The notes under the pieces were generated by a model. It was given only the letters and a program-made list of their open reading frames with translations. It made no database searches and was not told the origin of the DNA. From Thiogranum longum (GTDB taxonomy: Bacteria > Pseudomonadota > Gammaproteobacteria > DSM-19610), in contig NZ_SMFX01000001.1 of assembly GCF_004339085.1 (NCBI RefSeq), positions 1,868,242 through 1,932,241 on the forward strand: a stretch of DNA of 64,000 nucleotides, in the 5' to 3' direction. Positions within the stretch are counted from its first letter, which is position 1. The number at the start of each line of letters is the position of its first letter. A program made the position numbers and the translations under genes. Shown here in pieces: positions 1 to 64,000 of the stretch.

Positions 1-88
1 GCATGCCGGCCTCGCCCAGCTGCGCCAGCAGGCGGTCCACCGGCAAGCCGACTACATCAGCAAATTGTCGTACTGTAACGTCGCTCAT
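1..88 (-). CDS. infB: Translation initiation factor IF-2, N-terminal fragment (cut by window edge)
   Basis: Only the first 29 codons are in the window. They read [20 protein letters not shown] and onward, the small N-terminal domain typical of proteobacterial IF-2, which delivers initiator tRNA to the 30S ribosome. The ATG is at 86-88 on the minus strand, 21 bases after the nusA stop. This is the conserved rimP-nusA-infB order, so the identification rests on both sequence and position. The GTPase domains lie outside the window. Confidence 0.9.
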
Positions 89-109
89 CGTAAGGCGTCT
101 CCTCGACGG

Positions 110-1642
110 TTACCCTTGTTCTTCTTCTGCAAACCAGGGCGCACGCGCCGTCATAATCAGTTTACCCGCGCGCTCCTCGTCCATGCCATCGATATCCATC
201 AGGTCATCAATAGCCTGTTCCGCCAGGTCTTCCATCGTCACTATGCCTTTCCCTGCCAGCGTGAAGGCCAGGTCTTCGTCCATGCCTTCCATCTCCAGCA
301 GATCATCTGCCGGACGACTGCCACCAAGGTTTTCCTCACTGGCAATGGCACGTGTCAGCAGCACATCGCGGGCGCGTCCGCGCAACTCTTCGACGATATC
401 TTCCTCGAATTCCTCGATCTGCAACAGCTCGCTGTTGGGTACGTAGGCAATTTCCTCGACCGTTGAGAAACCTTCCTGCACCAGGATTACAGCGACTTCC
501 TCGTCGACATCCAGGTCTTCCTTGAACAGGTTGGTGAGAACCTTCATTTCTTCCTCGGACTTCTCGGCAGCCTGCTGTTCGTCCATCACGTTCAGTTCCC
601 AGCCGGTCAGCTGGCTGGCCAGGCGCACGTTCTGGCCGCCACGCCCGATGGCCTGCGACAGCTGGTCGTTGGCTACTGCCACATCCATGCTGTGCTTGTC
701 TTCGTCGACCACAATCGACACGACTTCAGCCGGTGACATGGCGTTGATAACAAACTGCGCCGGGTTCTCATCCCAAAGAATGATGTCGACGCGTTCACCG
801 GCGAGTTCGGTGGATACGGTCTGCACGCGTGATCCACGCATGCCGACACAGGCACCGACCGGGTCAATGCGCGGGTCGTTGGATTTCACCGCAATCTTGG
901 CGCGCATGCCCGGGTCACGGGCAGCGCCGAGAATCTCGATCAGGTCCTGGCCGACCTCCGGCACTTCCAGCTTGAACAGCTCCACCAGGAATTCCGGTGC
1001 CACGCGACTGACGAACAGCTGCGGTCCGCGCTGCTCGCTGCGCACTTCCTTGAGGTAGCCGCGCAGGCGGTCACCGGGGCGCACAGCCTCGCGCGGGATC
1101 ATTTCCTCGCGGTAGATAATAGCCTCGGCGTTAGCCCCCAGGTCCAGGTAGACATTGCCGCGTTCCACACGCTTGACGATACCGGTCACCAGTTCGCCAA
1201 CACGATCCTGGTAGGCATCAACCACCTGGGCACGCTCGGCTTCGCGAACCTTCTGCACGATAACCTGCTTGGCGGTCTGCGCACCGATACGGCCGAAATC
1301 AATAGATTCGATCTCTTCCTCGATGTAGTCACCGACCTGGATATCCGGGTTCTGCTTGCGCGCCTCTTCCAGCAGGATCTGGCGGCTGGGATAGCGGAAG
1401 CCACCTTCTTCGTCGTCTTCACCCGCTTCGGTGTCAGGATGTTCCTCGACCACTTCCCAACGTCGGAAGGTCTTGTAGTCACCGGTCTCGCGGTCTATTT
1501 CGACGCGCGCCTCGATGTCTCCCTCGTGGCATTTTTTGGTCGCCGATGCCAGTGCAGCCTCGATCGCGCCAAAGATGATCTCTTTGTTGATACCCTTCTC
1601 GTTGGCAACAGCATCTACGACCAAAAGAATTTCTTTACTCAT
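110..1642 (-). CDS. nusA: Transcription elongation/termination factor NusA
   Basis: A cytoplasmic RNA polymerase-binding protein acting in pausing, termination and antitermination. The 510 residues match the long gammaproteobacterial form. An N-terminal RNAP-binding domain (about 1-130) is followed by an S1 domain (about 135-200), two KH domains with [12 protein letters not shown] and [13 protein letters not shown] (about 200-345), and two acidic C-terminal repeats (about 360-425 and 440-500) of the kind that bind alpha-CTD and the NusA body in E. coli. The start ATG overlaps the rimP stop by one base (TAATG), so translation of the two is probably coupled. infB follows after 21 bases. Confidence 0.97.
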
Positions 1643-2118
1643 TACGCACCCTCCGCACGATGCGAATCAAAATCGGGAACCAGTCGCGCCCGGTCTATTT
1701 CATCCGGCGCCACCACAAGTTCTTCCTCACCCAGCTGCACCACGACATGGCCATCTCTCAGGCCTATCAGGGTGCCCTGGAATTTACGCCGGCCGTTCAC
1801 GGCAGCCGTTAGCTGCACGCTGATTTCATGCCCGGCGAAACGCTCAAAATCTTTCAGCTGGTACAGCGGCCGGTCCAGACCGGGCGACGACACTTCCAGT
1901 GCGTACTGCCCGCGGATCGGGTCCTCAACATCCAGGATACCGCTCACCTGGTGGCTGACCTTCCTGCAGTCTTCCACCGTAATGCCCTGCTCGCTGTCAA
2001 TGTAAACTCGCAGCACACCCTGTTTGGCGCGGATAAACTCCACCCCGACCAGTTCAAATCCCAGTGCTGTCACCGCCGGCTCCAGGAGCGCGCGGAGTTC
2101 CGCAGATTCTCGCGGCAT
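1642..2118 (-). CDS. rimP: Ribosome maturation factor RimP
   Basis: RimP assists 30S subunit maturation. The protein starting [16 protein letters not shown] is 158 residues and carries the family block [10 protein letters not shown], then [20 protein letters not shown] and the [14 protein letters not shown] motif. The frame stays open upstream to 2157, but the extra codons lie within a terminator-like hairpin and have no RimP counterpart, so I place the start at 2118. It is first in the rimP-nusA-infB operon. The hairpin at 2136-2156 just before the start suggests attenuation or insulation. Confidence 0.93.
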
Positions 2119-2135
2119 ACATTTCCACCACAAAC

Positions 2136-2156
2136 AAAAAATGGGCCAATGGCCCA
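2136..2156 (-). terminator. Rho-independent terminator-like hairpin in the rimP leader
   Basis: On the minus strand TGGGCC-ATT-GGCCCA forms a perfect six-base-pair stem with a three-base loop followed directly by six Ts. It ends only about 18 bases before the rimP start codon. It could end transcripts from the upstream oxidoreductase gene, or act as an attenuator for the rimP-nusA-infB operon. The sequence cannot distinguish these. Confidence 0.65.
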
Positions 2157-2179
2157 CTCCAAAACCCGGAAACCGTCAA

Positions 2180-2240
2180 TTTACCGCCGACCCCGGGAGA
2201 CATCTCCGCTATTGTATCAGAAGGCTTTCGGAAAATGTAC
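2180..2240 (-). promoter_or_regulatory. Possible sigma-70 promoter for rimP-nusA-infB
   Basis: The minus strand has TACAAT (complement at 2211-2216), one mismatch from the -10 consensus. A weak TACATT lies 17 bases upstream as a possible -35. Transcription would start near 2204 and give a leader of about 85 nucleotides carrying the hairpin at 2136-2156. The -35 match is poor, so this is tentative. Confidence 0.35.
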
Positions 2241-2257
2241 CCACCCCGCTCCTTCGA

Positions 2258-3364
2258 TTATGCCTGCCCGGGTTTTTGCTGCAAGAAGGGGTAATCCGTG
2301 TATCCCTCCTCAGCCCCTCCGTAGAAGGTTTCCGGGTTCGGCTCGTTCAGCCGGGCGCCGCGGGCGAAGCGTTCAGGCAAATCGGGGTTGGCCAGAAACA
2401 GCCGGCCAAAAGCGATCAGGTCAGCGTCGCCCCGCTGTAGCGCCTGCTCGGCCCTGGCCTGGTCGTAGTTGTTGTTGGCCATGTAGATGCCAGCGAATGT
2501 GTGCCTGAGCTCGACATAGTTCACGTGTCGTTCTCCACTCATCATGTCGCCTTCAAGCACGTGCAGGTAAGCGAGCCTGTGCCCGCGCAACATTTCTGCG
2601 ACGGCGTTAAATGTTACTTGCGGCTGCGAATCACTGATGTCATTAAAGCGGTTCTCGGGCGAAAGCCGCACACCGATACGATGGGTCGGCCATACATCAC
2701 TCACTGCGGTAACAACCTCATCCAGCAGTCGCATCCTGTTTTCAATACTTCCGCCATAGGCATCGGTGCGTTTATTCGTGCCATCGCGCAGAAACTCGTC
2801 CAGCAGATACCCGTTCGCCGCGTGTATCTCCGCCCCATCGAACCCCGCGTCCTTTGCATGCTGTGCGGCAGCGGCATAGTCGGCAATCACATCCGGTATT
2901 TCCTCGAGCTCCAGGGCACGTGGCGTCACGAAAGGCTGCATGCCTTCGCAGGTTATTGCATCACCCTCGGGACGAATAGCCGAAGGCGCGACCGGCCGTT
3001 CATTTCCGGGCAACAGCGAAGGGTGTGATATACGCCCGACATGCCAGAGCTGAATAAAAATACGTCCACCTTCGGCATGTACCGCTTCTGTGACCTTGCG
3101 CCAACCGGCAACCTGTTCATTCGTGTGTATGCCGGGTGTCGCGGGATAACCCACACCCTGCGGCGAGACCTGACTCGCCTCGGTAATTATCAGTCCTGCG
3201 CTGGCACGCTGTCTGTAGTACAGCGCATTCAGATCAGTGGGCACATTTCCCTCGCCCGCACGATTACGCGTCAGCGGCGCCATCACTATGCGGTTGGGCA
3301 AGGTCATGTCACCCAGCGCCAGCGGCGTGAACAGGTTTGTCTTCGATACGGTATTTGCAGGCAT
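2258..3364 (-). CDS. Old yellow enzyme / alkene reductase (NemA-like)
   Basis: An FMN-dependent NAD(P)H:flavin oxidoreductase of the old yellow enzyme family, reducing activated C=C bonds or related electrophiles in the cytoplasm. Seen in the sequence: the TIM-barrel opening LFTPLALGDMTLPNRIVMAP, the substrate-site block GFDGAEIHAANGYLLDEFL, the YGGSIENR motif and the FMN-phosphate region LIAFGRLFLANPDL. The start at 3364 (MPANTVSK) has AAGGA nine bases upstream; an in-frame ATG at 3406 has no such site. At 368 residues it is the usual length for NemA-type enzymes. The physiological substrate is not evident. Confidence 0.9.
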   Translation of the reverse strand: MPANTVSKTNLFTPLALGDMTLPNRIVMAPLTRNRAGEGNVPTDLNALYYRQRASAGLIITEASQVSPQGVGYPATPGIHTNEQVAGWRKVTEAVHAEGGRIFIQLWHVGRISHPSLLPGNERPVAPSAIRPEGDAITCEGMQPFVTPRALELEEIPDVIADYAAAAQHAKDAGFDGAEIHAANGYLLDEFLRDGTNKRTDAYGGSIENRMRLLDEVVTAVSDVWPTHRIGVRLSPENRFNDISDSQPQVTFNAVAEMLRGHRLAYLHVLEGDMMSGERHVNYVELRHTFAGIYMANNNYDQARAEQALQRGDADLIAFGRLFLANPDLPERFARGARLNEPNPETFYGGAEEGYTDYPFLQQKPGQA

Positions 3365-3585
3365 GATGTCGTTCCTTGTCATGGAATATATAAAGTCCTG
3401 ATCCATCAGCTTGCGCGGTTCAGTGCTTCACCAGGGTTATTCGCAATACATCAACGCAAATCAATTATTTTTATAATAAATAACTGTATGTTAGAGGATA
3501 TTCTTAATCCACTATGGAATCCGCGTCACTTAACCTCTCTGACTTCCCCTGAAAGATTCGCTAAGATACCACCCCCGCTACGCAA

Positions 3586-3611
3586 GGTGCGACCCTCCGG
3601 GTATTTGCACC
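3586..3611. promoter_or_regulatory. Stem-loop in the leader of the PEPCK-ccm run
   Basis: GGTGC (3586-3590) pairs with GCACC (3607-3611), and inside it ACCC pairs with GGGT around TCC. No T-run follows on either strand, so it is not a standard terminator. The rest of the roughly 300-base divergent gap (3365-3665) is AT-rich near 3460-3490, with a TATAAT at 3472-3477 but no clear -35. Nine bases (GTAGCCAGT) repeat at 3632-3640 and 3645-3653 just before the ribosome binding site. Confidence 0.3.
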
Positions 3612-3665
3612 GGCAATAAAAATCGATCGTAGTAGCCAGTATCAGTAGCCAGTGAGGAGAGGTTG

Positions 3666-6600
3666 ATGGATTTTGCGCACGCGCTAGGTGTGAACAGGGA
3701 AGTGGAATGTCCCGAGCAGGAACGCGAAGAACTGCAACTCTACATCAATCTTAAACTGGCCTCTTCCGGCCAACCCACCTGTGTACCGCAAGATGCCGCC
3801 CGCTTTCTCGATATCTCCGGCGACCTGCTGCGCAGCTATCGCGAAAAGAATCGCCTGCTGGCCGATTATCACTGCTGGGTCGACCAGCGTATCCAGGATT
3901 TCCTCAATCGCTACCTGGATGATCTGTCACTGGACAGAGTACCGTCATTGCCGACCCAGTCCTTTATACTGGATCGACACGGCGTGGCACGTGAGTTGTC
4001 GCTGCCGATGGGTGAGGATGTATTCCGCTCGGACATTGTTTCCAGCTACCGGGTCAAGAACGGTGTGCTGCACAACCCGGCCAGTGACCGACGCACCACT
4101 GAAGGCTCTTTCCATATCGCCGAAGGCGGCCTGCCGATTCCCGGCGATAAAAAAGCCGTTCCGAAAATCGCCTTTGCACACATGCTCACCCACGCACTGA
4201 ATCCGCCGAAGGATTTGCTGACCATTCCTTTCACCGCCAACCTGCCCGACCCGGCACATATGTTTGTGTCACTGCTGCTGCGGCCGGTGGTATGCCCGGC
4301 CATTCCCGGCAAGGAAGCGGAAAAGTCGATGGAGATTCATTTCTTCGCGCCCGGCAACCTGGTCAGCAACCTCGATTTTGTGGAAAGTATTTTCGGCAAT
4401 GGCGGTAATCCCTACCTTGCCGAATTCGATGCCGCGCTGGACGTGGATCACTGGACCGGCCACACCGGCTGCGTGATCCTGGCGCCGCAACTGGTCGGCC
4501 TCTCCAAGAGAGACCTGGGGCTGCCGCACCGGGATGACGCCACTGAACGGCAACGTGCCGACGGCATGTGCTGGAAAGACAATGACGAGATCTACAACAA
4601 CGGCCAGGCTTTCAAGATTACGGCACGTGACGAAAGCGGCGTTATCATTACGCTGCTGGCCGACAATTACTTCGGCTACTGCAAGAAGGAAGTCAAGACA
4701 CAGATCGGCTTTGCCGCCAACCTGTACGGCATGGCCGAAGAAGAACACGCCGGTGGCGCACTGGCTTTCCCGCGCCGAAATCATGGCGAGGAATACGGCG
4801 TCGACAGCCGTACACACAAGCCCGGTTATTCCTTTGATGAAATTGCCGAACGCTATAGTGAGCTAATGGATGTGAAGCCGGAAGGCTATGCCATCGACAA
4901 AAAGTTTCCGCAGATTGTCTACGTCCCGCAAAAGGTCCGCATGGACCTGAACGCCCAGACCATCACCTGGGAAAAAGAGGGTGAACAGAAAACGATCCGT
5001 CTGCAGCCGGAAAAGATCTACATGCAGCCCAACGGCTACAAGGTCGAAATGCTGAAACACCCGGGCGCACCGTCCTGGCGACTGGTCGGCACCAACCCGG
5101 AAGGTACCTTCTGCCACAAACCTTCTACCGTTTCCGGCGGTGGCAAATCAGAGATATCCAAGTCACTGAATGATGCCGTGATCTATCGCTCGCTGTTCGT
5201 CGATGACCTGCAAAAAGACCTCGACCAGGTGCAGGCCATTTTCGACATGGACTACAGCACGCGCTTCAAACCCGGCTTCGAAAAAGAAGACCGCGACCCG
5301 ATGCGCAAGCCGCTCAGCCCTGAGCGCAGCCTCGGCTCCGTTATCAAACTGCTGACACCCAGCTCGAGTTACACCGATGAATTCAACGCGTGGCTGGATT
5401 CCATATCACCACGCATCCTGGCGCTGGTATTTATCATCAAGCGTTTCTACCGGCCGGAATGGGGCAACAACTGGCGTGATCACCTGTCCGTGGACCGGGT
5501 GGACGGTGCTCCGGCGCATGAACTGAAACTCGATGACCGCCATATTGTCGCCTCCTACCTGCGCGTCGGTTTTGACCGTGACGCCAAGTGGCGAACCTTT
5601 AAATTACGCCAGGACTATATCGCCACCGAGAAGATACAGATGGAAGATGACATCACCGCCTCGGTGGTGGTGCCGTCATCCTGTATTGCTGACTGCGCAC
5701 CGGCGCGTGCCGGCGCGCACAGTGTCAAGCTGACGCACAACTGTGAATACCGGCTTTTCCAGCGCCCCGATGACGCCATCATCCCGGGCTTCGACAAGCA
5801 GACCGAGCTTGATATGTCCAGGCCGGATAATTTCTTTGCCAACTACGAACCTCTCAATCACGACAAGGTCAGGGAACTGGTCGAGGATGTACATACTTTT
5901 TACCAGTTCACACAACCGATGCAGGATTTGCTGAAATCCGCGTACAAAGAAAACAGCCCGTATGTGGTTTCATCCGCACACCCGCGCATGGTGGACGGCG
6001 CGCCATCGAAGAATCCACGCTACCTGCAGACACGGCCGGACCTGGTCAACCCGGTGCGCAAACACGTCGCCGAAATGAGTACCCGCTTCCACCGCAAATT
6101 GCCGCTGGAACAGCAAGTCTGCCACCCGGTTGATGCCGTGCTGACCGGTCGCCGCAACAACCCGCCCGAACCCGGTATTCGTCCACTGGCCGTCTATAAC
6201 CCGATTCACTACCAGGAGCTGCCGGAGCTGTTCATGGATTTCCTGTGCAGCCTGACCGGCAAGTCGCCCTCCACTACAGGCGCCGGCAGTGAAGGCGCGC
6301 TCACCAAGGGGCCGTTCAATGCCCTGCGTACAGTGGCCGACCTGAACAACGCACTGGTATCGTATATCCTCACCGGCTATGCCGGCTTTTCCAGCTCCGC
6401 GGGCCACGTCGGCCCGGAAGTCCGGGTTAACCATGACATCAGCCTGCTGGTACCGGAAATCTGGGCACGCCTCGAACCCGAGCAACGTGATCCGGTCTGG
6501 CTGATTGAAAAAGGTTACCTGGAAAAACTGGAAGACTTCGAGCACAACGATGAACAGGTTCTGGCCAGCCGGCTTGGCTATCGCATCACCAGCCGCTTCG

Positions 6601-7286
6601 TACACGGTTTCTTCGGCAAGATCTTTGACAATCCCGCCGCTGTGTTTACCGAGGAAATTCTCAAGCCGGAAGTCCAGAACCCCGACGTGTTCGTTGACGG
6701 TGTCAATAATATTGTCGAAGCGCAACAGCGTGAGGCTCAACGGTTCATCGACGATGGCAGCATCGAGGACGCCTGCCCGCCGCTACAGGCATTGATCAAT
6801 ATCATGGCAACCGGCAAGCACGAAGGCATGGATGCCCATCACCCTGAATTCCGGGACATGTTTACCCGTGACAACCTGCTCAAGTCGCGCTGGTACAAAC
6901 AGCGCCTGGAAGTCAAACAGTACCGCGACATTGCCTTGTGGCAACGCAATGTAAATTACCTGAAGCAGTTCATGGACGACGCCGATTACGCCGATGAGGC
7001 GCAACGTCTCGACATTGCCGGACGTTACCAGCGTGCAACCGAACGGCTGAAGCAGACACAAAGCCGTCGTTATCTCAAAAGCCTGGTTGGCACACTGGGC
7101 GCTGACCCGCTCGGGCTTTCAACGGTCGCCGCCGCCAACCAGTTGATCAACTGGAACCGCATGAAACTGTCTTTCTCCGACAGTGGCGCGGTTGAACCGG
7201 CCAAAGTGGCCGACGGCGTGGACGTTAAACACCTGACTCTGTTGCAACGCTTCAAGGCCCGCTTCCGGCGTGCTCGTTTGCAATAG
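3666..7286 (+). CDS. Probable PPi-type phosphoenolpyruvate carboxykinase
   Basis: A 1206-residue soluble protein with no signal peptide. Length and conserved-looking blocks fit the diphosphate-dependent PEP carboxykinase family known from Propionibacterium and Entamoeba, which interconverts oxaloacetate + PPi and PEP + CO2 + phosphate. Striking blocks are a glycine-rich STVSGGGKSEISKS (about residues 488-501, a possible phosphate loop) and SLTGKSPSTTGAGSEGALTK (about 862-881). The assignment is from memory of the family and needs a profile search. The start at 3666 follows AGGAGAGG; a TTG at 3663 is an alternative. ccmA begins eight bases after the stop, so it may share a transcript with ccm. 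Confidence 0.6.
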   Translation: MDFAHALGVNREVECPEQEREELQLYINLKLASSGQPTCVPQDAARFLDISGDLLRSYREKNRLLADYHCWVDQRIQDFLNRYLDDLSLDRVPSLPTQSFILDRHGVARELSLPMGEDVFRSDIVSSYRVKNGVLHNPASDRRTTEGSFHIAEGGLPIPGDKKAVPKIAFAHMLTHALNPPKDLLTIPFTANLPDPAHMFVSLLLRPVVCPAIPGKEAEKSMEIHFFAPGNLVSNLDFVESIFGNGGNPYLAEFDAALDVDHWTGHTGCVILAPQLVGLSKRDLGLPHRDDATERQRADGMCWKDNDEIYNNGQAFKITARDESGVIITLLADNYFGYCKKEVKTQIGFAANLYGMAEEEHAGGALAFPRRNHGEEYGVDSRTHKPGYSFDEIAERYSELMDVKPEGYAIDKKFPQIVYVPQKVRMDLNAQTITWEKEGEQKTIRLQPEKIYMQPNGYKVEMLKHPGAPSWRLVGTNPEGTFCHKPSTVSGGGKSEISKSLNDAVIYRSLFVDDLQKDLDQVQAIFDMDYSTRFKPGFEKEDRDPMRKPLSPERSLGSVIKLLTPSSSYTDEFNAWLDSISPRILALVFIIKRFYRPEWGNNWRDHLSVDRVDGAPAHELKLDDRHIVASYLRVGFDRDAKWRTFKLRQDYIATEKIQMEDDITASVVVPSSCIADCAPARAGAHSVKLTHNCEYRLFQRPDDAIIPGFDKQTELDMSRPDNFFANYEPLNHDKVRELVEDVHTFYQFTQPMQDLLKSAYKENSPYVVSSAHPRMVDGAPSKNPRYLQTRPDLVNPVRKHVAEMSTRFHRKLPLEQQVCHPVDAVLTGRRNNPPEPGIRPLAVYNPIHYQELPELFMDFLCSLTGKSPSTTGAGSEGALTKGPFNALRTVADLNNALVSYILTGYAGFSSSAGHVGPEVRVNHDISLLVPEIWARLEPEQRDPVWLIEKGYLEKLEDFEHNDEQVLASRLGYRITSRFVHGFFGKIFDNPAAVFTEEILKPEVQNPDVFVDGVNNIVEAQQREAQRFIDDGSIEDACPPLQALINIMATGKHEGMDAHHPEFRDMFTRDNLLKSRWYKQRLEVKQYRDIALWQRNVNYLKQFMDDADYADEAQRLDIAGRYQRATERLKQTQSRRYLKSLVGTLGADPLGLSTVAAANQLINWNRMKLSFSDSGAVEPAKVADGVDVKHLTLLQRFKARFRRARLQ

Positions 7287-7294
7287 CGAGACGC

Positions 7295-7930
7295 ATGGCC
7301 CCCTACGATCAGAACCACACGCTGGAAGCCTGCAATCTCACCTGCATACGTGATGACCGCAGCCTGTTCAGCGAATTATCCTTCTCCCTGAAAGCCGGCC
7401 AGGCTTTGCTGGTCGAAGGCCGCAATGGCAGTGGAAAAACCTCACTGTTGCGTATTCTGTGTGGTATTCGCCAACCTGATGAAGGCCATATCCACTGGAA
7501 CGGTGGGGACATCTACCGGCTGTCGACCGGGTATAACGCCGTAACCGCGTGGGTCGGACACAAGGACGGTATCAAGCTGGAACTCACGGCGCAGGAAAAT
7601 CTCGTTTTCGCACGCAGCCTTGGTACTCCCTCGGAGCTGGGCATTGCCGAAACACTGGATGCCATGGAACTTGGTGGCTTCGATGATGTCTGCGCTATTA
7701 ATCTGTCAGCCGGACAGAAGCGGCGGCTGGCATTGGCGAGGCTGCTGGCAACCCGGTCGCCATTGTGGATTCTCGATGAGCCATTTACATCACTTGACAC
7801 ACACGGCATCTCGTTGATTGAGAACATGATCAACAAACACCTGGAGGACGGTGGTATGCTCGCCGTTACATCACATCACGCCGTAACACTGGACAGCAGC
7901 GACATTACGCACATTAATCTTTCCGCATGA
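7295..7930 (+). CDS. ccmA: Haem exporter ATP-binding subunit CcmA
   Basis: ATPase of the CcmABCD complex that frees holo-CcmE in cytochrome c maturation System I. The 211 residues contain a Walker A loop (GRNGSGKT), the ABC signature LSAGQKRR and a Walker B with glutamate (LWILDEPF), in the right order for a small ABC protein. It is the first ccm gene. It starts eight bases after the large upstream gene and overlaps ccmB by four bases (ATGA). Confidence 0.95.
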   Translation: MAPYDQNHTLEACNLTCIRDDRSLFSELSFSLKAGQALLVEGRNGSGKTSLLRILCGIRQPDEGHIHWNGGDIYRLSTGYNAVTAWVGHKDGIKLELTAQENLVFARSLGTPSELGIAETLDAMELGGFDDVCAINLSAGQKRRLALARLLATRSPLWILDEPFTSLDTHGISLIENMINKHLEDGGMLAVTSHHAVTLDSSDITHINLSA

Positions 7931-8610
7931 CACCCGCCACACTCCCACAGGCTTTCAGCACTCTGCTGCGTCGCGACCTGACGCTGGCCTACCGTCGACG
8001 TTCGGAAATGATCAATCCGTTGTTGTTCTTTGTGCTGGTGACGGCGCTGTTTCCACTCGGCATCAGTGCCGACCCGGCACTGTTACGCGAAATCGGCCCG
8101 GGTATTATCTGGGTCGCCGCCCTGCTTGCATCACTGCTGTCACTGGAGACCGTGTTTCGCTCCGACTTCGACGACGGTTCACTGGAACAGTTACTGCTCA
8201 GTCCTCACCCGCTGTCGGTACTGATGATTGCCAAGGTGCTGGCGCACTGGCTGATCACCGGTCTGCCGTTGCTGATTGTGGCACCGTTGCTCGGCGTGCT
8301 ACTCAACCTGTCCGGTGATGCAATGCAAACACTGCTGATTACACTGGCACTGGGTACACCGGTACTGAGCCTGGTTGGCGCTATCGGTGTGGCACTGACC
8401 GTTGGCCTGCGCAAGGGTGGTACCATCCTGTCACTGCTGGTGTTGCCGTTGTACGTGCCGGTGTTGATCTTTGCTGCCAGCGCTGTCGCCAGCAGTGATG
8501 CCGGGCTACAGGTCAGCGCACATCTTTCCCTGCTAACGGCGTTGCTGATCCTGGCCATCAGTCTGTCGCCCGCCGCCACCGCCGCATCCCTGCGCATTAG
8601 TATGAGTTGA
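7927..8610 (+). CDS. ccmB: Haem exporter permease CcmB
   Basis: Inner-membrane permease partner of CcmA. The 227 residues form about six hydrophobic segments. The N-terminal block FSTLLRRDLTLAYRRRSEMINPLLFFVLV and the early FRSDFDDGSLEQLLLSPHPL region are characteristic of CcmB. Its start overlaps the ccmA stop by four bases, consistent with translational coupling. Confidence 0.95.
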   Translation: MTPATLPQAFSTLLRRDLTLAYRRRSEMINPLLFFVLVTALFPLGISADPALLREIGPGIIWVAALLASLLSLETVFRSDFDDGSLEQLLLSPHPLSVLMIAKVLAHWLITGLPLLIVAPLLGVLLNLSGDAMQTLLITLALGTPVLSLVGAIGVALTVGLRKGGTILSLLVLPLYVPVLIFAASAVASSDAGLQVSAHLSLLTALLILAISLSPAATAASLRISMS

Positions 8611-8612
8611 CC

Positions 8613-9353
8613 ATGTTACGTTTCTTCCACAAGCTCGCCTCACCCAAACATTTCTACCGCATCAGTGGCAAGTGGATACCCTGGCTGGGTGTCGCCTGTC
8701 TCGGTTTCATGCTGGCCGGCCTCTACCAGGGTCTGCTGGTGGCACCGACGGACTACCAGCAGGGCGACAGCTACCGCATTATGTTTGTACACGTGCCGGC
8801 AGCGTGGATGTCGTTGTTCATTTATATGGTGATGGCCATCGCCGGCGTCATCGGACTGGTGTGGCGTATCAAGCTGGCCGAGATCATGGCCATCAGCAGT
8901 GCGCACATCGGTGCATCGTTTACCTTCCTGGCACTCATTACCGGTTCCATCTGGGGCAAGCCCATGTGGGGCAGTTGGTGGGTCTGGGATGCGCGTCTGA
9001 CGTCGGAACTGATCCTGCTGTTCCTGTACCTGGGTGTGATCGCCCTGTACAACGCCATCGATGACCGACGCACTGCAGCACGCGCCACTTCGATCCTGGC
9101 CCTGGTCGGTGTCGTTAATATACCGATCATTCACTACTCGGTTGAATGGTGGAACACCCTGCACCAGGGACCAACTGTGACAAAATTCGATGCGCCTTCC
9201 ATTGATTTTCGCATGCTGATTCCTCTGCTGCTGATGGCTGTTGCCTTCAAACTCTTTTACGCCGTGGTTGTGCTGCTGCGCGCGCGTGTCGAAGTACTCC
9301 AGCGTGAACGCAATACAAGCTGGGTCAAGGAACTGGTGGCTGAAAATGAATGA
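8613..9353 (+). CDS. ccmC: Haem handling protein CcmC
   Basis: A multi-pass inner-membrane protein that presents haem to CcmE. The tryptophan-rich periplasmic motif GSWWVWDARLTSELIL (haem-handling WWD domain) is clear, and there are six hydrophobic segments. I start at ATG 8613 (MLRFFHKL); an in-frame TTG at 8607 is also possible. The stop overlaps the ccmD start by eight bases. Confidence 0.95.
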   Translation: MLRFFHKLASPKHFYRISGKWIPWLGVACLGFMLAGLYQGLLVAPTDYQQGDSYRIMFVHVPAAWMSLFIYMVMAIAGVIGLVWRIKLAEIMAISSAHIGASFTFLALITGSIWGKPMWGSWWVWDARLTSELILLFLYLGVIALYNAIDDRRTAARATSILALVGVVNIPIIHYSVEWWNTLHQGPTVTKFDAPSIDFRMLIPLLLMAVAFKLFYAVVVLLRARVEVLQRERNTSWVKELVAENE

Positions 9354-9513
9354 CTTTCTGCACATGGGCGGCTACGCCACCTACGTCTGGAGTTCCTACG
9401 GCATCACGCTGGTCGTGCTGCTGGCGAACCTGATCGCCCCTGTCAGGGGACGCCGTAAACTGTTAACCCAACTGGCGCAGCGTGAAAAGCGCGCGCAGAG
9501 GATGAAACAATGA
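9346..9513 (+). CDS. ccmD: Haem exporter small subunit CcmD
   Basis: A 55-residue protein starting [19 protein letters not shown], with one membrane helix and then a basic tail. This is the classic CcmD layout; CcmD helps release holo-CcmE from CcmABC. The frame is open further upstream, but those codons lie inside ccmC. The start overlaps the ccmC end by eight bases, and the end overlaps the ccmE start by four. Confidence 0.92.
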
Positions 9514-10106
9514 ATCCTGCCCGCCGTAAACGCCTGATCCTGATCGGCCTGATGGTGGCCGGCGTCGCCATCGCTGTCGGTTTCGCATTGAATGCCTTTA
9601 ACCAGAACCTGATGTTCTTTTATTCGCCGAGCGAAGTGGCTTCGGGCGAGGCGCCAGCCGACCACACCTTCCGGCTCGGCGGCCTGGTTACCAACGGCAG
9701 CGTCAAGCGTCTGCCCAATGGACTGACCACACGCTTCGATGTCACTGACAACACCAGAACAGTGACGATTGAATATACCGGCATCCTTCCCGACCTGTTC
9801 CGCGAGGGACAGGGCATAGTGGCACATGGAAAACTCAATACAGACGGTGTATTCATCGCCGATGAAGTGCTGGCCAAACATGATGAAAACTACATGCCGC
9901 CGGAAGTCGCCGATGCACTGAAGAAATCACATGAGGTGAATTCCGCCGCAGGCGGAAGAGAAGACGCCCTGGGGCGTGAGGTGAATTCCGCCGCAGGCGG
10001 AAGAGAAGACGCCCTGGGGCGTGAGGTGAATTCCGCCGCAGGCGGAAGAGAGGACGCCCTGGGGCGTGAGGTGAATTCCGCCACCAAACAGGGTGCCACG
10101 CCATGA
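9510..10106 (+). CDS. ccmE: Haem chaperone CcmE with repeat-extended C-terminus
   Basis: Periplasmic haem chaperone, anchored by one N-terminal helix (about residues 8-28), that carries haem to CcmF/CcmH. The haem-linking histidine is His124 in HDENYMPPE, and the nearby Tyr128 is present. At 198 residues it is longer than the usual 150-160. The excess begins at residue 142, where a 15-residue unit ([15 protein letters not shown]) is repeated three times with a partial fourth copy. The catalytic core is intact, so the protein is probably functional with a flexible tail. The end overlaps ccmF by four bases. Confidence 0.95.
9933..10082 (+). repeat. 45-bp palindromic tandem repeat inside ccmE
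   Basis: Three units (9933-9977, 9978-10022, 10023-10067) and the first 15 bases of a fourth. The units differ only by one A-to-G change in the third. Each holds two perfect inverted repeats, TTCCGCC-GCA-GGCGGAA and ACGCCC-TG-GGGCGT. Because 45 is a multiple of three, the frame of ccmE is kept. This looks like insertion and amplification of a palindromic element in a tolerant protein tail. Confidence 0.95.
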
Positions 10107-12100
10107 TTCCCGAACTTGGACACTTCGCGCTTATCCTCGCACTGTGCCTGGCGGTAGTTCAGGCAACCGTCCCGCTGATCGGCAGTCTTAACCGCACCCC
10201 CTCATGGGTGGCAATGGCGCGTCCACTGGCCTATGGCCAGTTTGTGTTTCTTGCATTTGCCTTTGCCGCACTGGTTTATGCCTTTCTGAGCGATGACTTC
10301 TCTGTGCTTTATGTTGCACAGCACGGCAACACCGAGCTGCCGACAATCTACAAGATTTCCGCCGTGTGGGGTGCACACGAAGGCTCTTTACTGCTCTGGG
10401 TATTGATCCTTTCCGCCTGGTCGGTTGCGGTTGCCGGCTTTACCCGCAACCTGCCAGATGTCATCGTGGCGCGTGTCCTCTCGGTGATGGGCATGATCAG
10501 TATCGGCTTCCTGTCGTTTCTGCTGTTTACCTCGAATCCTTTTGCACGGCTGTTTCCCGTGGCTTTACAGGGTGGGGAACTTAACCCGTTGTTGCAGGAC
10601 TTTGGCCTGGCGATCCACCCGCCAATGCTCTACATGGGCTACGTCGGCATGTCGGTCGCCTTCAGTTTTGCCATAGCGGCGCTGATCGGCGGCAAGCTGG
10701 ACAATGCCTGGGCGCGCTGGTCGCGCCCCTGGACGCTGGTGGCCTGGATGTTCCTTACCATCGGCATTGTGCTCGGCAGCTGGTGGGCCTATTACGAACT
10801 CGGCTGGGGTGGCTGGTGGTTCTGGGACCCGGTCGAGAACGCCTCCTTTATGCCCTGGCTTGCCGGTACCGCATTGATTCACTCACTGGCTGTAACGGAA
10901 AAGCGTGGCGCCTTCAAACGCTGGACTGTATTACTGGCACTGCTCGCCTTCTCACTGAGTCTGCTGGGTACCTTCCTGGTGCGTTCCGGAGTACTGACCT
11001 CGGTGCACGCCTTTGCCTCGGACCCGGCACGCGGCCTGTTTATCCTGGTGTTCCTGATGCTGGTGATCGGTGGCTCGCTGTTACTGTATGCACTACGTGC
11101 ACCGGGTATTTCACGCGGTGGCGGCTTTGACATACTGTCACGCGAAACGCTGTTGCTGGGCAACAATCTGTTGCTGATCCTCATTACTGCGCTGGTATTG
11201 CTCGGTACGCTGGCGCCCTTACTCTACGACGCGCTCCAGTGGGGAAAGATCTCGGTCGGCTTTCCCTGGTTCAATAGTATGTTTGTAACCTTTGCTCCGC
11301 TCATGATTCTGCTGATGGGTGCGGGACCGCTGACACGCTGGAAGCACCAGGACCCGGCTGAACTGCTGCGGCAGCTGCGTGTTTCACTCGCCATCAGTAT
11401 TGCGGCAGGTGTTGCCGTGGCCATGCCATTCATGAGTGGCTCATGGTCTGCCGGACTGGCGGTCGGACTTTCAATGTGGTTGCTCACCACGTTGCTCACC
11501 AGCCTGCACCTCAGGCTGCGTAATCGTGGCGGCATCAGGAAACTGTTTGCCGACCTGGCAGGCCGTGGAAGTCGTTCTTACTATGGCATGTGGGTAGCGC
11601 ATCTTGGTATTGCCATGTTCGTGGTTGGTGTCACCTTCGTGACCCAGTTCGACGTCGAGAAGGATGTGCGCATGAGCCCGGGACAGGAAATCATGCTCAA
11701 CGATTACCTGTTCCGTTTTGACGGTGTTGCCGTACACGAAGGCCCCAACTACACCGCGCAACGCGGCACGCTTCATGTCAGCCGTGACGGTGAGGAAATT
11801 GCTGTACTGCATCCCGAGAAGCGTAAATACCGTGTACAGACCAAACCCATGACCGAAGCCGGCATCGACGCCGGGCTGTTTCGTGACATCTATGTCTCGC
11901 TCGGCGAGTCACTGGGTGGCGGCGACTGGGCACTGCGCCTGTATTACAAGCCGATGGTGCGCTGGATCTGGCTGGGCGGGTTGTTGATGGCCCTGGGCGG
12001 CCTGCTTGCTGCATCCGACCCACGCTACCGACTGCGCGTGCTGGCAAAATTTCGTGGTGAAGCACCGGGTAATGCGCTGGCCGCGGGAGGGCGGGCCTGA
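10103..12100 (+). CDS. ccmF: Cytochrome c haem lyase subunit CcmF
   Basis: A large inner-membrane protein (665 residues, many membrane segments) that with CcmH joins haem to apocytochrome c. The WWD motif is present as [19 protein letters not shown] (about residues 233-251), with histidines in neighbouring loops as expected. Length matches family members. It overlaps ccmE by four bases and ccmG by one. Confidence 0.96.
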
Positions 12101-12639
12101 TGCCGGCATTTTTCCGCTACCTCGTGCCACTGCTGGCGTTCCTTGCACTGGTTGCCCTGCTGTTCAAGGGGCTTGGCATCGACCCCAAGAGAGTCCCCTC
12201 CCCGCTGATCGACAAGCCGGCCCCGGCATTTAACCTGCCGAAGCTGAAGCAACCGCAGCAATCGCTCAGTAATGCAGACCTTGAAGGCAAGGTTTCACTG
12301 CTCAACGTATGGGCGACCTGGTGTGTCGCCTGCCGCCAGGAACACCCTCTGCTCGTTCAGCTGAGCAAGTCCGGTGTGCCGATATACGGCCTCAATTACA
12401 AGGACCAGCGTCCTGCGGCCGAACAGTGGTTGCAACGCTTTGGTGACCCCTATGTCGCCAATGCCTTTGATGCCGAAGGTCGCGTGGGAATTGACTGGGG
12501 TGTCTACGGCACACCGGAAACCTTTATCATCGACAAACAGGGCATCATTCGCCACAAACATATCGGGCCACTCACACGGGATGCCATCGAACGCGAAATC
12601 CTGCCACTGGTCAAAAAACTGCGCGAGGAAAAGGGATGA
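12100..12639 (+). CDS. ccmG: Thiol:disulfide oxidoreductase CcmG/DsbE
   Basis: A membrane-anchored periplasmic thioredoxin-like protein that keeps apocytochrome CXXCH cysteines reduced. The N-terminal anchor spans about residues 6-22. The active site is Cys75-Val-Ala-Cys78 in WATWCVACRQEHP, and the cis-proline region YGTPETFIID follows. The 179-residue length is typical. It overlaps ccmH by four bases. Confidence 0.95.
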   Translation: MPAFFRYLVPLLAFLALVALLFKGLGIDPKRVPSPLIDKPAPAFNLPKLKQPQQSLSNADLEGKVSLLNVWATWCVACRQEHPLLVQLSKSGVPIYGLNYKDQRPAAEQWLQRFGDPYVANAFDAEGRVGIDWGVYGTPETFIIDKQGIIRHKHIGPLTRDAIEREILPLVKKLREEKG

Positions 12640-13136
12640 AGTCTTTTCGCCTCTATGGTGTTCTCATTGCCTGCATGGCCATTTCATCCGCCCTGTTCTC
12701 ACCACTCCAGGCGGCCGGGCTGGAAGCCTTCGATTTCAGCGGCAATGTCGATGAAACCCGTTTCAAGTCACTGATCGCAGAATTACGCTGCCTGGTGTGC
12801 CAGAACCAGTCACTGGCAGATTCGGATGCCGATCTTGCCCACGACCTGCGTCGCGAAGTTTATGAACTGATGGACCAGGGCAAGAGTAACCAGGAGATCG
12901 TGGATTACCTGGTTGCACGTTACGGTGACTTTGTTCTTTACAACCCGCCTGTCAAACCCGAAACCTGGATACTCTGGTATGGCCCGTTCGGTCTGCTCGC
13001 GGTGGGATTTTTTATACTGCTGTACACCGTTCGACAACGCAAGCGCCAGCCGGAAGCCGACTTTTCCGAACAGGAAAAGGAACGTCTGAAACAACTGCTT
13101 GGCGATGACAACAATAACGGGGACAAACCTGCATGA
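12636..13136 (+). CDS. ccmH: Cytochrome c maturation protein CcmH (CcmL type)
   Basis: A small membrane-anchored periplasmic thiol protein that works with CcmF and CcmG. It has a signal peptide, the LRCLVC motif (Cys52 and Cys55), the helical-bundle block DLRREVYELMDQGKSNQEIV and a C-terminal helix (PFGLLAVGFFILLYTV). It is the short form (166 residues); the TPR part fused to it in E. coli is the separate next gene, ccmI. Confidence 0.95.
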   Translation: MKSFRLYGVLIACMAISSALFSPLQAAGLEAFDFSGNVDETRFKSLIAELRCLVCQNQSLADSDADLAHDLRREVYELMDQGKSNQEIVDYLVARYGDFVLYNPPVKPETWILWYGPFGLLAVGFFILLYTVRQRKRQPEADFSEQEKERLKQLLGDDNNNGDKPA

Positions 13137-14386
13137 CCCTTTTCTGGATACTGGCTGGCGTCATGGCCGTTCTCGCCCTGTTTTTTATTGCCGTGCCGGT
13201 GCTACGTAGCCGGCACAGGACTGATGTCGACCGTGATCAGCTCAATACCGCTGTTATCCGTGAACAGCTGGCCGAACTCGGTGCTGACATGGAGGCCGGG
13301 AAACTGGATGCCGACGCCTTTGAGTCAGCCCACCACGATCTCGAACGTGAACTGCTCAACGCCATCGACGAGACCCCGGACAAGCCTCGCGCCAGCTCAA
13401 GAAGCGGGCGCTGGTTACTGGCAATACTGTTGCCCGCCATCCCCCTTCTGGCTGTCATGCTTTATCTGCAACTGGGTGTTGTCGATCCTTCACAACAGGC
13501 GTCGCAGGCGGCACAAGCCGCGAATGACAATAGCGGCGGTATGCCGGAGCACGAAATCAATGCTGTGCTGGAAGAACTTGCACAACGCCTGGCCGCAGAA
13601 CCGGATCACGCGGATGGCTGGATATTGCTGGCACGCAGTTATGCATCCCTGCAACGGTTTGATGAAGCAGCGGCCGCCTATGAACAGGCGCGAAAATACG
13701 GTGGCGATACACCCGAACTGCTGGTCGACTATGCCGACACGCTGATTGCCGCCAGTGGCGGGAACTTCAGCGATGAGGTGGGTGCCATGCTAAAGAAGGC
13801 ACTGGCGCAACAACCGGATAACCTCAAGGGCCTGTGGCTGTTCGGACACTGGCTGTACCAGCACGGCAACTACCAGGGCGCACTGGATAACTGGCAGGCC
13901 GTTGCCGCACAGGCACAGGCAGGCTCCGAGACGTCCAGGGTGCTGCAACAGCAGATCCAGCTGGCGCGCTCGAAACTCGGTACTGCCGCGCCCGCAGAAA
14001 CAAAAGCACCTCCTGCTGAAAATGATAGTGGCGGTGCATCCCTTCGTGTCAAGGTTTCGCTCGACCCGTCCCTGAAAGACAGCGCCGCACCCGACGACAC
14101 TGTGTTTATCTTCGCGCGTGCCGTCAGCGGCCCGCGTATGCCACTGGCCATCGTGCGCAAACAGGTTCGTGACCTGCCGGTAACGGTTACACTGGATGAT
14201 TCCCTGGCCATGTCACCGGCCATGGTATTGTCACGCTTTCCACAGGTAAGTATCGGTGCGAGAATCTCGAAAACCGGTCAGGCCATGCCGGCAGCGGGCG
14301 ATTTACAGGGAACCCGGGAACCGGTTTCGACACGTAATGCGCCTGAGACAGTAAATGTCGTGATCAACGCAAAGGTAGGACAATAA
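13133..14386 (+). CDS. ccmI: Cytochrome c biogenesis TPR protein CcmI/CycH
   Basis: An apocytochrome-binding chaperone with two N-terminal membrane helices (about residues 3-22 and 96-112) flanking a cytoplasmic leucine-rich stretch. Periplasmic TPR units follow (for example ADGWILLARSYASLQRFDEA), then a C-terminal beta-rich domain (about 300-415) with VFIFARAVSGPRMPLAIVRK, as in long CcmI proteins. It closes the ccm run. No plus-strand terminator follows; the hairpin at 14423-14448 serves the opposite strand. Confidence 0.93.
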   Translation: MTLFWILAGVMAVLALFFIAVPVLRSRHRTDVDRDQLNTAVIREQLAELGADMEAGKLDADAFESAHHDLERELLNAIDETPDKPRASSRSGRWLLAILLPAIPLLAVMLYLQLGVVDPSQQASQAAQAANDNSGGMPEHEINAVLEELAQRLAAEPDHADGWILLARSYASLQRFDEAAAAYEQARKYGGDTPELLVDYADTLIAASGGNFSDEVGAMLKKALAQQPDNLKGLWLFGHWLYQHGNYQGALDNWQAVAAQAQAGSETSRVLQQQIQLARSKLGTAAPAETKAPPAENDSGGASLRVKVSLDPSLKDSAAPDDTVFIFARAVSGPRMPLAIVRKQVRDLPVTVTLDDSLAMSPAMVLSRFPQVSIGARISKTGQAMPAAGDLQGTREPVSTRNAPETVNVVINAKVGQ

Positions 14387-14414
14387 AAATACTTGCACAA
14401 CCCGGGCTGTAAGT

Positions 14415-14448
14415 AAAAAAAACGGGGCGCTGCTTAAGCTGCGCCCCG
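14415..14448 (-). terminator. Terminator for the secreted-protein gene at 14498
   Basis: CGGGGCGC (14423-14430) pairs with GCGCCCCG (14441-14448), and the central GCTTAAGC extends the stem with one mismatch. On the minus strand the hairpin is followed by eight Ts (complement of 14415-14422). There is no T-run on the plus side, so it mainly ends the minus-strand gene. Confidence 0.85.
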
Positions 14449-14497
14449 GAGAGAAAAGAATCGTACCTTGCTGTTTATTGCTTTACTCTACTTCCAA

Positions 14498-15199
14498 TCA
14501 GGGATACTGGAACCAGGCTTCACGCTTGGATGGTGACAGGCCGTGCCCTGTCTGATCCTGACAATGTGAAACCATGCGAATGATGAATGGCGCATCAATC
14601 AATGAATCAGACGGATTCACAATGGCTGTCGGGATTGGCTGGGCATCAGGATTTTTGGTTTGGGCAAGCAAATGATCATCATGTGCCATCCGGTTGAAGG
14701 GATAAGCACCGCCAACCACCGGGAAGTCCAGCTCGACTTTTAACTTACCTTCACCATCAGCATCGGTGATGAAACCGTTTGGCTGAGTCGGACTACCCGC
14801 TCCAACCCAGTCTGCAACCAGCTGGGCCAGTCCGTCGGTGTGCGCGAGGGGCGTTGCACCACCTCCGGTAATCGGGCTGCCTCCGAATGATGCGCCGTGT
14901 GAAGCGCCTTTCATACGTACCCACACAGTGTACAGCGTATTGGGGGCACCGCCTTCCAGTTCGATTTCTACCTTGCTGTTGTTACCCTTTTGAGAAATTT
15001 CGATTTCGGCTGACGCACCATCAAAGCCTTCAACCCCGCCTCCACAATTAGCGCGGACAGTACTGACCTTGTCGCCACTTGGAGCGTCTGCGTCTATTCT
15101 TGACATGAACCCGTCAATGGTGTCAGAAGAGCCAGCCTGCGCCACCCCACTCATGCCAGCGATAATACCTGCAACTAGAGTCAAATTAAATTTCTTCAT
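14498..15199 (-). CDS. Secreted protein of unknown function
   Basis: A 233-residue protein with a clear Sec signal peptide (MKKFNLTLVAGIIAGMSGVAQA) and a mature region rich in glycine and acidic residues. I do not recognise a family. Two cysteines, one near residue 52 (ANCGGG) and one near the end (SHCQDQ), could form a disulfide. A block around residues 78-95 (GGAPNTLYTVWVRMKG) looks beta-rich. It has a good ribosome binding site (GAGGAAAAGAA before ATG) and its own terminator, so it is probably a single-gene unit. It lies near another exported unknown (17471-19141) and an ECF sigma factor. Confidence 0.8.
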   Translation of the reverse strand: MKKFNLTLVAGIIAGMSGVAQAGSSDTIDGFMSRIDADAPSGDKVSTVRANCGGGVEGFDGASAEIEISQKGNNSKVEIELEGGAPNTLYTVWVRMKGASHGASFGGSPITGGGATPLAHTDGLAQLVADWVGAGSPTQPNGFITDADGEGKLKVELDFPVVGGAYPFNRMAHDDHLLAQTKNPDAQPIPTAIVNPSDSLIDAPFIIRMVSHCQDQTGHGLSPSKREAWFQYP

Positions 15200-15313
15200 T
15201 TCTTTTCCTCATGTTTGGTTGTCAATTCTGTTCATTTTATGTTCCCGCCGAATGTTTCCCGATACTCAACTACCTGACATTCGCCGGGCCCACCTCCTCA
15301 CTGTATTCACTTA

Positions 15314-15430
15314 CTATTGAGCGAATGCTTCGTGGATAACCATCAACGTGCGTGGGTCGACGAAGCCATCGACAAGAAAATTATTTCCATTGGTTCTGTC
15401 AAAGTCTGCTGCTCTTCCAAAGTCTGTGCT
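15314..15430 (-). pseudogene. Decayed C-terminus of a paralogue of the 17471-19141 protein
   Basis: The minus strand is open for 38 codons ending FVDPRTLMVIHEAFAQ and a stop. The neighbour at 17471-19141 ends TIDPRMVMTIHEAFTQ. The shared DPR..M.IHEAF.Q tail is too specific for chance. Upstream in this frame there is a stop and no start, so only the last part of a former gene remains. It sits in the 556-base gap 15200-15755, which otherwise holds only the short ORF at 15631. Confidence 0.7.
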
Positions 15431-15630
15431 TTTTCACACTCATGAGACAGTATCCCCAATGCCTGTATTTTCCTGATGCATAACTCAAACAGACTGGCTA
15501 AAAAAAGAATCCGGCCACTGAAATATGTGGTTATCCAGCTTCTGCTTTATGCCGTTATTTATAGATGTACAGCCCCACCACTTTATTCAATATTTTTTTA
15601 TATAAGGGCAAGCAGGCTTGATCGGGATAG

Positions 15631-15738
15631 ATGAAATGGATTAAATCCCTGGCACAGATCATACTGACAGTTATCAGTATGACCTTCGCGGCACAGTCAA
15701 CAACCGGCATGAACACGAAGGTGTTTGTGAACAAATAG
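15631..15738 (+). CDS. Possible 35-residue exported peptide
   Basis: An ORF starting ATG at 15631 encodes MKWIKSLAQIILTVISMTFA followed by AQSTTGMNTKVFVNK. The first part has the charge and hydrophobicity of a signal peptide with an AxA-like cleavage area, but the mature part would be only about 15 residues. No strong ribosome binding site is visible. It ends 17 bases before the next gene. It may be a real micro-peptide or the start of a lost secreted gene. Confidence 0.3.
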   Translation: MKWIKSLAQIILTVISMTFAAQSTTGMNTKVFVNK

Positions 15739-15755
15739 CACACAAGGGAAAATCA

Positions 15756-16532
15756 ATGGAACCTGATGACGCGTGCAAAAACGTTTCTGCTGTTCGGAAA
15801 GTGGCTGCTATAGCAATCAATTCCAGACGTTCACTCCGGGTCATTTTCTTGATCTGCGTAGCAATAACCGTATTGCTGTTTTTTCTGGATTACTCTGTTA
15901 ACTGGCGCGGAGGCAGTTCAAGCGAATCCATTCGCCGCATGTTCAACACTGCCGCAGAACACAGCATCGCCGGCTGGTACTCCACTACACTGACATTCGT
16001 CGTCGCCCTTGTCGCCTGGGCAAACCTTGCACTGGCCCGCCATATTGAACGATCAAGCTGGCGGTATTCAGGCTGGCTGATAATTGCACTTCTGTTTACC
16101 TATCTCTCTCTTGATGACGGGGCAGAACTTCACGAGCACCTGGGCGAAGGGTTAAAGCAATCTCCGCTTTTTTCTGACCTTATCGCGGCTTACCCCAGTT
16201 ACACCTGGCAAATCGTGTCAGGCCCTGTATTTATCGCCCTGGGCGTATTCATGCTGTATTTCCTGTGGAAAACGTTACCCCGCCGCAATGAAAAACTCGG
16301 CATTCTGTCAGCGTTCTCCTGCCTCGCGCTGGCCGTAGGACAGGACTTTATCGAAGGCACAATCAACGAGTATGACCGGGTACAACGCTACGGGCTGGAC
16401 GCTGACACTGTCCTGCATTTTTCCAAGTCCGTTGAAGAGTCCCTGGAAATGCTTGGCATGACATTCTTCCTGATTGTGTTCCTGAGCCACCTGATGCACA
16501 CCTTTCGCACAATTACACTCGAGTTTAAATAG
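15756..16532 (+). CDS. Multi-pass membrane protein of unknown function
   Basis: The 258 residues have about six hydrophobic segments (near 28-45, 75-95, 105-123, 148-172, 185-200 and 232-250). Conserved-looking acidic and histidine motifs lie at membrane edges: TYLSLDDGAELHEHLGEG and KSVEESLEMLGMTFF. The S-x-D-D/E...HE pattern is one I associate with uncharacterised membrane proteins, possibly metal- or quinone-linked; that is only an impression. It converges on the lipoprotein gene at 16548. Confidence 0.75.
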   Translation: MEPDDACKNVSAVRKVAAIAINSRRSLRVIFLICVAITVLLFFLDYSVNWRGGSSSESIRRMFNTAAEHSIAGWYSTTLTFVVALVAWANLALARHIERSSWRYSGWLIIALLFTYLSLDDGAELHEHLGEGLKQSPLFSDLIAAYPSYTWQIVSGPVFIALGVFMLYFLWKTLPRRNEKLGILSAFSCLALAVGQDFIEGTINEYDRVQRYGLDADTVLHFSKSVEESLEMLGMTFFLIVFLSHLMHTFRTITLEFK

Positions 16533-16547
16533 TCACCTGCCCGACTA

Positions 16548-17300
16548 TCAGGGTTTGTTTGGCGCCTCTGCAGTATCCGGTACTGCCACCCCTCCCGCAC
16601 CCACCATTATCCTGGGCCAGTCACGTTTGGAAAAAGGTTTCTTAGAAGGCTCGCTCTGGCCAACCGCTCTATTACCCAGAGCAAGTATGGGCTTCAGTTT
16701 TGCCAGTTCCTCCTTGCTCGGCTGGTGGGTGGTAAATTTCTGTTCGATCACCTTTTTACCCTGGTACCAGATTTCGAAGATCCAGTCGCCCTCAACCAGC
16801 TCGTAGTCTTCATCCAGTCCGTACCCGGTATAGGCAATAACCTGATTGGAGACGACCTTCCCTTTGATCGTTCTATCCGAGCCCGTCGAATACGAACCAT
16901 CAGGTAACGTCATTCTGGGGTGTTTCACAACCCGCCTGAGGTCGACATGTGCCGGCAGTGCGGGCAGTGGCCATATACGATACTGCAGGTACATCTGCCC
17001 GCCCTTGATCAAAGGAATACGTTCAGTTGACTTGACCATTTCTACCACTGGCTTGATGACTGACTTTCCGGTACCGGTAGTAGGGTCGTTAATTACTCCC
17101 CCACTGCGTACCAGCCGGTACAGACCGGGGCGGCCTATATGCCCCTTGAGAGGTTCGTCGGTATTAGCGGAGGGTTTCAACGGTGCCGTACTCCCGGACG
17201 ACGTCGCAAGCTTGTCACCATCCTGTGTAGCGCCGGAGTTGTTCTCACAACCACCCAGTACAAGCAGCAGTGCAATCGGAATCAGAATCAGATACTTCAT
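16548..17300 (-). CDS. Lipoprotein of unknown function
   Basis: A 250-residue protein with a lipoprotein signal (LLLVLGGC, lipidated Cys about residue 18) and a low-complexity linker to about residue 50. A globular region follows containing GLYRLVRSGGVIN, RIPLIKGGQMYLQYRI and GDWIFEIWYQGKKVIEQKF. The pattern of a modified stem with a final wifeiwyqGkkv.ekF strand resembles DUF3859, but I am unsure. Predicted location is the outer or inner membrane, facing the periplasm. The gene is convergent with 15756-16532. Confidence 0.7.
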   Translation of the reverse strand: MKYLILIPIALLLVLGGCENNSGATQDGDKLATSSGSTAPLKPSANTDEPLKGHIGRPGLYRLVRSGGVINDPTTGTGKSVIKPVVEMVKSTERIPLIKGGQMYLQYRIWPLPALPAHVDLRRVVKHPRMTLPDGSYSTGSDRTIKGKVVSNQVIAYTGYGLDEDYELVEGDWIFEIWYQGKKVIEQKFTTHQPSKEELAKLKPILALGNRAVGQSEPSKKPFSKRDWPRIMVGAGGVAVPDTAEAPNKP

Positions 17301-17372
17301 GGATTAACACTTCCTCTTTACAATAATTGTTGGACTCAAAATATGTTACACGCATACACCATATGCAGAAAT

Positions 17373-17405
17373 AAAAAACCCGGCGGATATTTTATGTCCG
17401 CCGGG
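17373..17405 (-). terminator. Terminator of the 17471-19141 gene
   Basis: On the minus strand a nine-base-pair stem (CCCGGCGGA / TCCGCCGGG, complement of 17379-17387 and 17397-17405) with a nine-base loop is followed by six Ts. It lies 66 bases after the stop codon. A strong factor-independent terminator. Confidence 0.9.
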
Positions 17406-17470
17406 TCTCACTTCTGACAACCACGTTTCAGCCGGTTTGGTATTAGATTCCGGCTGGTTGTGGATTCACC

Positions 17471-19141
17471 TTACTGGGTGAAGGCTTCGTGGATAGTCAT
17501 CACCATGCGCGGATCAATTGTCTCGACAGTACCAGCCGGCAAGCCGCTGGTCGCGCCGTCAGAGACGAAATCAAACTGCGCAATCGGCATGGCACAGCCT
17601 TCGTTGCCCTCTCCCGGACCGTAACCATCGGCAGGATCACCGGTGCATGAGCCAGTGGCGCCATCAAGATGTGCCGCATCCATACGGTACTCAAGGATGG
17701 AACCACCAGGCTTGAAGCACTGGTTGGCGGGATGGCCGGGGCCATTAATACCGTCACCGTTCGGGTCACAACCGGGGTTAGCTGCAGAGGCTCCGAAATA
17801 GAGTGTTTCAACATCACACTCATCACCGGTCAGCGTGCCACCGTTAGCGATCACCTCCGCCTGGACAAACTCACAACCCGGTCCTGACATACGGTTGATG
17901 GTGGTACCGGCGATCACGTTCACACCCGGATCCAGCGCGAGACTGCCGGTCCTGTGACCAGCGCCGGGCGCAGAGGCAAAGATGTGCTGGCGGAATACAC
18001 CCGGGTTACAGGCATCACCTTCGGCACAAGGTGCAGAACGTGAACGACGTGTACCCCACAGGGTTCCATCCTCTGACATCCGGATAGCACGCAGGTTATC
18101 ACGACGATTCGGGGAATCGAAGTTCGGTGCATCATCGTAGTTAAGCGCACCACCTGTAGCCGTAGTCCCATCGTTGGACAAATCGATCACCCGGATGATC
18201 TTGGCCTGGTTTTTCTTCTTGCCCAGCTTGAAGGTATCATCTCCATCGCTGTCACTGTCACCGTTACTGCCCTTGCCGTTGGAACCGACACCCCTGCTTG
18301 CCTTGTCGATACCGTCCTTCCAGTCGATCACAAACACCGCATCGCCATGGAACATACTCACGAACAGACCCTCAGAGGTAAAGAGGACACCTGCCGGGCA
18401 ATTCCAGCGTGGGTCATTGGCGTAAGGTCCTTCCGTGGGTTTGCTGTATTCGTCGACCACTTCCAGCGTAACCTGATCATATACAAGAACCCGGCCATTA
18501 GCGCCGCGCTCTGGTGTACTGAAAACCGGCGGGAAGAACAGGTTGGATGCGTTTCCACTGGCGTGTGTATTTCCATTCGGGCTTACCGAATCGGAATTTG
18601 GCGCATTGAAGAAATTGGCATCACAGACCGTTTGTGCAACATTACCATTAGGCATGTAACCACTACCCAACAGGCGAGGTACAAACCCGTAACCACCACC
18701 ATCGGGAGATGGCGAGGTTGGCAGCGTAGGCCCGGTTTTGATAGGTGTACCATCACGATGGAATACTGTAATCGCATGCTGTGCGGCACTGGTAATAAGG
18801 GCATGACCATCCTCACCACCGGACAAGACACCTGTTGGTTTCCACGGTCCGGGACAGTCGACGCCTCCGTTATCACAGATCGGTGTACCTATATTATCTG
18901 CACTGAACGGAACGTTAACCGTGATGCCGCGCTCACCCGTAGTGATATTCATCTCGAGCACACGGCCAGGGCCGGGGGCATTCGAGAAGGGTGCATTCTG
19001 GGCATCCGCTGCCATGAGATTGGATTCCGTACAAACCGGTGTTCCCGGCTCAGACGCGGGATCGTGCGCAATGGCACTGCCCGCAAGCATGGCGAGACCT
19101 AGCCCATAGGCCAGACTCGTAAGTGGATTTATCGTTTTCAT
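17471..19141 (-). CDS. Large secreted protein, possibly beta-propeller, unknown function
   Basis: The 556 residues start with a Sec signal peptide (cleavage after AIA-H, about residue 25). Repeated blade-like segments follow: GRVLEMNITTGERGITVNVP, ANGRVLVYDQVTLEVVDEYS, DAVFVIDWKDGI and EDGTLWGTRRS. The mature chain has many cysteines and an aspartate-rich linker GSNGDSDSDGDD (about residue 296) that could bind calcium. I know no assigned function. The ribosome binding site is good (GAGGAG). It has its own terminator and lies divergent from the ECF sigma gene, so it is a candidate target of that sigma factor. A paralogue remnant is at 15314-15430. Confidence 0.8.
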   Translation of the reverse strand: MKTINPLTSLAYGLGLAMLAGSAIAHDPASEPGTPVCTESNLMAADAQNAPFSNAPGPGRVLEMNITTGERGITVNVPFSADNIGTPICDNGGVDCPGPWKPTGVLSGGEDGHALITSAAQHAITVFHRDGTPIKTGPTLPTSPSPDGGGYGFVPRLLGSGYMPNGNVAQTVCDANFFNAPNSDSVSPNGNTHASGNASNLFFPPVFSTPERGANGRVLVYDQVTLEVVDEYSKPTEGPYANDPRWNCPAGVLFTSEGLFVSMFHGDAVFVIDWKDGIDKASRGVGSNGKGSNGDSDSDGDDTFKLGKKKNQAKIIRVIDLSNDGTTATGGALNYDDAPNFDSPNRRDNLRAIRMSEDGTLWGTRRSRSAPCAEGDACNPGVFRQHIFASAPGAGHRTGSLALDPGVNVIAGTTINRMSGPGCEFVQAEVIANGGTLTGDECDVETLYFGASAANPGCDPNGDGINGPGHPANQCFKPGGSILEYRMDAAHLDGATGSCTGDPADGYGPGEGNEGCAMPIAQFDFVSDGATSGLPAGTVETIDPRMVMTIHEAFTQ

Positions 19142-19383
19142 CGTGTCGAACTCCTCACAATATTAGTATTAGTGGTTTTACTGATTTGCGCCAAGGCCAA
19201 CGGGACAGGATCGACTGCTGCGAAGCTAATATAACGTGCAACAACTTGTCATGTTGTTATGTGCCTCTTGATACGTTTAACAAAAAACTTTATTTTCTTA
19301 CGATAGTGTTGATGCGTCAGCTCCCGATATATTCGATTTAACTTCGCCTGTAGAAACGCTATGAGCAAGCGTGAACAGGTTTA

Positions 19384-19971
19384 TTGAATAAATCAGGCAG
19401 CTATCGCATCTCTGTTTGTATGGAAATCATTGACCGCTTGTTGAATGCCCGCTGTCTGCGCAAAAAAATATCAGATAACCGTGATCGACTTTATGGCGTA
19501 GCGCTTTCCTGGTCCGGTGAACCGGCAGTTGCCGATGACCTGGTACAGGAGACCCTGATGATTGCCCTGCAACGAATTCACCAGTTACGGGAAGAAGAAC
19601 GCCTGAATGCCTGGATGTACACCATTCTCAGTAACTGCTGGAAACAGTACCTGCGTCGCGTCCGGCCCACCGTCGATATTGACGATGTAGAAATCTGCTG
19701 TGATGGCGATGCCGAGGCCGGCTGTAGTGAACAGGAAGTGGTCGACCATGTAAGACATGCCATACTGCGCCTGCCCGCAGGACAACGGCAAACTGTCACA
19801 CTGGTCGATCTTGCAGGCTTCAGTTATGCCGAAGTGGCAGACATACTGGATATCCCTATTGGCACGGTTATGAGCCGCTTATATACTTCAAGGCAGTCCC
19901 TGCAAAAAGTACTCGCCAACTTTCGCACCACTCAACCGGTGTCCAGAGGACACCTACGGAGGGTCAAGTGA
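19384..19971 (+). CDS. ECF-type RNA polymerase sigma factor
   Basis: A sigma-70 family protein of the small extracytoplasmic-function group. Region 2 includes LYGVALSWSGEPAVADDLVQETLMIALQRI; region 4 includes LPAGQRQTVTLVDLAGFSYAEVADILDIPIGTVMSRLYTSR. No region 1 or 3 is present. The annotated start is a TTG with AGG upstream; ATG at 19420 (MEIIDRLL) is a reasonable alternative that keeps both regions. The stop overlaps the next gene by four bases, and that gene encodes the likely anti-sigma factor. Confidence 0.93.
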   Translation: MNKSGSYRISVCMEIIDRLLNARCLRKKISDNRDRLYGVALSWSGEPAVADDLVQETLMIALQRIHQLREEERLNAWMYTILSNCWKQYLRRVRPTVDIDDVEICCDGDAEAGCSEQEVVDHVRHAILRLPAGQRQTVTLVDLAGFSYAEVADILDIPIGTVMSRLYTSRQSLQKVLANFRTTQPVSRGHLRRVK

Positions 19972-20675
19972 GTAAAACAGACTTCAGAATCGAGCGTATT
20001 TTGCACGCTTATGTCGATGGTGAGCTTGACGCACAGACGAAGAGCCGCATCCTGATCCAGATGGAGAACGACGAATCTGCCCGCGCGCGCGCCTGTGAAC
20101 TCCAGCGCACCAAGGAATGGGTCAAGTTTTCCTTTGAAGGTGAAAAGGCCCCGACACGCGCACTACCCGGAATCAACTGGCGGTTGCGTCATGCTTCACC
20201 GTTCCAGATTGCCGCCTCGCTGCTGATTGCTGTACTTGCCTTTGGTGCCGGCTGGGGTGGTCATTCACTCAGGGGTAATACCCTACCGCCCATCGCGCTG
20301 GGCACTGCCAGCACTGGAGCGCCTCATGTGATTCTTCATATCAGCGATGCTGACGAAACCCGCTTCGTAGAAGTTCTTGATCGCACCAGGCAAATCCTTC
20401 AACAGTACCGGAATACCGACGCACAAATCGAAGTCGTCGCCAACTCGGGCGGCCTTGATTTCATGCGCACCGCCTCCTCCCATCATGTCGACAGTATCAA
20501 ACGTCTCATTGCCCACTACGACAATGTCCGTTTCATTGCCTGTAGCCGAGGCCTGGGAAAACTGCGTGAACTCGGACTGGACGCCAGGGTTATCAGTGGC
20601 GTTGACGCGCATGCACCGGCTGCTGATCACCTGATAGAACGCCTTACCGAAGGCTGGACCTATATACGCATCTAG
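19968..20675 (+). CDS. Anti-sigma factor fused to a periplasmic DsrE-like domain
   Basis: The N-terminus (ILHAYVDGELD, about residues 11-21, then a charged helical region) resembles anti-sigma factors but lacks a zinc-binding H-x3-C-x2-C. One membrane helix spans about 79-98 (FQIAASLLIAVLAFGAGWGG). The remainder (about 115-235) matches a DsrE/DsrF-type fold: HVILHISDADETRF, IEVVANSGGLDFM, VRFIACSRGLGKL and the ending LTEGWTYIRI. The domain would face the periplasm. Its Cys near residue 187 sits where DsrE proteins often carry a conserved cysteine. Overlap with the sigma gene implies a sigma/anti-sigma pair. The signal sensed, perhaps a sulfur or redox species, is inference. Confidence 0.8.
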   Translation: MSKTDFRIERILHAYVDGELDAQTKSRILIQMENDESARARACELQRTKEWVKFSFEGEKAPTRALPGINWRLRHASPFQIAASLLIAVLAFGAGWGGHSLRGNTLPPIALGTASTGAPHVILHISDADETRFVEVLDRTRQILQQYRNTDAQIEVVANSGGLDFMRTASSHHVDSIKRLIAHYDNVRFIACSRGLGKLRELGLDARVISGVDAHAPAADHLIERLTEGWTYIRI

Positions 20676-20800
20676 ATCCGAAATCTGTGTCCCGTTATGC
20701 CATTACCTTCCCACACAGGTAAAGGTTAGGGTGAGTCCTGCCGACACCCCGGGTAACCCCGCCTGCGGGCTGGATCCACAGACAAACCGGGCAACCACTC

Positions 20801-21373
20801 ATGCGTGAACTGCAATACCCAGATACCAACCTTTATTACGCTAAATTCGACCGGTTTTTACCCCCTGTACTGCTTGCAATAGCCCTTCTTGTTGCCAGCC
20901 ACCCCGTGGCTGCCCGGGTATACCGCTGTGCGGATGCCAGTGGCAGCGTCAGCTATTCACAAACGCCGTGTACAGCCGCACAAACCGGCGCACAGATGCG
21001 TGGTGTTGGTGCCAGGAAAACAACCGATCGCGAAGCCTGTGCACAAGTGCGCAACTTTGCCTCGAAAAGCTTTGGCGCAATAAAGCAGGGGGCAGAACCC
21101 TCCCGGCTGATCGACAAGTACGGCGGGCCCGGTTACATCAATCCTCTTACACTCAATGTCATAAACTTTGTCAGTGGTTTCAGGCACAGCCAGGACATCG
21201 CATCGATGAAGGTCAGTGCCCTGGCATTTAACAAATGCGTAAATGGCGGATTCGGCAAACTGAGTATCACCGGTTTACCACCGGAAATGGCCCCCCCTCC
21301 TGTAGACATTCCCACTCAACCGCCTGTAGCCGCACAGACACCCCCGCCCTCTCCCGTGATACCCACCCCTTAG
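20801..21373 (+). CDS. DUF4124 domain secreted protein
   Basis: A 190-residue exported protein with a signal helix (about residues 22-38, ending VAA) and the DUF4124 motif VYRCADASGSVSYSQTPC with its paired cysteines. A middle domain has two more cysteines, and a proline-rich tail is likely flexible. DUF4124 proteins are envelope proteins of unknown role. It lies between the anti-sigma gene (125-base gap with no clear terminator) and sulP, all in the same direction. Confidence 0.75.
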   Translation: MRELQYPDTNLYYAKFDRFLPPVLLAIALLVASHPVAARVYRCADASGSVSYSQTPCTAAQTGAQMRGVGARKTTDREACAQVRNFASKSFGAIKQGAEPSRLIDKYGGPGYINPLTLNVINFVSGFRHSQDIASMKVSALAFNKCVNGGFGKLSITGLPPEMAPPPVDIPTQPPVAAQTPPPSPVIPTP

Positions 21374-21469
21374 CACCCGGTATCTCCATACCTGACTTGA
21401 CGGAGTGGACTTCGAGCGACAGGCTATTTACCCTCCGTGGACAATAATCAACGGTAAAGAGGCAGTCCA

Positions 21470-23632
21470 GTGGGGAGATCCGGAGAAAACCAGGCCTATT
21501 TGTCGAAACTGCTGCCTTTTCTCTCCTGGATAGGCGAATTACGTCACCCCGCTACGCTTCGGGCTGATTTGCTTGCCGGCCTGACGGTTGCACTGGTACT
21601 GATCCCGCAATCCATGGCCTATGCACAGCTCGCCGGCCTGCCTGCCTATTACGGTTTGTACGCCGCATTTCTGCCACCCATTGTTTCGGCCCTGTTCGGT
21701 TCCTCACGTCAGCTTGCCAACGGCCCGGTGGCTGTCGTATCACTGATGACAGCCGCAGCACTGGAGCCGCTGGCCAGCACCGGCAGTGAAGGCTATATCG
21801 CCTATGCCATTCTGCTCGCCCTGCTGGTCGGGCTGTTCCAGATCACGTTGGGGCTGTTGCGCCTTGGCGTACTGGTAAATTTTTTGTCCCATCCGGTTGT
21901 GCTGGGCTTTACCAATGCCGCCGCTATTATTATCGCCTCCTCCCAACTGGGTAAGATTCTTGGCGTCAGCGTAGACAAGGCCGAGCATCATTATGAAACG
22001 GTCTGGAATACGCTTCTGGCCGGTCTTTCCGACGGGCACCTGCCTACACTGGCCATGGCAACCCTGGCCTTCTGCATCATGATTGGCCTGCGCAAATTCA
22101 ATCCCCGTCTACCGGGCGTATTGATCGCTGTCGTTATTACAACAGCAGTATCCTGGTTGTGGGGATATGAACAACGACGACAGGTTTCACCAGAGCATAT
22201 TGCGAACCCCGAAGTACAACTGCTGGTCCAGGAGCAATTTCAACTGCGCAAGGAAATCGGGATATTCCAGAAACGCAAGCTCATGACCGAACATGATTAC
22301 CGTGTTGCCCTGGAAAAATTCGGTGAAGACTCCCCGAAGACACTCAGCGCATTGCATGCCCGTGATATTTCAGCCTCTACCCTGCAACAAAAATTACAGC
22401 AGCACCAGGACGACCTTAAAGAACTCAGGAACCTGCATTTCGAACTGGTACCCGCCGCTGACAACAATGAAACAAAACTCTATCTACGGGATAACGTACC
22501 TGCCGGTCTGGAAACACTGGGTGGCATATGGCGGTTACGTAACATCATTGACGAACGGGAGTTACTGGTCACCAGCGGTGGCGCCGTAGTTGGCCATGTT
22601 CCCGGCGGTCTCCCGGATTTCCGGGCGCCCCTGTTTGACTGGAATGCCATAACCCAGTTACTGAGCGCTGCACTGACCATTGCGCTGATCGGTTTTATGG
22701 AGGCGATCGCCATAGCCAGGAATATGGCTACCCGTACGCGGCAACGTCTCGACGCCAACCAGGAACTGGTCGGTCAGGGAATGGCCAATATTGTCGGAAG
22801 TCTGTTTCAAAGTTATGCAGTGGCCGGCTCCTTCTCACGATCGGCGGTCAATATCGGCGCTGGCGCCAGAACCGGATTTTCCTCGGTGGTCACAGGTCTG
22901 GTTGTCGTAGTGGCACTGCTATGGCTGACACCACTGCTGTACCACCTGCCCCAGGCAACGCTGGCAGCAGTGATCATGGTAGCTGTCATGGGCCTGGTGC
23001 GTATAGAACCTGTCCGGCATGCCTGGAAGGCACACAAACACGACGGATTCGTGGCTATCATTACTTTTCTGCTGACCCTGCTGCTGGCGCCGCACCTGGA
23101 CAAGGGCATCCTTATCGGCGTGGGACTGTCGCTGGGACTGTATTTGTACCGCACCATGAAACCCCGTGTAGCAGTGCTGTCACGCTACCGGGATGGCAGT
23201 CTGCGCGACATCACCGTTCACAAACTCAAAACCTGCGACAACATTTCTGTCATCCGTTTCGATGGTTCGCTGTACTTTGCCAACACAGGTTATTTCGAAG
23301 ACAAGATCCTTGAAAAGGTTTCGCTGTACCCGGATCTGAAATTCGTGATCGTTGATGCCGGGGGTATCAACCAGATCGATGCCACCGGCGAGGAGATGCT
23401 GGTCGAATTGAGCAAGCGCCTGAGCGAGTCAGGCATCGAATTGCTGATTGCGCGTATGAAACGCCAGTTCATGGATACCCTCCGACGCACCGGCGATATT
23501 GATTGCCTGGGAGAGGAACGTTTCTTTGCCCGGGTACAGAACGCACTGGATTACGCCTGGGAAAAACTGGGTAACGATCACGCCGCCAGCTGCCCGCTAC
23601 GGACTTATGTAAGCACAGAACAGAGCGGCTAG
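21470..23632 (+). CDS. SulP-family anion transporter with STAS domain and coiled insert
   Basis: An inner-membrane transporter of the SulP/SLC26 family, usually for sulfate, bicarbonate or related anions. The signature ALVLIPQSMAYAQLAGLPAYYGLY (about 41-64) is present, and a C-terminal STAS domain (about 580-700) has VIVDAGGINQIDATGEEML. At 720 residues it exceeds the common 550-600 because of a soluble, largely helical insert at about residues 235-370, between membrane segments. The GTG start at 21470 follows AAGAGG by eight bases. Substrate cannot be read from sequence. Its position after the DsrE-type anti-sigma gene suggests a sulfur oxyanion. Confidence 0.92.
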   Translation: MGRSGENQAYLSKLLPFLSWIGELRHPATLRADLLAGLTVALVLIPQSMAYAQLAGLPAYYGLYAAFLPPIVSALFGSSRQLANGPVAVVSLMTAAALEPLASTGSEGYIAYAILLALLVGLFQITLGLLRLGVLVNFLSHPVVLGFTNAAAIIIASSQLGKILGVSVDKAEHHYETVWNTLLAGLSDGHLPTLAMATLAFCIMIGLRKFNPRLPGVLIAVVITTAVSWLWGYEQRRQVSPEHIANPEVQLLVQEQFQLRKEIGIFQKRKLMTEHDYRVALEKFGEDSPKTLSALHARDISASTLQQKLQQHQDDLKELRNLHFELVPAADNNETKLYLRDNVPAGLETLGGIWRLRNIIDERELLVTSGGAVVGHVPGGLPDFRAPLFDWNAITQLLSAALTIALIGFMEAIAIARNMATRTRQRLDANQELVGQGMANIVGSLFQSYAVAGSFSRSAVNIGAGARTGFSSVVTGLVVVVALLWLTPLLYHLPQATLAAVIMVAVMGLVRIEPVRHAWKAHKHDGFVAIITFLLTLLLAPHLDKGILIGVGLSLGLYLYRTMKPRVAVLSRYRDGSLRDITVHKLKTCDNISVIRFDGSLYFANTGYFEDKILEKVSLYPDLKFVIVDAGGINQIDATGEEMLVELSKRLSESGIELLIARMKRQFMDTLRRTGDIDCLGEERFFARVQNALDYAWEKLGNDHAASCPLRTYVSTEQSG

Positions 23633-23668
23633 TTCATTCCCCTGGCAGGTACGCACATACAGACGGGT

Positions 23669-23950
23669 TCAGCTACGGTTGTAGAGCTTGCGTAACTCTG
23701 TTTTAGCTGCCTCCAGAACGGCTTTCTGTTCAGGGTCAAGGTGCTTGCCGGCACGGTTGATGTAGAACACGAGCATCGACATCGCTGAACGGAACGGGGT
23801 GGACTTGCGCCGCCGGCTGGCCTCGGCGGAGCGTTTCAGGGACTGTGCAATTCGACGCGGGTCTTTCCAGGTAAAGACACCCTCTTCGAGATCCAGCGCA
23901 TCACTTTCCCGTGTGACACGGGCTGTCCAGTTGCTGCTCTCGTTGGCCAT
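23669..23950 (-). CDS. DUF3175 family protein
   Basis: A 93-residue soluble basic protein matching the DUF3175 pattern: WTARVTRESDALDLEEGVFTW, then PRRIAQSLKRSAEASRRRKS and SAMSMLVFYINRAGKHL. The family is often found near stress genes, function unknown. It is the last gene of a minus-strand group and follows the host-attachment-family gene after 26 bases. Confidence 0.8.
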   Translation of the reverse strand: MANESSNWTARVTRESDALDLEEGVFTWKDPRRIAQSLKRSAEASRRRKSTPFRSAMSMLVFYINRAGKHLDPEQKAVLEAAKTELRKLYNRS

Positions 23951-23976
23951 CGCTGACGGAATGGATACAAGATTAT

Positions 23977-24411
23977 TTACAGACGATCCGGCAAGTGACT
24001 GCGGATCTCCTGCGCTTCATATTGCCCGAGGTTTTTGTCAATCTCGGAAATATTTGCTCCGGACAAAACCTTCAGCTTGTCCCTCAGCAAACCCAGTAAC
24101 GGTGGCCCCGCTACCAGCAGCAACCGGTTAAAGCGCCCTTCACGATGTGCGGCCTGCAAATAGTCGGCAATCTGTTTGGCAAACCGAAGCGCCTCTTCCT
24201 TTTTTGGCTCGACAGCTGTTCCCATCGCATGACGGCCCTGGCCCGCACTGTCGAAACTGCGTCCCGGGCGGTCGGATGTCAACTCCTGTTCCCGCTTGCG
24301 CGCTTCCGGGTGCTCCAGTTTATCTACCTGCAGCAATGGGCCGTGCGGATCATCAACGGCAAAAATACGTGCTCTACTCTGGTCTGCGACCACAACCCAC
24401 TTTTTAGACAT
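23977..24411 (-). CDS. Host attachment protein family (eRF1-like fold)
   Basis: A 144-residue protein starting WVVVADQSRARIFAVDDP and containing the DRPGRSFDSAGQGRHAM and RLLLVAGPPLLGLLRDKL blocks typical of the 'host attachment' family (named from a plant-associated bacterium). True role is unclear, and a general stress function is often proposed. It lies nine bases after pcm and is probably co-transcribed with it. Confidence 0.8.
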   Translation of the reverse strand: MSKKWVVVADQSRARIFAVDDPHGPLLQVDKLEHPEARKREQELTSDRPGRSFDSAGQGRHAMGTAVEPKKEEALRFAKQIADYLQAAHREGRFNRLLLVAGPPLLGLLRDKLKVLSGANISEIDKNLGQYEAQEIRSHLPDRL

Positions 24412-24420
24412 AACGCCTCC

Positions 24421-25137
24421 TCATAAGCCTGTGTCGTTTCTGGAACCGTTTTCACCTGGCGAACCCTGATGCCGGCCACCACGTTCACCTTCCACCAGGG
24501 GAACAAAGGCAACACCCAGCACAGTTTCTGTTTCCGTATTACCCTGCTCGTCTTTTTTGACAAGCATCAGTTCCTGGTGGCTGTAGGGCAAGCCTACCGG
24601 GATAACCATCCTGCCACCTGGTCTGAGTTGCTCAACGAGTGCATCGGGTATACGGGCGGCAGCAGCAGTAACGATGATGCCATCATACGGTGCGTGTTCC
24701 GGCCAGCCCAGGTAACCGTCACCGGTACGCATTTCGATATTCCGATAGCCAAGCCTTTTGAAAATGTCTGCTGCAATCGCGCCCAGCTCCGCGACAACCT
24801 CTACCGTATACACTTTGCTGCATAACTGCGAGAGTATAGCGGTCTGGTAACCGGAACCGGTGCCGATTTCAAGAATGCTGTGGTCAGGTTCAGGTGCCAG
24901 CAGGTCTGTCATCAGGGCCACGATATACGGCTGCGAGATCGTCTGGCCGTAGCCGATGGGCAATGGGCCGTTTTCAAACGCAGCCACTCTCATCTCCGGT
25001 GGTACGAACGCATCTCGTGGCACCTTGCGCACGGCTTCCATCACCCGCGGGTCGAGTGCATCCTTGCCGATCAGGCTGTGCGTATAACGCACTTCGGCAT
25101 TGATATCATCAATCATATTCTGCTGCCCGTTTCGCAT
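24421..25137 (-). CDS. pcm: Protein-L-isoaspartate O-methyltransferase
   Basis: Uses S-adenosylmethionine to methylate isoaspartyl residues in damaged proteins, starting their repair. Seen: IGYGQTISQPYIVALMTDLL, the SAM site ILEIGTGSGYQTAIL and the PYDGIIVTAAAARIPDAL block. The start MRNGQQNM at 25137 has AGGAAGG upstream, inside the ahcY end; an earlier in-frame start at 25182 would overlap ahcY heavily. A non-conserved C-terminal tail (about residues 215-238) is glycine- and charge-rich. Its product, S-adenosylhomocysteine, is the substrate of the adjacent AhcY. Confidence 0.95.
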   Translation of the reverse strand: MRNGQQNMIDDINAEVRYTHSLIGKDALDPRVMEAVRKVPRDAFVPPEMRVAAFENGPLPIGYGQTISQPYIVALMTDLLAPEPDHSILEIGTGSGYQTAILSQLCSKVYTVEVVAELGAIAADIFKRLGYRNIEMRTGDGYLGWPEHAPYDGIIVTAAAARIPDALVEQLRPGGRMVIPVGLPYSHQELMLVKKDEQGNTETETVLGVAFVPLVEGERGGRHQGSPGENGSRNDTGL

Positions 25138-25138
25138 C

Positions 25139-26428
25139 TCAGGTACCTTCCTGCCAGGAGGAAAGATAACGTGTCTGCTCACTCGTCAGCGTGTCGATCT
25201 GCACATTCATTGCTGCCAGTTTCAGGCGCGCCACCTCCTGGTCGATTTCAACGGGTACTCCGTGCACACGGTTATCCAGGCGCTGTGTTTGTGTTGCCAG
25301 GTGCATGGCACATAGCGCCTGGTTGGAAAAGCTCATGTCCATAACGGCAGAGGGATGTCCTTCCGCCGCGGCAAGGTTGACCAGCCGACCTTCCGCAAGC
25401 AGGCGGATCCGTCGCCCGTCGGGAAGCCGGTATTCATCGACTGATTTCCTTGGCCGCTGTTTATCGGCGGCCAAGGCTTCCAGTGCGGGAATATTGATCT
25501 CGACATTGAAGTGACCGGAGTTTGCCAGCACACAACCGTCCTTCATAACTTCGAAGTGGATCTTGTCGACAACATGTTTGTCCCCGCTGGCCGTGACGAT
25601 AAAATCGGACAGTGCTGCCGCTTCCACCAGTGGCATGACACGAAAACCGTCCATCACAGCTTCCAGTGCCCGCAAGGGTTCGACTTCGGTTACCACGACA
25701 TTGGCACCGTGCCCCTTGGCGCGCATGGCGATACCGCGACCACACCAACCATAACCGACCACGGTAAAGGTCTTTCCGGCAATCAGGATATTGGTCGCAC
25801 GAATCACCCCATCCAGTGCACTCTGGCCGGTCCCGTACCGGTTATCGAAGAGATGCTTGGTCATGGCATCATTCACGGCGATGACCGGGAAGCGTAGCGC
25901 GCCCTCCGCAGCCATGGCACGCAAGCGAATGACACCGGTGGTGGTTTCTTCAGTACCCCCCAGCATGTTTTCAACCAGGTCGGGACGCGACTGGTGAATC
26001 CGGCTGACCAGGTCGGCCCCATCGTCCATGGTGATAACCGGCTGGTGGTCGAGCGCCGCATCGATGTGCCGGTAGTAACGTTCCGTTGACTCACCGCGTA
26101 CGGCGAATACCGGAATTCCGTAGTGCTCGACCAGCGCAGCCGCCACATCATCCTGGGTGCTTAGCGGATTACTGGCGCACAGCACAATGTCTGCCCCTGC
26201 TGCTTTCAGTGTACGGGCCAGGTTGGCAGTTTCGGTGGTGATATGCAGGCAACCACTCAGGCGAATACCCTTGAGGGGTTGTTCCCGACTGTAGCGGGCC
26301 ATGAGCTCACGCAGCACGGGCATTTCCTGCCACGCCCACTCGATACGCCTGCGACCCGCCCCTGACAATGCCGGATCCGCAATATCGCATTTGTCGGGAA
26401 TTGCCATCCCTGTAGATTGCGCGGTCAC
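25139..26428 (-). CDS. ahcY: Adenosylhomocysteinase (short type)
   Basis: Splits S-adenosylhomocysteine to adenosine and homocysteine with bound NAD+. The 429 residues include [12 protein letters not shown], the [23 protein letters not shown] block, the NAD loop [12 protein letters not shown] and the metal-free C-terminal ending EEQ-type [11 protein letters not shown]. This is the shorter archaeal/Thermotoga-like form, without the insertion of the E. coli-absent long type. The start is a GTG at 26428; ATG at 26407 is possible. pcm begins one base after its stop. Confidence 0.95.
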
Positions 26429-26449
26429 CTCATTACGCTCAATAACGGG

Positions 26450-27544
26450 TCAGGCTGCAAAGTCACGCAACCTGACGGGCATACGTTTCGCTCCCCAGTC
26501 CCCGGGCCTTTCTTCAAAGACGCCGGCACAGGGCGTGCCGCAGGATGCGCACTTCCCGTCCGCGGTCAGGTTCCAGTCCGACAGCACGTACCAGTCACGG
26601 CCGATCAGTTTTTCACCGCACTTGTGACAGTAAGTGCTGTCGCCTGCCTCATTGTGCACATTCCCCGTATAGGCATAACGCACGCCGTTTTTCATGGCAA
26701 TATCACGGGCGCGCACCAGGGTTTCTTTGGGTGTTGGTGGAACATCCATCATTTTCCAGTCGGGATGAAAGGCGGAAAAATGCATGGGCACATCCGGCCC
26801 GAGTTTTTCCACCACCCACTGGGTCATTTCGTTGATTTCCTTGTCCGAATCGTTCTTGCCCGGGATCAACAGGGTTGTTGTTTCCAGCCAGACATCGGTT
26901 TCGTGTTTGATGTATTCCAGCGTTTCCAGTACCGGTGCCAGGTGTGAACCGGTGATCTTGTGGTAGAAGTCTTCGGTAAAGGCCTTCAGGTCGACGTTGG
27001 CCGCATCCATGTATTGGTAAAATTCCTTGCGCGGTTCGGGACAAACGTAGCCCGCAGTGACCGCAACCGACTTGATACCTTTGTCATGGCAGGCTTTGGC
27101 GACATCGATAGCATATTCGTGAAAAATCACCGGGTCATTGTAGGTATAGGCCACACTCCGGCAATTCAGCTCCTGTGCTGCACTGGCGATCAGTTCCGGT
27201 GATGCCTCGTCGGCCAGGGTATGGATTTCCCGTGACTTGCTGATATCCCAGTTCTGGCAGAACTTGCAGGCCAGGTTGCAGCCCGCGGTACCGAACGACA
27301 ACACCGGCGTACCGGGCAGGAAATGGTTCAGCGGTTTCTTTTCAATCGGGTCGATGCAGTAACCACTGGAACGGCCGTAGGTTGTCAGCACAATCTGGTC
27401 GTCGAGATTTTGACGAACAAAGCACAAGCCACGCTGGCCTTCGTGCAGTTTGCAAAAGCGCGGGCACAGGTCGCATTGAACCCGCCCATCCTCCAGCTTG
27501 TGCCAGTACTTTGTGTCTACAGTATATTGATCGCGTTCAGTCAT
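26450..27544 (-). CDS. amrS: AmmeMemoRadiSam system radical SAM enzyme
   Basis: A cytosolic radical SAM protein with the CxxxCxxC cluster site in GCNLACKFCQNW. An N-terminal cysteine pattern (CDLCPRFCKLHEGQRGLC) and a C-terminal zinc-ribbon-like pair (CHKCGE, CASCGTPC) give the AmrS/PflX-like layout. The other AMMECR1 and Memo partners are not in this window. The ATG at 27544 is preferred because AGGA lies nine bases upstream; the ATG at 27553 abuts that site. Reaction unknown. It heads amrS-ahcY-pcm and shares a divergent promoter region containing an FNR-type box with polX. Confidence 0.88.
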   Translation of the reverse strand: MTERDQYTVDTKYWHKLEDGRVQCDLCPRFCKLHEGQRGLCFVRQNLDDQIVLTTYGRSSGYCIDPIEKKPLNHFLPGTPVLSFGTAGCNLACKFCQNWDISKSREIHTLADEASPELIASAAQELNCRSVAYTYNDPVIFHEYAIDVAKACHDKGIKSVAVTAGYVCPEPRKEFYQYMDAANVDLKAFTEDFYHKITGSHLAPVLETLEYIKHETDVWLETTTLLIPGKNDSDKEINEMTQWVVEKLGPDVPMHFSAFHPDWKMMDVPPTPKETLVRARDIAMKNGVRYAYTGNVHNEAGDSTYCHKCGEKLIGRDWYVLSDWNLTADGKCASCGTPCAGVFEERPGDWGAKRMPVRLRDFAA

Positions 27545-27601
27545 AAGTGTCATTCCTGTGTGCTATATGGCGACAAATAACCGATTTATCAAGACCTGTC
27601 A

Positions 27602-27615
27602 TTGACGCGTATCAA
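27602..27615. promoter_or_regulatory. FNR/Anr-type operator between amrS and polX
   Basis: TTGAC-GCGT-ATCAA differs at one position from the FNR consensus TTGAT-N4-ATCAA. On the plus strand TATAGT follows at 27638-27643, leaving 22 bases between. This places the box at about -41.5 if transcription starts near 27650, the class II activator geometry, with the polX start codon 32 bases further on. Control of amrS in the other direction is possible but its -10 (TATTTG) is weak. Confidence 0.7.
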
Positions 27616-27681
27616 CAGGCCCGACATCTGTCTAAAGTATAGTAAGCATTTATGCCTTAACCAGAAGGCGGGAGGGGTTTG

Positions 27682-29406
27682 GTGCCTGTTCATAACGAAG
27701 ACATCGCCGCGGTATTTGACGAAATCGCAGACCTGCTTGAAATCGAAGGCGACAACCCGTTCCGTATTCGCGCCTACCGCAACGGTGCGCGCACCCTGCG
27801 CGAACTCGGCCAGGATGTGCGCACACGGGTCGAGCGCGGTGACGACATCACCCGCCTGCCTGGCATAGGCAAAAACCTGGCTGACAAGATTCATGAAATT
27901 CTCGACAGCGGCCATTGCCGCACGCTGGACAAACTGCGCAGGAAACTCCCCGCTGACCTCACCACGTTACTGAAACTGCCGGGCCTGGGTCCACGGCGCG
28001 TACAGGCCCTCTACCACGAACTGGATATCCACAATCGCGAACAACTGGAGCGTGCCGCCCGCGATGGCCTGATTCAACGGTTGCCCGGTTTCGGTGCAAA
28101 AACCGAAGCACGCATCCTCGATGCCCTGCAGGCACATGCCGATACCGGGAAACGCTTCAAACTGGCTGTTGCCGCGCGTTATGCCGAGTCGCTGGTGGGG
28201 TATCTTAAAACCGCCGAGGGCGTCAGCCAGGTGCAGGTTGCCGGCAGCTACCGGCGTTGCCGGGAAACGGTGGGAGACCTGGACATCCTGGTCATTGCAC
28301 GCCATGGCCACAGTGTTATCGAACACTTCGTCGCCTACGATGAAGTGGAAAATGTACTGTCCAGCGGCACCACGCGTGCATCTGTCATCCTGCGCAGTGG
28401 TTTGCAGGTCGATTTACGTGTAGTAGCGAAAATCAGTTACGGCGCAGCACTGTACTATTTCACCGGCAGCCGATCGCACAATATTGCCGTGCGCCGCATC
28501 GCCCGGCGCAAAGGGCTCAAGATTAACGAGTACGGGGTTTTTCGGGGCAAAAAGCGCGTTGCCGGAAAGACCGAGGAAGAGGTGTTTGCGTCGATTGGCC
28601 TGCCGTTCATCCCGCCGGAGCTGCGGGAAAACCGTGGCGAAATCGAGGCCGCCCAAGCCGGCTTGCTGCCCACACTGGTCGAAAACAATGACCTGCGCGG
28701 TGACCTGCACTCGCACACCAATGCCAGCGATGGCCACGAGTCCTTCCAGGTCATGGCCACTGCAGCAAGAAAGCATGGACTGGAATACCTGGCCATCACC
28801 GACCACTCCAGGCGCCTGACAGTTGCACACGGACTGGACAGCACACGGCTGCTGGCACAGCTTGAATTAATCGATGATTTCAATGCCGGGGATCATGACA
28901 TCACCCTGCTCAAGGGCATCGAGGTGGATATCCTTGAAGACGGCAGCCTGGATCTGCCGGATAACATTCTGGCACAGCTCGATCTGGTTATCGGCGCCGT
29001 GCACAGCCGCTTCGAGCTGACGCGAGCAAAGCAGACCCGTCGTATTCTACGCGCCATGGACAACCCCAACTTCACCTTGCTGGCGCACCCTGGCGGGCGC
29101 CTGATCAACCAACGCCCCCCCTATGACGTGGATATGGCGAGAATTATCCGTCATGCGCGTGAACGCGGCTGTTTTCTGGAGCTGAACGCACACCCGGAAC
29201 GACTGGATCTGCTGGATACTCATTGCCAACTGGCGCGCGAGGAAGGTGTGCTGATCAGTATAAATTCTGACGCACACAGTATCGCGGACTTCGACAACTT
29301 GCGTTTTGGTATTGGTCAGGCGCGGCGTGGCTGGCTGGAAAAACAGGATGTACTCAATACCCGCCCACTGTCAGAATTACGCAAACTGCTGGCAGGGACC
29401 CGCTAA
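27682..29406 (+). CDS. polX: DNA polymerase/3'-5' exonuclease PolX (PolX + PHP domains)
   Basis: A family X repair polymerase with a fused PHP exonuclease. The N-terminal helical 8-kDa part has EIEGDNPFRIRAYRNGARTL and helix-hairpin-helix motifs (LPGIGKNLADKI, LPGLGPRRVQAL, LPGFGAKTEARIL). The polymerase palm has AGSYRRCRETVGDLDILV with paired aspartates. The PHP domain (about 335-574) has DLHSHTNASDGHES, AITDHS and the ending SINSDAHS. GTG at 27682 fits the ribosome binding site GGAGG (six bases); TTG at 27679 is closer. Likely FNR-activated. Its stop overlaps the convergent gene at 29403. Confidence 0.93.
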   Translation: MPVHNEDIAAVFDEIADLLEIEGDNPFRIRAYRNGARTLRELGQDVRTRVERGDDITRLPGIGKNLADKIHEILDSGHCRTLDKLRRKLPADLTTLLKLPGLGPRRVQALYHELDIHNREQLERAARDGLIQRLPGFGAKTEARILDALQAHADTGKRFKLAVAARYAESLVGYLKTAEGVSQVQVAGSYRRCRETVGDLDILVIARHGHSVIEHFVAYDEVENVLSSGTTRASVILRSGLQVDLRVVAKISYGAALYYFTGSRSHNIAVRRIARRKGLKINEYGVFRGKKRVAGKTEEEVFASIGLPFIPPELRENRGEIEAAQAGLLPTLVENNDLRGDLHSHTNASDGHESFQVMATAARKHGLEYLAITDHSRRLTVAHGLDSTRLLAQLELIDDFNAGDHDITLLKGIEVDILEDGSLDLPDNILAQLDLVIGAVHSRFELTRAKQTRRILRAMDNPNFTLLAHPGGRLINQRPPYDVDMARIIRHARERGCFLELNAHPERLDLLDTHCQLAREEGVLISINSDAHSIADFDNLRFGIGQARRGWLEKQDVLNTRPLSELRKLLAGTR

Positions 29407-29768
29407 CCAGATCCGGAGGCGGGGTCGTTGTCGGTCGGCGCGGCTTCAGGCTTCTGATCGGACTTGTGCACAAAAAGGCGGTGTAGCAGACCCAGCACCA
29501 GGCTGACAATCGATAACAGACGCAGCAACACCGGCGCCAGGGCGGCGCGCCCGTTCGGCGTGCTGGTCCAGTAGATGAGGTAAAGCAGGGCATTTCGCCA
29601 TTCGCGCCGGTTGAGGTAATCAACAGCCGGACTGATTTCCAGCGCTTCATCGATTTCGCGCAGGCGGACCTTGGCCTCGTCGATGCTCAATGACTGCCGC
29701 ACCCGCCGGCCGGCGCTGACCTTGCGAAACTGTTCGCGGGCCTGTTCCGGCGTCAGCGGTTCAGCCAT
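29403..29768 (-). CDS. Small membrane protein in the YqjD/YqjE-like cluster
   Basis: The start MAEPLTPEQAREQF at 29768 gives 121 residues; the longer open frame upstream overlaps the previous gene. A charged N-terminal helical part is followed by one hydrophobic segment (about residues 80-98, LAPVLLRLLSIVSLVLGLL) and a short acidic tail. No family recognised. It is third in a three-gene set with overlapping ends, and its stop overlaps that of polX on the other strand. Confidence 0.65.
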   Translation of the reverse strand: MAEPLTPEQAREQFRKVSAGRRVRQSLSIDEAKVRLREIDEALEISPAVDYLNRREWRNALLYLIYWTSTPNGRAALAPVLLRLLSIVSLVLGLLHRLFVHKSDQKPEAAPTDNDPASGSG

Positions 29769-30031
29769 TTGACCAGATACACGATAAGTAAGGCGATCAG
29801 CAGTGCCAGCAGGGACATTGCCAGGGCGGCGAGCGCAGGCTCCAGCCACAGCGAGACAAACTGGTAGGCACTCCATAATAAAAAGGCCGCGCTCACCATC
29901 AGCATACCGACAGCAATGACCAGCAGCCCCAGTCCCAGGCCGACACGCAACGTCGAACTGCGCAGGGCGCGGCCCTCGGCTTCCAGTAAATCCAGCAGGG
30001 CGATTACGAGATCGGAGAGTGTCGTCTTCAT
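29753..30031 (-). CDS. YqjE-like / phage holin-family membrane protein
   Basis: A 92-residue protein with two membrane segments (about residues 28-55 and 62-86) and a cytoplasmic amphipathic start (DLVIALLDLLEAEGRAL). This is the layout of the YqjE/holin superfamily III group found next to YqjD-type proteins. It overlaps its neighbours by four and 16 bases. Function unknown; in E. coli the related genes are stationary-phase induced. Confidence 0.75.
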   Translation of the reverse strand: MKTTLSDLVIALLDLLEAEGRALRSSTLRVGLGLGLLVIAVGMLMVSAAFLLWSAYQFVSLWLEPALAALAMSLLALLIALLIVYLVKWLNR

Positions 30032-30387
30032 CGCCAGCTCAGCAGCTTGAAGAGCTTGGCCGTGACGTAGCCAACACCAAAGGCCACCGCGATGCTCGCC
30101 AGGGGATGCCGTGTCACTTCTTTACTCACATCCTGCATGGTTTGCTGGCTATGTCCCCGGGTCTCTTCCAGTTTGCGTTTGAACTCCCGCCACTGATTTT
30201 CCGCGGCTTCATTATCGACCGGCTCCGTCTCGGCGCCGCCAGTACCGTCATCGGCACGCTTCGCCTGGGCGGCCTGACTGACAAACTCCCTAAGACTGGC
30301 GGCGATGGCACTGACATCGTCGCGCAACGCGGCAAGGTCGTCCTTGAGGGCGTCGAGTTCGTCCTGTTGCTCAGTTTGGGTCGTCAT
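30028..30387 (-). CDS. YqjD/ElaB-like DUF883 protein
   Basis: Start MTTQTEQQDEL at 30387, with GGGAG upstream, gives 119 residues. A coiled-coil region (about 7-40 and 68-95) precedes a single C-terminal helix with a glycine pattern (PLASIAVAFGVGYVTAKLFKLL), as in ElaB/YqjD/YgaM proteins, which anchor stationary-phase ribosomes to the inner membrane in E. coli. First gene of the three-gene set. Confidence 0.8.
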   Translation of the reverse strand: MTTQTEQQDELDALKDDLAALRDDVSAIAASLREFVSQAAQAKRADDGTGGAETEPVDNEAAENQWREFKRKLEETRGHSQQTMQDVSKEVTRHPLASIAVAFGVGYVTAKLFKLLSWR

Positions 30388-30392
30388 GTTAT

Positions 30393-30527
30393 CTATTCTC
30401 CCTGCAAGGGACACCTTCTGTCCACTTCGAATATACTGCCTTGGCCTGGGTGCGCGCAAACGACCGGATAGAACTTCTGACCTTTGTCGGGATGCCGGGA
30501 CCAGTTCCGAAGGACCGCATACAGCAT
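30393..30527 (-). pseudogene. Truncated copy of the DUF6763 gene
   Basis: The minus strand encodes VLRNWSRHPDKGQKFYPVV and then GQGSIFEVDR. The intact gene at 40460-40840 has VLRNWYQHLDKGQKFRVVA and then EGSVDIQYFDG. The match stops after about 30 residues and the frame ends soon after, so the C-terminal two thirds are missing. It occupies the 301-base space (30388-30688) upstream of the channel gene; I see no other feature there. Confidence 0.65.
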
Positions 30528-30688
30528 GCGGCATGACGATGACGAATAAGGTATGGTGTTACTACCCGCTATCGCCAGGTGGCTACTGGCATGTGACCGC
30601 ACGTCGGTCATTGATGGCGGGAAAGTGATCGGGATCGTCGGTTTTACCGACATGGTGTTGAAGCAGTCTGAATTCCAGGTAGAGGAAA

Positions 30689-32296
30689 ATGCGTCCGGCC
30701 GGATGGATTGTTCAATTTAGTCTTTTTCTTGACAGTAGCAAGCGCTATCTGCAAATCAAAGGATATTTTCATGATTTGCTGGAGAACGAGCGCGCACCGC
30801 AAAAGCGTTACTTCGACCTGTTCATGATATTGCTGGTGCTTGCCAGCGTTTTCCTGCTGATATATGACGTCAACCACACGGTTACCCCGGCGGCTGACCT
30901 GTTTGAAGACTTTGCGGTCTCGATCTTTATTGTCGAATACCTGCTGCGCTTGTGGGTCTTCAACAACATCCACGAGATCATAATTGCTGAATACGAGCGC
31001 GCGGAATTTCTCGCTACGCGCTTCCGTCCCGCACATGCCTTGCTGAAAATTCTCCGGCGAAAGTGGGAGTTTGTCAGTAGCCCGATTGCGATTATCGACC
31101 TGCTGGCAATCCTGCCCAGCTACCGGCCGGTTCGTTTGCTGCGTATTTTCCTGCTATTCCGGCTGTTCAAGTTATTCCGCTACACCCGTAGTGCTGGCAG
31201 CATGGCCAGCATTCTGGCTGAAAAGCGGCTGGAATTTTACACCCTGGCGATGTTCATGATTTTCGTGCTGCTGGCCTCGAGTACAGCGATCTACCTTTTT
31301 GAAGGAGACCGCGTTGGCAGCAAGTTCGAGTCGTTTTTCGACGCGATTTACTGGTCCATGATTACACTGTCCACGGTGGGCTACGGCGACATCACGCCGC
31401 AGACAACCGAAGGGCGCGTGATTGCGCTTGCGTTGATTGTGTCGGGCATCGGTGTCGTGGCTTTCAGTACCTCTATCGTCGTGTCCGCTTTTCAGGAGCG
31501 CCTCGGCGACCTGCGCGAACGCAGGGTACTCGGGGACCTCGACCGCATGCGGGATTACACGGTGATATGCGGCTACGGACGGGTTGGGCAGGTCGTCGTG
31601 GAGCGGCTTGTCAAAAGCAAGGCACCTTTCGTGATAATAGACCGCGATAGCGAGCGCATTCGCGATGCAGCCATCAAGGGTTATCCCGCAATCCAGGGTG
31701 ATGCAGCCTCGGACGAATTGCTGAGAAAAGCCGGTGTTGCAGAGCGTGCCGCACGCGTGCTGTGTATTGCGGGAGATGATGTCACCAACGTGTTCGTTAC
31801 CATCAGTGCCCGGCAGATGAACAGCCGCCTGCAAATAATATCCCGGGCAAACAGGAAAGAAGTGATTGATAAACTCCGGCTGGCTGGCGCCGACCATGTT
31901 GTGGCACCCTTCGAGATTGTTGGCCTGATGGCATCCGAGTATGTCGGCAAACCGGTGGCGTTCGAAGCCATAAACAGCATTCTTTCCGGAAAGGATGATG
32001 TCATACCGGACACATTGATAGTGCCTGAGGGTTCATTTGTCTGCGGTCGTCCCCTGGGGGAGATCGACTTTGCACGGCACAAACTGTTGCTGTTTGGCGT
32101 GATCACCAACCATGGCTCGAACCAGGACGAGATCAGGGGCCTGTTCCCGCTGGAAGACCGGCATTTTTATTTCAACCCCCCGCCTGAAACCACGCTACAC
32201 GGCCACGACATCCTGGTTTTACTGGGTCACCGGGTCAGCATGAATCATTTCCGTCGAACCCTTGAAAAAGGCAACCGCAGGACGAAGGCAAGCTAG
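30689..32296 (+). CDS. Voltage-sensor-type potassium channel with RCK domains
   Basis: A six-helix inner-membrane ion channel. A charged helix (RPVRLLRIFLLFRLFKLFRY, about 149-168) resembles the S4 sensor. The selectivity filter TVGYGD is at residues 229-234 between S5 and S6. The cytoplasmic part has a TrkA-N/RCK fold with ICGYGRVGQVVVERLV (about 291-306) and a TrkA-C domain (about 430-515). Likely gated by nucleotides or redox ligands through RCK. Start ATG follows AGAGGA. The next gene, one base later, encodes a separate RCK-like protein. Confidence 0.9.
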   Translation: MRPAGWIVQFSLFLDSSKRYLQIKGYFHDLLENERAPQKRYFDLFMILLVLASVFLLIYDVNHTVTPAADLFEDFAVSIFIVEYLLRLWVFNNIHEIIIAEYERAEFLATRFRPAHALLKILRRKWEFVSSPIAIIDLLAILPSYRPVRLLRIFLLFRLFKLFRYTRSAGSMASILAEKRLEFYTLAMFMIFVLLASSTAIYLFEGDRVGSKFESFFDAIYWSMITLSTVGYGDITPQTTEGRVIALALIVSGIGVVAFSTSIVVSAFQERLGDLRERRVLGDLDRMRDYTVICGYGRVGQVVVERLVKSKAPFVIIDRDSERIRDAAIKGYPAIQGDAASDELLRKAGVAERAARVLCIAGDDVTNVFVTISARQMNSRLQIISRANRKEVIDKLRLAGADHVVAPFEIVGLMASEYVGKPVAFEAINSILSGKDDVIPDTLIVPEGSFVCGRPLGEIDFARHKLLLFGVITNHGSNQDEIRGLFPLEDRHFYFNPPPETTLHGHDILVLLGHRVSMNHFRRTLEKGNRRTKAS

Positions 32297-32297
32297 C

Positions 32298-32996
32298 ATG
32301 CAAAAGACCGGTATCTCCATATTTGGCTATCACCGCACTGCGGTCGAGGTTGCAGGTTACCTGCGATCCAGGGACTACCGGATAACAATCATCGATGATA
32401 ATGAAGATAACCTTGCCCGTGCACGCTATGCAGGTTTCGAAACCGCGCGACTGGATTACCGCGACGATGCGGAGCTGAAGAAAATCGGACTGGGCAAGGA
32501 TACAGAACTTGTTTTCAGCCTGTTTCCGGACGATGCAGAGAATGTATTCCTGGTGATCAGCGTGCGCGCGCTGGCACCAGACGTACGCATTTTTACCATT
32601 GCACACGGAGAGCAGGCTATCCCCAAACTGATAGCAGCCGGTGCCAACAAGGTAGTGGAGACGCATGAAATAGCCGGCCACAGGATAACCGATATTCTTG
32701 AACGACCTGTGATCACGGAAATACTCGACAAGACCCTGTTCGGGCAGGCTGACCTCAGTATGGCCGAGGTTCCGGTTACAGCGGGTTCGTCGCTGTGTGG
32801 CGTTATGGCAAAGGATATCCAGCTAGGCAGTCATTACAACCTGGTGCTGGTCGGCATCGTCGATCGTGAAATGCACGAATACTTTATTTACAGCACCGAA
32901 GCCTGGCAGCGTAGTCTCGAAGAAGGTGATGTCCTTGTGATTATCGGTGCTGATGATGAAATAGCGCGGGCCAGACAGGAGCTGTGCGATACCTGA
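32298..32996 (+). CDS. Stand-alone TrkA/RCK-type regulatory protein
   Basis: A 232-residue soluble protein with a Rossmann-like start (ISIFGYHRTAVEVAGYL, then IIDDNEDNLARARYAGFET) and a TrkA-C-like end (GSSLCGVMAKDIQLGSHYNLVLVGI, then EEGDVLVIIGADDEI). The glycine pattern is shorter than GxGxxG, so nucleotide binding may be altered. It begins one base after the channel gene, so the two probably form one complex. Confidence 0.85.
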   Translation: MQKTGISIFGYHRTAVEVAGYLRSRDYRITIIDDNEDNLARARYAGFETARLDYRDDAELKKIGLGKDTELVFSLFPDDAENVFLVISVRALAPDVRIFTIAHGEQAIPKLIAAGANKVVETHEIAGHRITDILERPVITEILDKTLFGQADLSMAEVPVTAGSSLCGVMAKDIQLGSHYNLVLVGIVDREMHEYFIYSTEAWQRSLEEGDVLVIIGADDEIARARQELCDT

Positions 32997-33024
32997 AGAC
33001 CCGGCTAATTCGTCAGACGTCATG

Positions 33025-35499
33025 CTAATAGGGATTCTCGTGGCACACACTGCAACTCACCAGGGCGTCTTTTTGCAGGGTTACAGTGCCCTTGTCCTCT
33101 ACGTTGAATGTTCGTGTAGCCGCCATTCTGGAAAGCACGGTTCCCTGCCCTTTTGCACCATGACAAGCCGCGCAGGCCTGCAATTTATTCTCGGCAAAAT
33201 CCTCATGCCCACCTTCAGCAAACTTCACCCCGGCATCGCCCACCGGATGCATCCCGTGGGGACCCTCCAGGTTGACGCCAAGATCACCGGTATGACACGT
33301 ACTGCATTCGACAATCTTGCCGGTATGTCCCTGTAACTGGCTGGCAGCCACATTGTCATTGGCATCGGGATTGGCGTCCGGCCAGATCGCATGCGTACTG
33401 CCATGGCAGGCTTCACAGAATATACCTTCGTGTCCCTTGCTCAACCGATACAGCACCTGCCGTGTGCCATTCGCATCGCTGACCTGCTCCTCGGCAAAGC
33501 GACGGTTACTGGCAACAATCGGTTTGGCCGCCGTATCACCGGAACGCCAGGCCTGCAACAGACGGATACCATCCGTCTTTCCGTTACTATCGGCAGGGCT
33601 GACAAGAGCACCGGCAGTACCGGCCAGATTACTGTTCGCATCCCCGGTATGACAGGACTGGCACAGGGGAACATTGGCCCAGGGCACACGTGGTGTGGCC
33701 GGATTGGTATAGAAATCACCCTTGACGATAAAGTTGCCCGGACGGGTCGGCGACACATCGCGAGAGAAATCATTACCGACCTGCTCCATACCACCATGGC
33801 AATCCTGGCAGAGTACGCCCCGGTTAAACATGGCACCGCGCAGACACCGGGTACGCTTTCCGGGGTGACAGCCGTAGCAGGTCTGGTCAAGCACATCCAG
33901 CCGTGCCTGTTGGTTACTTCCGGGTGCGGGCATATCAGGGAACAGGTCTTTGAACTGTCCATGGAAGCTGTGCATTACATTGGACATGCTCTTGTGGTTC
34001 AACTGATCCTTGCCGTTATCGTTGCCGGGCCCTGACTGCGCGAGGTCCAGCGCCGGGGTGTAATGACAGCTTTGACACATAACCGGCGTTTGTTCGGCCA
34101 GCCGGGTACCGTGCTTTGCATCGTGCAATCGCACAATATTGGAATCCGCCGCCCATTCCTCGCTCTGTAGTTGTGTACTGCCGGGATCGGGATCGTCACC
34201 GGCGAGGACAACCTCGAATGGTGTATCGCTGCGCTTTGAGCCACCGCCGGCAGGACAACCGCTATCAAAGGCAGGATCACAAGCGGCTTCGGCATTACCG
34301 AGGTCTACCGTCGAGGTATGACAGGCCTTGCAGTCGGCTTCTATCGAGATGGGTAACACCGTATCGACAGAGGCCAGCACAGTACCGGCTATTTCACCGA
34401 GACTGTTTCCGGCAACTGCACGTGCCTGTACTCGCATCAACGGGTAGCTGTTTTCGCGGCCCACATCATCTGAAAACGGGACCGGAATACCATCAGCTGC
34501 AAACCAGTTCATCTCTTTTTGTGTGTAACCAAAGGCAAAGTTACTGAAAAATGGCAGGTTACGGTCATAGCGTTTGAACGCTTTTGGCGCATTCACGTTA
34601 TAGGGATCGGTTTTACCCGGCATATCCTGCTGGTCGGCTACCAGTGCCGGCAATTGCGCAGGATCAGGTACCGGCAATCCGGTATCAATAACACCAGGCT
34701 GATTATAACCAAGAGAGGCCAGCACGCCTGCCGGATAGAATGGATCCATGAGGTCAAAGCCGAACGTATTACCTGTTCTCGGGTTGATATCCCAGAAATT
34801 TGATTTAAAAATAATGCCGGTGTTATTCATACTGTGCCGGACGGGTTGTGACAGTACCGGATCATTCGGATTGGATGCCCCGGAATAGACGGTTTCAACG
34901 TCTGTGTCTGACAGAATATCCGGTTCTTTACCACGCCTGATCACCTGTGCATGAACAACATTGAAGGGAGGCAGAATCGCTACCACCCTCTGATCCAGAT
35001 CGGCACAGTGCATGCCGAGATCATTGATAGCGCTTATCTGGTAGTTCGAAAGTGTTATAAAGGGCTGTTGGCTTGCAGTAGTAACAGGCGTTGGCCCGTT
35101 TTTATTGGTCGTGGTAATGGAGAGATTGCCAGTATCCGTACCACCACCTCCAGTGTTCCCTCCAGTGTTCCCTCCAGTGTTCCCTCCAGTGTTCCCTCCA
35201 GTGTTCCCTCCAGTGTTCCCTCCAGTGTTCCCTCCAGTGTTCCCTCCAGTGTTCCCTCCGGTGTCACCACCTGTATTGTTGTCCCCGGTCGTATCGGTTT
35301 CCGTGTCACTATCATTGTCTGAATGACCGGATTCATTGCCATTATTATTTTTGTCCTCACTTTTTTCGAGTTGGCCGCTGGGACTTGCACTGGCAATGCT
35401 CGTACTACCACTGCCTCCACCACCACAACCTGTTATGGCTAAAGCCGAAAACACCAGGTAAACCAGAAAATGCCTTGCTGAGTTGCTGAAACCAGACAT
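33025..35499 (-). CDS. Nonahaem c-type cytochrome lipoprotein
   Basis: A lipoprotein (lipobox ALAITGC, about residue 25) of 824 residues with nine CxxCH motifs: CKACH, CQSCH, CYGCH, CQDCH, CQSCH, CEACH, CSTCH, CAACH and CSVCH. All lie in the C-terminal 430 residues. Before them a glycine/asparagine/threonine repeat region (about 80-120) makes a flexible linker. The remaining N-terminal part, with NDLGMHCADLDQR, has no haem motif. Location would be the outer membrane or periplasm, passing electrons to or from an outside partner. It depends on the Ccm genes in this window. The partner is unknown. Confidence 0.88.
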   Translation of the reverse strand: MSGFSNSARHFLVYLVFSALAITGCGGGGSGSTSIASASPSGQLEKSEDKNNNGNESGHSDNDSDTETDTTGDNNTGGDTGGNTGGNTGGNTGGNTGGNTGGNTGGNTGGNTGGNTGGGGTDTGNLSITTTNKNGPTPVTTASQQPFITLSNYQISAINDLGMHCADLDQRVVAILPPFNVVHAQVIRRGKEPDILSDTDVETVYSGASNPNDPVLSQPVRHSMNNTGIIFKSNFWDINPRTGNTFGFDLMDPFYPAGVLASLGYNQPGVIDTGLPVPDPAQLPALVADQQDMPGKTDPYNVNAPKAFKRYDRNLPFFSNFAFGYTQKEMNWFAADGIPVPFSDDVGRENSYPLMRVQARAVAGNSLGEIAGTVLASVDTVLPISIEADCKACHTSTVDLGNAEAACDPAFDSGCPAGGGSKRSDTPFEVVLAGDDPDPGSTQLQSEEWAADSNIVRLHDAKHGTRLAEQTPVMCQSCHYTPALDLAQSGPGNDNGKDQLNHKSMSNVMHSFHGQFKDLFPDMPAPGSNQQARLDVLDQTCYGCHPGKRTRCLRGAMFNRGVLCQDCHGGMEQVGNDFSRDVSPTRPGNFIVKGDFYTNPATPRVPWANVPLCQSCHTGDANSNLAGTAGALVSPADSNGKTDGIRLLQAWRSGDTAAKPIVASNRRFAEEQVSDANGTRQVLYRLSKGHEGIFCEACHGSTHAIWPDANPDANDNVAASQLQGHTGKIVECSTCHTGDLGVNLEGPHGMHPVGDAGVKFAEGGHEDFAENKLQACAACHGAKGQGTVLSRMAATRTFNVEDKGTVTLQKDALVSCSVCHENPY
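35149..35256 (+). repeat. 12-bp tandem repeat in the nonahaem lipoprotein gene
   Basis: Nine identical copies of TCCAGTGTTCCC run without spacers, followed by one degenerate copy at 35257-35268. On the coding (minus) strand each unit gives four residues of the GGNT type. Twelve bases keep the frame, so copy number can change without breaking the protein, altering the length of the linker between the lipid anchor and the haem domain. Confidence 0.97.
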
Positions 35500-35796
35500 G
35501 AGACTCCTCCTTGAAAATGGAACAATCGTGGTGATAAAAAAAACCGCACAAACGTGCCTCCAGCTCGTGCCTCAGAGGGTATTTGCAGAACATAGCATAT
35601 TTGGGCTTATTTTCCCAATTGCTGTTTTTTATCGGCAGCGGGTGAACAGCCAAATTTATCAGCGGGAGTAGGTGTTTGAATCCAGGAGTATGTGTTTATT
35701 GTGGATATACATGTAGTTATGGTGTTTACTGCCGCCTGCCCTCGCCTCACACCGTGGAGAGGTGAAGCCAGGAAGCAGTAATATTTGCCTGGCGTA

Positions 35797-36255
35797 CTAG
35801 TGGTGTTTACAAACAGCCTTCAAGGTCACAATTGCGTCCTCGAAGGAAAGTTCCGGTTTTCCCTTGCCACGCTTTCCACGCTCGGCATAGGCAACCACAT
35901 CGTCAGCCGACAGAATCCCCTGCAGACAACCCGCATCATCGACCACCGGCAAACGACGCACGTGGCCCTCAGCCATGATTTGAAGTGCAGACTCGATGTT
36001 ATCTTCACTATTGCAACAATAAACCCCGCGACCGTTTGTCACCTCACCGGTGGTGATCTCGCGCAACGCCCTGTGCTGGAGTGCACCGGCCATGGCAATA
36101 TCCCGGTCGGTGATCATCCCGACAGGCGTACCGTTGTCATCCATCACTGGAATAGACCCGCAATCGCCATTCCACATCTCCATCGCCACGGTTTCCAGAT
36201 CGGTTTGCGGGGTACAGCACCTGACATCAGGGGTCATCACTTCAGAAACTCTCAT
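35797..36255 (-). CDS. CBS-domain pair protein
   Basis: A 152-residue cytoplasmic protein made of two CBS motifs (about residues 7-60 and 75-130), with GSIPVMDDNGTPVGMITDRDIA and VRRLPVVDDAGCLQGILSADDVV. CBS pairs bind adenosyl ligands and sense energy state. Cysteines near residues 14 and 60-61 (RCCTPQ, YCCN) are unusual and could bind metal. It is divergent from the EF-hand gene. The 297 bases downstream (35500-35796) before the cytochrome start hold nothing I recognise. Confidence 0.85.
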   Translation of the reverse strand: MRVSEVMTPDVRCCTPQTDLETVAMEMWNGDCGSIPVMDDNGTPVGMITDRDIAMAGALQHRALREITTGEVTNGRGVYCCNSEDNIESALQIMAEGHVRRLPVVDDAGCLQGILSADDVVAYAERGKRGKGKPELSFEDAIVTLKAVCKHH

Positions 36256-36380
36256 GTTTTAATCCTCCATGCTTGCTATGTAAATGCTTTCACTAAGATC
36301 ATAGTCCAAAAAACAGTTTCTGCTGGAAGAAAAGTCGTCGTGTTATTTGTTCAGTACGGCTCTCAATATCCCCTGCTATA

Positions 36381-36394
36381 CTGACATCGGTCAA
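36381..36394. promoter_or_regulatory. FNR/Dnr-like operator upstream of the EF-hand gene
   Basis: CTGAC-ATCG-GTCAA is a symmetric site close to TTGAC-N4-GTCAA. TATAGT at 36418-36423 follows 23 bases later, almost the same spacing as at polX. Transcription would begin near 36430 and leave a leader of about 146 nucleotides before ATG 36576. The match is weaker than at 27602. Otherwise the 320-base gap 36256-36575 shows no clear feature. Confidence 0.5.
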
Positions 36395-36575
36395 GGACGT
36401 TGTGGGTGTGGGAGTGCTATAGTTGCTCTGGTTTTTTGCTGATTCGCTTTTCGTGATATGGGCGGGTACCAGGGTTCGCTGGCTTTGATATTCAGGACGC
36501 CGGTACCGGCCGGGATGACGGGTTGGCTGGAACTTCCCAAAAATGTTGAGAAATCTTCACATGAGGAGACTGCTT

Positions 36576-36863
36576 ATGAAAACCAGTAAATCTTTTTTTG
36601 TAGCCGGCGCACTGCTGGTGTCAGGTGCTGTAGTTTCGGCCGACTTCCCGGCAACATTTGAATCACTGGATACAGATGGCGATGGCTATGTCAGCAGTAG
36701 TGAAGCAGGGGCCAGAAAAGATCTGGCGGAAAGCTGGCAAACCATCGATAAAAACACCGATGACCGCCTGGATATCACGGAGTTCGATGCTTTTGAGGGC
36801 AAGGGGCGCTACACGACCCCGGAAGAAAGCGAAGTAGCCGAACCCGGAGCCGCACCTTATTAA
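36576..36863 (+). CDS. Secreted EF-hand calcium-binding protein
   Basis: Start MKTSKSFFVAGALL, with GAGGAG upstream, gives 95 residues with a signal peptide cleaved near VVSA. Two EF-hand loops follow: DTDGDGYVSSSE and DKNTDDRLDITE, both with the usual 1-3-5-12 acidic or polar ligands. Periplasmic calcium sensing or buffering is likely. The PEBP-family gene follows 49 bases later and may be co-transcribed. Confidence 0.82.
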   Translation: MKTSKSFFVAGALLVSGAVVSADFPATFESLDTDGDGYVSSSEAGARKDLAESWQTIDKNTDDRLDITEFDAFEGKGRYTTPEESEVAEPGAAPY

Positions 36864-36912
36864 CAAGGAATCGATATCGACCACCCTCAGGGCTGGTCGA
36901 CGTGGGCTGCCA

Positions 36913-37449
36913 GTGGTTTTAGCTATGGCAGTATTACTGGTACCCGCCGTATTGTTCGCCGGGGAGGTAAAAATGGTATTACAGATGCATTCTCCAGCCT
37001 TTGAGGATGGTGGTGAAATCCCGTCGAAATACACGTGTGAAGGCGATGACGTATCTCCGGCGCTGACATGGGAAGGTGTGCCGGAAGATGCCAAAAGCCT
37101 GGTGCTGATTGTAGATGACCCGGATGCGCCCGACCCGGCTGCGCCACGCATGACCTGGGTCCACTGGCTGCTTTACAACATGCCTGCAGAGACTTCCGGC
37201 CTGCCGGAAGGCGTCACTGCGGCTGACCTGCCATCAGGCACACAGGAGGGCCTGAACGACTGGAAGCGCACCGGCTATGGCGGGGCCTGCCCGCCAATTG
37301 GTCGACACCGATATTTTCACAAGCTGTATGCCCTGGATACTGTCCTGGAAGGCCTCAACAAACCGACCAGGGCACAACTCGAATCTGCCATGAAAGGGCA
37401 CATACTGGCACAGGGTCAGCTGGTAGGGACTTACCAGAAGCATCAGTAA
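36913..37449 (+). CDS. PEBP-family (YbhB/YbcL-like) exported protein
   Basis: A phosphatidylethanolamine-binding-protein fold protein with VSPALTWEGVPEDAKSLVLI, the ligand-site DDPDAP, the MTWVHWLLYNMP block and YGGACPPIGRHRYFHKLYAL, all typical. The start is unsure: a GTG at 36913 gives a hydrophobic signal sequence, while AAGGA at 36865-36869 and the open frame with basic residues (RAGRRG) suggest a start earlier at a rare codon. Function of bacterial PEBP members is not settled. Confidence 0.85.
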   Translation: MVLAMAVLLVPAVLFAGEVKMVLQMHSPAFEDGGEIPSKYTCEGDDVSPALTWEGVPEDAKSLVLIVDDPDAPDPAAPRMTWVHWLLYNMPAETSGLPEGVTAADLPSGTQEGLNDWKRTGYGGACPPIGRHRYFHKLYALDTVLEGLNKPTRAQLESAMKGHILAQGQLVGTYQKHQ

Positions 37450-37487
37450 TGCCGGCCGATGACCTCAACCGGCAAGCTGACTGTCAA

Positions 37488-37844
37488 TCAACCTGGAAAT
37501 ACACTCGCCAGAAAAGATATAAATACCAGTATTGCAGTCAGACCCAGAACCAGAACCGCTCCGGCGGCAGCATCCTTGGCGAGCTTGATTTGCGGGTGTT
37601 GTGCAGGGTGCAGATGGTCCAGTGTTTTCTCAAGCGCGGTGTTAAATAATTCTGCTGCAAGCACTGCACCTGTGGTAAGAATGATAATGCCCCACCAGAC
37701 AGGAGATGGACGCGTTACAATCAGGACAATAGCAATGGCCATTGCAGCAAGAAGTTGCGTGCGAAAACTGGCTTCACTCTTTAGCGCAAACAATATGCCA
37801 TTCAGGGCAAATCCCAGGCGTAAGTGGATGGCTTTATTTTTCAT
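37488..37844 (-). CDS. dgkA: Diacylglycerol kinase DgkA
   Basis: A small inner-membrane kinase phosphorylating diacylglycerol to phosphatidic acid for lipid recycling. With the start MKNKAIHL (37844) it has 118 residues, three membrane helices and the signature ELFNTALEKTLDHL followed by KLAKDAAAGAVL. An ATG at 37859 in frame is less likely. Convergent with the PEBP gene. Confidence 0.93.
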   Translation of the reverse strand: MKNKAIHLRLGFALNGILFALKSEASFRTQLLAAMAIAIVLIVTRPSPVWWGIIILTTGAVLAAELFNTALEKTLDHLHPAQHPQIKLAKDAAAGAVLVLGLTAILVFISFLASVFPG

Positions 37845-38010
37845 AATGGCTGTAGACAATCGTTATAGGAACACCTGTTACCTTAACACTCGCACCTGGC
37901 CAGCACTATAAGCGTATCCCTGCACAGCCGGGTTGGTCAAAATTGCGCACACAAGATTTGTAGCTGCCAGCTTATCCCAGAGACGTGGCTAACAGAGCCG
38001 GGGGAAATTT

Positions 38011-38532
38011 ATGAACAACTTATTGCCTGTTCCAGTGTCGCTTCGAGTCATGATACTGACATTGATTGTCGTGAGCCCGGGATTTGCATTGACATTCTGG
38101 GTTACCGGTTGCGCGACCCTGTCTGCCAGCATCACGCCTCCGAATCTGTCAGTCGTGTCGATCGAACCAGCCGAGGTAGGGCCACTGGAACAGAAATATC
38201 ACCTCAAGGTTCGCTTGCAAAACCCGAACGACCACGCACTCGAGATATCCGGCATCAGCTATGTCCTCGAGGTCAACGGACAGCCCCTGCTGAAAGGTGT
38301 GAGCAGTGATCGTGTTACCCTCCCACGTTTCGGTGAATCTATTATCGAGCTCAGCGGGGTCAGTACGCTGTTTGGTTTTTTACGCCAGCTCCAGGCATTA
38401 GAGGATAAAAAACCCCTGGGAATGCACTATAGAATAAGAGGGAAATTTGGTCTGGCAAACCGGCTGGGCAGCCTGCCCTTCAGTTATGAAGGAACGCTAT
38501 TGCCGCCCGCCGCCGGCGATGCCGGTTCATAA
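38011..38532 (+). CDS. LEA14-like (water stress/WHy domain) lipoprotein
   Basis: A 173-residue protein with a long N-terminal signal ending in a lipobox-like WVTGCATL. A single WHy/LEA type 2 domain follows: SVVSIEPAEVGPLEQKYHLKVRLQNPNDHALEISGISYVLEV. The family is tied to desiccation and stress; the bacterial role is unclear. The stop lies 13 bases from the convergent nrdJ end. The upstream gap holds no clear promoter. Confidence 0.8.
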   Translation: MNNLLPVPVSLRVMILTLIVVSPGFALTFWVTGCATLSASITPPNLSVVSIEPAEVGPLEQKYHLKVRLQNPNDHALEISGISYVLEVNGQPLLKGVSSDRVTLPRFGESIIELSGVSTLFGFLRQLQALEDKKPLGMHYRIRGKFGLANRLGSLPFSYEGTLLPPAAGDAGS

Positions 38533-38545
38533 CCGTCAAGAGCTG

Positions 38546-40384
38546 CTAATCTTCTTCCCGTTCAATGCTGCAGCAGTGCGCACCCAGTGCACCTTCTTCC
38601 TTGTCTTGCTGCTTGCCGGACAACAGAATCCCCCCGCGTAGCGGAGTAGGCCGGTAAGTCGTACACCCCTTTACGCCTGCCTGATATGCCGTCTCATACA
38701 GGGAAAGGAAATCCTCGAAGTCATAGTCCTCCGGTACATTGATGGTCTTGGAGATTGCGTTATCGACAAAAGGTTGCAACGCCGCCTGCATCCTGAGGTG
38801 ATCAACAGGTGGCAGCGAGCGAGCGTCAACAAAGCTCGCGGGTAACTCTTGATTCATCGACGCGCCCCGATGACGGAAAGCATAGTCTGTTACTTCGAAA
38901 GTTTCGTAGTCGCCGGACTGATTCAGCACCCGGCGCCGATGCCTGAAATCGAATACCGGTTCAATGCCGCTGGAAACATTACCGGCCAGCAGGCTGATTG
39001 TGCCACTGGGCGCAATTGCTGTAAGGTGGCTGTTGCGAATGCCCTGCTCGCTGATGCCCCGGCGGATTGCTTCCGGCAACGTCTGGATAAATTTTCCCTG
39101 AAGATAACGATCCCTGTCGAAGAACGGAAAACTGCCCTTCTCACCGGCCAGCTCGATGGAAGCCAGGTAGGCGCTATGACACACCGTTTGCATGATCTGC
39201 TCCGCCTTGTGGCGCGCACCCGCTTTCCCGTAATGCAACCCCAGCATGATCAACGCATCTGCCAGGCCGGTGATACCGAGCCCGATACGACGTGAACCCC
39301 GTGCCTGTTCTGCCTGTGCCTCGAGAGGAAAAGGCGAGCAGTCAATGGCGTTGTCCAGCAAGCGGACCGCCACTTTCACGGTCTCACGGATCGCATCCAG
39401 ATCCAGGTGTGCCCGTGAGGTGAAGGGCTCGAGTACAAAGCGGGTCAGATTGACCGAACCGAGATCACAGGCACCATAGGGTGGCAACGGAATTTCGCCG
39501 CAGGGATTGGTGGTGGTGATCTGTTCCCGGTAGGCCAGATTGTTGAGTGCATTGATACGGTCAACAAACAGCACGCCGGGCTCGGCGGTTTCGTAAGCGG
39601 CAAGCATAATACGCGCCCAGAGTGTGCGAGCCGGAATCTGCCGGATTACCCTGCATGCCACCGCTTCACGCTGACCGGTCCAGTGGCGCATCACAGTTTC
39701 GCTTTCTGCTTCCCCTTCAAGGCTGTCGACCGGAAATACCAGTGGCCAGAGCTCGTCCTGATTCACCGCTTTCATGAAGGCGTCGGTCACCTGCACCGAG
39801 AGATTGAAGTGCAGTAACTCACCAGGTGTCCGCTTGGCATCGATAAAATCCTCGATATCCGGGTGATCGCAACGCAGGCTGGCAATCATGGCTCCGCGCC
39901 GGGCACCGGTAGACATGACTGTGGCACACATGGCATCCCAGATACGCATAAAGGACACCGGACCTGATGCAATGCGGCCACTGGTATGGGCTACACTGTT
40001 CTTTGGCCGCAGATTTGAAAAATCGTAACCCGTGCCGCCACCGGCCTGCATGGTGAGTGCGCCTTCCTTGAGGCGGTCAAAAATGCTCTCCATGCAGTCA
40101 TCGATAACCCCCATGACAAAACAGTTCAGCAGGGTCACGCGCCGGCCACTGCCGGCACCGGCCAGAATGCGGCCACCGGGGAGAAAACGGAAATCTTCCA
40201 GAATGCGGTAAAAGCGTTCTTCCCAGTCAGGGGTATCACGTTCTTCGACGGAAACCAGGGTTTTGGCAACTCGCCGCCAGGTGTCCTCGATATTCTGGTC
40301 CCGGACCACGCCGTCCACCACCAGTCGATATCTGGTTTCCCAGACATGCTGTGCAATGGGTGTGTCGAGGTAAGGTTTTCTCAT
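38546..40384 (-). CDS. nrdJ: Adenosylcobalamin-dependent ribonucleotide reductase (class II)
   Basis: Makes deoxyribonucleotides with B12 and needs no oxygen. The 612-residue chain has the LNCFVMGV start of the barrel, MQAGGGTGYDFSNLRP, the substrate-site NPCGEIPL, the IAPSGTISLLAGNVSSGIEPVF block and a C-terminal cysteine pair (HCCS) for re-reduction. No ATP-cone is visible. It is the last gene of the minus-strand operon with the DksA-like, HPF and DUF6763 genes; the gap to DUF6763 is 75 bases. No cobalamin riboswitch is visible. Confidence 0.94.
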   Translation of the reverse strand: MRKPYLDTPIAQHVWETRYRLVVDGVVRDQNIEDTWRRVAKTLVSVEERDTPDWEERFYRILEDFRFLPGGRILAGAGSGRRVTLLNCFVMGVIDDCMESIFDRLKEGALTMQAGGGTGYDFSNLRPKNSVAHTSGRIASGPVSFMRIWDAMCATVMSTGARRGAMIASLRCDHPDIEDFIDAKRTPGELLHFNLSVQVTDAFMKAVNQDELWPLVFPVDSLEGEAESETVMRHWTGQREAVACRVIRQIPARTLWARIMLAAYETAEPGVLFVDRINALNNLAYREQITTTNPCGEIPLPPYGACDLGSVNLTRFVLEPFTSRAHLDLDAIRETVKVAVRLLDNAIDCSPFPLEAQAEQARGSRRIGLGITGLADALIMLGLHYGKAGARHKAEQIMQTVCHSAYLASIELAGEKGSFPFFDRDRYLQGKFIQTLPEAIRRGISEQGIRNSHLTAIAPSGTISLLAGNVSSGIEPVFDFRHRRRVLNQSGDYETFEVTDYAFRHRGASMNQELPASFVDARSLPPVDHLRMQAALQPFVDNAISKTINVPEDYDFEDFLSLYETAYQAGVKGCTTYRPTPLRGGILLSGKQQDKEEGALGAHCCSIEREED

Positions 40385-40459
40385 GGCTGATGTATATCGA
40401 TGTTCCTCAAAACAGGGATAGCAGGAACAAAGTGGATTTCGCGACGGGATCCGGAAAGT

Positions 40460-40840
40460 TTATAGCTCACCCTCCCACGGCTCTTCCCTGGGACGGCCTT
40501 CACCCCAGTCATCTTCTCCCTCTTCCGGGCCAGCACCTTGCTCCTCCGATTTAATCTCCTGCCAGGGTGCCGCCCAGTCATCGGAGTTGGTATCGGTAAT
40601 CTGTGTACCCAAATCGTCCACTTCGGCGACATCAACCGGGCCGCTCCAGTTTTCCGGTGCCTCAATGGGTTCGATATCGAGTTCATACCAGCTATCCAGC
40701 CCGATTTCTTCCACATCTCCATCGAAGTATTGAATGTCAACGCTGCCCTCGTCTTCGTTCAGCGCGACTACGCGGAACTTCTGGCCTTTGTCGAGGTGCT
40801 GATACCAGTTTCTTAAAACGGGATCGGCTTCTGTAGTCAT
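40460..40840 (-). CDS. DUF6763 family protein
   Basis: A 126-residue acidic protein with DPVLRNWYQHLDKGQKFRVV, then EGSVDIQYFDGDVEEIGLDSWYELDI, a compact beta-rich (SH3-like) domain, and an acidic C-terminal tail rich in tryptophan. Function unknown. It lies between the HPF-type gene and nrdJ in one direction, so it is probably part of the same operon. A truncated second copy is at 30393-30527. Confidence 0.78.
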   Translation of the reverse strand: MTTEADPVLRNWYQHLDKGQKFRVVALNEDEGSVDIQYFDGDVEEIGLDSWYELDIEPIEAPENWSGPVDVAEVDDLGTQITDTNSDDWAAPWQEIKSEEQGAGPEEGEDDWGEGRPREEPWEGEL

Positions 40841-40888
40841 CGCATTACCCTCTACTTCGTTCCTGACAAACTATCAGGTTTGCATCAT

Positions 40889-41458
40889 TCATGGTCCGGT
40901 AATGTGGTGTTTGCCAACCGGTCGCACAGTACTGGCCTGAGGCCCCATCTCGCCCTGCTCTTCGACAAAACGCACTTCGCTGCCGATGTCGAGTTGCCGG
41001 AAGCGACCGTTCAGAACGCTGTTTTCGTGGAAGTAGACTTCGCGTCCGTCCGGTGTCTGAATCTTGCCAAAACCATTCTCGGGGGAATATTCGATAACCC
41101 GTCCGTGAGGAGGTGTATCGTGGCTTTTGACCTTGCGCTGGGTCTTGCGCAGCCGGTCTTCGAGTTGTCGGCGAGCGGCATTAAAAGCGTCGCGAATAGC
41201 GACGTAAATATCTTCGTGGGCATGATTCAGCCCGCTGTCGCGGCTGACCACGATCTCATTACCCGGCACCGTGATGTCGATGCGGATCTGAAACAATTTT
41301 CCGTGATGCTGGTGTTGAGCGACCAGCTCCACGACGACCCGGCACGCCATAATATGGTCATGGAAGCGGTCGAGTTTCTGTGCTTTTTCGCGGATCCGGG
41401 CCTCAACGGCCTCTGATGGTTCCATATTCTGAAAGGTGATCTGTAAGGGTATCTGCAT
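40889..41458 (-). CDS. HPF/RaiA-like ribosome hibernation factor fused to a cold-shock domain
   Basis: The first part (about residues 1-110) has the ribosome-associated inhibitor fold: PLQITFQNMEPSEAVEARIREKAQKL, then VSRDSGLNHAHEDIYVAIRDAFNAARRQLED. The last part (about 115-185) is a cold-shock RNA-binding domain, GRVIEYSPENGFGKIQTPDGREVYFHENSV. Together it likely binds the idle 30S or 70S ribosome and RNA in hibernation. The 30-base gap to the DksA-like gene supports co-transcription. Confidence 0.9.
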   Translation of the reverse strand: MQIPLQITFQNMEPSEAVEARIREKAQKLDRFHDHIMACRVVVELVAQHQHHGKLFQIRIDITVPGNEIVVSRDSGLNHAHEDIYVAIRDAFNAARRQLEDRLRKTQRKVKSHDTPPHGRVIEYSPENGFGKIQTPDGREVYFHENSVLNGRFRQLDIGSEVRFVEEQGEMGPQASTVRPVGKHHITGP

Positions 41459-41488
41459 AGTTGTTCTCCCCGGGATTTCCGTTTGCTT

Positions 41489-41887
41489 CTATAAACTGGC
41501 GTGCGAACCCGTCTGCCTTCCGGATTCATAATGCTGCTGGCAGACCAGACAGCGTTTGGCTGTCGGATAGGCGGATAATCGTTCGAAGGGAATATTTTCT
41601 TCACAGTCGATACAGACACCATAGCTGCCTGTAGCGAGACGTATCAGCGCCTGTTCTATATCACTGACTTCACTGACCTCGCGATCGATATCAGCGAAAC
41701 CGATATCCGCCAGAAGGTCGGCGACTGCTTCTTCCGCGCTGTCGTGAACTCGACCGGCAAGGTCATTATAGTTTTGATTATCAGACTCCAGCAGCTGTCT
41801 TTGTATTAATGACAACAATTCAGCACGACGCTGCTCAAGTTGCGTTTTCAAAAGAACCTTTTCCTGCGCCGAAAGACTACCTGCCAC
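41489..41887 (-). CDS. TraR/DksA-family zinc-finger protein
   Basis: A 132-residue protein with a coiled-coil N-terminus (about 8-75) and a C4 zinc finger, C-x2-C-x17-C-x2-C (CIDCEENIPFERLSAYPTAKRCLVC). The acidic coiled-coil tip (LADIGFADIDREV) would reach the RNA polymerase secondary channel, as in DksA. It is first in the operon with HPF, DUF6763 and nrdJ. An FNR-type box lies 110 bases upstream. Confidence 0.9.
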   Translation of the reverse strand: MAGSLSAQEKVLLKTQLEQRRAELLSLIQRQLLESDNQNYNDLAGRVHDSAEEAVADLLADIGFADIDREVSEVSDIEQALIRLATGSYGVCIDCEENIPFERLSAYPTAKRCLVCQQHYESGRQTGSHASL

Positions 41888-41996
41888 CTGACATATCTCC
41901 CTCTTTTGACAGCATCTCAGTATAACTATAGCAGTCGGATTATAAGGCTGCTCGAAGTCATGCTCTTTACCCTAAGGCAAGCATTTAACGTCGCCA

Positions 41997-42010
41997 TTGA
42001 TCTCTGTCAA
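41997..42010. promoter_or_regulatory. FNR-type operator between the DksA-like and DUF3775 genes
   Basis: TTGAT-CTCT-GTCAA has one mismatch to TTGAT-N4-ATCAA and flanking A/T bases extend the symmetry. On the minus strand TAGGGT, which keeps the three most conserved -10 bases, lies at the 22-base class II spacing (complement of 41969-41974). No comparable -10 is seen at that spacing towards DUF3775; GATACT at 42039 is 28 bases away. Confidence 0.6.
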
Positions 42011-42139
42011 TACAGCACCCCGCCAATCATGCTGCGTGGATACTGAGGCAGATCAAACACGGCACAGTGAATATGTGCTTTACTGTAACCCGGTAGTGAT
42101 AAAACGCTTGAACAGACTGTCAATATTACGGGGGTTGCC

Positions 42140-42526
42140 ATGCTGAACCTGAATCCCGAAACGGTTTGCTTCCTGATTTCCAGGACGCGAGTTTTCCACA
42201 GCAAGGAAGCGGTCGCACTGCCGGATGAACCCGATAGCCCAACGGATGACTGGGCACTGCAGGTACTGGCTGACCACAGCGGGGATTCCGTTTTTCAGGA
42301 GTTCAAGGCTACTGTTGATGATCTGGAACCTGATCAACAGCAGGCTCTGGTTGCGCTGATGTGGCTCGGGAGGAATGACTTCAGCGCCGACGAATGGGTA
42401 GCCGCCTTGCAGGAAGCCCGACAGAACTGGGACGAGAACACGGCGGAATACCTTATCGCTCACCCGTTGCTGGCTGATTACCTCCTTGAAGGGCTGCACC
42501 TTCTCGGTTATAGCTGCGATGAGTAA
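42140..42526 (+). CDS. DUF3775 family protein
   Basis: A 128-residue acidic soluble protein beginning MLNLNPETVCFLISRTRVF, then DDLEPDQQQALVALMWLGR and the ending HPLLADYLLEGLHLLGYSCDE, as in DUF3775 proteins. Largely helical; function unknown. It may be read divergently from the DksA-like operon, with which it shares an intergenic region carrying an FNR-like box. Confidence 0.82.
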   Translation: MLNLNPETVCFLISRTRVFHSKEAVALPDEPDSPTDDWALQVLADHSGDSVFQEFKATVDDLEPDQQQALVALMWLGRNDFSADEWVAALQEARQNWDENTAEYLIAHPLLADYLLEGLHLLGYSCDE

Positions 42527-42553
42527 TGCGTGGTATGAAGTATTATTGCCCAA

Positions 42554-42682
42554 GGAGCCTCTGGTTAATTCGTCATTGCGAGAAACGAAGTGACGCGGCA
42601 ATGTCTAACAGACTGATTCCATTGCATGAGATTGCCGCGCTTCGCTCGCAATGACGTGAACTCTGAATGAATCAGAGGCTCC
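42554..42682. repeat. MITE-like imperfect palindrome with terminal inverted repeats
   Basis: GGAGCCTCTG (42554-42563) and CAGAGGCTCC (42673-42682) are perfect inverted ends. Inside, CGTCATTGCGAGAAACGAAG and its near complement (ATTGCCGCGCTTCGCTCGCA region, about 42627-42655) form further imperfect arms. The inner core resembles the widespread CGTCATTGCGAGCG-type palindrome of bacterial genomes. No ORF inside, 129 bp, consistent with a non-autonomous mobile palindrome. Confidence 0.85.
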
Positions 42683-42714
42683 CCTAAGACGAACACATTC
42701 ACAGGAGAAAAGTC

Positions 42715-42954
42715 ATGCCCGAAACACATGATGCCCCCCATGTCGGCGCCCCGGATCCCGAGTTAAAGAACTCCCCTGTTTTCGATGAAGCCGATGATGG
42801 ATATCTCTCCCTGGACCTGGAGCTCGAATCCAGCGCCTGCTACTTCAACGGCGAGTCCTATGCCATAGGACAGTATGTTTGCAGCGGTGACGAGCTGCTG
42901 CGATGCGAGGAAAAGGGTGTGTGGATACGTGAAGGCTCCTGTCACAAGGACTGA
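42715..42954 (+). CDS. DUF1496-type small protein
   Basis: A 79-residue protein containing SSACYFNGESYAIGQYVCSG, then ELLRCEEKGVWIREGSC, the DUF1496 pattern with four cysteines. No signal peptide is seen, and the N-terminal 35 residues are acidic and variable. It follows the MITE-like element by 32 bases and precedes glgP by 36. Function unknown. Confidence 0.75.
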   Translation: MPETHDAPHVGAPDPELKNSPVFDEADDGYLSLDLELESSACYFNGESYAIGQYVCSGDELLRCEEKGVWIREGSCHKD

Positions 42955-42990
42955 CAGCCTCAAACAGCACTTTGAATAACCGGGAATTTT

Positions 42991-45564
42991 ATGCCAGGAA
43001 CACACTTCAAGGTTGAAATAAGACCGCAGTTACCGGAGCGACTGGAACGACTTCAGGAACTTGCCAATGACCTGTATTACAGCTGGAACCGCGGTGTACG
43101 GCGTCTTTTCAGACACCTCGACGAACAGACCTGGATAAACAGCAACAGTAATCCCAAAGTCTTTTTGCGTCGGGTGGGGCAGAAAAAACTCGAGCAGGCG
43201 GCCAGGGACCCTATTTTTCTGGGCGATTTCCGCAGTATTCTTTCGGAGTACGACACCTATATTCAGGAACGGCCGCTGACCGAGGTCGAATCTTCCCTGG
43301 ATATGGATAACGATCTCGTTGCGTATTTTTCCGCGGAGTTTGGTTTTCACCAGAGTGTGCCGATCTATGCCGGCGGCCTGGGTATACTTGCAGGTGACTA
43401 CTGCAAGGCAATGAGCAATCTCGGCGTGCCTTTTATAGGTGTCGGCCTGCTCTATCACGAAGGCTATTTCACACAGAGAATCCTGCGTGATGGCAAACAA
43501 CTAGCGGATTACCCCCACGTAAACCCCGAAGACCTGCCCGTGACCGAGGCCCGTGATGCCCAGGGCAGAGAACTTGATGTCAACGTTATCATTGCCGGCC
43601 GCCCGGTCAAGATTAAAGTATGGGAGGTTCGCGCAGGCCACATAAAGCTCTATTTGCTTGATAGTGATATACCTGAGAACACGCCACAGGAGCGCGTCAT
43701 TACCGGTCAGCTTTACGGTGGTGATTCAGAAGCCCGAATTAAACAGGAGATCGTGCTGGGTATCGGCGGCGTTCGTGCGTTGCGAGCTATGGGACTGGCG
43801 CCCACTGTATGGCACATCAACGAGGGACATGCCGGATTCCAGGTACTGGAACGCTGTCGGGAATATGTGGCTGCCGGAATGAAGTTCGACGCTGCGCTTG
43901 AGCTGGCCGCAGCAAATACGGTTTTTACCACGCACACTCCTGTACCCGCAGGACATGACATTTTCTCTACCGACCTGGTACGAACACACCTCAGCGCCCT
44001 GATCAACGATCTTGGCTGTGGCGAGCAACGTTTTCTCGCACTGGGCGAGAATTCTGACCACACCAGCGGATTCAATATGACAACACTGGGCCTGCATGGC
44101 TCACGATTTTGTAATGGTGTGAGTCGTATACACGGGCATGTTGCCGCCGAGATGGAGAGCCACCTCTGGCCGCAGATTCCGCCTGACGAGAACCCCATCG
44201 GTTACGTAACCAACGGTGTCGATGTTGACACCTTTCTGGGTCAGTCGTGGGCGGCGCTGTTTGATATGTATGTGGGGCGTGGCTGGCGAGCCAAGCTGAC
44301 AGACAAACAGTTCTGGGGAAAATTCATCAACGAAATTCCGGATCATGTCTATCTAAGTGTCAGGCATATCCACAAGAATGCGATGCTAAAAGAACTGCGT
44401 TGCCGCATGATTGCACAATTGACGCGTAACGGTTGTGTTGAATCGGAAATCAGGACCTCAATCCGGCATCTGACGCCACCTTATGATGACATTCTGGTGA
44501 TTGGCTTCGCGCGACGTTTTGCAACCTACAAACGTGCCACCCTGCTGTTTCGTGACATCGAACGGCTGGAACGCCTGGTCAACGACACGGATCGACCGGT
44601 CCTTTTTATTTTTGCCGGGAAAGCACACCCCAAAGACGTGCCTGGAAAACAGCTGATCCGTGAAATTACCGCGATTGCCAACCTGCCGGCATTCCGTGGC
44701 AAGATTCTCCTTCTTGAGGACTATAATCTTTCCCTGGCGCGCGACCTCTACCCCGGCGTGGATGTGTGGCTGAACGTGCCGGAATATCCCAAGGAGGCTT
44801 GCGGCACCTCGGGAATGAAGGCAGCCATTAACGGTGCTATCAATCTCAGTATTCTGGACGGCTGGTGGGCGGAAGCGTTCGATGGTGACAATGGCTGGGC
44901 GATTACACCGCACCCGGAGCTGGACGCAGAAACCCGTGATGCCATGGAAGCAGACGAGCTTCTGAATATTCTCGAGCACGAAGTTTTACCGCTTTACTTT
45001 TCGCGCGATGAAAACGGCGAAGCCCTGCCCTGGATTGAAAAATCAAAGGCATCATTGCTCACCATATTGCCTCACTTTAATAATATCCGCATGGCAAGTG
45101 ATTACCTGCGTGATTATTACGGACCTGCAGCCAGTCAGGGCAAACGTCTGGCTTCCGATAACGCCGCCGGGGCGGTGGAGCTTGCCTGCTGGGAAAAGGT
45201 GGTTGCCGAAGCCTGGCCAGAAATTACCGCGCGGCTGACAAATGCGCCTGCCGATTCAATTGTCACCGGTCATCCTTTACCTGTCGAAGTTACCGTTGGA
45301 TTGAACGACCTGCAACCCCGGGACGTGGAAGTAGAATGTGTGATTGGTCAGCGCGACGGCCTGGATGAATTCATCCCCGTTGCCAGCGTGCTTCTGAAAC
45401 CGGATGCGCAAAGTACGCAGGGGGAGACGATATATCGTGCTGACCTGTGCAACCCCAGGCCCTGTGATACGTTTGACGGCCTCCAATATTACCAGATCAG
45501 GTTGTACCCGACTCATCCGCTGCTCAGTCACCGTTTCGCCTGTGGATTGATGCTATGGTTGTGA
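42991..45564 (+). CDS. glgP: Alpha-glucan (glycogen/maltodextrin) phosphorylase
   Basis: A PLP-dependent enzyme releasing glucose-1-phosphate from alpha-1,4-glucans. The 857-residue chain is of the short, thermophile-like GT35 group, with the opening LANDLYYSWNRGVRRLF, VPIYAGGLGILAGDY, WHINEGHAGF, the TTHTPVPAGHD block and the PLP-lysine region KEACGTSGMKAAINGAINLS. The C-terminal 110 residues are a beta-rich domain. It supplies sugar phosphate to the downstream central-carbon genes. Confidence 0.93.
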   Translation: MPGTHFKVEIRPQLPERLERLQELANDLYYSWNRGVRRLFRHLDEQTWINSNSNPKVFLRRVGQKKLEQAARDPIFLGDFRSILSEYDTYIQERPLTEVESSLDMDNDLVAYFSAEFGFHQSVPIYAGGLGILAGDYCKAMSNLGVPFIGVGLLYHEGYFTQRILRDGKQLADYPHVNPEDLPVTEARDAQGRELDVNVIIAGRPVKIKVWEVRAGHIKLYLLDSDIPENTPQERVITGQLYGGDSEARIKQEIVLGIGGVRALRAMGLAPTVWHINEGHAGFQVLERCREYVAAGMKFDAALELAAANTVFTTHTPVPAGHDIFSTDLVRTHLSALINDLGCGEQRFLALGENSDHTSGFNMTTLGLHGSRFCNGVSRIHGHVAAEMESHLWPQIPPDENPIGYVTNGVDVDTFLGQSWAALFDMYVGRGWRAKLTDKQFWGKFINEIPDHVYLSVRHIHKNAMLKELRCRMIAQLTRNGCVESEIRTSIRHLTPPYDDILVIGFARRFATYKRATLLFRDIERLERLVNDTDRPVLFIFAGKAHPKDVPGKQLIREITAIANLPAFRGKILLLEDYNLSLARDLYPGVDVWLNVPEYPKEACGTSGMKAAINGAINLSILDGWWAEAFDGDNGWAITPHPELDAETRDAMEADELLNILEHEVLPLYFSRDENGEALPWIEKSKASLLTILPHFNNIRMASDYLRDYYGPAASQGKRLASDNAAGAVELACWEKVVAEAWPEITARLTNAPADSIVTGHPLPVEVTVGLNDLQPRDVEVECVIGQRDGLDEFIPVASVLLKPDAQSTQGETIYRADLCNPRPCDTFDGLQYYQIRLYPTHPLLSHRFACGLMLWL

Positions 45565-45650
45565 GGAAAATGACTTTCCGGCACCCCTGCGCGACGCAGG
45601 TAGTGGAGAAGCCCGGGGCTACTTGATCCTTTTCCGTGGTCAGCGCAGGT

Positions 45651-47201
45651 ATGACTTCTATGGGCATGGACTTCACATCCGGTTATCGCCTTGTTTCGGC
45701 CTTGTTCCTGCGCCTTCTGGGGCTGGTTTACCTGATTGCGTTTATTTCACTTGCTGTACAGGTCGAGGGACTGGCCGGTAGCAACGGCATTCTTTCCTTC
45801 AGCAACAAGCTGGCGGCTTTGCCACAACCCGTGGAACTTGCCAACTACCTGCGCGTGCCGACACTGTTCTGGATAAACAGCAGTGACGCCGCACTGGTGG
45901 GTGCTGCCTGGTCAGGTGCTGTTGCAGCACTGCTGATCGCTCTTGGCCTGTGGCAGCGGGTGGCCCTGGTGGCCGCTTTCGTGCTCTATCTTTCGCTGTA
46001 TCACGCCTGTCTGCCGTTCCTGAATTTTCAGTGGGATGGCCTGCTGCTCGAGAGTGGTTTTCTGGCAATATTCCTGACACCGCAATCGCGCGTCGTGATT
46101 CTCCTGTTTCGCTGGTTGTTGTTCCGGTTACGCTTCATGTCCGGCTTGTCCAAACTGTCTATGGGCGATCCAAGCTGGTCGGGCCTGACCGCACTGAATT
46201 ATTATTTTGAAGTCCAGCCGTTACCGACGCCACTGGCATGGTATGCACACCATTTACCGGAATGGGTGTTGCGTGCCGGCACAGCCGGCACGTTGTTCGT
46301 TGAACTCGTTGTGCCGTTTATGATGTTTCTGCCCAGGCGCTGGCGGTTTGTCGCGGCCTGGCTGACGATACTCTGGCAAGTATTGATCATGCTGACCAGC
46401 AACCATAACTGGATCAACATCCTGACCATTGTACTGTGCCTGTTTCTGTTCGATGACAAGGCAGTGGCGCGCGTCGTTCCGGACTGGCTGCAGTCCCACC
46501 TGAAGGGCCGCAGTGAAGCGGCCGGGGTGCGTTCAAACCCGGTAACCCGCTACGCAACAGCCTTGCTCGCCGTGAGCATTGTTACGCTCAGTCTGGCACA
46601 CCTCTGGGAGCTGGCGAAGATGCAACAGGTGACGGGACCGCTCGGAACGGCGCTGAATTATGCAGAAGCCTACCGGGTAGTCAGCAAGTATCACGTATTC
46701 CCGACAATGCGCACCGAGCGGTTTGAGCTGGAAATCAGCGGTTCCCTGGACGGTGAGGAATGGCGGCAATACGTCTTCAAGTACAAGCCGGGCGACCTCT
46801 CGAAGCGGCCACCGGTGGTTCTCCCTCACCAGCCAAGGCTGGACTGGCAGATGTGGTTTGTCACCCTGCATCCAATGCACGGGTATTTTTTCCGGGCCTT
46901 CATGCAGGCATTATTGAGAAATGCCGAACCGGTTATAGATTTGTTGGCGAACAACCCGTTTCCCGATGAGGCACCGCGCTACCTGCGCGTTGATGCATAC
47001 CGTTATCATTTCACTGATGCCGCAACACGTGCGGCCAACGGTCACTGGTGGTGGAGAGAGTATATCGGGCCCTTTACCCCGTTGCCGTGGCTGGAGCGTT
47101 CAGCACAAGCGCCGCAACACGGGTTTCCGGCATCACCGACAGCAGGAGAATCAACTCCACCCCATGTCCCCCGGCTTTACATACCCCCTCAGGTCGAGTG
47201 A
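45651..47201 (+). CDS. Lipase maturation factor (LMF/DUF1222) family membrane protein
   Basis: About 517 residues. The N-terminal two thirds hold seven or more membrane helices with the hallmark HACLPFLNFQWDGLLLESGFLAIFL. Next come SGLSKLSMGDPSWSGLTALNYYFEVQPLPTPL and the soluble PTMRTERFELEISGSLDG region, as in LMF1-like proteins. The start is uncertain: GTG at 45636 or ATG at 45651, 45660 or 45666; AGG lies eight bases before 45660. Bacterial role unknown, possibly folding of exported enzymes. Confidence 0.85.
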   Translation: MTSMGMDFTSGYRLVSALFLRLLGLVYLIAFISLAVQVEGLAGSNGILSFSNKLAALPQPVELANYLRVPTLFWINSSDAALVGAAWSGAVAALLIALGLWQRVALVAAFVLYLSLYHACLPFLNFQWDGLLLESGFLAIFLTPQSRVVILLFRWLLFRLRFMSGLSKLSMGDPSWSGLTALNYYFEVQPLPTPLAWYAHHLPEWVLRAGTAGTLFVELVVPFMMFLPRRWRFVAAWLTILWQVLIMLTSNHNWINILTIVLCLFLFDDKAVARVVPDWLQSHLKGRSEAAGVRSNPVTRYATALLAVSIVTLSLAHLWELAKMQQVTGPLGTALNYAEAYRVVSKYHVFPTMRTERFELEISGSLDGEEWRQYVFKYKPGDLSKRPPVVLPHQPRLDWQMWFVTLHPMHGYFFRAFMQALLRNAEPVIDLLANNPFPDEAPRYLRVDAYRYHFTDAATRAANGHWWWREYIGPFTPLPWLERSAQAPQHGFPASPTAGESTPPHVPRLYIPPQVE

Positions 47202-47272
47202 TTTACGAATTCGCCTGTGACAGGTTTTTGCTGGAGTGTAGACTGACACTCAAGCCATCAAGGAGAAGCTCT

Positions 47273-48925
47273 GTGACTGAAAGGGATATGACCCACGCGC
47301 CCGACCTGACCCGTAGCAGTGTCGGTACGGGTGCACTGCGCAGTCGACGGCCTGTTTACCAGGATTCCCTTCCACCGTGCAATGATGCGTGCCCGGCCGG
47401 TGAAAATATCCAGGCATGGCTCGATCTGGCGCAGGCAGGATACTTCGAAGAGGCATGGCAGAAGCTGGTAGAGGAAAACCCGCTCCCCGCCGTTCATGGC
47501 CGCGTCTGCTACCACCCTTGTGAGAACAGCTGTAACCGGAATTTTACCGATAGCAGTGTCAGTATCCATGCGGTTGAGCGATTTCTCGGAGACCGCGCGC
47601 TGCAGGAAGGATGGAATATCCGTTATACCCCGTCACCCGGGGGTGGCAGAGTGCTGGTTGTTGGATCCGGGCCAAGCGGCCTGTCTGCCGCCTACCACCT
47701 CACCCGCATGGGACACGCAGTGGAAATCCATGAGGCCGCTGCACTGGCCGGTGGCATGATCCACACCGGCATCCCGGCCTACCGCATGCCACGCAGCGAG
47801 TTACAGCAGGAAATCCGGCGCATCGAAGACATGGGTGTGAAGATTGTCCTCAATCGCAAAGTCGAAGATCTGCTGGCAGACATGGAAACCGGCAACTTCC
47901 AGGCAGCATTCATCGCCGTAGGTGCCCACATAAGCAAGAAAATCAATATACCGACACGCGACGCCGGTAAAATACTGGACGCCGTCACCTTTCTGAGCCA
48001 GGCAAACGGCGGCACTCCCCCGCTGCTTGGGCGCAAGGTCGCTATCTACGGCGGCGGCAACACGGCGATGGATGCAGCACGCACGGCGAAGCGGCTTGGC
48101 GCAGAACAAGCGGTGGTGATCTACCGCCGCGATCGAAAGAGTATGCCCGCCCATGACTTCGAGGTTCAGGAAGCGCTGGAAGAAGGTGTCGAGATCAAAT
48201 GGCTGCACACCATCAGCGAAGTCGACAAGGGCGAGATGCAGATCGAGTTGATGGAACTCGATGCACAGGGCAAGCCACAACCAACCGGAAAGTTCGAGAC
48301 CCTCGATTCCGATGCAGTGATTCTCGCAGTGGGACAGGACAGTGACACCTCGTTCCTCAGGGGGATTGATGGCATATCATTCAATCGCGACGGGACAGTG
48401 ATAGTCGGAGACGACATGATGACCGGTCACGACGGGATTTTTGCCGGTGGTGATACAATTCCCGGCGAACGCTCGGTCACCATCGCCACCGGCCACGGGA
48501 AGCGCGCTGCCCGCTATATCAATGGTTATCTTCGTGGCGAGCCCTTCTCCTACCCCAAACGCCACCCGGTAGTAGATCACACCATGATCCACCTCTGGTA
48601 CCGCACGGATGCGCCGAAGACAGAACAGCCCTGCCTGGACAGGGAAAAGCGGGCACAGGGTTTTGACGAAATTGTTCAGGGACTTGATGCGCAGGAAGCA
48701 CAGTTCGAAGCACAGCGTTGTTACTCCTGTGGCAATTGTTTCGAGTGTGATGGCTGTTACGGAGCCTGCCCCGAGGGGGCAGTGATCAAACTCGGCAAAG
48801 GACTTCGCTACCGGTTCGATTACACCCGCTGTACCGGCTGTGCGGTCTGCTACGAACAATGTCCCTGCCACGCCATCGAAATGATTCCCGAGCCTGCCAA
48901 CAGCGGAGAAGCACACCATGGGTAA
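47273..48925 (+). CDS. NAD(P)H-linked FeS flavoprotein (GltD-like) partner of NifJ
   Basis: A GTG start at 47273 with AGGAG upstream gives 550 residues; the long open frame before it overlaps the LMF gene and has no homology I see. N-terminal cysteines (CNDACPAGENIQAWL, CYHPCENSC) match the FeS domain of glutamate synthase small subunits. A FAD site (VLVVGSGPSGLSAAYHL) and NAD(P) site (VAIYGGGNTAMDAARTA) follow, then a C-terminal pair of 4Fe-4S motifs (CDGCYGACP, CTGCAVCYEQCP). It probably shuttles electrons between NAD(P)H and ferredoxin for NifJ, whose gene overlaps it by eight bases. Confidence 0.88.
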   Translation: MTERDMTHAPDLTRSSVGTGALRSRRPVYQDSLPPCNDACPAGENIQAWLDLAQAGYFEEAWQKLVEENPLPAVHGRVCYHPCENSCNRNFTDSSVSIHAVERFLGDRALQEGWNIRYTPSPGGGRVLVVGSGPSGLSAAYHLTRMGHAVEIHEAAALAGGMIHTGIPAYRMPRSELQQEIRRIEDMGVKIVLNRKVEDLLADMETGNFQAAFIAVGAHISKKINIPTRDAGKILDAVTFLSQANGGTPPLLGRKVAIYGGGNTAMDAARTAKRLGAEQAVVIYRRDRKSMPAHDFEVQEALEEGVEIKWLHTISEVDKGEMQIELMELDAQGKPQPTGKFETLDSDAVILAVGQDSDTSFLRGIDGISFNRDGTVIVGDDMMTGHDGIFAGGDTIPGERSVTIATGHGKRAARYINGYLRGEPFSYPKRHPVVDHTMIHLWYRTDAPKTEQPCLDREKRAQGFDEIVQGLDAQEAQFEAQRCYSCGNCFECDGCYGACPEGAVIKLGKGLRYRFDYTRCTGCAVCYEQCPCHAIEMIPEPANSGEAHHG

Positions 48926-51900
48926 CAGCAGTCGTATCGCTACAATGGACGGAAATGAGGCGGTCGCCCATGTCGCCTACCGCGTCAGTGAAGTTTGTTC
49001 TATCTACCCTATCACTCCTTCGTCGACAATGGCCGAGCTGGCCGACCTGTGGGCCTCGAAGGGTGTGCAGAATATCTGGGGGCAGATTCCGGATGTGATC
49101 GAAATGCAAAGTGAAGGCGGTGCTGCGGGCACTGCACACGGCGCACTGCAGACCGGTGCCCTGACAACCACGTTCACCGCATCCCAGGGCTTGATGCTGA
49201 TGCTCCCCAACATGTACAAGATTGCCGGGGAACTGACCCCGGCAGTATTCCATGTCGCTGCACGTTCACTGGCAGCGCAGGCACTTTCCATTTTCGGTGA
49301 CCACCAGGATGTGATGGCAGCACGCACGACAGGATTCGCCGAACTGTCATCCGCGTCAGTGCAGGAAGCGCACGATATGGCACTGGTCAGCCATGCCGCA
49401 ACGTTAAAGTCGCGTATTCCCTTTATCCACTTTTTCGACGGGTTTCGAACCTCCCACGAGGTGAACAAATTGCACATGCTCCCGGACAAAGTCATCCGTA
49501 GCATGATAAAGGAAGAACAGGTACTCGAACACCGCCGACATGCCCTCAATCCCAACAATCCTTTCATTCGCGGAACAGCCCAGAATCCCGACGTCTACTT
49601 CCAGGGACGGGAGACGGTAAATCCGTTTTACCGGGACGCGCCCGATATAGTCCAGGCGGTGATGGATGAGTTTGGCCAACTCACCGGACGTCACTACAAG
49701 TTGTTCGATTATGAAGGTGATCCCGGCGCGGATCGCGTGATTATTATTATGGGTTCCGGCTTCGAAACGGTGCTGTCGACCATCAAGGTGCTGAATGCAC
49801 AGGGTGAAAAGCTGGGGGTCATCAACGCGCGCCTGTTTCGTCCGTTTTCGGCACAGCACCTGCTGCAGGCGCTGCCGCCAACAGTGCGCTCCATCGCCGT
49901 GCTCGACCGTACCAAGGAGCCGGGGGCGACTGGCGAGCCGCTATACCAGGACGTTTCTACCGCACTCCTTGCGGCCTTCTCGGAAGGCCGGCTGGCACAA
50001 CTGCCCCGGGTGATTGGTGGCCGCTATGGACTCTCATCAAAGGAGTTCACACCGGCAATGGTACAGGGGGTGTTCCGGGAACTCAGCCGGCCACAACCAA
50101 AAAACGGTTTCACAATCGGCATCAATGACGACCTCACCCATACCAGCCTCGACTATGACCAGGATTTCGATATCGAATCCCCCGAGGTCACCCGGGCACT
50201 CTTCTACGGCCTTGGTGCAGACGGCACCGTGGGTGCCAACAAAAACAGCATCAAGATAATCGGCGAAAATACCGACCTTCATGCCCAGGGGTACTTTGTC
50301 TACGATTCCAGGAAATCGGGTTCGCAGACCATTTCCCACCTCCGTTTTGGCCCCGATCGCATCCGCGCCCCGTACCTGATTCAGTCAGCGAATTTCATTG
50401 CCTGTCACAAGTTCAACTTTGTCGAGAAACATAATATCCTGGCGGACGCAGTCGATGGGGCCGTCTTCCTGCTCAATTCTCCCTATAGCCGTGACGCGGT
50501 GTGGGACCGTCTGCCGAAACCTGTTCAGGAAACAATACTGGCACGCAAAATTCAGTTCTACACCATCGACGCAAGTACCGTAGCCGCCGCCGTCGGTATG
50601 GGACGGCGCATCAACACCATCATGCAGACGTGTTTCTTTGCTCTCTCCGGTGTACTGCCGCGGGATGAAGCGATAACGAAAATCAAGCAGGCAATCGAGA
50701 AGAGCTATTTCCGCAAGGGAACGGATGTCATCGAGAAAAACTTCAGGGCAGTCGACACTGCACTGGAACACCTCTACCAGGTCGAGATTCCAGACCATGT
50801 CAGCAGTACCCGTCCGCTGGATCGGGTGGTTCCAGCCGAGGCGCCCAGATTTGTCAGGGAAGTGACGGCGGTGATGATGGCGGGGCACGGTGATGCGCTG
50901 CCGGTTAGCATGATCCCCAATAACGGCACCTTCCCCAGCGGTACCACTCGCTGGGAAAAGCGTAATATTTCCGATACCGTCCCTCTTTGGGAACCGGAGC
51001 TTTGCATTCAATGTGGCAACTGCAGCCTCATTTGCCCGCATGGCGTTATCCGCGCACGTTTCTATAACGAAAGTTTACTGGCAGCGGCACCGCACAGTTT
51101 CCCGTCGGCCGCAATGAGCGCCAGGGGATTTCCCGAGACCCGCTATACACTGCAGATCTACCTGGAAGATTGTACCGGCTGCAAACTCTGCACCGAGGTC
51201 TGTCCGGCACACAGCAGCGACAACCCGGAGCTTAAGGCAATCAACATGGTGGACAAGGCGCCGATCCACGAATCAGGGCGCGCGAATGTTGCCTTTTTCG
51301 AAACGCTGCCGCCCAACCCGCGTGCCCGCGTCGACTTCTCGTCGGTACGCGGCGCCCAGTTTCTCCAGCCACTGTTCGAGTTCTCCGGTGCCTGTGCCGG
51401 CTGTGGAGAAACACCTTACGTCAAGTTGCTGAGCCAACTGTTCGGCCCCCGCCTGCTGGTGGCCAACGCAACCGGTTGCTCATCTATTTATGGCGGAAAC
51501 CTGCCGACCACACCGTGGACGGTTAACGAGCAGGGACACGGTCCGGCCTGGTCCAACTCGCTGTTTGAGGATAATGCCGAATTTGGTCTCGGCATGCGCA
51601 TCGCAGCCGACCATCACGCCGCAATGGCCAGGGCCTACCTGCTGGAACTGTCCGGGCATTTCGAACCCGGGTTTGTCGATGCCATTATTAATTCAAAACA
51701 ACTGGTCGGCGCTGATATTCGCGAACAGCGGGCACGGGTCGAGGAACTGACTCAAGGCTTGCGGGAAATCGACGATGACCGGGCGCGCGAGCTGCTCTCT
51801 ATTGCCGATCACCTGGTACGGCGTAGCGTGTGGCTGGTCGGCGGGGATGGCTGGGCCTATGACATCGGCTCTGGCGGGCTCGATCATGTGCTGGCATCAG

Positions 51901-52490
51901 GGCGCAATGTCAACGTCCTGGTACTGGATACCGAGGTCTACTCCAATACCGGTGGGCAGATGTCAAAGGCAACACCCCTCGGCGCCTCTGCCAAGTTTGC
52001 ATCGGCCGGCAAGCGGGTCGGTAACAAGGACCTCGCACTGCAGGCCATGTCTTATGGCAACGTCTACGTGGCGCGTGTGGCGATGGGGGCCAACCCCCAG
52101 CAGACCTTGCTGGCAATGCGTGAGGCAGAAGAGTACAACGGCCCTTCCATCGTCCTTGCCTACAGCCCCTGCATCGCCCACGGCTACGATCTGGGCAAGG
52201 GAGTGGAACAACAGAAGCTGGCAGTCGCCAGTGGCTACTGGCCGCTTCTCCGTTTCAATCCCGAACTGCGCAAGGCGGGCAAAATGCCCTTTGTCCTTGA
52301 CTCACCACGTCCCACCATCAAGCTCAAGACATACGCCTACAACGAGATGCGCTACAAAATTCTCACCAGGACCAATCCCGACGAAGCCGAGCACCTGATG
52401 AGCGTTGCCCAGGAGATGGTTGATCTACGCTGGGAGAACTACGAGTACATGTCACAGCAGGTGCCCTCGAAATTCCATCCGAGTGCCTGA
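48918..52490 (+). CDS. nifJ: Pyruvate:ferredoxin (flavodoxin) oxidoreductase
   Basis: Converts pyruvate and CoA to acetyl-CoA, CO2 and reduced ferredoxin, an oxygen-sensitive enzyme. The 1190-residue single chain has the N-terminal domain AYRVSEVCSIYPITPSSTM and the CoA region. Two ferredoxin motifs follow (CIQCGNCSLICPH, CTGCKLCTEVCP), then the TPP domain with CAGCGETPYVKLL and NATGCSSIYGG. The cysteine set for the third cluster is present. It is tightly linked with the FeS flavoprotein. Confidence 0.95.
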   Translation: MGNSSRIATMDGNEAVAHVAYRVSEVCSIYPITPSSTMAELADLWASKGVQNIWGQIPDVIEMQSEGGAAGTAHGALQTGALTTTFTASQGLMLMLPNMYKIAGELTPAVFHVAARSLAAQALSIFGDHQDVMAARTTGFAELSSASVQEAHDMALVSHAATLKSRIPFIHFFDGFRTSHEVNKLHMLPDKVIRSMIKEEQVLEHRRHALNPNNPFIRGTAQNPDVYFQGRETVNPFYRDAPDIVQAVMDEFGQLTGRHYKLFDYEGDPGADRVIIIMGSGFETVLSTIKVLNAQGEKLGVINARLFRPFSAQHLLQALPPTVRSIAVLDRTKEPGATGEPLYQDVSTALLAAFSEGRLAQLPRVIGGRYGLSSKEFTPAMVQGVFRELSRPQPKNGFTIGINDDLTHTSLDYDQDFDIESPEVTRALFYGLGADGTVGANKNSIKIIGENTDLHAQGYFVYDSRKSGSQTISHLRFGPDRIRAPYLIQSANFIACHKFNFVEKHNILADAVDGAVFLLNSPYSRDAVWDRLPKPVQETILARKIQFYTIDASTVAAAVGMGRRINTIMQTCFFALSGVLPRDEAITKIKQAIEKSYFRKGTDVIEKNFRAVDTALEHLYQVEIPDHVSSTRPLDRVVPAEAPRFVREVTAVMMAGHGDALPVSMIPNNGTFPSGTTRWEKRNISDTVPLWEPELCIQCGNCSLICPHGVIRARFYNESLLAAAPHSFPSAAMSARGFPETRYTLQIYLEDCTGCKLCTEVCPAHSSDNPELKAINMVDKAPIHESGRANVAFFETLPPNPRARVDFSSVRGAQFLQPLFEFSGACAGCGETPYVKLLSQLFGPRLLVANATGCSSIYGGNLPTTPWTVNEQGHGPAWSNSLFEDNAEFGLGMRIAADHHAAMARAYLLELSGHFEPGFVDAIINSKQLVGADIREQRARVEELTQGLREIDDDRARELLSIADHLVRRSVWLVGGDGWAYDIGSGGLDHVLASGRNVNVLVLDTEVYSNTGGQMSKATPLGASAKFASAGKRVGNKDLALQAMSYGNVYVARVAMGANPQQTLLAMREAEEYNGPSIVLAYSPCIAHGYDLGKGVEQQKLAVASGYWPLLRFNPELRKAGKMPFVLDSPRPTIKLKTYAYNEMRYKILTRTNPDEAEHLMSVAQEMVDLRWENYEYMSQQVPSKFHPSA

Positions 52491-52566
52491 CCATTTTAGT
52501 CTGAAGGGCGACTGACGCACGGCTTGAGCGCTAGACACCGATAGCCGGGGCGAATATAAATAACCT

Positions 52567-53694
52567 GTGAAAATCGTCATTGCACCCAACGCGCTAAAAG
52601 GCAGCCTGTCAGCAGCGCAGGCGGCTGAAGCTCTGGCGGCCGGGTGTCGCCAAGCCGCGCCGCAGGCTGAACTGGTAGTGCTGCCCGTGGCAGATGGTGG
52701 AGATGGTCTCGTTGCGGTACTGACACAGGCACTGAAAGCTGCCCCGAAAACGCTCCGCGTCAGCGGGCCACTGGGTCAACCGGTTGAAGCCGATTGGCTC
52801 TATTGCGATGAACATCATAGGGCTGTTATCGAAACGGCTGCTGCTGCCGGTCTGGCACTACTCGATCCGCAAGAACTGGCCCCGATGACCGCGAACACAC
52901 GTGGCGTGGGAGAGCTCATCCTCGCGGCCCTCGACGCGGGCGCGCAGCGCATCCTGCTCGGTATCGGCGGCAGCGCCACCAGCGACGGCGGCATGGGCAT
53001 GGCGCAGGCCCTGGGTGTAGTGTTCCGGGATCGCGAGGGCCGGATAGTCGAGGCAGGTGGCAGTCACTTGACAGAGATTGCCGGGATCGACAGCAGCAAT
53101 CTCGATCCACGCCTAAGGGAAGTACAGATTCAGGTCATCTGTGATGTAGATAACCCGTTACTGGGTGCGCGAGGCGCGGCCCGGGTTTTCGCACCCCAGA
53201 AAGGTGCCGACGCCGCGCAGGTGGAGCAACTGGAAGCCGGACTGGCCCAGTATGCCGGACAGCTGGAACACTTCCTCGGCAAGGACGTACGCAACATTGC
53301 TGGCGCCGGTGCAGCCGGTGGTCTGGGAGCCGGCGCCATCGCCTTTCTCAACGCTGAATTAAAACCGGGTGCGGAGCTGGTACTGGAACTCCTGAAGTTC
53401 GACGACGCACTGGAGGGCGCGGACCTGGTCATCACCGCCGAAGGTCAGCTTGATGGGCAGACAGCATTTGGCAAGGCTCCTGCCGCCGTTGCACGGCACG
53501 CCAGGGCAGCGGGCATTCCCTGTATTGCCATCGCGGGAAGTCTGGGTGAAGGTGCCAACGAACTGGACAAGATCGGCATAACGAAAGTCTATACGCTGTG
53601 CCGGGACTCCGTGTCGGTCGAGGATGCCATGTCGAACGCTGCAGAGTATCTACGGGAAACCGCTGCACTGGCAACCCGGTCGTTCTGTCTATGA
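52567..53694 (+). CDS. Glycerate 2-kinase (GarK/GlxK family)
   Basis: Phosphorylates glycerate to a glycolytic intermediate. The 375 residues show KIVIAPNALKGSLSAAQAAEAL at the start, LPVADGGDGLV, GIGGSATSDGGMGMAQALG and the ending FGKAPAAVARHARAAGIPCIAIAGSLG, all family signatures. GTG start at 52567. It follows nifJ by 76 bases. A weak hairpin (53710-53736) without a T-run follows. Confidence 0.93.
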   Translation: MKIVIAPNALKGSLSAAQAAEALAAGCRQAAPQAELVVLPVADGGDGLVAVLTQALKAAPKTLRVSGPLGQPVEADWLYCDEHHRAVIETAAAAGLALLDPQELAPMTANTRGVGELILAALDAGAQRILLGIGGSATSDGGMGMAQALGVVFRDREGRIVEAGGSHLTEIAGIDSSNLDPRLREVQIQVICDVDNPLLGARGAARVFAPQKGADAAQVEQLEAGLAQYAGQLEHFLGKDVRNIAGAGAAGGLGAGAIAFLNAELKPGAELVLELLKFDDALEGADLVITAEGQLDGQTAFGKAPAAVARHARAAGIPCIAIAGSLGEGANELDKIGITKVYTLCRDSVSVEDAMSNAAEYLRETAALATRSFCL

Positions 53695-53776
53695 AAGGTA
53701 CACCGGAAGCACCGGCCTGTTACGGCTGAGCCGGTGACTTTGGAGAGAAGATGAATACATCAGGGTTTGCTGGCCG

Positions 53777-56200
53777 TCAATCGGGAATACGACACTCGAC
53801 AATGAGCGGCAAGTGGTCGGAGGCAACACGCACCAGTTCGCTATCCGGCAACTCGATGTCGGTCACGCTCAGGCTGGAATCAACAAACACATGGTCGATA
53901 CGGGCCGTGGGAAAGCGTCCTGAAAAAGTAGCTCTTGGCCGGTGATGTTCCAGCTCGATCTGCGCGTCGTTAAGGCGGTCACGCAGCCTGCGGCACACGG
54001 GCGAGGATGGCAGCGCGTTGAAGTCGCCGCACAGCACGACCGGTCCACTGCACGCGGGGTGCCCCAGCCATTCCGGTCCAAGCAATGCCTCTGTCTGGGC
54101 AATGCGTTCGCGCGCCAACAGACCGAGATGTGTGTTCATGACCTGAATCGTTGTACCGCCCAGTTCAACCTCCACCCACAGGATCCCGCGCGGCTCAAGC
54201 GACGGTTTGTCGGGCAATCCCGGCAGCGCTCCTGTCTTGATCAGTCGCAGGGGCAGATGCGTCAGGATCGCATCGCCGTAACGCTCTTCCTCGATGTGCA
54301 TGGCCGGATGGAAATGAAAATCCATCTCCAGGCACCGGGCAATAATATGGGCCTGGTCCATGCCTTCGGTGCGTGCCCGACCCACATCCAGTTCCTGCAA
54401 GGCCACAATGTCCGGCGCACAGCGGGCGATCACACGGGCGATGCGCTCTGGCGAAAGTTTGCCGTCCATGCCGATACAGCTATGCACATTGTAGGTCATG
54501 ATACGCAGCGTATCCCGGGCAGCGACACGCATCCCGGCCGAACGTTCATCCATGTGCTTTTGATTTTTTGCCGTTTCGTGACCGGCGCGACCCAGAAAAT
54601 GCAGCGCAGCATTGCGCAGATCACTGGCACGCAAATAGTCTCGCCCTGTGACCGGCAAGGGCGCATCAGTCGGTACCAGTGCGAAGGCGTTGGTCTCTTC
54701 AGGCCCGGCGCCACCGTGAGCACCGTTCTCGATAGGAAAGCTTAATGCTGTCACGCCATTACGCCAGCCACAGAGCACAAACGCTCCTGCATCCCGGTGA
54801 TGACAAAGGGCGACCAGATCTGCGGCGGCTTCCTCCAGGCAGGGATGGTCCGCACCCAGCACATCGGCGGCCTGTTGCGGCAGGGTAAAGGTTCCGCTAT
54901 CGGTCCATGCCGTCACAACACCCGAAGCCGCCGGCGCAAGCACCAGTGGTACCCCGGCACTTGCCACCAGTGCCCGTGCCACGGCATCGCGTTCGGCCGG
55001 CGCCAGCCCGGCTTTACAGTAAACCAGTCCCACCGGCCCCTGTGCCGCGACTTCCACCGGGTCACTGGACGCCTGGCCTGGCATCAGGCTTTGTACCGGA
55101 AACAAATGCTGTATCTTTTTACCGCCGAGCTGGCGTACCCGCTGGGTCTGAACCCCGTGCAGGCTGTGCGCCGGCAGTGGGCCCGCCGTTAGTCCGAGCT
55201 CTGCGAACACCGTGGACACGGCATCACCGATGCTGCGGCCGTGCAGTTTGTGATAAGACTGAACCTGCTGCTGACCATGATCGGAATACACCCACACATC
55301 ATAGTGACGGTGGACCGAGCGGTGCGACGCGCGCCAGATACGGGCGATGGCATCGTCGATGCCTTTAAGCGTCCAGTGGGCGAACAGCGAAGCCGGGCCA
55401 CGCCGGTGGGCCTGCTCATCATAACCGAGGAGGTTCAGGTGAATAATGGGCACACCGCGTGCGACATCTATCTTGGCCCCGATGGTGACCAGCTCACGCA
55501 ACAGGATGGAAATCGCCACCCGCGTCGGTACGAACTTCAGTTCCTTGATGAGGTCGTGACCTTCAATCAAACCACGCACGAAATCAACCACCGCCAACAC
55601 CAGCTCCACGACCAGAAGCACGGCTGTGCGCAGGAAACTGTAGGCGTTGCTGAGAATCAGAAACAGCATAACCAGCGGGTTGGCTGCACGCAGGGCCGGT
55701 CCCCAGCCCAGCGATGAGGGGCAGAAGTGGGGCTCACTGGCTCCACCCGTGTAATTATTCGCGTAGGAACTCCCTCCCTTGAGCAGTGGCTCGCCGCCCT
55801 TCTCCTCCAGCTCCCGCTCCACGCCGGCTGCAGTGGCGGGTTCGATCATACGGACGATGCGCCCGCTGGCGCTGTCGCGAAAACTGAAAGCCGGCACCAC
55901 CCCTTTCACCCCGTAAAACAACTCGCCCTGACAGGCAGCGGTGGTCGCCGGTACGCCTGCATACTGACGGTGCAGCGTGTAGTGTTCACGCTGCAACAAC
56001 CGATTGAGAAAGGGCATGTTGCCGTGCTGCAGGGCTCGCTTCAGCTGCGTATGGGCCAGGCCGTCGATCTGGATCATAACCAGACCCGGGGCGGTCGACG
56101 GTGCCCCGGACCTTGGCAGACGCAGCAGGGTCGCCAGCCATTCACTACGGCTCAACGCGCGCCGTATTCGCCGCAGGCAGGTTTCAATGCGGCCGATCAC
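53777..56200 (-). CDS. Fusion of alkaline-phosphatase-fold phosphodiesterase and EEP domain
   Basis: The N-terminal half (about residues 35-530) has phosphodiesterase/nucleotide pyrophosphatase features: VMIQIDGLAHTQLKRAL, the threonine nucleophile region VPATTAACQGELFYG, NLLGYDEQAHRRG and VYSDHG. A hydrophobic stretch (about 175-210) may bind membrane. The C-terminal part (about 560-807) is an endonuclease/exonuclease/phosphatase domain with MTYNVHSC, ALQELDVGR, NTHLGL, GDFNALPSSP, ARIDHVFV and SDHLPL. Both metal sites look intact. Possible lipid or glycan phosphodiester cleavage. Last gene of a four-gene minus-strand run, overlapping the GT4 gene by four bases. Confidence 0.85.
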   Translation of the reverse strand: MIGRIETCLRRIRRALSRSEWLATLLRLPRSGAPSTAPGLVMIQIDGLAHTQLKRALQHGNMPFLNRLLQREHYTLHRQYAGVPATTAACQGELFYGVKGVVPAFSFRDSASGRIVRMIEPATAAGVERELEEKGGEPLLKGGSSYANNYTGGASEPHFCPSSLGWGPALRAANPLVMLFLILSNAYSFLRTAVLLVVELVLAVVDFVRGLIEGHDLIKELKFVPTRVAISILLRELVTIGAKIDVARGVPIIHLNLLGYDEQAHRRGPASLFAHWTLKGIDDAIARIWRASHRSVHRHYDVWVYSDHGQQQVQSYHKLHGRSIGDAVSTVFAELGLTAGPLPAHSLHGVQTQRVRQLGGKKIQHLFPVQSLMPGQASSDPVEVAAQGPVGLVYCKAGLAPAERDAVARALVASAGVPLVLAPAASGVVTAWTDSGTFTLPQQAADVLGADHPCLEEAAADLVALCHHRDAGAFVLCGWRNGVTALSFPIENGAHGGAGPEETNAFALVPTDAPLPVTGRDYLRASDLRNAALHFLGRAGHETAKNQKHMDERSAGMRVAARDTLRIMTYNVHSCIGMDGKLSPERIARVIARCAPDIVALQELDVGRARTEGMDQAHIIARCLEMDFHFHPAMHIEEERYGDAILTHLPLRLIKTGALPGLPDKPSLEPRGILWVEVELGGTTIQVMNTHLGLLARERIAQTEALLGPEWLGHPACSGPVVLCGDFNALPSSPVCRRLRDRLNDAQIELEHHRPRATFSGRFPTARIDHVFVDSSLSVTDIELPDSELVRVASDHLPLIVECRIPD

Positions 56201-57489
56201 GGTGGTGTCCGGTCAGCCTGTTCCGCCTCGCTCAAGGCGACAGTGGCTGCTCCCGCCATACCCGTGAGGATGTCCCATTCGGCCTTGATGCGATCCACGA
56301 TGCGCTGCCACTGCTCATACTCGTCAGCGCGTGTGATATAACTTTTTTCTCTCAGCGCCTGGTAATGACCAAGAGCTTTGTCCGCTACCCGTGGCATGGA
56401 GAATGCCTCGGCGGTCTCCCTCGCCCCCTGCCTGAGTTTTTGCCGGCCTTCTTCAGACAATGCTGCGACCCATTGCAGGCCGGCAGCAAATGCTTCGATG
56501 TTTTCCTCGCGTAACAAGCGGCCATTACACTGATCCCTGACCACCTCCCGCACCCCGGGCGCATCCAGCCCCACCACCGGCACACCGGCGGCCATGGCCT
56601 CGGTCAGTACCATACCCTGGGTCTCACTCTTTGAGGTAAAGGCGAATACGTCCATTGCGTGATAGGCATCGGCTGTTTCGGCAGGCTGAAGGATACCGGC
56701 AATATGCAGCCGGTCCGTCAGATCCGCGGCTTCGAACACGGTTCGAATGGTCGATTCTGATGGACCCTTGCCCACCAGCAGAAAATGCGCATCGGGTGCA
56801 GACTTGAGGAAGTGGACCACCGCGCCAGCCAGGAACTCCAGGTTCTTCTCCGGTGCCAGTCGCCCCAGGTGACCGACAACAAATGCTTCGGCAGGGATAC
56901 CGCAATCGCTGCGAAAGCCGGCCCCATCACCCTGTGCGTAGTGCACCACATCCACCCCCGTTGGCACTACCGCGATGGGCGCCTGCACATCGCGTTCACG
57001 CAACAAGGCAGCTATGCTTTCGCTGGGAGCGAACACCTGGTCACAGAGGTTGGCGTAGCGGGTAGCCAGTTCGATCACGAAACGTCTGAAGGCCGGCGAA
57101 TCGAGTGGCACATAATGGGTGTACTGTTCGTAGCGGGTGTGGTGGGTAAATACCAGCGGCAGCTTACGGTAGCGCGCGATACGCAACGCGGTCATACCTA
57201 ACAGATAGGGATGATGGGCATGTACGATATCGGGCTGAAACACATCCAGCTCTTCGCCGAGCAGGCTGAAGCCCGGCAGGGGTGCAGCGAAGTCACTGCC
57301 GTTGAAGTGCTGGATGGCGGGGACGCGTACGACGTCCATCTCGTCAGCGGGCTGGTTATCGAACTCGGGCGCAACGACCAATACCCGGTGGCCACGGCGT
57401 CGGTATTCGGCAGTGAAGGCCGACACAGAGCGCGCTACCCCACCGACGTGCGGGATAAAGGTGTTGGTCAGCATTACAATATTCATCAC
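56197..57489 (-). CDS. GT4-family glycosyltransferase
   Basis: A 430-residue cytoplasmic or membrane-peripheral transferase with a GT-B fold: N-terminal VMLTNTFIPHVGGVARSVSAF, the nucleotide-sugar region LGRLAPEKNLEFLAGAV, and SKSETQGMVLTEAMAAGVPVVGLDAPG, with the acidic EX7E pair. Similar proteins add mannose or glucose to lipids, including diacylglycerol. Acceptor unknown. It overlaps the genes on both sides by four bases. Confidence 0.9.
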   Translation of the reverse strand: MMNIVMLTNTFIPHVGGVARSVSAFTAEYRRRGHRVLVVAPEFDNQPADEMDVVRVPAIQHFNGSDFAAPLPGFSLLGEELDVFQPDIVHAHHPYLLGMTALRIARYRKLPLVFTHHTRYEQYTHYVPLDSPAFRRFVIELATRYANLCDQVFAPSESIAALLRERDVQAPIAVVPTGVDVVHYAQGDGAGFRSDCGIPAEAFVVGHLGRLAPEKNLEFLAGAVVHFLKSAPDAHFLLVGKGPSESTIRTVFEAADLTDRLHIAGILQPAETADAYHAMDVFAFTSKSETQGMVLTEAMAAGVPVVGLDAPGVREVVRDQCNGRLLREENIEAFAAGLQWVAALSEEGRQKLRQGARETAEAFSMPRVADKALGHYQALREKSYITRADEYEQWQRIVDRIKAEWDILTGMAGAATVALSEAEQADRTPP

Positions 57490-59735
57490 GCTTCCTTGTG
57501 CAGTTCAACAGCACTTTGGCCGGGTTGCACCGCCACAGGCCGGAAACCGGGTAGACGTACCTCGATGGGCGGCGCACTGTTGTGCCACTCGGCTTCCCAG
57601 TTGACCCTGACATGCTTGTCGCCGGGAACAAGTTCAAGGGTCAGTGTGCCGAAAGCGGTTGGCGCAGGACCGAAGTTCGCCACTGCACCGCCCTCAAGCC
57701 AGCGCTTGGGTAGCCCCTGACACAGGATCAAACCGTCACCCTCCTCACGCACGAAACAGTGGCGCACCATCATCACCCATTCGGCCGCTGCCCACACATG
57801 CTGGCCGTCGCCCATGCAACCACCGCCAGTACGCGGATGGATCGCCTCCGGCCACTGCCCGGTAGGGCTGGCCAGCGCCGCGACAGTATCCAGTAATTCC
57901 AGGTAGCGTGGATCACCTGCACGTAGCAGCACCTGGGCAATGTGTAGCGTCAGGTAGGGGTTGATACCCGCGTGAATCATGTCCTGGAAGAAACCGCCAT
58001 GAACGCTGCAGTTGTCCAGCAGAAATGCGGCTGTATCGAGCAGGCGTGGATCGTCCGCCGGGCAAAGCTGTACCGGGTAACCCGCCGCCAGCGAACCGAT
58101 GGCACCAGCGTCCAGGCGGCGAGTGGGCGCAGCCGGCATCGCGGGACGTGCAAGCCGTTCAGCACAGCGGGCGAGGCTTTTATCAACATCGGCCTGAAAT
58201 GCATCAGCCTCGGCGAGGAATTCCTGACTGGCAACTTTATCATCCATAGTGCTGGCCAGATCCGCTGCGGCACGCAAACCGGCAATACCCCAGAAGTCGT
58301 CCCAGTAGTAGTAGTCATTAGGCCCGAGATGTTCGGCACTGAAACCGGCCGGTAATAACCCGCTATGAGGTGAGTCGGCTTCACCGCTCAGCCGTTTTCT
58401 GCCGATCCAGCGGGCGCCACGCAGGATGGCTTGCCGCCAGCTACGTTTGGGCGGCGTGTTCGTTAATGCACAAAAGCGCTGCATGATCCACAGCGCCTGA
58501 CCATTCGCGTCCCATTCACCCTCCTGGGAATGGAAGTAGCCAGCTACGGTCTGCCGGCTCGGGAAACGATCCAGGGCGCGTTCACCGCGATCCGACAGGC
58601 CGGCGCATAACAGGGCATGGATAATGAAAGCCGCGTCACGAAACCAGAAGCGCTTGTAGGTGTAAGGCCCGGGATAGACATCACCGGGCGAATGCAGGAT
58701 CAGCGTACGCAAGGCAGCAGCGTAAAGAAACTGTACCTTTTCATCCGCTATACGAAGTTGGCAGCAGCCCTGCAGTGCTTCCTGCCAGCCCGTAGTGGAA
58801 ATCGACTGCGCGTGAGCAGGGCCATGTGCAAGCGGTATATGCACATCCAGATCGCGCAGCTGCCCGGGTGCCAGACGAAACAATGCCGCCGCTGTCACCA
58901 TACCCACCTCACACACACCTGCCGTCTCCTCCTCCCGATCCTGCAGATGGATCGCCACATCACCGCCGCGATAGTCCGCAACATGGTGCCGTTCCGCCGC
59001 TGCACCGAAGGTAACGGCACGCTGTCCGTCGATGGTCCAGTCCGTACGCCCGGTAGAGAGCTCGACCTGGTGAATAAAACTGATCCCTTCAGGGTTGCAG
59101 GGGCGTAGTGCCAGCACCAGCCACCCGCCCTGTTCACTACCGGCGCTTAGCCGCAGCTGACAAACGGGTACTGCAGATTCAAGCTGCACCGAAACATGGC
59201 TACACAAGGTCTGACCGTCTTGTGCGGTTTCGGTGACCACCGCAAGACTGTCGCCCAGGTCCCAGTGCTGACTGACTTGCTTTGTTCGTGATGGCAACAG
59301 GCAGTGTCCGTCATCCCTCATCACCCAGGCATCCAGCGACCAGCCGTCGTAGAGCGGTGTGAGCAGACCGCGTGGATCGACTATCGGCAATTCATCGATA
59401 TCCGGTAGCCCGACGGCCGTCCAGTTACGGTGGGTTAAATTAACATGCGTGATGGAAAAGGCACGGGGAACAAAGGCGTCGTCTTCGGGATCGTACTGCC
59501 GCTCGATCCACCAGGGCCAGACCCAGTCCAGGTTGTGCTGGATAACGCGGGCATTAATAAGCCCACGTGCATGGAACACCACCCCGGCGCGTAATAGCTC
59601 AACCGGTTCTGCCACCTCGGCAGGCTGTGCGAAGCGGTGCAACCGCGCCAGCAGTGCCACCGGGTCAAGGAACCCGTGAGCGCGGGCAATACGGCGAATA
59701 AAGAATCGCCAGGGCAACCACTTTAACCACGGCAT
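57486..59735 (-). CDS. Glycoside hydrolase-like protein with (alpha/alpha)6 barrel
   Basis: A 749-residue protein without a signal peptide. The N-terminal half is beta-sandwich-like; the second half has the barrel motifs YKRFWFRDAAFIIHALL, SQEGEWDANGQALWIMQRF, DDFWGIAGLRAAADL and ALASPTGQWPEAIHPRTGGG. These resemble glucoamylase or amylo-alpha-1,6-glucosidase families (GH15/GH133-like), but I cannot assign a family. Part of the run with GT4 and TVP38. Confidence 0.75.
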   Translation of the reverse strand: MPWLKWLPWRFFIRRIARAHGFLDPVALLARLHRFAQPAEVAEPVELLRAGVVFHARGLINARVIQHNLDWVWPWWIERQYDPEDDAFVPRAFSITHVNLTHRNWTAVGLPDIDELPIVDPRGLLTPLYDGWSLDAWVMRDDGHCLLPSRTKQVSQHWDLGDSLAVVTETAQDGQTLCSHVSVQLESAVPVCQLRLSAGSEQGGWLVLALRPCNPEGISFIHQVELSTGRTDWTIDGQRAVTFGAAAERHHVADYRGGDVAIHLQDREEETAGVCEVGMVTAAALFRLAPGQLRDLDVHIPLAHGPAHAQSISTTGWQEALQGCCQLRIADEKVQFLYAAALRTLILHSPGDVYPGPYTYKRFWFRDAAFIIHALLCAGLSDRGERALDRFPSRQTVAGYFHSQEGEWDANGQALWIMQRFCALTNTPPKRSWRQAILRGARWIGRKRLSGEADSPHSGLLPAGFSAEHLGPNDYYYWDDFWGIAGLRAAADLASTMDDKVASQEFLAEADAFQADVDKSLARCAERLARPAMPAAPTRRLDAGAIGSLAAGYPVQLCPADDPRLLDTAAFLLDNCSVHGGFFQDMIHAGINPYLTLHIAQVLLRAGDPRYLELLDTVAALASPTGQWPEAIHPRTGGGCMGDGQHVWAAAEWVMMVRHCFVREEGDGLILCQGLPKRWLEGGAVANFGPAPTAFGTLTLELVPGDKHVRVNWEAEWHNSAPPIEVRLPGFRPVAVQPGQSAVELHKEA

Positions 59736-59737
59736 TA

Positions 59738-60460
59738 TTATTCTCCCTTCGTGTCTTCCTCATCGGTGTACTTTGCCAGGGTCCGGCTCGCCAACCGGCC
59801 GAGATAGACCACCACCCCGACAGCGACCAGAAAACCGGCACTGTACAGGCCCCATTCGAGCGGTGTCCGCCCGGTGTTGCGTGTCCCAAGCATAGCAACA
59901 TCAGCTGCAATCGAACCGAGATATACATTGTTCAGCGAGAGCGGAATGACGCCGAGAAAGGTGCCGACGCTGAAACCCCGTAACGAGAAAGCCGTAAGCC
60001 CGAAAAAATAGTTGGAGAGCTTGAACGGGAAAAGCGGTATCAGCCGGGTAAGCATGACAATCTTCCAGCCCTGGGGCGTCAGTTCCTCGCTGACCAGCTT
60101 CAATCTGGCGTGCTGCCGAACAAAGCGGGCGGCCCGTTCCCCAAACAGGTAGCGCGCTATCAGGAAGGCGATCACGGCGCCGAGGGTGGTTCCGACTACG
60201 ACATAGAGTGTCCCCTCCACCACACCGAATACAAAACCGGCGCCAGTGGTAAACAATACACCCGGCAACAACAGCACAACCACCAGGGCCATAATCAGTA
60301 TAAACAGCAGTGACGCCCAGGCGCCCTGCGCGTCGAGCCACGCCAGTAACCGCAGCACCTGATCGTCGATGTCGAACAGCAGCAACACACCCACCACGAC
60401 TGTGACGAACACGATACTGGCAATAATGCCCCAAATGGCCGAACTGCGATTAGCCGACAT
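59738..60460 (-). CDS. TVP38/TMEM64 (DedA-like) family membrane protein
   Basis: A 240-residue inner-membrane protein with about five helices and the family block GTTLGAVIAFLIARYLFGERAARF, then LTRLIPLFPFKLSNYFFGLTAF. It is in the superfamily of lipid-flipping or envelope-homeostasis proteins. First in a four-gene minus run ending at 53777; the next gene begins two bases later. The 411-base gap upstream (60461-60871) is AT-richer and holds only the short ORF noted at 60729. Confidence 0.88.
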   Translation of the reverse strand: MSANRSSAIWGIIASIVFVTVVVGVLLLFDIDDQVLRLLAWLDAQGAWASLLFILIMALVVVLLLPGVLFTTGAGFVFGVVEGTLYVVVGTTLGAVIAFLIARYLFGERAARFVRQHARLKLVSEELTPQGWKIVMLTRLIPLFPFKLSNYFFGLTAFSLRGFSVGTFLGVIPLSLNNVYLGSIAADVAMLGTRNTGRTPLEWGLYSAGFLVAVGVVVYLGRLASRTLAKYTDEEDTKGE

Positions 60461-60728
60461 GCCCGCTACCCTCCCTCAGCCCTCGACGCAGATCATTGGT
60501 GTAAGGCGCGCAGACCAAATACTGTCGTGGTTTCGGGATCAGTTTGTACTCCCTTTCCAGTTAAATGGCTCGCACTACATTAAACCATATATGCCAAAGG
60601 CCTATACTTTACCAGCCAGGGACAGTGATCTGGAGCAACAAAGAAACGGTAGCACAGTGACAAATAAAGCGAACCGACGATTTACCGGGCCCCGGTGAAA
60701 TGGTCGGTCAGGAACGTGTACTGCCGCG

Positions 60729-60869
60729 GTGAAAGAACCCACGGCGGGTACATCGCTTGAGGATAGGGAACCGCATGGTGTCGGCTCCGGCAAAAAAACC
60801 GGGGCACAATGCGGATTAGAGGTCTCCATTCGGGATAACGAAACACTTGGCCGCTTGTTAGCAAAGTAA
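60729..60869 (+). CDS. Possible 46-residue ORF before doc
   Basis: GTG at 60729 opens a frame of 46 residues ending VSIRDNETLGRLLAK, whose stop is two bases before the doc start. This spacing is what a toxin-antitoxin operon has, but the protein shows no Phd or AbrB motif and is short. It could be a degraded antitoxin or chance. Confidence 0.25.
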   Translation: MKEPTAGTSLEDREPHGVGSGKKTGAQCGLEVSIRDNETLGRLLAK

Positions 60870-60871
60870 TT

Positions 60872-61246
60872 ATGATTCAGTACCTCAGCCTGGACGAAGT
60901 TCTGACCATTCATGAACGCCTCATTGAACATTTTGGCGGACCGCCGGGCATACGTGACCTGGGTTTGCTGGAAAGCGCCCTGTTCCGGCCCCGTACCGGT
61001 TACTACCAGGACATCGCGGAGATGGCCGCCGCCCTGTTTGAATCCTTGATCATAAATCATCCCTTTGTGGACGGTAAAAAGCGCGTGGCATTTTTTTCGA
61101 CCGATGTGTTTTTACGCTTGAATGGCTGGAAATGTGTAGTGGAAGCCGATGCTGCACATCGGTTTATCATTGGCTGGCTGGAACGCGGTGAATGTGACTA
61201 CGCGCATCTATTGCCCTGGCTACAGGCCTCGATACAGAAAGCATGA
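60872..61246 (+). CDS. Doc-type toxin (Fic/DOC family)
   Basis: A 124-residue protein with the Fic core of Doc, HPFVDGKKRVAFFSTDVFL, and the opening YLSLDEVLTIHERLIEHFGG. Doc proteins phosphorylate EF-Tu and stop translation. The usual motif is HxFx(D/N)(A/G)NKR; here it reads HPFVDGKKR, with lysine in place of asparagine before KR, which is also seen in relatives. A convincing antitoxin is not visible upstream. Confidence 0.85.
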   Translation: MIQYLSLDEVLTIHERLIEHFGGPPGIRDLGLLESALFRPRTGYYQDIAEMAAALFESLIINHPFVDGKKRVAFFSTDVFLRLNGWKCVVEADAAHRFIIGWLERGECDYAHLLPWLQASIQKA

Positions 61247-61305
61247 TTTTAAGCATTGAATGGTAACGCACCTGAACGCCTCACCACCGTGGCATCCGTT
61301 GCACC

Positions 61306-61346
61306 ACAATGCATAACTGATCCTGTAAATAATTACGTACAGTATT
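61306..61346. repeat. Direct repeat copy 1 near TA remnants
   Basis: This 41-base stretch (ACAATGCATAACTGATCC start) matches 32 of 41 positions in copy 2 at 61649-61689 without gaps. The copies flank the HigA remnant, so they may mark an old duplication or insertion boundary. Confidence 0.55.
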
Positions 61347-61390
61347 CAGCATAACTTCTTGCAGATCGATCCAAATTCATCTTGACTGAT

Positions 61391-61582
61391 TTACGCCACA
61401 TCCCGACGTTTTATCGCCTGTGCAATATCATAGGTTCCTTGCAGGTTCAGCCAGAGCTTTGGTGAAGTTCCCAACACCTCGGCCAGATCCAGTGCAGCAT
61501 TGGCAGTTATCCCCCGCTTGCCACGGATAAGTTCATTCAAACGTGCACGGGTCCACCCCAGCTTTTCAGCAAATGCGGCTTG
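61391..61582 (-). pseudogene. HigA-type antitoxin remnant without N-terminus
   Basis: The minus strand reads QAAFAEKLGWTRARLNELIR then GKRGITANAALDLAEVLGTS, PKLWLNLQGTYDIAQAIKRR and DVA, stop. This is the helix-turn-helix and C-terminal part of HigA/VapI-type antitoxins. A TAG stands exactly before the first Q, and the codons upstream do not resemble the missing 25-30 residues. No start codon serves it. Confidence 0.8.
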
Positions 61583-61648
61583 CTACCGCTCTTTTAAAAT
61601 CAAGCACTTGTGGGGGCGCCCGTTGCTAGCGTTGCAGCACAGTGCAGG

Positions 61649-61689
61649 ACAATGCACTACTGATCCCGTCAAAAGTCACGCACGGTATT
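61649..61689. repeat. Direct repeat copy 2 near TA remnants
   Basis: This 41-base stretch is 32/41 identical to 61306-61346. It meets the point where the Fic remnant loses its homology (about 61740), about 70 bases upstream of the HigA break. Confidence 0.55.
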
Positions 61690-61957
61690 TAATGGAGGTG
61701 GCACAACTTACAAAGATACCGTTGACTGCTCGTTTATTAATTTTCCGCCAACAGTGCCAACGGCGATGCCACTCGCGGATATCAGCAATAGTGATGGGCT
61801 GATCAACCAGAACCGAGTTGATGACAACATTGTAGAGCTGATTCAACAGATCCAGCTCGATATCATCCATTTCTGCTGGATCGGTGATGCCGAGTTTATT
61901 TGCCAGCACAATTACCGATAACACCACCACTACATCCGCATCCGGGGTCCGGTGCAC
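61676..61957 (-). pseudogene. Truncated Fic-family N-terminal fragment
   Basis: The 93-codon frame contains NKLGITDPAEMDDIELDLLN, then NQLYNVVINSVLVDQPITIADIREWHRRW broken into unrelated residues. Fic proteins continue with LGNIY..WAG and later the HPFxxGNGR active site; none of that follows here. The start is a possible ATG at 61957. The remainder of the gap 61958-62117 shows nothing. Confidence 0.7.
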
Positions 61958-62117
61958 TTGCCTTGAGATCAGTCCATGGCTGGTCGATCTGTCCGGCCGC
62001 GCTACGCGGCATGTGTAAATTAATGCCTAGGCTGGATATTCATCGAATACCGGGTTTATACTTCCTATACACTCTTCTTGTTGCATGATCTTTCTCCTGT
62101 CGTTATTTTAATGACGG

Positions 62118-62966
62118 CTAGCGGTCGATCACAATTTCCAGGTATTCCGATGGTACGACCATCGTCCCGTCGGTGGCTTGGTTGAGGTTACCGATGAGGC
62201 GCAGGATATCTTGCCCCAGGGATTCACCGCTGGCCTCATCGAGGAACTCAAAGGCCTTGACCAGCGGCCCGTAGTAGGACCTGAACAGGTCGAGCCAGTG
62301 CGCCGGTGAGTGATAGCGAAATATGTACTGGCGTGGCGTGGCCCTGATGTTCTCGACCTGTGTCCCGAAATGTTCTTGTAAAAACGGCTCTGTCCCCCAG
62401 GCAGCCGGGGAATTCAGGCCCGGTGGTGGCGGAACATACCCACCGACAGTCTTGAAAATCTGGCCGATAAAACCCGTCGGCGTCCAGTTGGCCAGTCCGA
62501 TCTTGCCGCCGGGTTTGCATACCCGGAGCAGTTCTGCAGCCGCCTGCGCCTGATCCGGTGCAAACATGACGCCGAACGTGGAAACAACGTTGTCAAAGAC
62601 GGCATTGGAAAACGGCAGGTCTTCCGCATCCGCCTCCTGATAGTCAATGGCCAGGCCATCGGCATCGGCGCGGGTGCGCGATTGGGCGAGCAGCGAAGGC
62701 ACGTAGTCTGTCGACACGACCCGGCAGAAACGCCGGGCTGCTGCCAGTGACACATTACCATTGCCGCCGGCAACGTCGAGAACGGACTGGCCGGAACGCA
62801 TGTCCATGGATTCGCAGAGCTGTTCGCCGGTAATCTGAAGCGTCACGCCCACGCGACCATAATCACCCGTATTCCAGGTGGCTTGCTGTTTGGTTTTGAT
62901 GGCCGTGTAGTCCGGTCTGACTGTATCGGTAATGGTTGTCTTGCTGGTCGAGCTTGCAGTGGTCAT
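62118..62966 (-). CDS. Class I SAM-dependent methyltransferase
   Basis: A 282-residue soluble protein with SAM motif I VLDVAGGNGNVSLAAAR (about 63-79), a DYVPSLLAQSRTRA motif II, EDLPFSNAVFDNVVSTFGVMF and LLRVCKPGGKIGLANWTP (motifs post-I to III). UbiE-like fold. The substrate-binding C-terminal part (PPPPGLNSPAAWG) does not reveal the acceptor. Its ATG has CAGGAGAG upstream. It is isolated from its neighbours. Confidence 0.88.
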   Translation of the reverse strand: MTTASSTSKTTITDTVRPDYTAIKTKQQATWNTGDYGRVGVTLQITGEQLCESMDMRSGQSVLDVAGGNGNVSLAAARRFCRVVSTDYVPSLLAQSRTRADADGLAIDYQEADAEDLPFSNAVFDNVVSTFGVMFAPDQAQAAAELLRVCKPGGKIGLANWTPTGFIGQIFKTVGGYVPPPPGLNSPAAWGTEPFLQEHFGTQVENIRATPRQYIFRYHSPAHWLDLFRSYYGPLVKAFEFLDEASGESLGQDILRLIGNLNQATDGTMVVPSEYLEIVIDR

Positions 62967-63065
62967 GGCTCTCTCCTGTCAGTGTGATTACAGGAAAAAG
63001 TCTATGCTTGATCTGCGCCGGTAACTTGAAGAATGCGTGTGGTTTCGGTGGGGACTGAGGGTAAG

Positions 63066-64000
63066 TCAGCTCGCCCCGCTGCCAGACGGCCCAAACTGCG
63101 CCAACGCACCACCGAGTTCATTACCCAGCAAGGTTGTTATCTGGAGCGCCGACAAGTCCGGTTTGATACGGTAGGCATCGTCAAGTGTCTGACGCGCGCG
63201 TTCGTGTTCCTCACGCACCAGATGCACCCCGGCAAGAATGACCCGCGGCATATAGCTGTGGTCGTCGCGTTGACAGGCCAGCTGCCCCTGCTGCAAGGCT
63301 GCTTCGACGTCGTCGGACAATAGCAGGGCGAGCGTCAGGAATGCCCCCCAGATTGACAGGCGACTGTCGAGGGGGCTGATACTCATACCATGATCCAGAT
63401 GCGTGACTGCCTCATCGAGTCGCCCCTGTAGCATGCACACGGATCCGAGTGCAGCCCAGGCCTGGGCATTGGCGGGATTGATCTCAACCGCGTTGGTGAG
63501 TATCCGTATCGCCCTGTCCGGGTAGCCGATGTCTGCCAGGGCGCAGCCCGAAAAACCAAGCACGGTCGAGTCCATGCTGTCGAGGTGTAACGACCGTTCG
63601 GCTGCATCGAGGGCCTCGGCCCTGGCGCTGTCGCGGTCGCCGATCAATCCAACCCGCTCACCAAATCCCATGACCAACGACAGGCAGGAAGGCGCCAGGG
63701 CAAAGTCCGGTTCAAGTGTCCAGCTTCGGCGCAACAGCTCTGCGGCTACCGAAAAGGAATCGTGATGCCATCCCCTTAGCGCAAGCATGCTGTATGCCTC
63801 GAGAAACAGTTGCCGCGCGTTGGGTTCGCCGTCATTGGAACGCAGGGTATTGTAAATCGCGCGAAGCAGCTGCGGTTCGAGTTTGGCAATGATGGCCACT
63901 ACGCCTTTATCAATCGCGCTGTCAGCATTCGCCGGAATCGAAAACTGCTCAGCCCACAGGCGCAGGTCAGATCGTGCATCGGTCAGTTGCACGGTAATGC
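63066..64000 (-). CDS. TPR-repeat C-terminal part of a regulator, cut by window edge
   Basis: At least 311 codons on the minus strand run off the window. The first visible residues, ITVQLTDARSDLRLWAEQF, match the linker found after the winged-helix or adenylate-cyclase domain in TPR-containing regulators. The rest is TPR-like (AERSLHLDSMDSTVLGFSGC, AVEINPANAQAWAALGSVCM). The true start and any DNA-binding or cyclase domain lie beyond 64000. No start should be assigned inside the window. Confidence 0.8.
   Translation of the reverse strand, partial: ITVQLTDARSDLRLWAEQFSIPANADSAIDKGVVAIIAKLEPQLLRAIYNTLRSNDGEPNARQLFLEAYSMLALRGWHHDSFSVAAELLRRSWTLEPDFALAPSCLSLVMGFGERVGLIGDRDSARAEALDAAERSLHLDSMDSTVLGFSGCALADIGYPDRAIRILTNAVEINPANAQAWAALGSVCMLQGRLDEAVTHLDHGMSISPLDSRLSIWGAFLTLALLLSDDVEAALQQGQLACQRDDHSYMPRVILAGVHLVREEHERARQTLDDAYRIKPDLSALQITTLLGNELGGALAQFGPSGSGAS

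Follow-up and report, generated by a model that had tools for sequence, protein, structure and literature searches.

An ECF sigma factor and a membrane-anchored anti-sigma protein with a predicted periplasmic DsrE-fold domain: a candidate sulfur-sensing pair of Gammaproteobacteria

Thiogranum and Thiohalobacter are sulfur-oxidising Gammaproteobacteria, and the DNA analysed here, a stretch of 64,000 nucleotides that we call the window, comes from Thiogranum longum, whose genome is complete (2.92 Mb). Between positions 19384 and 20675 lies a pair of plus-strand genes encoding an ECF sigma factor and an anti-sigma protein, the second gene overlapping the stop codon of the first by 4 bp. The sigma factor (183 aa; 19420..19971, +) scores above the cut-off against two Pfam families, Sigma70_r2 (E 1.5e-13) and Sigma70_r4_2 (E 1.5e-12), which bears out the initial annotation of an ECF sigma gene. 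We class it as an ECF factor because it has region 2 and region 4 only, has an ECF-type promoter of its own and adjoins its cognate regulator. The promoter, TGAATAAA-N13-GCATCTC (19385..19412, +; PWM score 25.2), has its -35 element GAATAAA at 19386-19392 and its -10 element GCATCTC at 19406-19412, ending 7 nt before an ATG at 19420. The initial annotation had begun the gene at a TTG at 19384; because this TTG sits at the -35 element, because the -10 element ends just ahead of ATG 19420 and because homologues begin at the equivalent Met, the sequence makes the ATG the likely start.

Downstream on the same strand are genes for a DUF4124 secreted protein (20801..21373, +), kept in one close relative only and probably outside the system, and, 0.8 kb from the pair, for a SulP anion transporter (21470..23632, +). 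The extra insert that had been noticed in this carrier is real (about 130 residues, ~235-369), and some close relatives are without it. Upstream, on the minus strand, are genes for three proteins with apparent signal sequences: C8, a 556-aa secreted protein divergent from the sigma gene (17471..19141, -); C7, a DUF3859 lipoprotein (16548..17300, -); and S233, a secreted protein of 233 aa (14498..15199, -).

An AlphaFold2 model of the anti-sigma protein (235 aa, GTG start; 19968..20675, +), made with 34 homologues, has a mean pLDDT of 85, and of about 95 over residues 118-235. The N-terminal segment (residues 3-55; 19974..20132, +) consists of three helices (3-16, 22-34 and 36-55) and is followed by a transmembrane helix at residues 79-98 (20202..20261, +), which falls on a hydropathy peak at residues 76-100. 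The reading of this segment as a cytoplasmic anti-sigma segment draws on the model and on weak profile matches to the N-termini of MucA and RseA (E 0.2-0.3); among the 34 members, the NCBIfam anti-sigma factor family matches 10, zf-HC2 matches 9 and RseA_N matches 1. The HxxxCxxC motif of zinc-binding anti-sigma (ZAS) factors was not found in the protein, whose sole cysteines are Cys43 and Cys192. Given the anti-sigma role and the presence of only one membrane helix, we infer a cytoplasmic N-terminus and a periplasmic C-terminus; the charges flanking the helix are only slightly biased. The segment inside is predicted from this architecture to hold the ECF sigma factor.

Residues 118-235 (20319..20672, +) have their best structural match in MTH1491 (1L1S; Z 18.6, rmsd 1.5 A over 110 residues, 34% identity), which Foldseek also returned for the domain model (E 5e-10). 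Further structural matches were ST0148 (Z 16.9), YchN (14.2), TusBCD (12.8), DsrEFH (12.6) and, within the Z 12-17 range, SSO1126. Sequence profiles matched 1L1S with an E value of 1.3e-18 (residues 120-235) and ST0148 with one of 2.6e-8, and Pfam DsrE matches 6 of the 34 fusion members (best 2.1e-8), with no match for the window member. According to the model, then, this part of the protein is a DsrE fold of the DsrE/DsrF-like superfamily. The initial annotation had proposed just such an arrangement, an anti-sigma protein with one helix and a periplasmic DsrE fold, and had named structure prediction and comparison with DsrE as the check; profile, model and structure comparison now agree with it. 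In its predicted layout of an N-terminal helical segment, one membrane helix and a putative periplasmic C-terminal sensor, the protein resembles the class I anti-sigma factors RseA and MucA, but its predicted periplasmic part is a DsrE fold and not the RseA/MucA C-terminal domain.

The only cysteine of the periplasmic domain is Cys192 (codon 20541..20543, +). It is invariant in 34 of 34 homologues and in all 87 of the distinct full-length fusions that we compiled from fetched gammaproteobacterial loci, among which Trp230 is also kept in 87/87 and His124 and Asp17 in 86/87 each. The initial annotation had placed this cysteine near residue 187. Cys192 stands at the end of a strand that precedes a helix, a position similar to that of DsrE-Cys78, with which hhalign pairs it in a profile alignment that is not significant; in Allochromatium, DsrE-Cys78 carries persulfide (PMC3397948). 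The domain has its fold, and by the model a similarly placed cysteine, in common with MTH1491 and DsrE/TusD, and with MTH1491 the motif FxACSNT as well. These relatives, however, are soluble cytoplasmic sulfur carriers or uncharacterised, whereas here the domain is joined to an anti-sigma segment and anchored in the membrane, with a predicted position on the periplasmic side.

A search of 369 gammaproteobacterial genomes gave matches in 91, of which 63 have a strong full-length fusion. Among 299 genomes across the phylum, the full-length fusion was found in only two besides the source genome, both of them Gammaproteobacteria, and elsewhere in that set the anti-sigma and DsrE halves occur separately. 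An ECF sigma gene adjoins the membrane-anchored fusion in 86 of the 87 loci, the one exception lying at a contig end. Of the two outcomes that the initial annotation had named as speaking against its reading, a fold unlike DsrE and relatives that have the protein without the sigma gene, neither was borne out. The source genome has three copies of the fusion, one of which adjoins groEL and not sulfur genes.

Two sets of kept partners emerge from the neighbourhoods. The commoner one is an operon, mostly divergent from the sigma gene, that encodes a secreted standalone DsrE protein, which bears a signal peptide and shares the sensor's cysteine motif (within 6 kb of the fusion in 56/87 loci), followed by a Porin_O_P-type outer-membrane protein (porin gene within 6 kb in 49/87); a DUF302 protein is sometimes present as well. 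In a tree of the DsrE domains, which has few columns and no fixed root, the secreted proteins form one clade (98/93) beside the sensors, if a single row, L077, is set aside as wrongly assigned and probably a frame of a porin gene. The window locus belongs to a smaller subtype, being one of the 31 loci with no secreted DsrE within 6 kb, and its kept neighbours are C8 (adjoining the fusion in 8 loci), S233 (5 loci) and C7 (5 loci). Pfam and NCBIfam gave no family for C8 or S233, the structure model of C8 is poor (pLDDT 42) and we draw no fold from it, and none of these three neighbours is known to be connected with sulfur.

Shared promoter motifs suggest a tie between several of these genes and the sigma factor. 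The sigma genes are preceded by GGAATAAA-N13-GCATCTA, a motif present upstream of 70 distinct sigma genes, and the secreted-DsrE operons by GGAATAAA-N13-nnCTCTA; the best dyad was counted 21 times in the regions ahead of the first 52 sigma genes, while shuffles never gave more than 4. When the 64-kb window was scanned with the PWM, only two sites scored at least 11: that of the sigma gene and a second, TGAATAAA-N13-ACATCTA (15562..15589, -; PWM score 22.0), 362 bp upstream of S233. Shuffled windows gave 0.1 sites with a score of at least 15, and a pattern search of the window returned 2 matches for 0.09 expected. The promoter site suggests that S233 is likely a member of the regulon. For C8 the PWM scan found no canonical promoter in the window, and a similar promoter stands upstream in several orthologues; we regard C8, too, as a likely target. 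Pattern searches of the whole genome (~2.9 Mb) gave five strict sites, with none for a reversed-pattern control: those of the window sigma gene, S233 and a paralogue's secreted DsrE, and two without a clear gene. Allowing one mismatch brought the number of matches in the source genome to 13; as the control then gave 4, several of the 13 are due to chance.

The same motif stands ahead of some sox operons. In two genomes (G156 and G267), sigma, anti-sigma, soxX, soxY and soxZ form one operon, with soxB further on, which is divergent from the secreted-DsrE and porin genes, and in a third (G137) soxX is preceded, at a distance of 49 bp, by an exact copy of the motif. The source genome has a site 241 bp upstream of its soxX (PWM score 23.1), and most such sites lie 200-300 bp upstream of that gene. 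A PWM was trained on the sigma and secreted-DsrE promoters only, without sox promoters, and the 99% point of its scores on shuffles was 11.6. With it, sites scoring at least 15 were found upstream of 12 of the 39 sox operons in fusion genomes, whereas fusion-free genomes gave 0 of 18 (Fisher p 0.011); the other 27 of the 39 have no strong site. All but one of the 63 fusion genomes (62) carry soxZ, compared with 135 of the 306 remaining genomes (Fisher p 2e-18, uncorrected for phylogeny). A TusD/DsrE-type protein was present in all 8 fusion genomes tested, in 7 of them, the source genome included, above the family cut-off. The promoter evidence suggests that this family of switches turns on sulfur-oxidation genes, including those of the secreted DsrE proteins and sox.

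The fold, the invariant cysteine, the genetic linkage and the shared promoters are computed results; starting from them, we infer anti-sigma activity, a sulfur signal, modification of Cys192 and release of the sigma factor. On balance, and with some reserve, we favour the view that the pair, whose membrane protein has a single span, is a feed-forward switch that would answer the presence of reduced sulfur by promoting periplasmic sulfur oxidation. The anti-sigma segment would hold the sigma factor at the cytoplasmic face of the membrane, and a sulfur signal would reach the periplasmic DsrE domain, in the likeliest case as sulfane sulfur that polysulfide, a Sox intermediate or a secreted DsrE protein transfers to Cys192. 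The sulfur-loaded domain would then change in some way, by its oligomer state, by binding a partner or by proteolysis of the anti-sigma protein, and the sigma factor would be freed. Besides its own operon, the freed sigma factor would transcribe, according to the lineage or the paralogue, the secreted-DsrE and porin genes, the sox genes, or those of C8, S233 and C7; these targets are proposed because of promoter motifs, gene order and co-occurrence. The more specific proposition is that the sigma factor which switches on Sox and the secreted DsrE and porin is under the direct control of sulfane sulfur bound to Cys192 beyond the inner membrane; it is tentative, and we would put it a little short of evenly balanced.

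It is possible, though in our judgment unlikely, that the DsrE domain performs no sulfur chemistry and is instead a docking module for secreted DsrE or SoxYZ, sensing its partner by hetero-oligomerisation. DsrE-fold proteins are often trimers and hexamers, DsrEFH and TusBCD are hetero-oligomers built from this fold, and the secreted DsrE that accompanies the pair in 56/87 loci has the same fold as the sensor, with the sensor and secreted domains in separate groups, one artefact row aside. Pure docking, however, would have no need of a cysteine that is invariant in 87/87 fusions, and 31/87 loci, including that of the window, are without a secreted DsrE within 6 kb. Quite improbable, in our view, is that Cys192 senses the periplasmic thiol-redox state or sulfite or oxidant stress, by sulfenylation, a mixed disulfide or an S-sulfonate, and not sulfane sulfur. 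A single periplasmic cysteine would be compatible with such a role, relatives whose promoter consensus is similar respond to compounds that generate sulfite and to tetrathionate (PMC3511301, PMC6527743), and in some genomes the motif also stands ahead of thioredoxin-like and SCO genes; yet the thioredoxin-like matches are single cases, and the linkage to DsrE proteins and sox points to sulfur compounds over general redox stress.

By naming the SulP carrier as a neighbour, the initial annotation had implied a link to the sigma/anti-sigma pair, and the closeness of the gene in the window, where it follows the pair in the same orientation after 0.8 kb, would fit a single functional unit regulating sulfate or anion transport. 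We consider this highly improbable. No more than 2/87 fusion loci have a SulP gene inside 6 kb, and none was found beside the closest orthologues (L051, 84% identical, and L052, 73%) as far as the contig extends; a genome of the same genus encodes a 78%-identical SulP with no sigma/anti-sigma pair in its vicinity. For these reasons we regard SulP as an incidental neighbour. Nor did the PWM scan of the window find a promoter motif ahead of it. As a functional partner it was rejected, not being kept beside the pair.

Several known systems can be set beside the feed-forward switch proposed here. The ECF26 factors RpoE1/RpoE4 of Sinorhizobium meliloti and SigE of Starkeya novella, which govern sulfite oxidation (PMC3511301, PMC6527743), have the consensus GGAAT at -35 and CGTC at -10 (PMC6527743), close to the motif found here, and they likewise combine an ECF sigma factor and a linked anti-sigma gene with periplasmic sulfur oxidation (in our case as predicted targets); as for the ECF26 subgroup itself, the agreement is in the promoter consensus. 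They are alphaproteobacterial, however, have sulfite dehydrogenase targets and no described DsrE domain (PMC3511301, PMC6527743), whereas the present system is gammaproteobacterial, and its candidate targets are the genes of the secreted DsrE and the porin together with a part of the sox operons. In Arcobacter butzleri, the ECF factors sigma2/sigma7 control sox genes (PMC3445524), and so also act on a sox operon, but in a non-gammaproteobacterial lineage and with no DsrE-type anti-sigma factor named (PMC3445524). The SoxR and sHdrR repressors similarly place Sox-gene transcription under the control of sulfur, but they are cytoplasmic and need sulfur import or SoxT signalling (PMC10451225, PMC11582611), whereas the system described here would detect sulfur on the periplasmic side of the inner membrane. 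In the literature searched, which did not extend to the main ECF classification (Casas-Pastor 2021), we found no description of a DsrE-domain anti-sigma factor; an ECF/anti-sigma system with this predicted sensor fold thus appears undescribed there, and the sigma group may already be numbered in that classification.

How sulfur oxidisers sense external sulfur is reported to be poorly understood (PMC11582611), and a membrane receptor made from a sulfur-carrier fold, present in dozens of genera and linked by its promoter to sox, would be a testable answer. If the proposal is correct, sulfur oxidisers sense sulfur before importing it, and the DsrE sulfur-carrier fold has acquired a new sensory use as an extracytoplasmic receptor; the sigma factor and its promoter would also serve in sulfur biosensors. 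A minor feature of these promoters is that in about a third of the 70 sigma promoters the -10 element lies 6-8 nt from the start codon, so close that many of the corresponding messages may be leaderless.

The promoter of the ECF sigma gene (window 19385-19420) lies very close to the coding sequence, and like spacing is found at about 20 homologous loci. In roughly one-third of 70 loci, only 6 to 8 nt separate the -10 element from the start codon, which suggests that the sigma messages at these loci are leaderless. The ECF-type promoter motif was also found 18 to 52 bp upstream of genes for a second secreted DsrE type (YGKQKVVYHVNY-like) at loci L150 (genome G205) and L153 (G048). A perfect match occurs in T. 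longum itself on the minus strand (G000:C1:416732-416759; loci L093 and L283), where only a 73-codon open reading frame follows, 30 bp downstream.

The secreted protein families S233 (window 14498-15199) and C8 (window 17471-19141), neither of which had a match in Pfam or NCBIfam, are kept together with the window's subtype of the sigma/anti-sigma pair. The coiled insert of the SulP transporter (residues about 235 to 369; gene at window 21470-23632) recurs in some related SulP proteins, at 53% identity in G657 and weakly in G650, G654, and G660, but other SulP paralogues lack it even though their flanking parts are 58 to 68% identical.

The third paralogue of the anti-sigma/DsrE fusion (G000:C1:2784402-2785133; locus L032) is flanked by a sigma gene and groEL/groES. 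CutA and a single DsbD-like gene lie close by, and this gene order is conserved across several genomes.

Follow-up and report, generated by a model that had tools for sequence, protein, structure and literature searches.

The 64,000-nt stretch of the Thiogranum longum genome analysed here (the window; positions 1,868,242-1,932,241 of a 2.92-Mb single-contig genome) carries, between amrS and polX, what is probably a single binding site for an FNR-family activator. The site would belong primarily to amrS and be used in both directions, with polX having come onto its second arm after the loss or rearrangement of two genes. From comparison of the sequences, we put the probability of this reading at about 0.68. 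The features concerned are:

26450..27544, minus strand: amrS, radical SAM enzyme of the AmmeMemoRadiSam system, 364 aa (NCBIfam TIGR04337, 671 bits against a cut-off of 220)
27574..27579, minus strand: weak -10-like hexamer TATTTG on the amrS side, at a gap of 22 nt from the box, matching TATAAT at 3/6 positions
27602..27615, no strand: FNR-type box TTGAC-GCGT-ATCAA (TTGACGCGTATCAA), common to amrS and polX
27638..27643, plus strand: -10-like hexamer TATAGT directed towards polX, exactly 22 nt from the box; the same hexamer and gap are found in the related genome G011
27650, plus strand: predicted polX transcription start, from the spacing, with the box centre at -41.5
27669..27681, plus strand: approximate end of homology to the promoter region of G011, in which pcm2 and a gene for an 816-aa membrane protein lie between promoter and polX
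27682..29406, plus strand: polX, encoding a 574-aa DNA polymerase/3'-5' exonuclease (PolX) with a PHP domain and starting at GTG (above the cut-off of NCBIfam NF006375; Pfam domains pol beta thumb/palm, HHH and PHP, the polymerase and PHP domains expected of a PolX)

Layout of the promoter region

The initial annotation had proposed a class II FNR promoter in front of polX, with its box shared with amrS. Direct reading of the sequence confirmed TTGAC-GCGT-ATCAA and TATAGT, 22 nt apart. The box conforms to the FNR-type palindrome TTGAYNNNNRTCAA and is centred at 27608.5, so that a start site at -41.5 falls at 27650; the site position and the gap to TATAGT give the polX side the class II arrangement. 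There are 38 nt between TATAGT and the polX GTG start (27682), with GGGAGGGG immediately 5' of the start codon; most relatives have ATG where T. longum has GTG. Because amrS is on the minus strand and starts at ATG 27544 (or 27553), the box is flanked by divergent genes, which supports its sharing. The amrS side also has the 22-nt gap, with a poor hexamer; the better -10 is TATAGT, on the polX arm. A sigma-70 reading, with TTGACG and TATAGT as -35 and -10 elements, failed because these hexamers are 30 nt apart and a promoter scan returned no such site.

The frequency of box-like sequences was used to judge chance occurrence. Allowing two mismatches, TTGACNNNNATCAA occurs 57 times in the window where 49 were expected, i.e. 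without enrichment; allowing one, TTGATNNNNATCAA occurs four times where 1.5 were expected. The evidence against chance from the window itself is modest. Genome-wide, there are 27 exact TTGAYNNNNRTCAA sites and 5 for the reversed pattern. A plasmid search gave no further information. For the other boxes, with the window locus left out, we picked the gene-facing sides from the ORFs without using the -10 in choosing. On these 16 sides the mean match to TATAAT was highest at a gap of 22 nt (3.19/6), against a background over 60 gaps of 1.45 (standard deviation of the gap means, 0.41); the 36 non-facing sides had no peak at 22 nt. The arrangement on the polX side is therefore that of the other boxes in this genome, in support of the class II assignment. 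Given the 27 sites against 5 and a -10 peak that falls exactly at 22 nt, the box is unlikely to be a chance match. Several of the other boxes face genes of anaerobic functions: norC, nirS, nosR, hemN, moaA, a napC/nirT-type cytochrome gene and ompW (N-termini recognised by eye). A DUF3775-like ORF adjoins the window's second exact FNR-type box (41997-42010).

Candidate regulators and known counterparts

T. longum encodes a candidate cognate regulator with the expected features: its Fnr has the C-x2-C-x5-C cluster, a later Cys and the E-x-x-S-R helix, and exceeds the NCBIfam Fnr cut-off. An Fnr orthologue was found in 18 of the 20 genomes of the order; the two others (G004 and G008, 71% and 82% complete) have no amrS box either. 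In the mechanism that we propose, an FNR-family dimer centred at 27608.5 would lie at -41.5 for a polymerase starting at about 27650 towards polX, with TATAGT as its -10. Symmetry would give the amrS direction a similar geometry, the dimer lying at about -41.5 from a start near 27567 that uses the weaker -10. Binding, activation, start sites and signal are predictions here, based on the box, its spacing, the Cys-bearing Fnr, the conservation of the box with amrS and the polX-side -10 kept in G011. amrS and polX would then be expected to be co-induced at low oxygen, or in denitrification if a Dnr-type paralogue acts.

This last case is the alternative that survives best, and it overlaps with the preferred reading because the signal differs while the architecture is the same: the regulator would be a Dnr-type, NO-responsive paralogue instead of Fnr, and the signal nitric oxide or denitrification, not oxygen as such. 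We regard it as possible but the less probable assignment. Three other CRP-family regulators of the genome (L003, L004 and L005) have the E-x-x-S-R helix and no N-terminal Cys cluster, and the boxes facing norC, nirS and nosR also speak for such a paralogue; the distribution of Fnr orthologues in the order speaks against it, although no point against it is decisive. Dnr targets and Fnr/Anr targets have one common motif (PMC5398030), and control by Fnr (O2) and by a Dnr-type protein (NO) cannot be separated by sequence.

Promoters of this kind are already known; amrS and polX are new targets. In Escherichia coli, 19 of 23 directly activated FNR promoters with a known start have the site within 4 nt of -41.5 (PMC3688515), like the site centred at about -41.5 here. 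The E. coli targets differ in being genes of anaerobic respiration and fermentation, with neither polX nor amrS among those in the portion of that report drawn upon (PMC3688515), and the site in the window is a predicted one. Closer to the divergent arrangement is the region between nirS and nosR2 in Dinoroseobacter shibae, where reporter fusions showed that a single Fnr/Dnr palindrome acts in both directions, its positions relative to the two divergent genes being -39.5 and -41.5 (PMC5398030). Both genes of that pair are denitrification genes, whereas the window pairs a radical SAM enzyme with a repair polymerase and the dual use is predicted.

Conservation of the box with amrS

amrS is present in all 20 genomes of the order, 17 of which were usable (in G003, G006 and G012 the upstream sequence is truncated by a contig end). 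In 8 of the 17, amrS is preceded by a box matching at least 9/10 positions: exactly in G000, G010, G011, G001 and G009, and with one mismatch in G007, G016 and G002. Of the 16 order genomes put through the shuffle control, 7 had a real match, against an average of 0.28 and never more than 2 in the shuffles. The other nine genomes have no amrS box, and Fnr is present in most of them. In the AmrS tree, most of the carriers cluster near the genome of the window, with G015, G013 and G028, which are without the box, interspersed. Two AmrS sequences (L163 in G171 and L164 in G281) that are 90% identical to that of the window are nested among its closest relatives while their genomes are assigned to another family; this reflects either gene transfer or misplaced genomes.

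The input to the amrS scan was 113 loci, of which 15 had no anchor motif (including G011, counted separately) and two had <200 nt upstream, leaving 96; extra upstreams beyond the existing loci were taken only down to ~70% identity. Outside the order, the box was exact in 2 of 80 upstreams and matched at least 9/10 positions in 11 of 80 (shuffles, 0.07 and 2.48), a weak excess. Among these cases are G054 and G029, both with an amrB-like gene in the divergent position. In the genome of the window (G000), an amrB gene with a Memo domain is found at G000:C1:2091571-2092329, ~200 kb from amrS and not adjacent to it.

Towards amrS, the mean best -10 score over nine genomes was 4.33 at gaps of 20-23 nt, ranking first among 50 four-gap windows (mean, 2.74); because the nine genomes are related, this ranking is not independent. 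The amrS-directed hexamers at 20-23 nt are better in G011, G007, G016, G002 and G054 than in the window, and score 3/6, as in the window, in G010, G001 and G009.

The gene across the box from amrS is polX in the window and pcm2 in G011. In G010 it is a cytochrome gene, arranged in tandem with amrS; G001 and G009 have a DUF3775-like ORF there, and G007 and G016 one that resembles glutamate synthase (the last two by eye). The DUF3775-like ORF is the homologue of the one that adjoins the second box in the window. G001 also has an exact box (TTGATCTGAATCAA, L114:4574-4587) flanked by an ORF resembling a small heat-shock protein and by a YbaK-like one (by eye). In G007 and G016 (L117 and L118) the amrS box has, judging by eye, an anaerobic gene as its other partner; in L117 a pyruvate:ferredoxin oxidoreductase-like ORF (by eye) comes after the glutamate-synthase-like gene. 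Full-length polX was not found in G010 and G016, both of which keep the amrS box, and in G001, G009, G007 and G002 the box is kept before amrS with polX located elsewhere. In these comparisons the constant partner of the box is amrS, not polX, which suggests that the box is kept mainly for amrS. Conservation of the box in relatives, for which the initial annotation had called as a check on the polX promoter, was thus seen ahead of amrS; apart from G011, the box does not track polX.

polX on the proposed second arm

G011 is the closest relative with both genes (AmrS 94% and PolX 89% identical), and its intergenic region aligns with that of the window through the box, the -10 and the subsequent CTTAACCAGA. 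All 10 consensus positions in the box (12/14 overall) and 6/6 positions of TATAGT are identical, compared with 15/22 in the spacer and 32/57 in the amrS leader, so the polX-side promoter is conserved in G011. Within the order, this layout was found in the window and in that one other genome only. In G011 the promoter then heads an operon of pcm2, the gene for the 816-aa spermidine-synthase-like membrane protein and polX; in the window the homology ends at ~27669 and polX follows directly. The 816-aa protein had no match in the T. longum genome, in a search run without a positive control. The simplest history would be that the two intervening genes were lost (or rearranged) in the lineage of the window, placing directly on the second arm a polX that in G011 is still separated from it; the direction of the change is drawn from few genomes.

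The 250 nt 5' of polX in its closest relatives (89, 87, 81 and 82% identity) contained no convincing box, the best match being 9/10 at -231 in G007. A box owned by polX and conserved with it in near relatives was rejected for the genus on these grounds. The named relatives of this polX include Thiogranum and Thiohalobacter MAGs, so that a sulfur-oxidising gammaproteobacterium is the probable host; in the named set, one MAG (L039) has an exact box 52 nt 5' of polX, the sole exact case among 32 usable of 35 loci.

A wider set of 59 polX upstreams (200 nt each) was obtained by dropping seven genomes for a missing start, broken gene or contig edge (G027, G046, G054, G328, G329, G349 and G354) and adding seven from the order itself. 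Six of the 59 have an exact box: the window; G040, G187 and G294, of one genus; G231; and G358. Over 200 shuffle runs the average was 0.03 and no run gave more than 1, and the reversed motif gave 0, but shuffles are too lenient a control because real boxes precede many genes. With a Poisson background of ~0.9% of genes (25 of about 2,700; our estimate rather than a count), the 5 of 58 other upstreams are about ten times expectation and, taken as three lineages, give P ~0.014. In G040, G187 and G294 (L323, L275 and L276) the box lies between polX and a divergent fructose-bisphosphatase-like gene (by eye) in all three species, with hexamers 22 nt off both sides (TATGTT towards polX; AATAAT or AACAAT opposite). 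G231 and G358 are weak cases. The polX-side hexamer of G231 is TGGAGT (3/6); in G358 the best at 20-24 nt is only 2/6 and, with no -10 at that distance and a divergent phosphoribosyltransferase-like ORF close by, the box may serve that ORF. The 9/10 boxes before polX in G258, G140 and G099 were rejected as coding coincidences at the end of the preceding RtcB-like gene (by eye), where the match ATCAAGGG runs into the stop codon (TGA or CTGA/TTGA). Since exact boxes precede polX in other lineages, FNR control of polX may have more than one origin, and its repeated recruitment is a lead.

These comparisons also bear on a narrower explanation, in which only amrS makes use of the box and oxygen has no control over polX, TATAGT being either coincidental or left over from the promoter of the pcm2-polX operon. 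Such a view accounts for a box that goes with amrS rather than polX across the genus and persists in G010 and G016, but it leaves aside that the better of the two -10 hexamers stands 22 nt from the box and is kept in G011, and that exact boxes precede polX in other lineages; we consider it unlikely. The proposal of an FNR promoter in front of polX is accordingly borne out in its layout, in G011 and by the exact boxes elsewhere, and needs amending in that the box tracks amrS. That box and spacing are a functionless chance match is very improbable: although the reversed-pattern control predicts ~5 of the 27 genome matches and the window shows no excess of the looser pattern, the box is conserved ahead of amrS, its key positions are identical in G011 and the 22-nt spacing is the genome's own.

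In G247 (L321, G247:C2:279500-285500) polX is followed in tandem by amrB-, amrA- and amrS-like genes, and in G080 (L324, G080:C2:457500-463500) polX comes directly after amrS; amrS and polX were search hits and the other names were given by eye. The amrS-polX distance is <10 kb in G011, G001 and G009. This recurrent neighbourhood hints at a functional link. More speculatively, polX may have been recruited repeatedly to an FNR/Dnr regulon and polX-amr may form a functional module, AmrS and the repair polymerase being co-expressed under anoxia or NO stress and presumably mending damage specific to low-oxygen or nitrosative conditions.

To our knowledge, the conditions that require bacterial PolX and the AmmeMemoRadiSam system are poorly known, and a search of the open-access literature (subscription papers and regulon databases being outside its range) found no report linking PolX or AmrS to FNR. 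The conserved FNR-type box ahead of amrS offers a testable condition for AmrS. If the prediction holds, the arm towards polX would place a DNA-repair polymerase in the anaerobic or nitrosative programme, under the control of O2 or NO.
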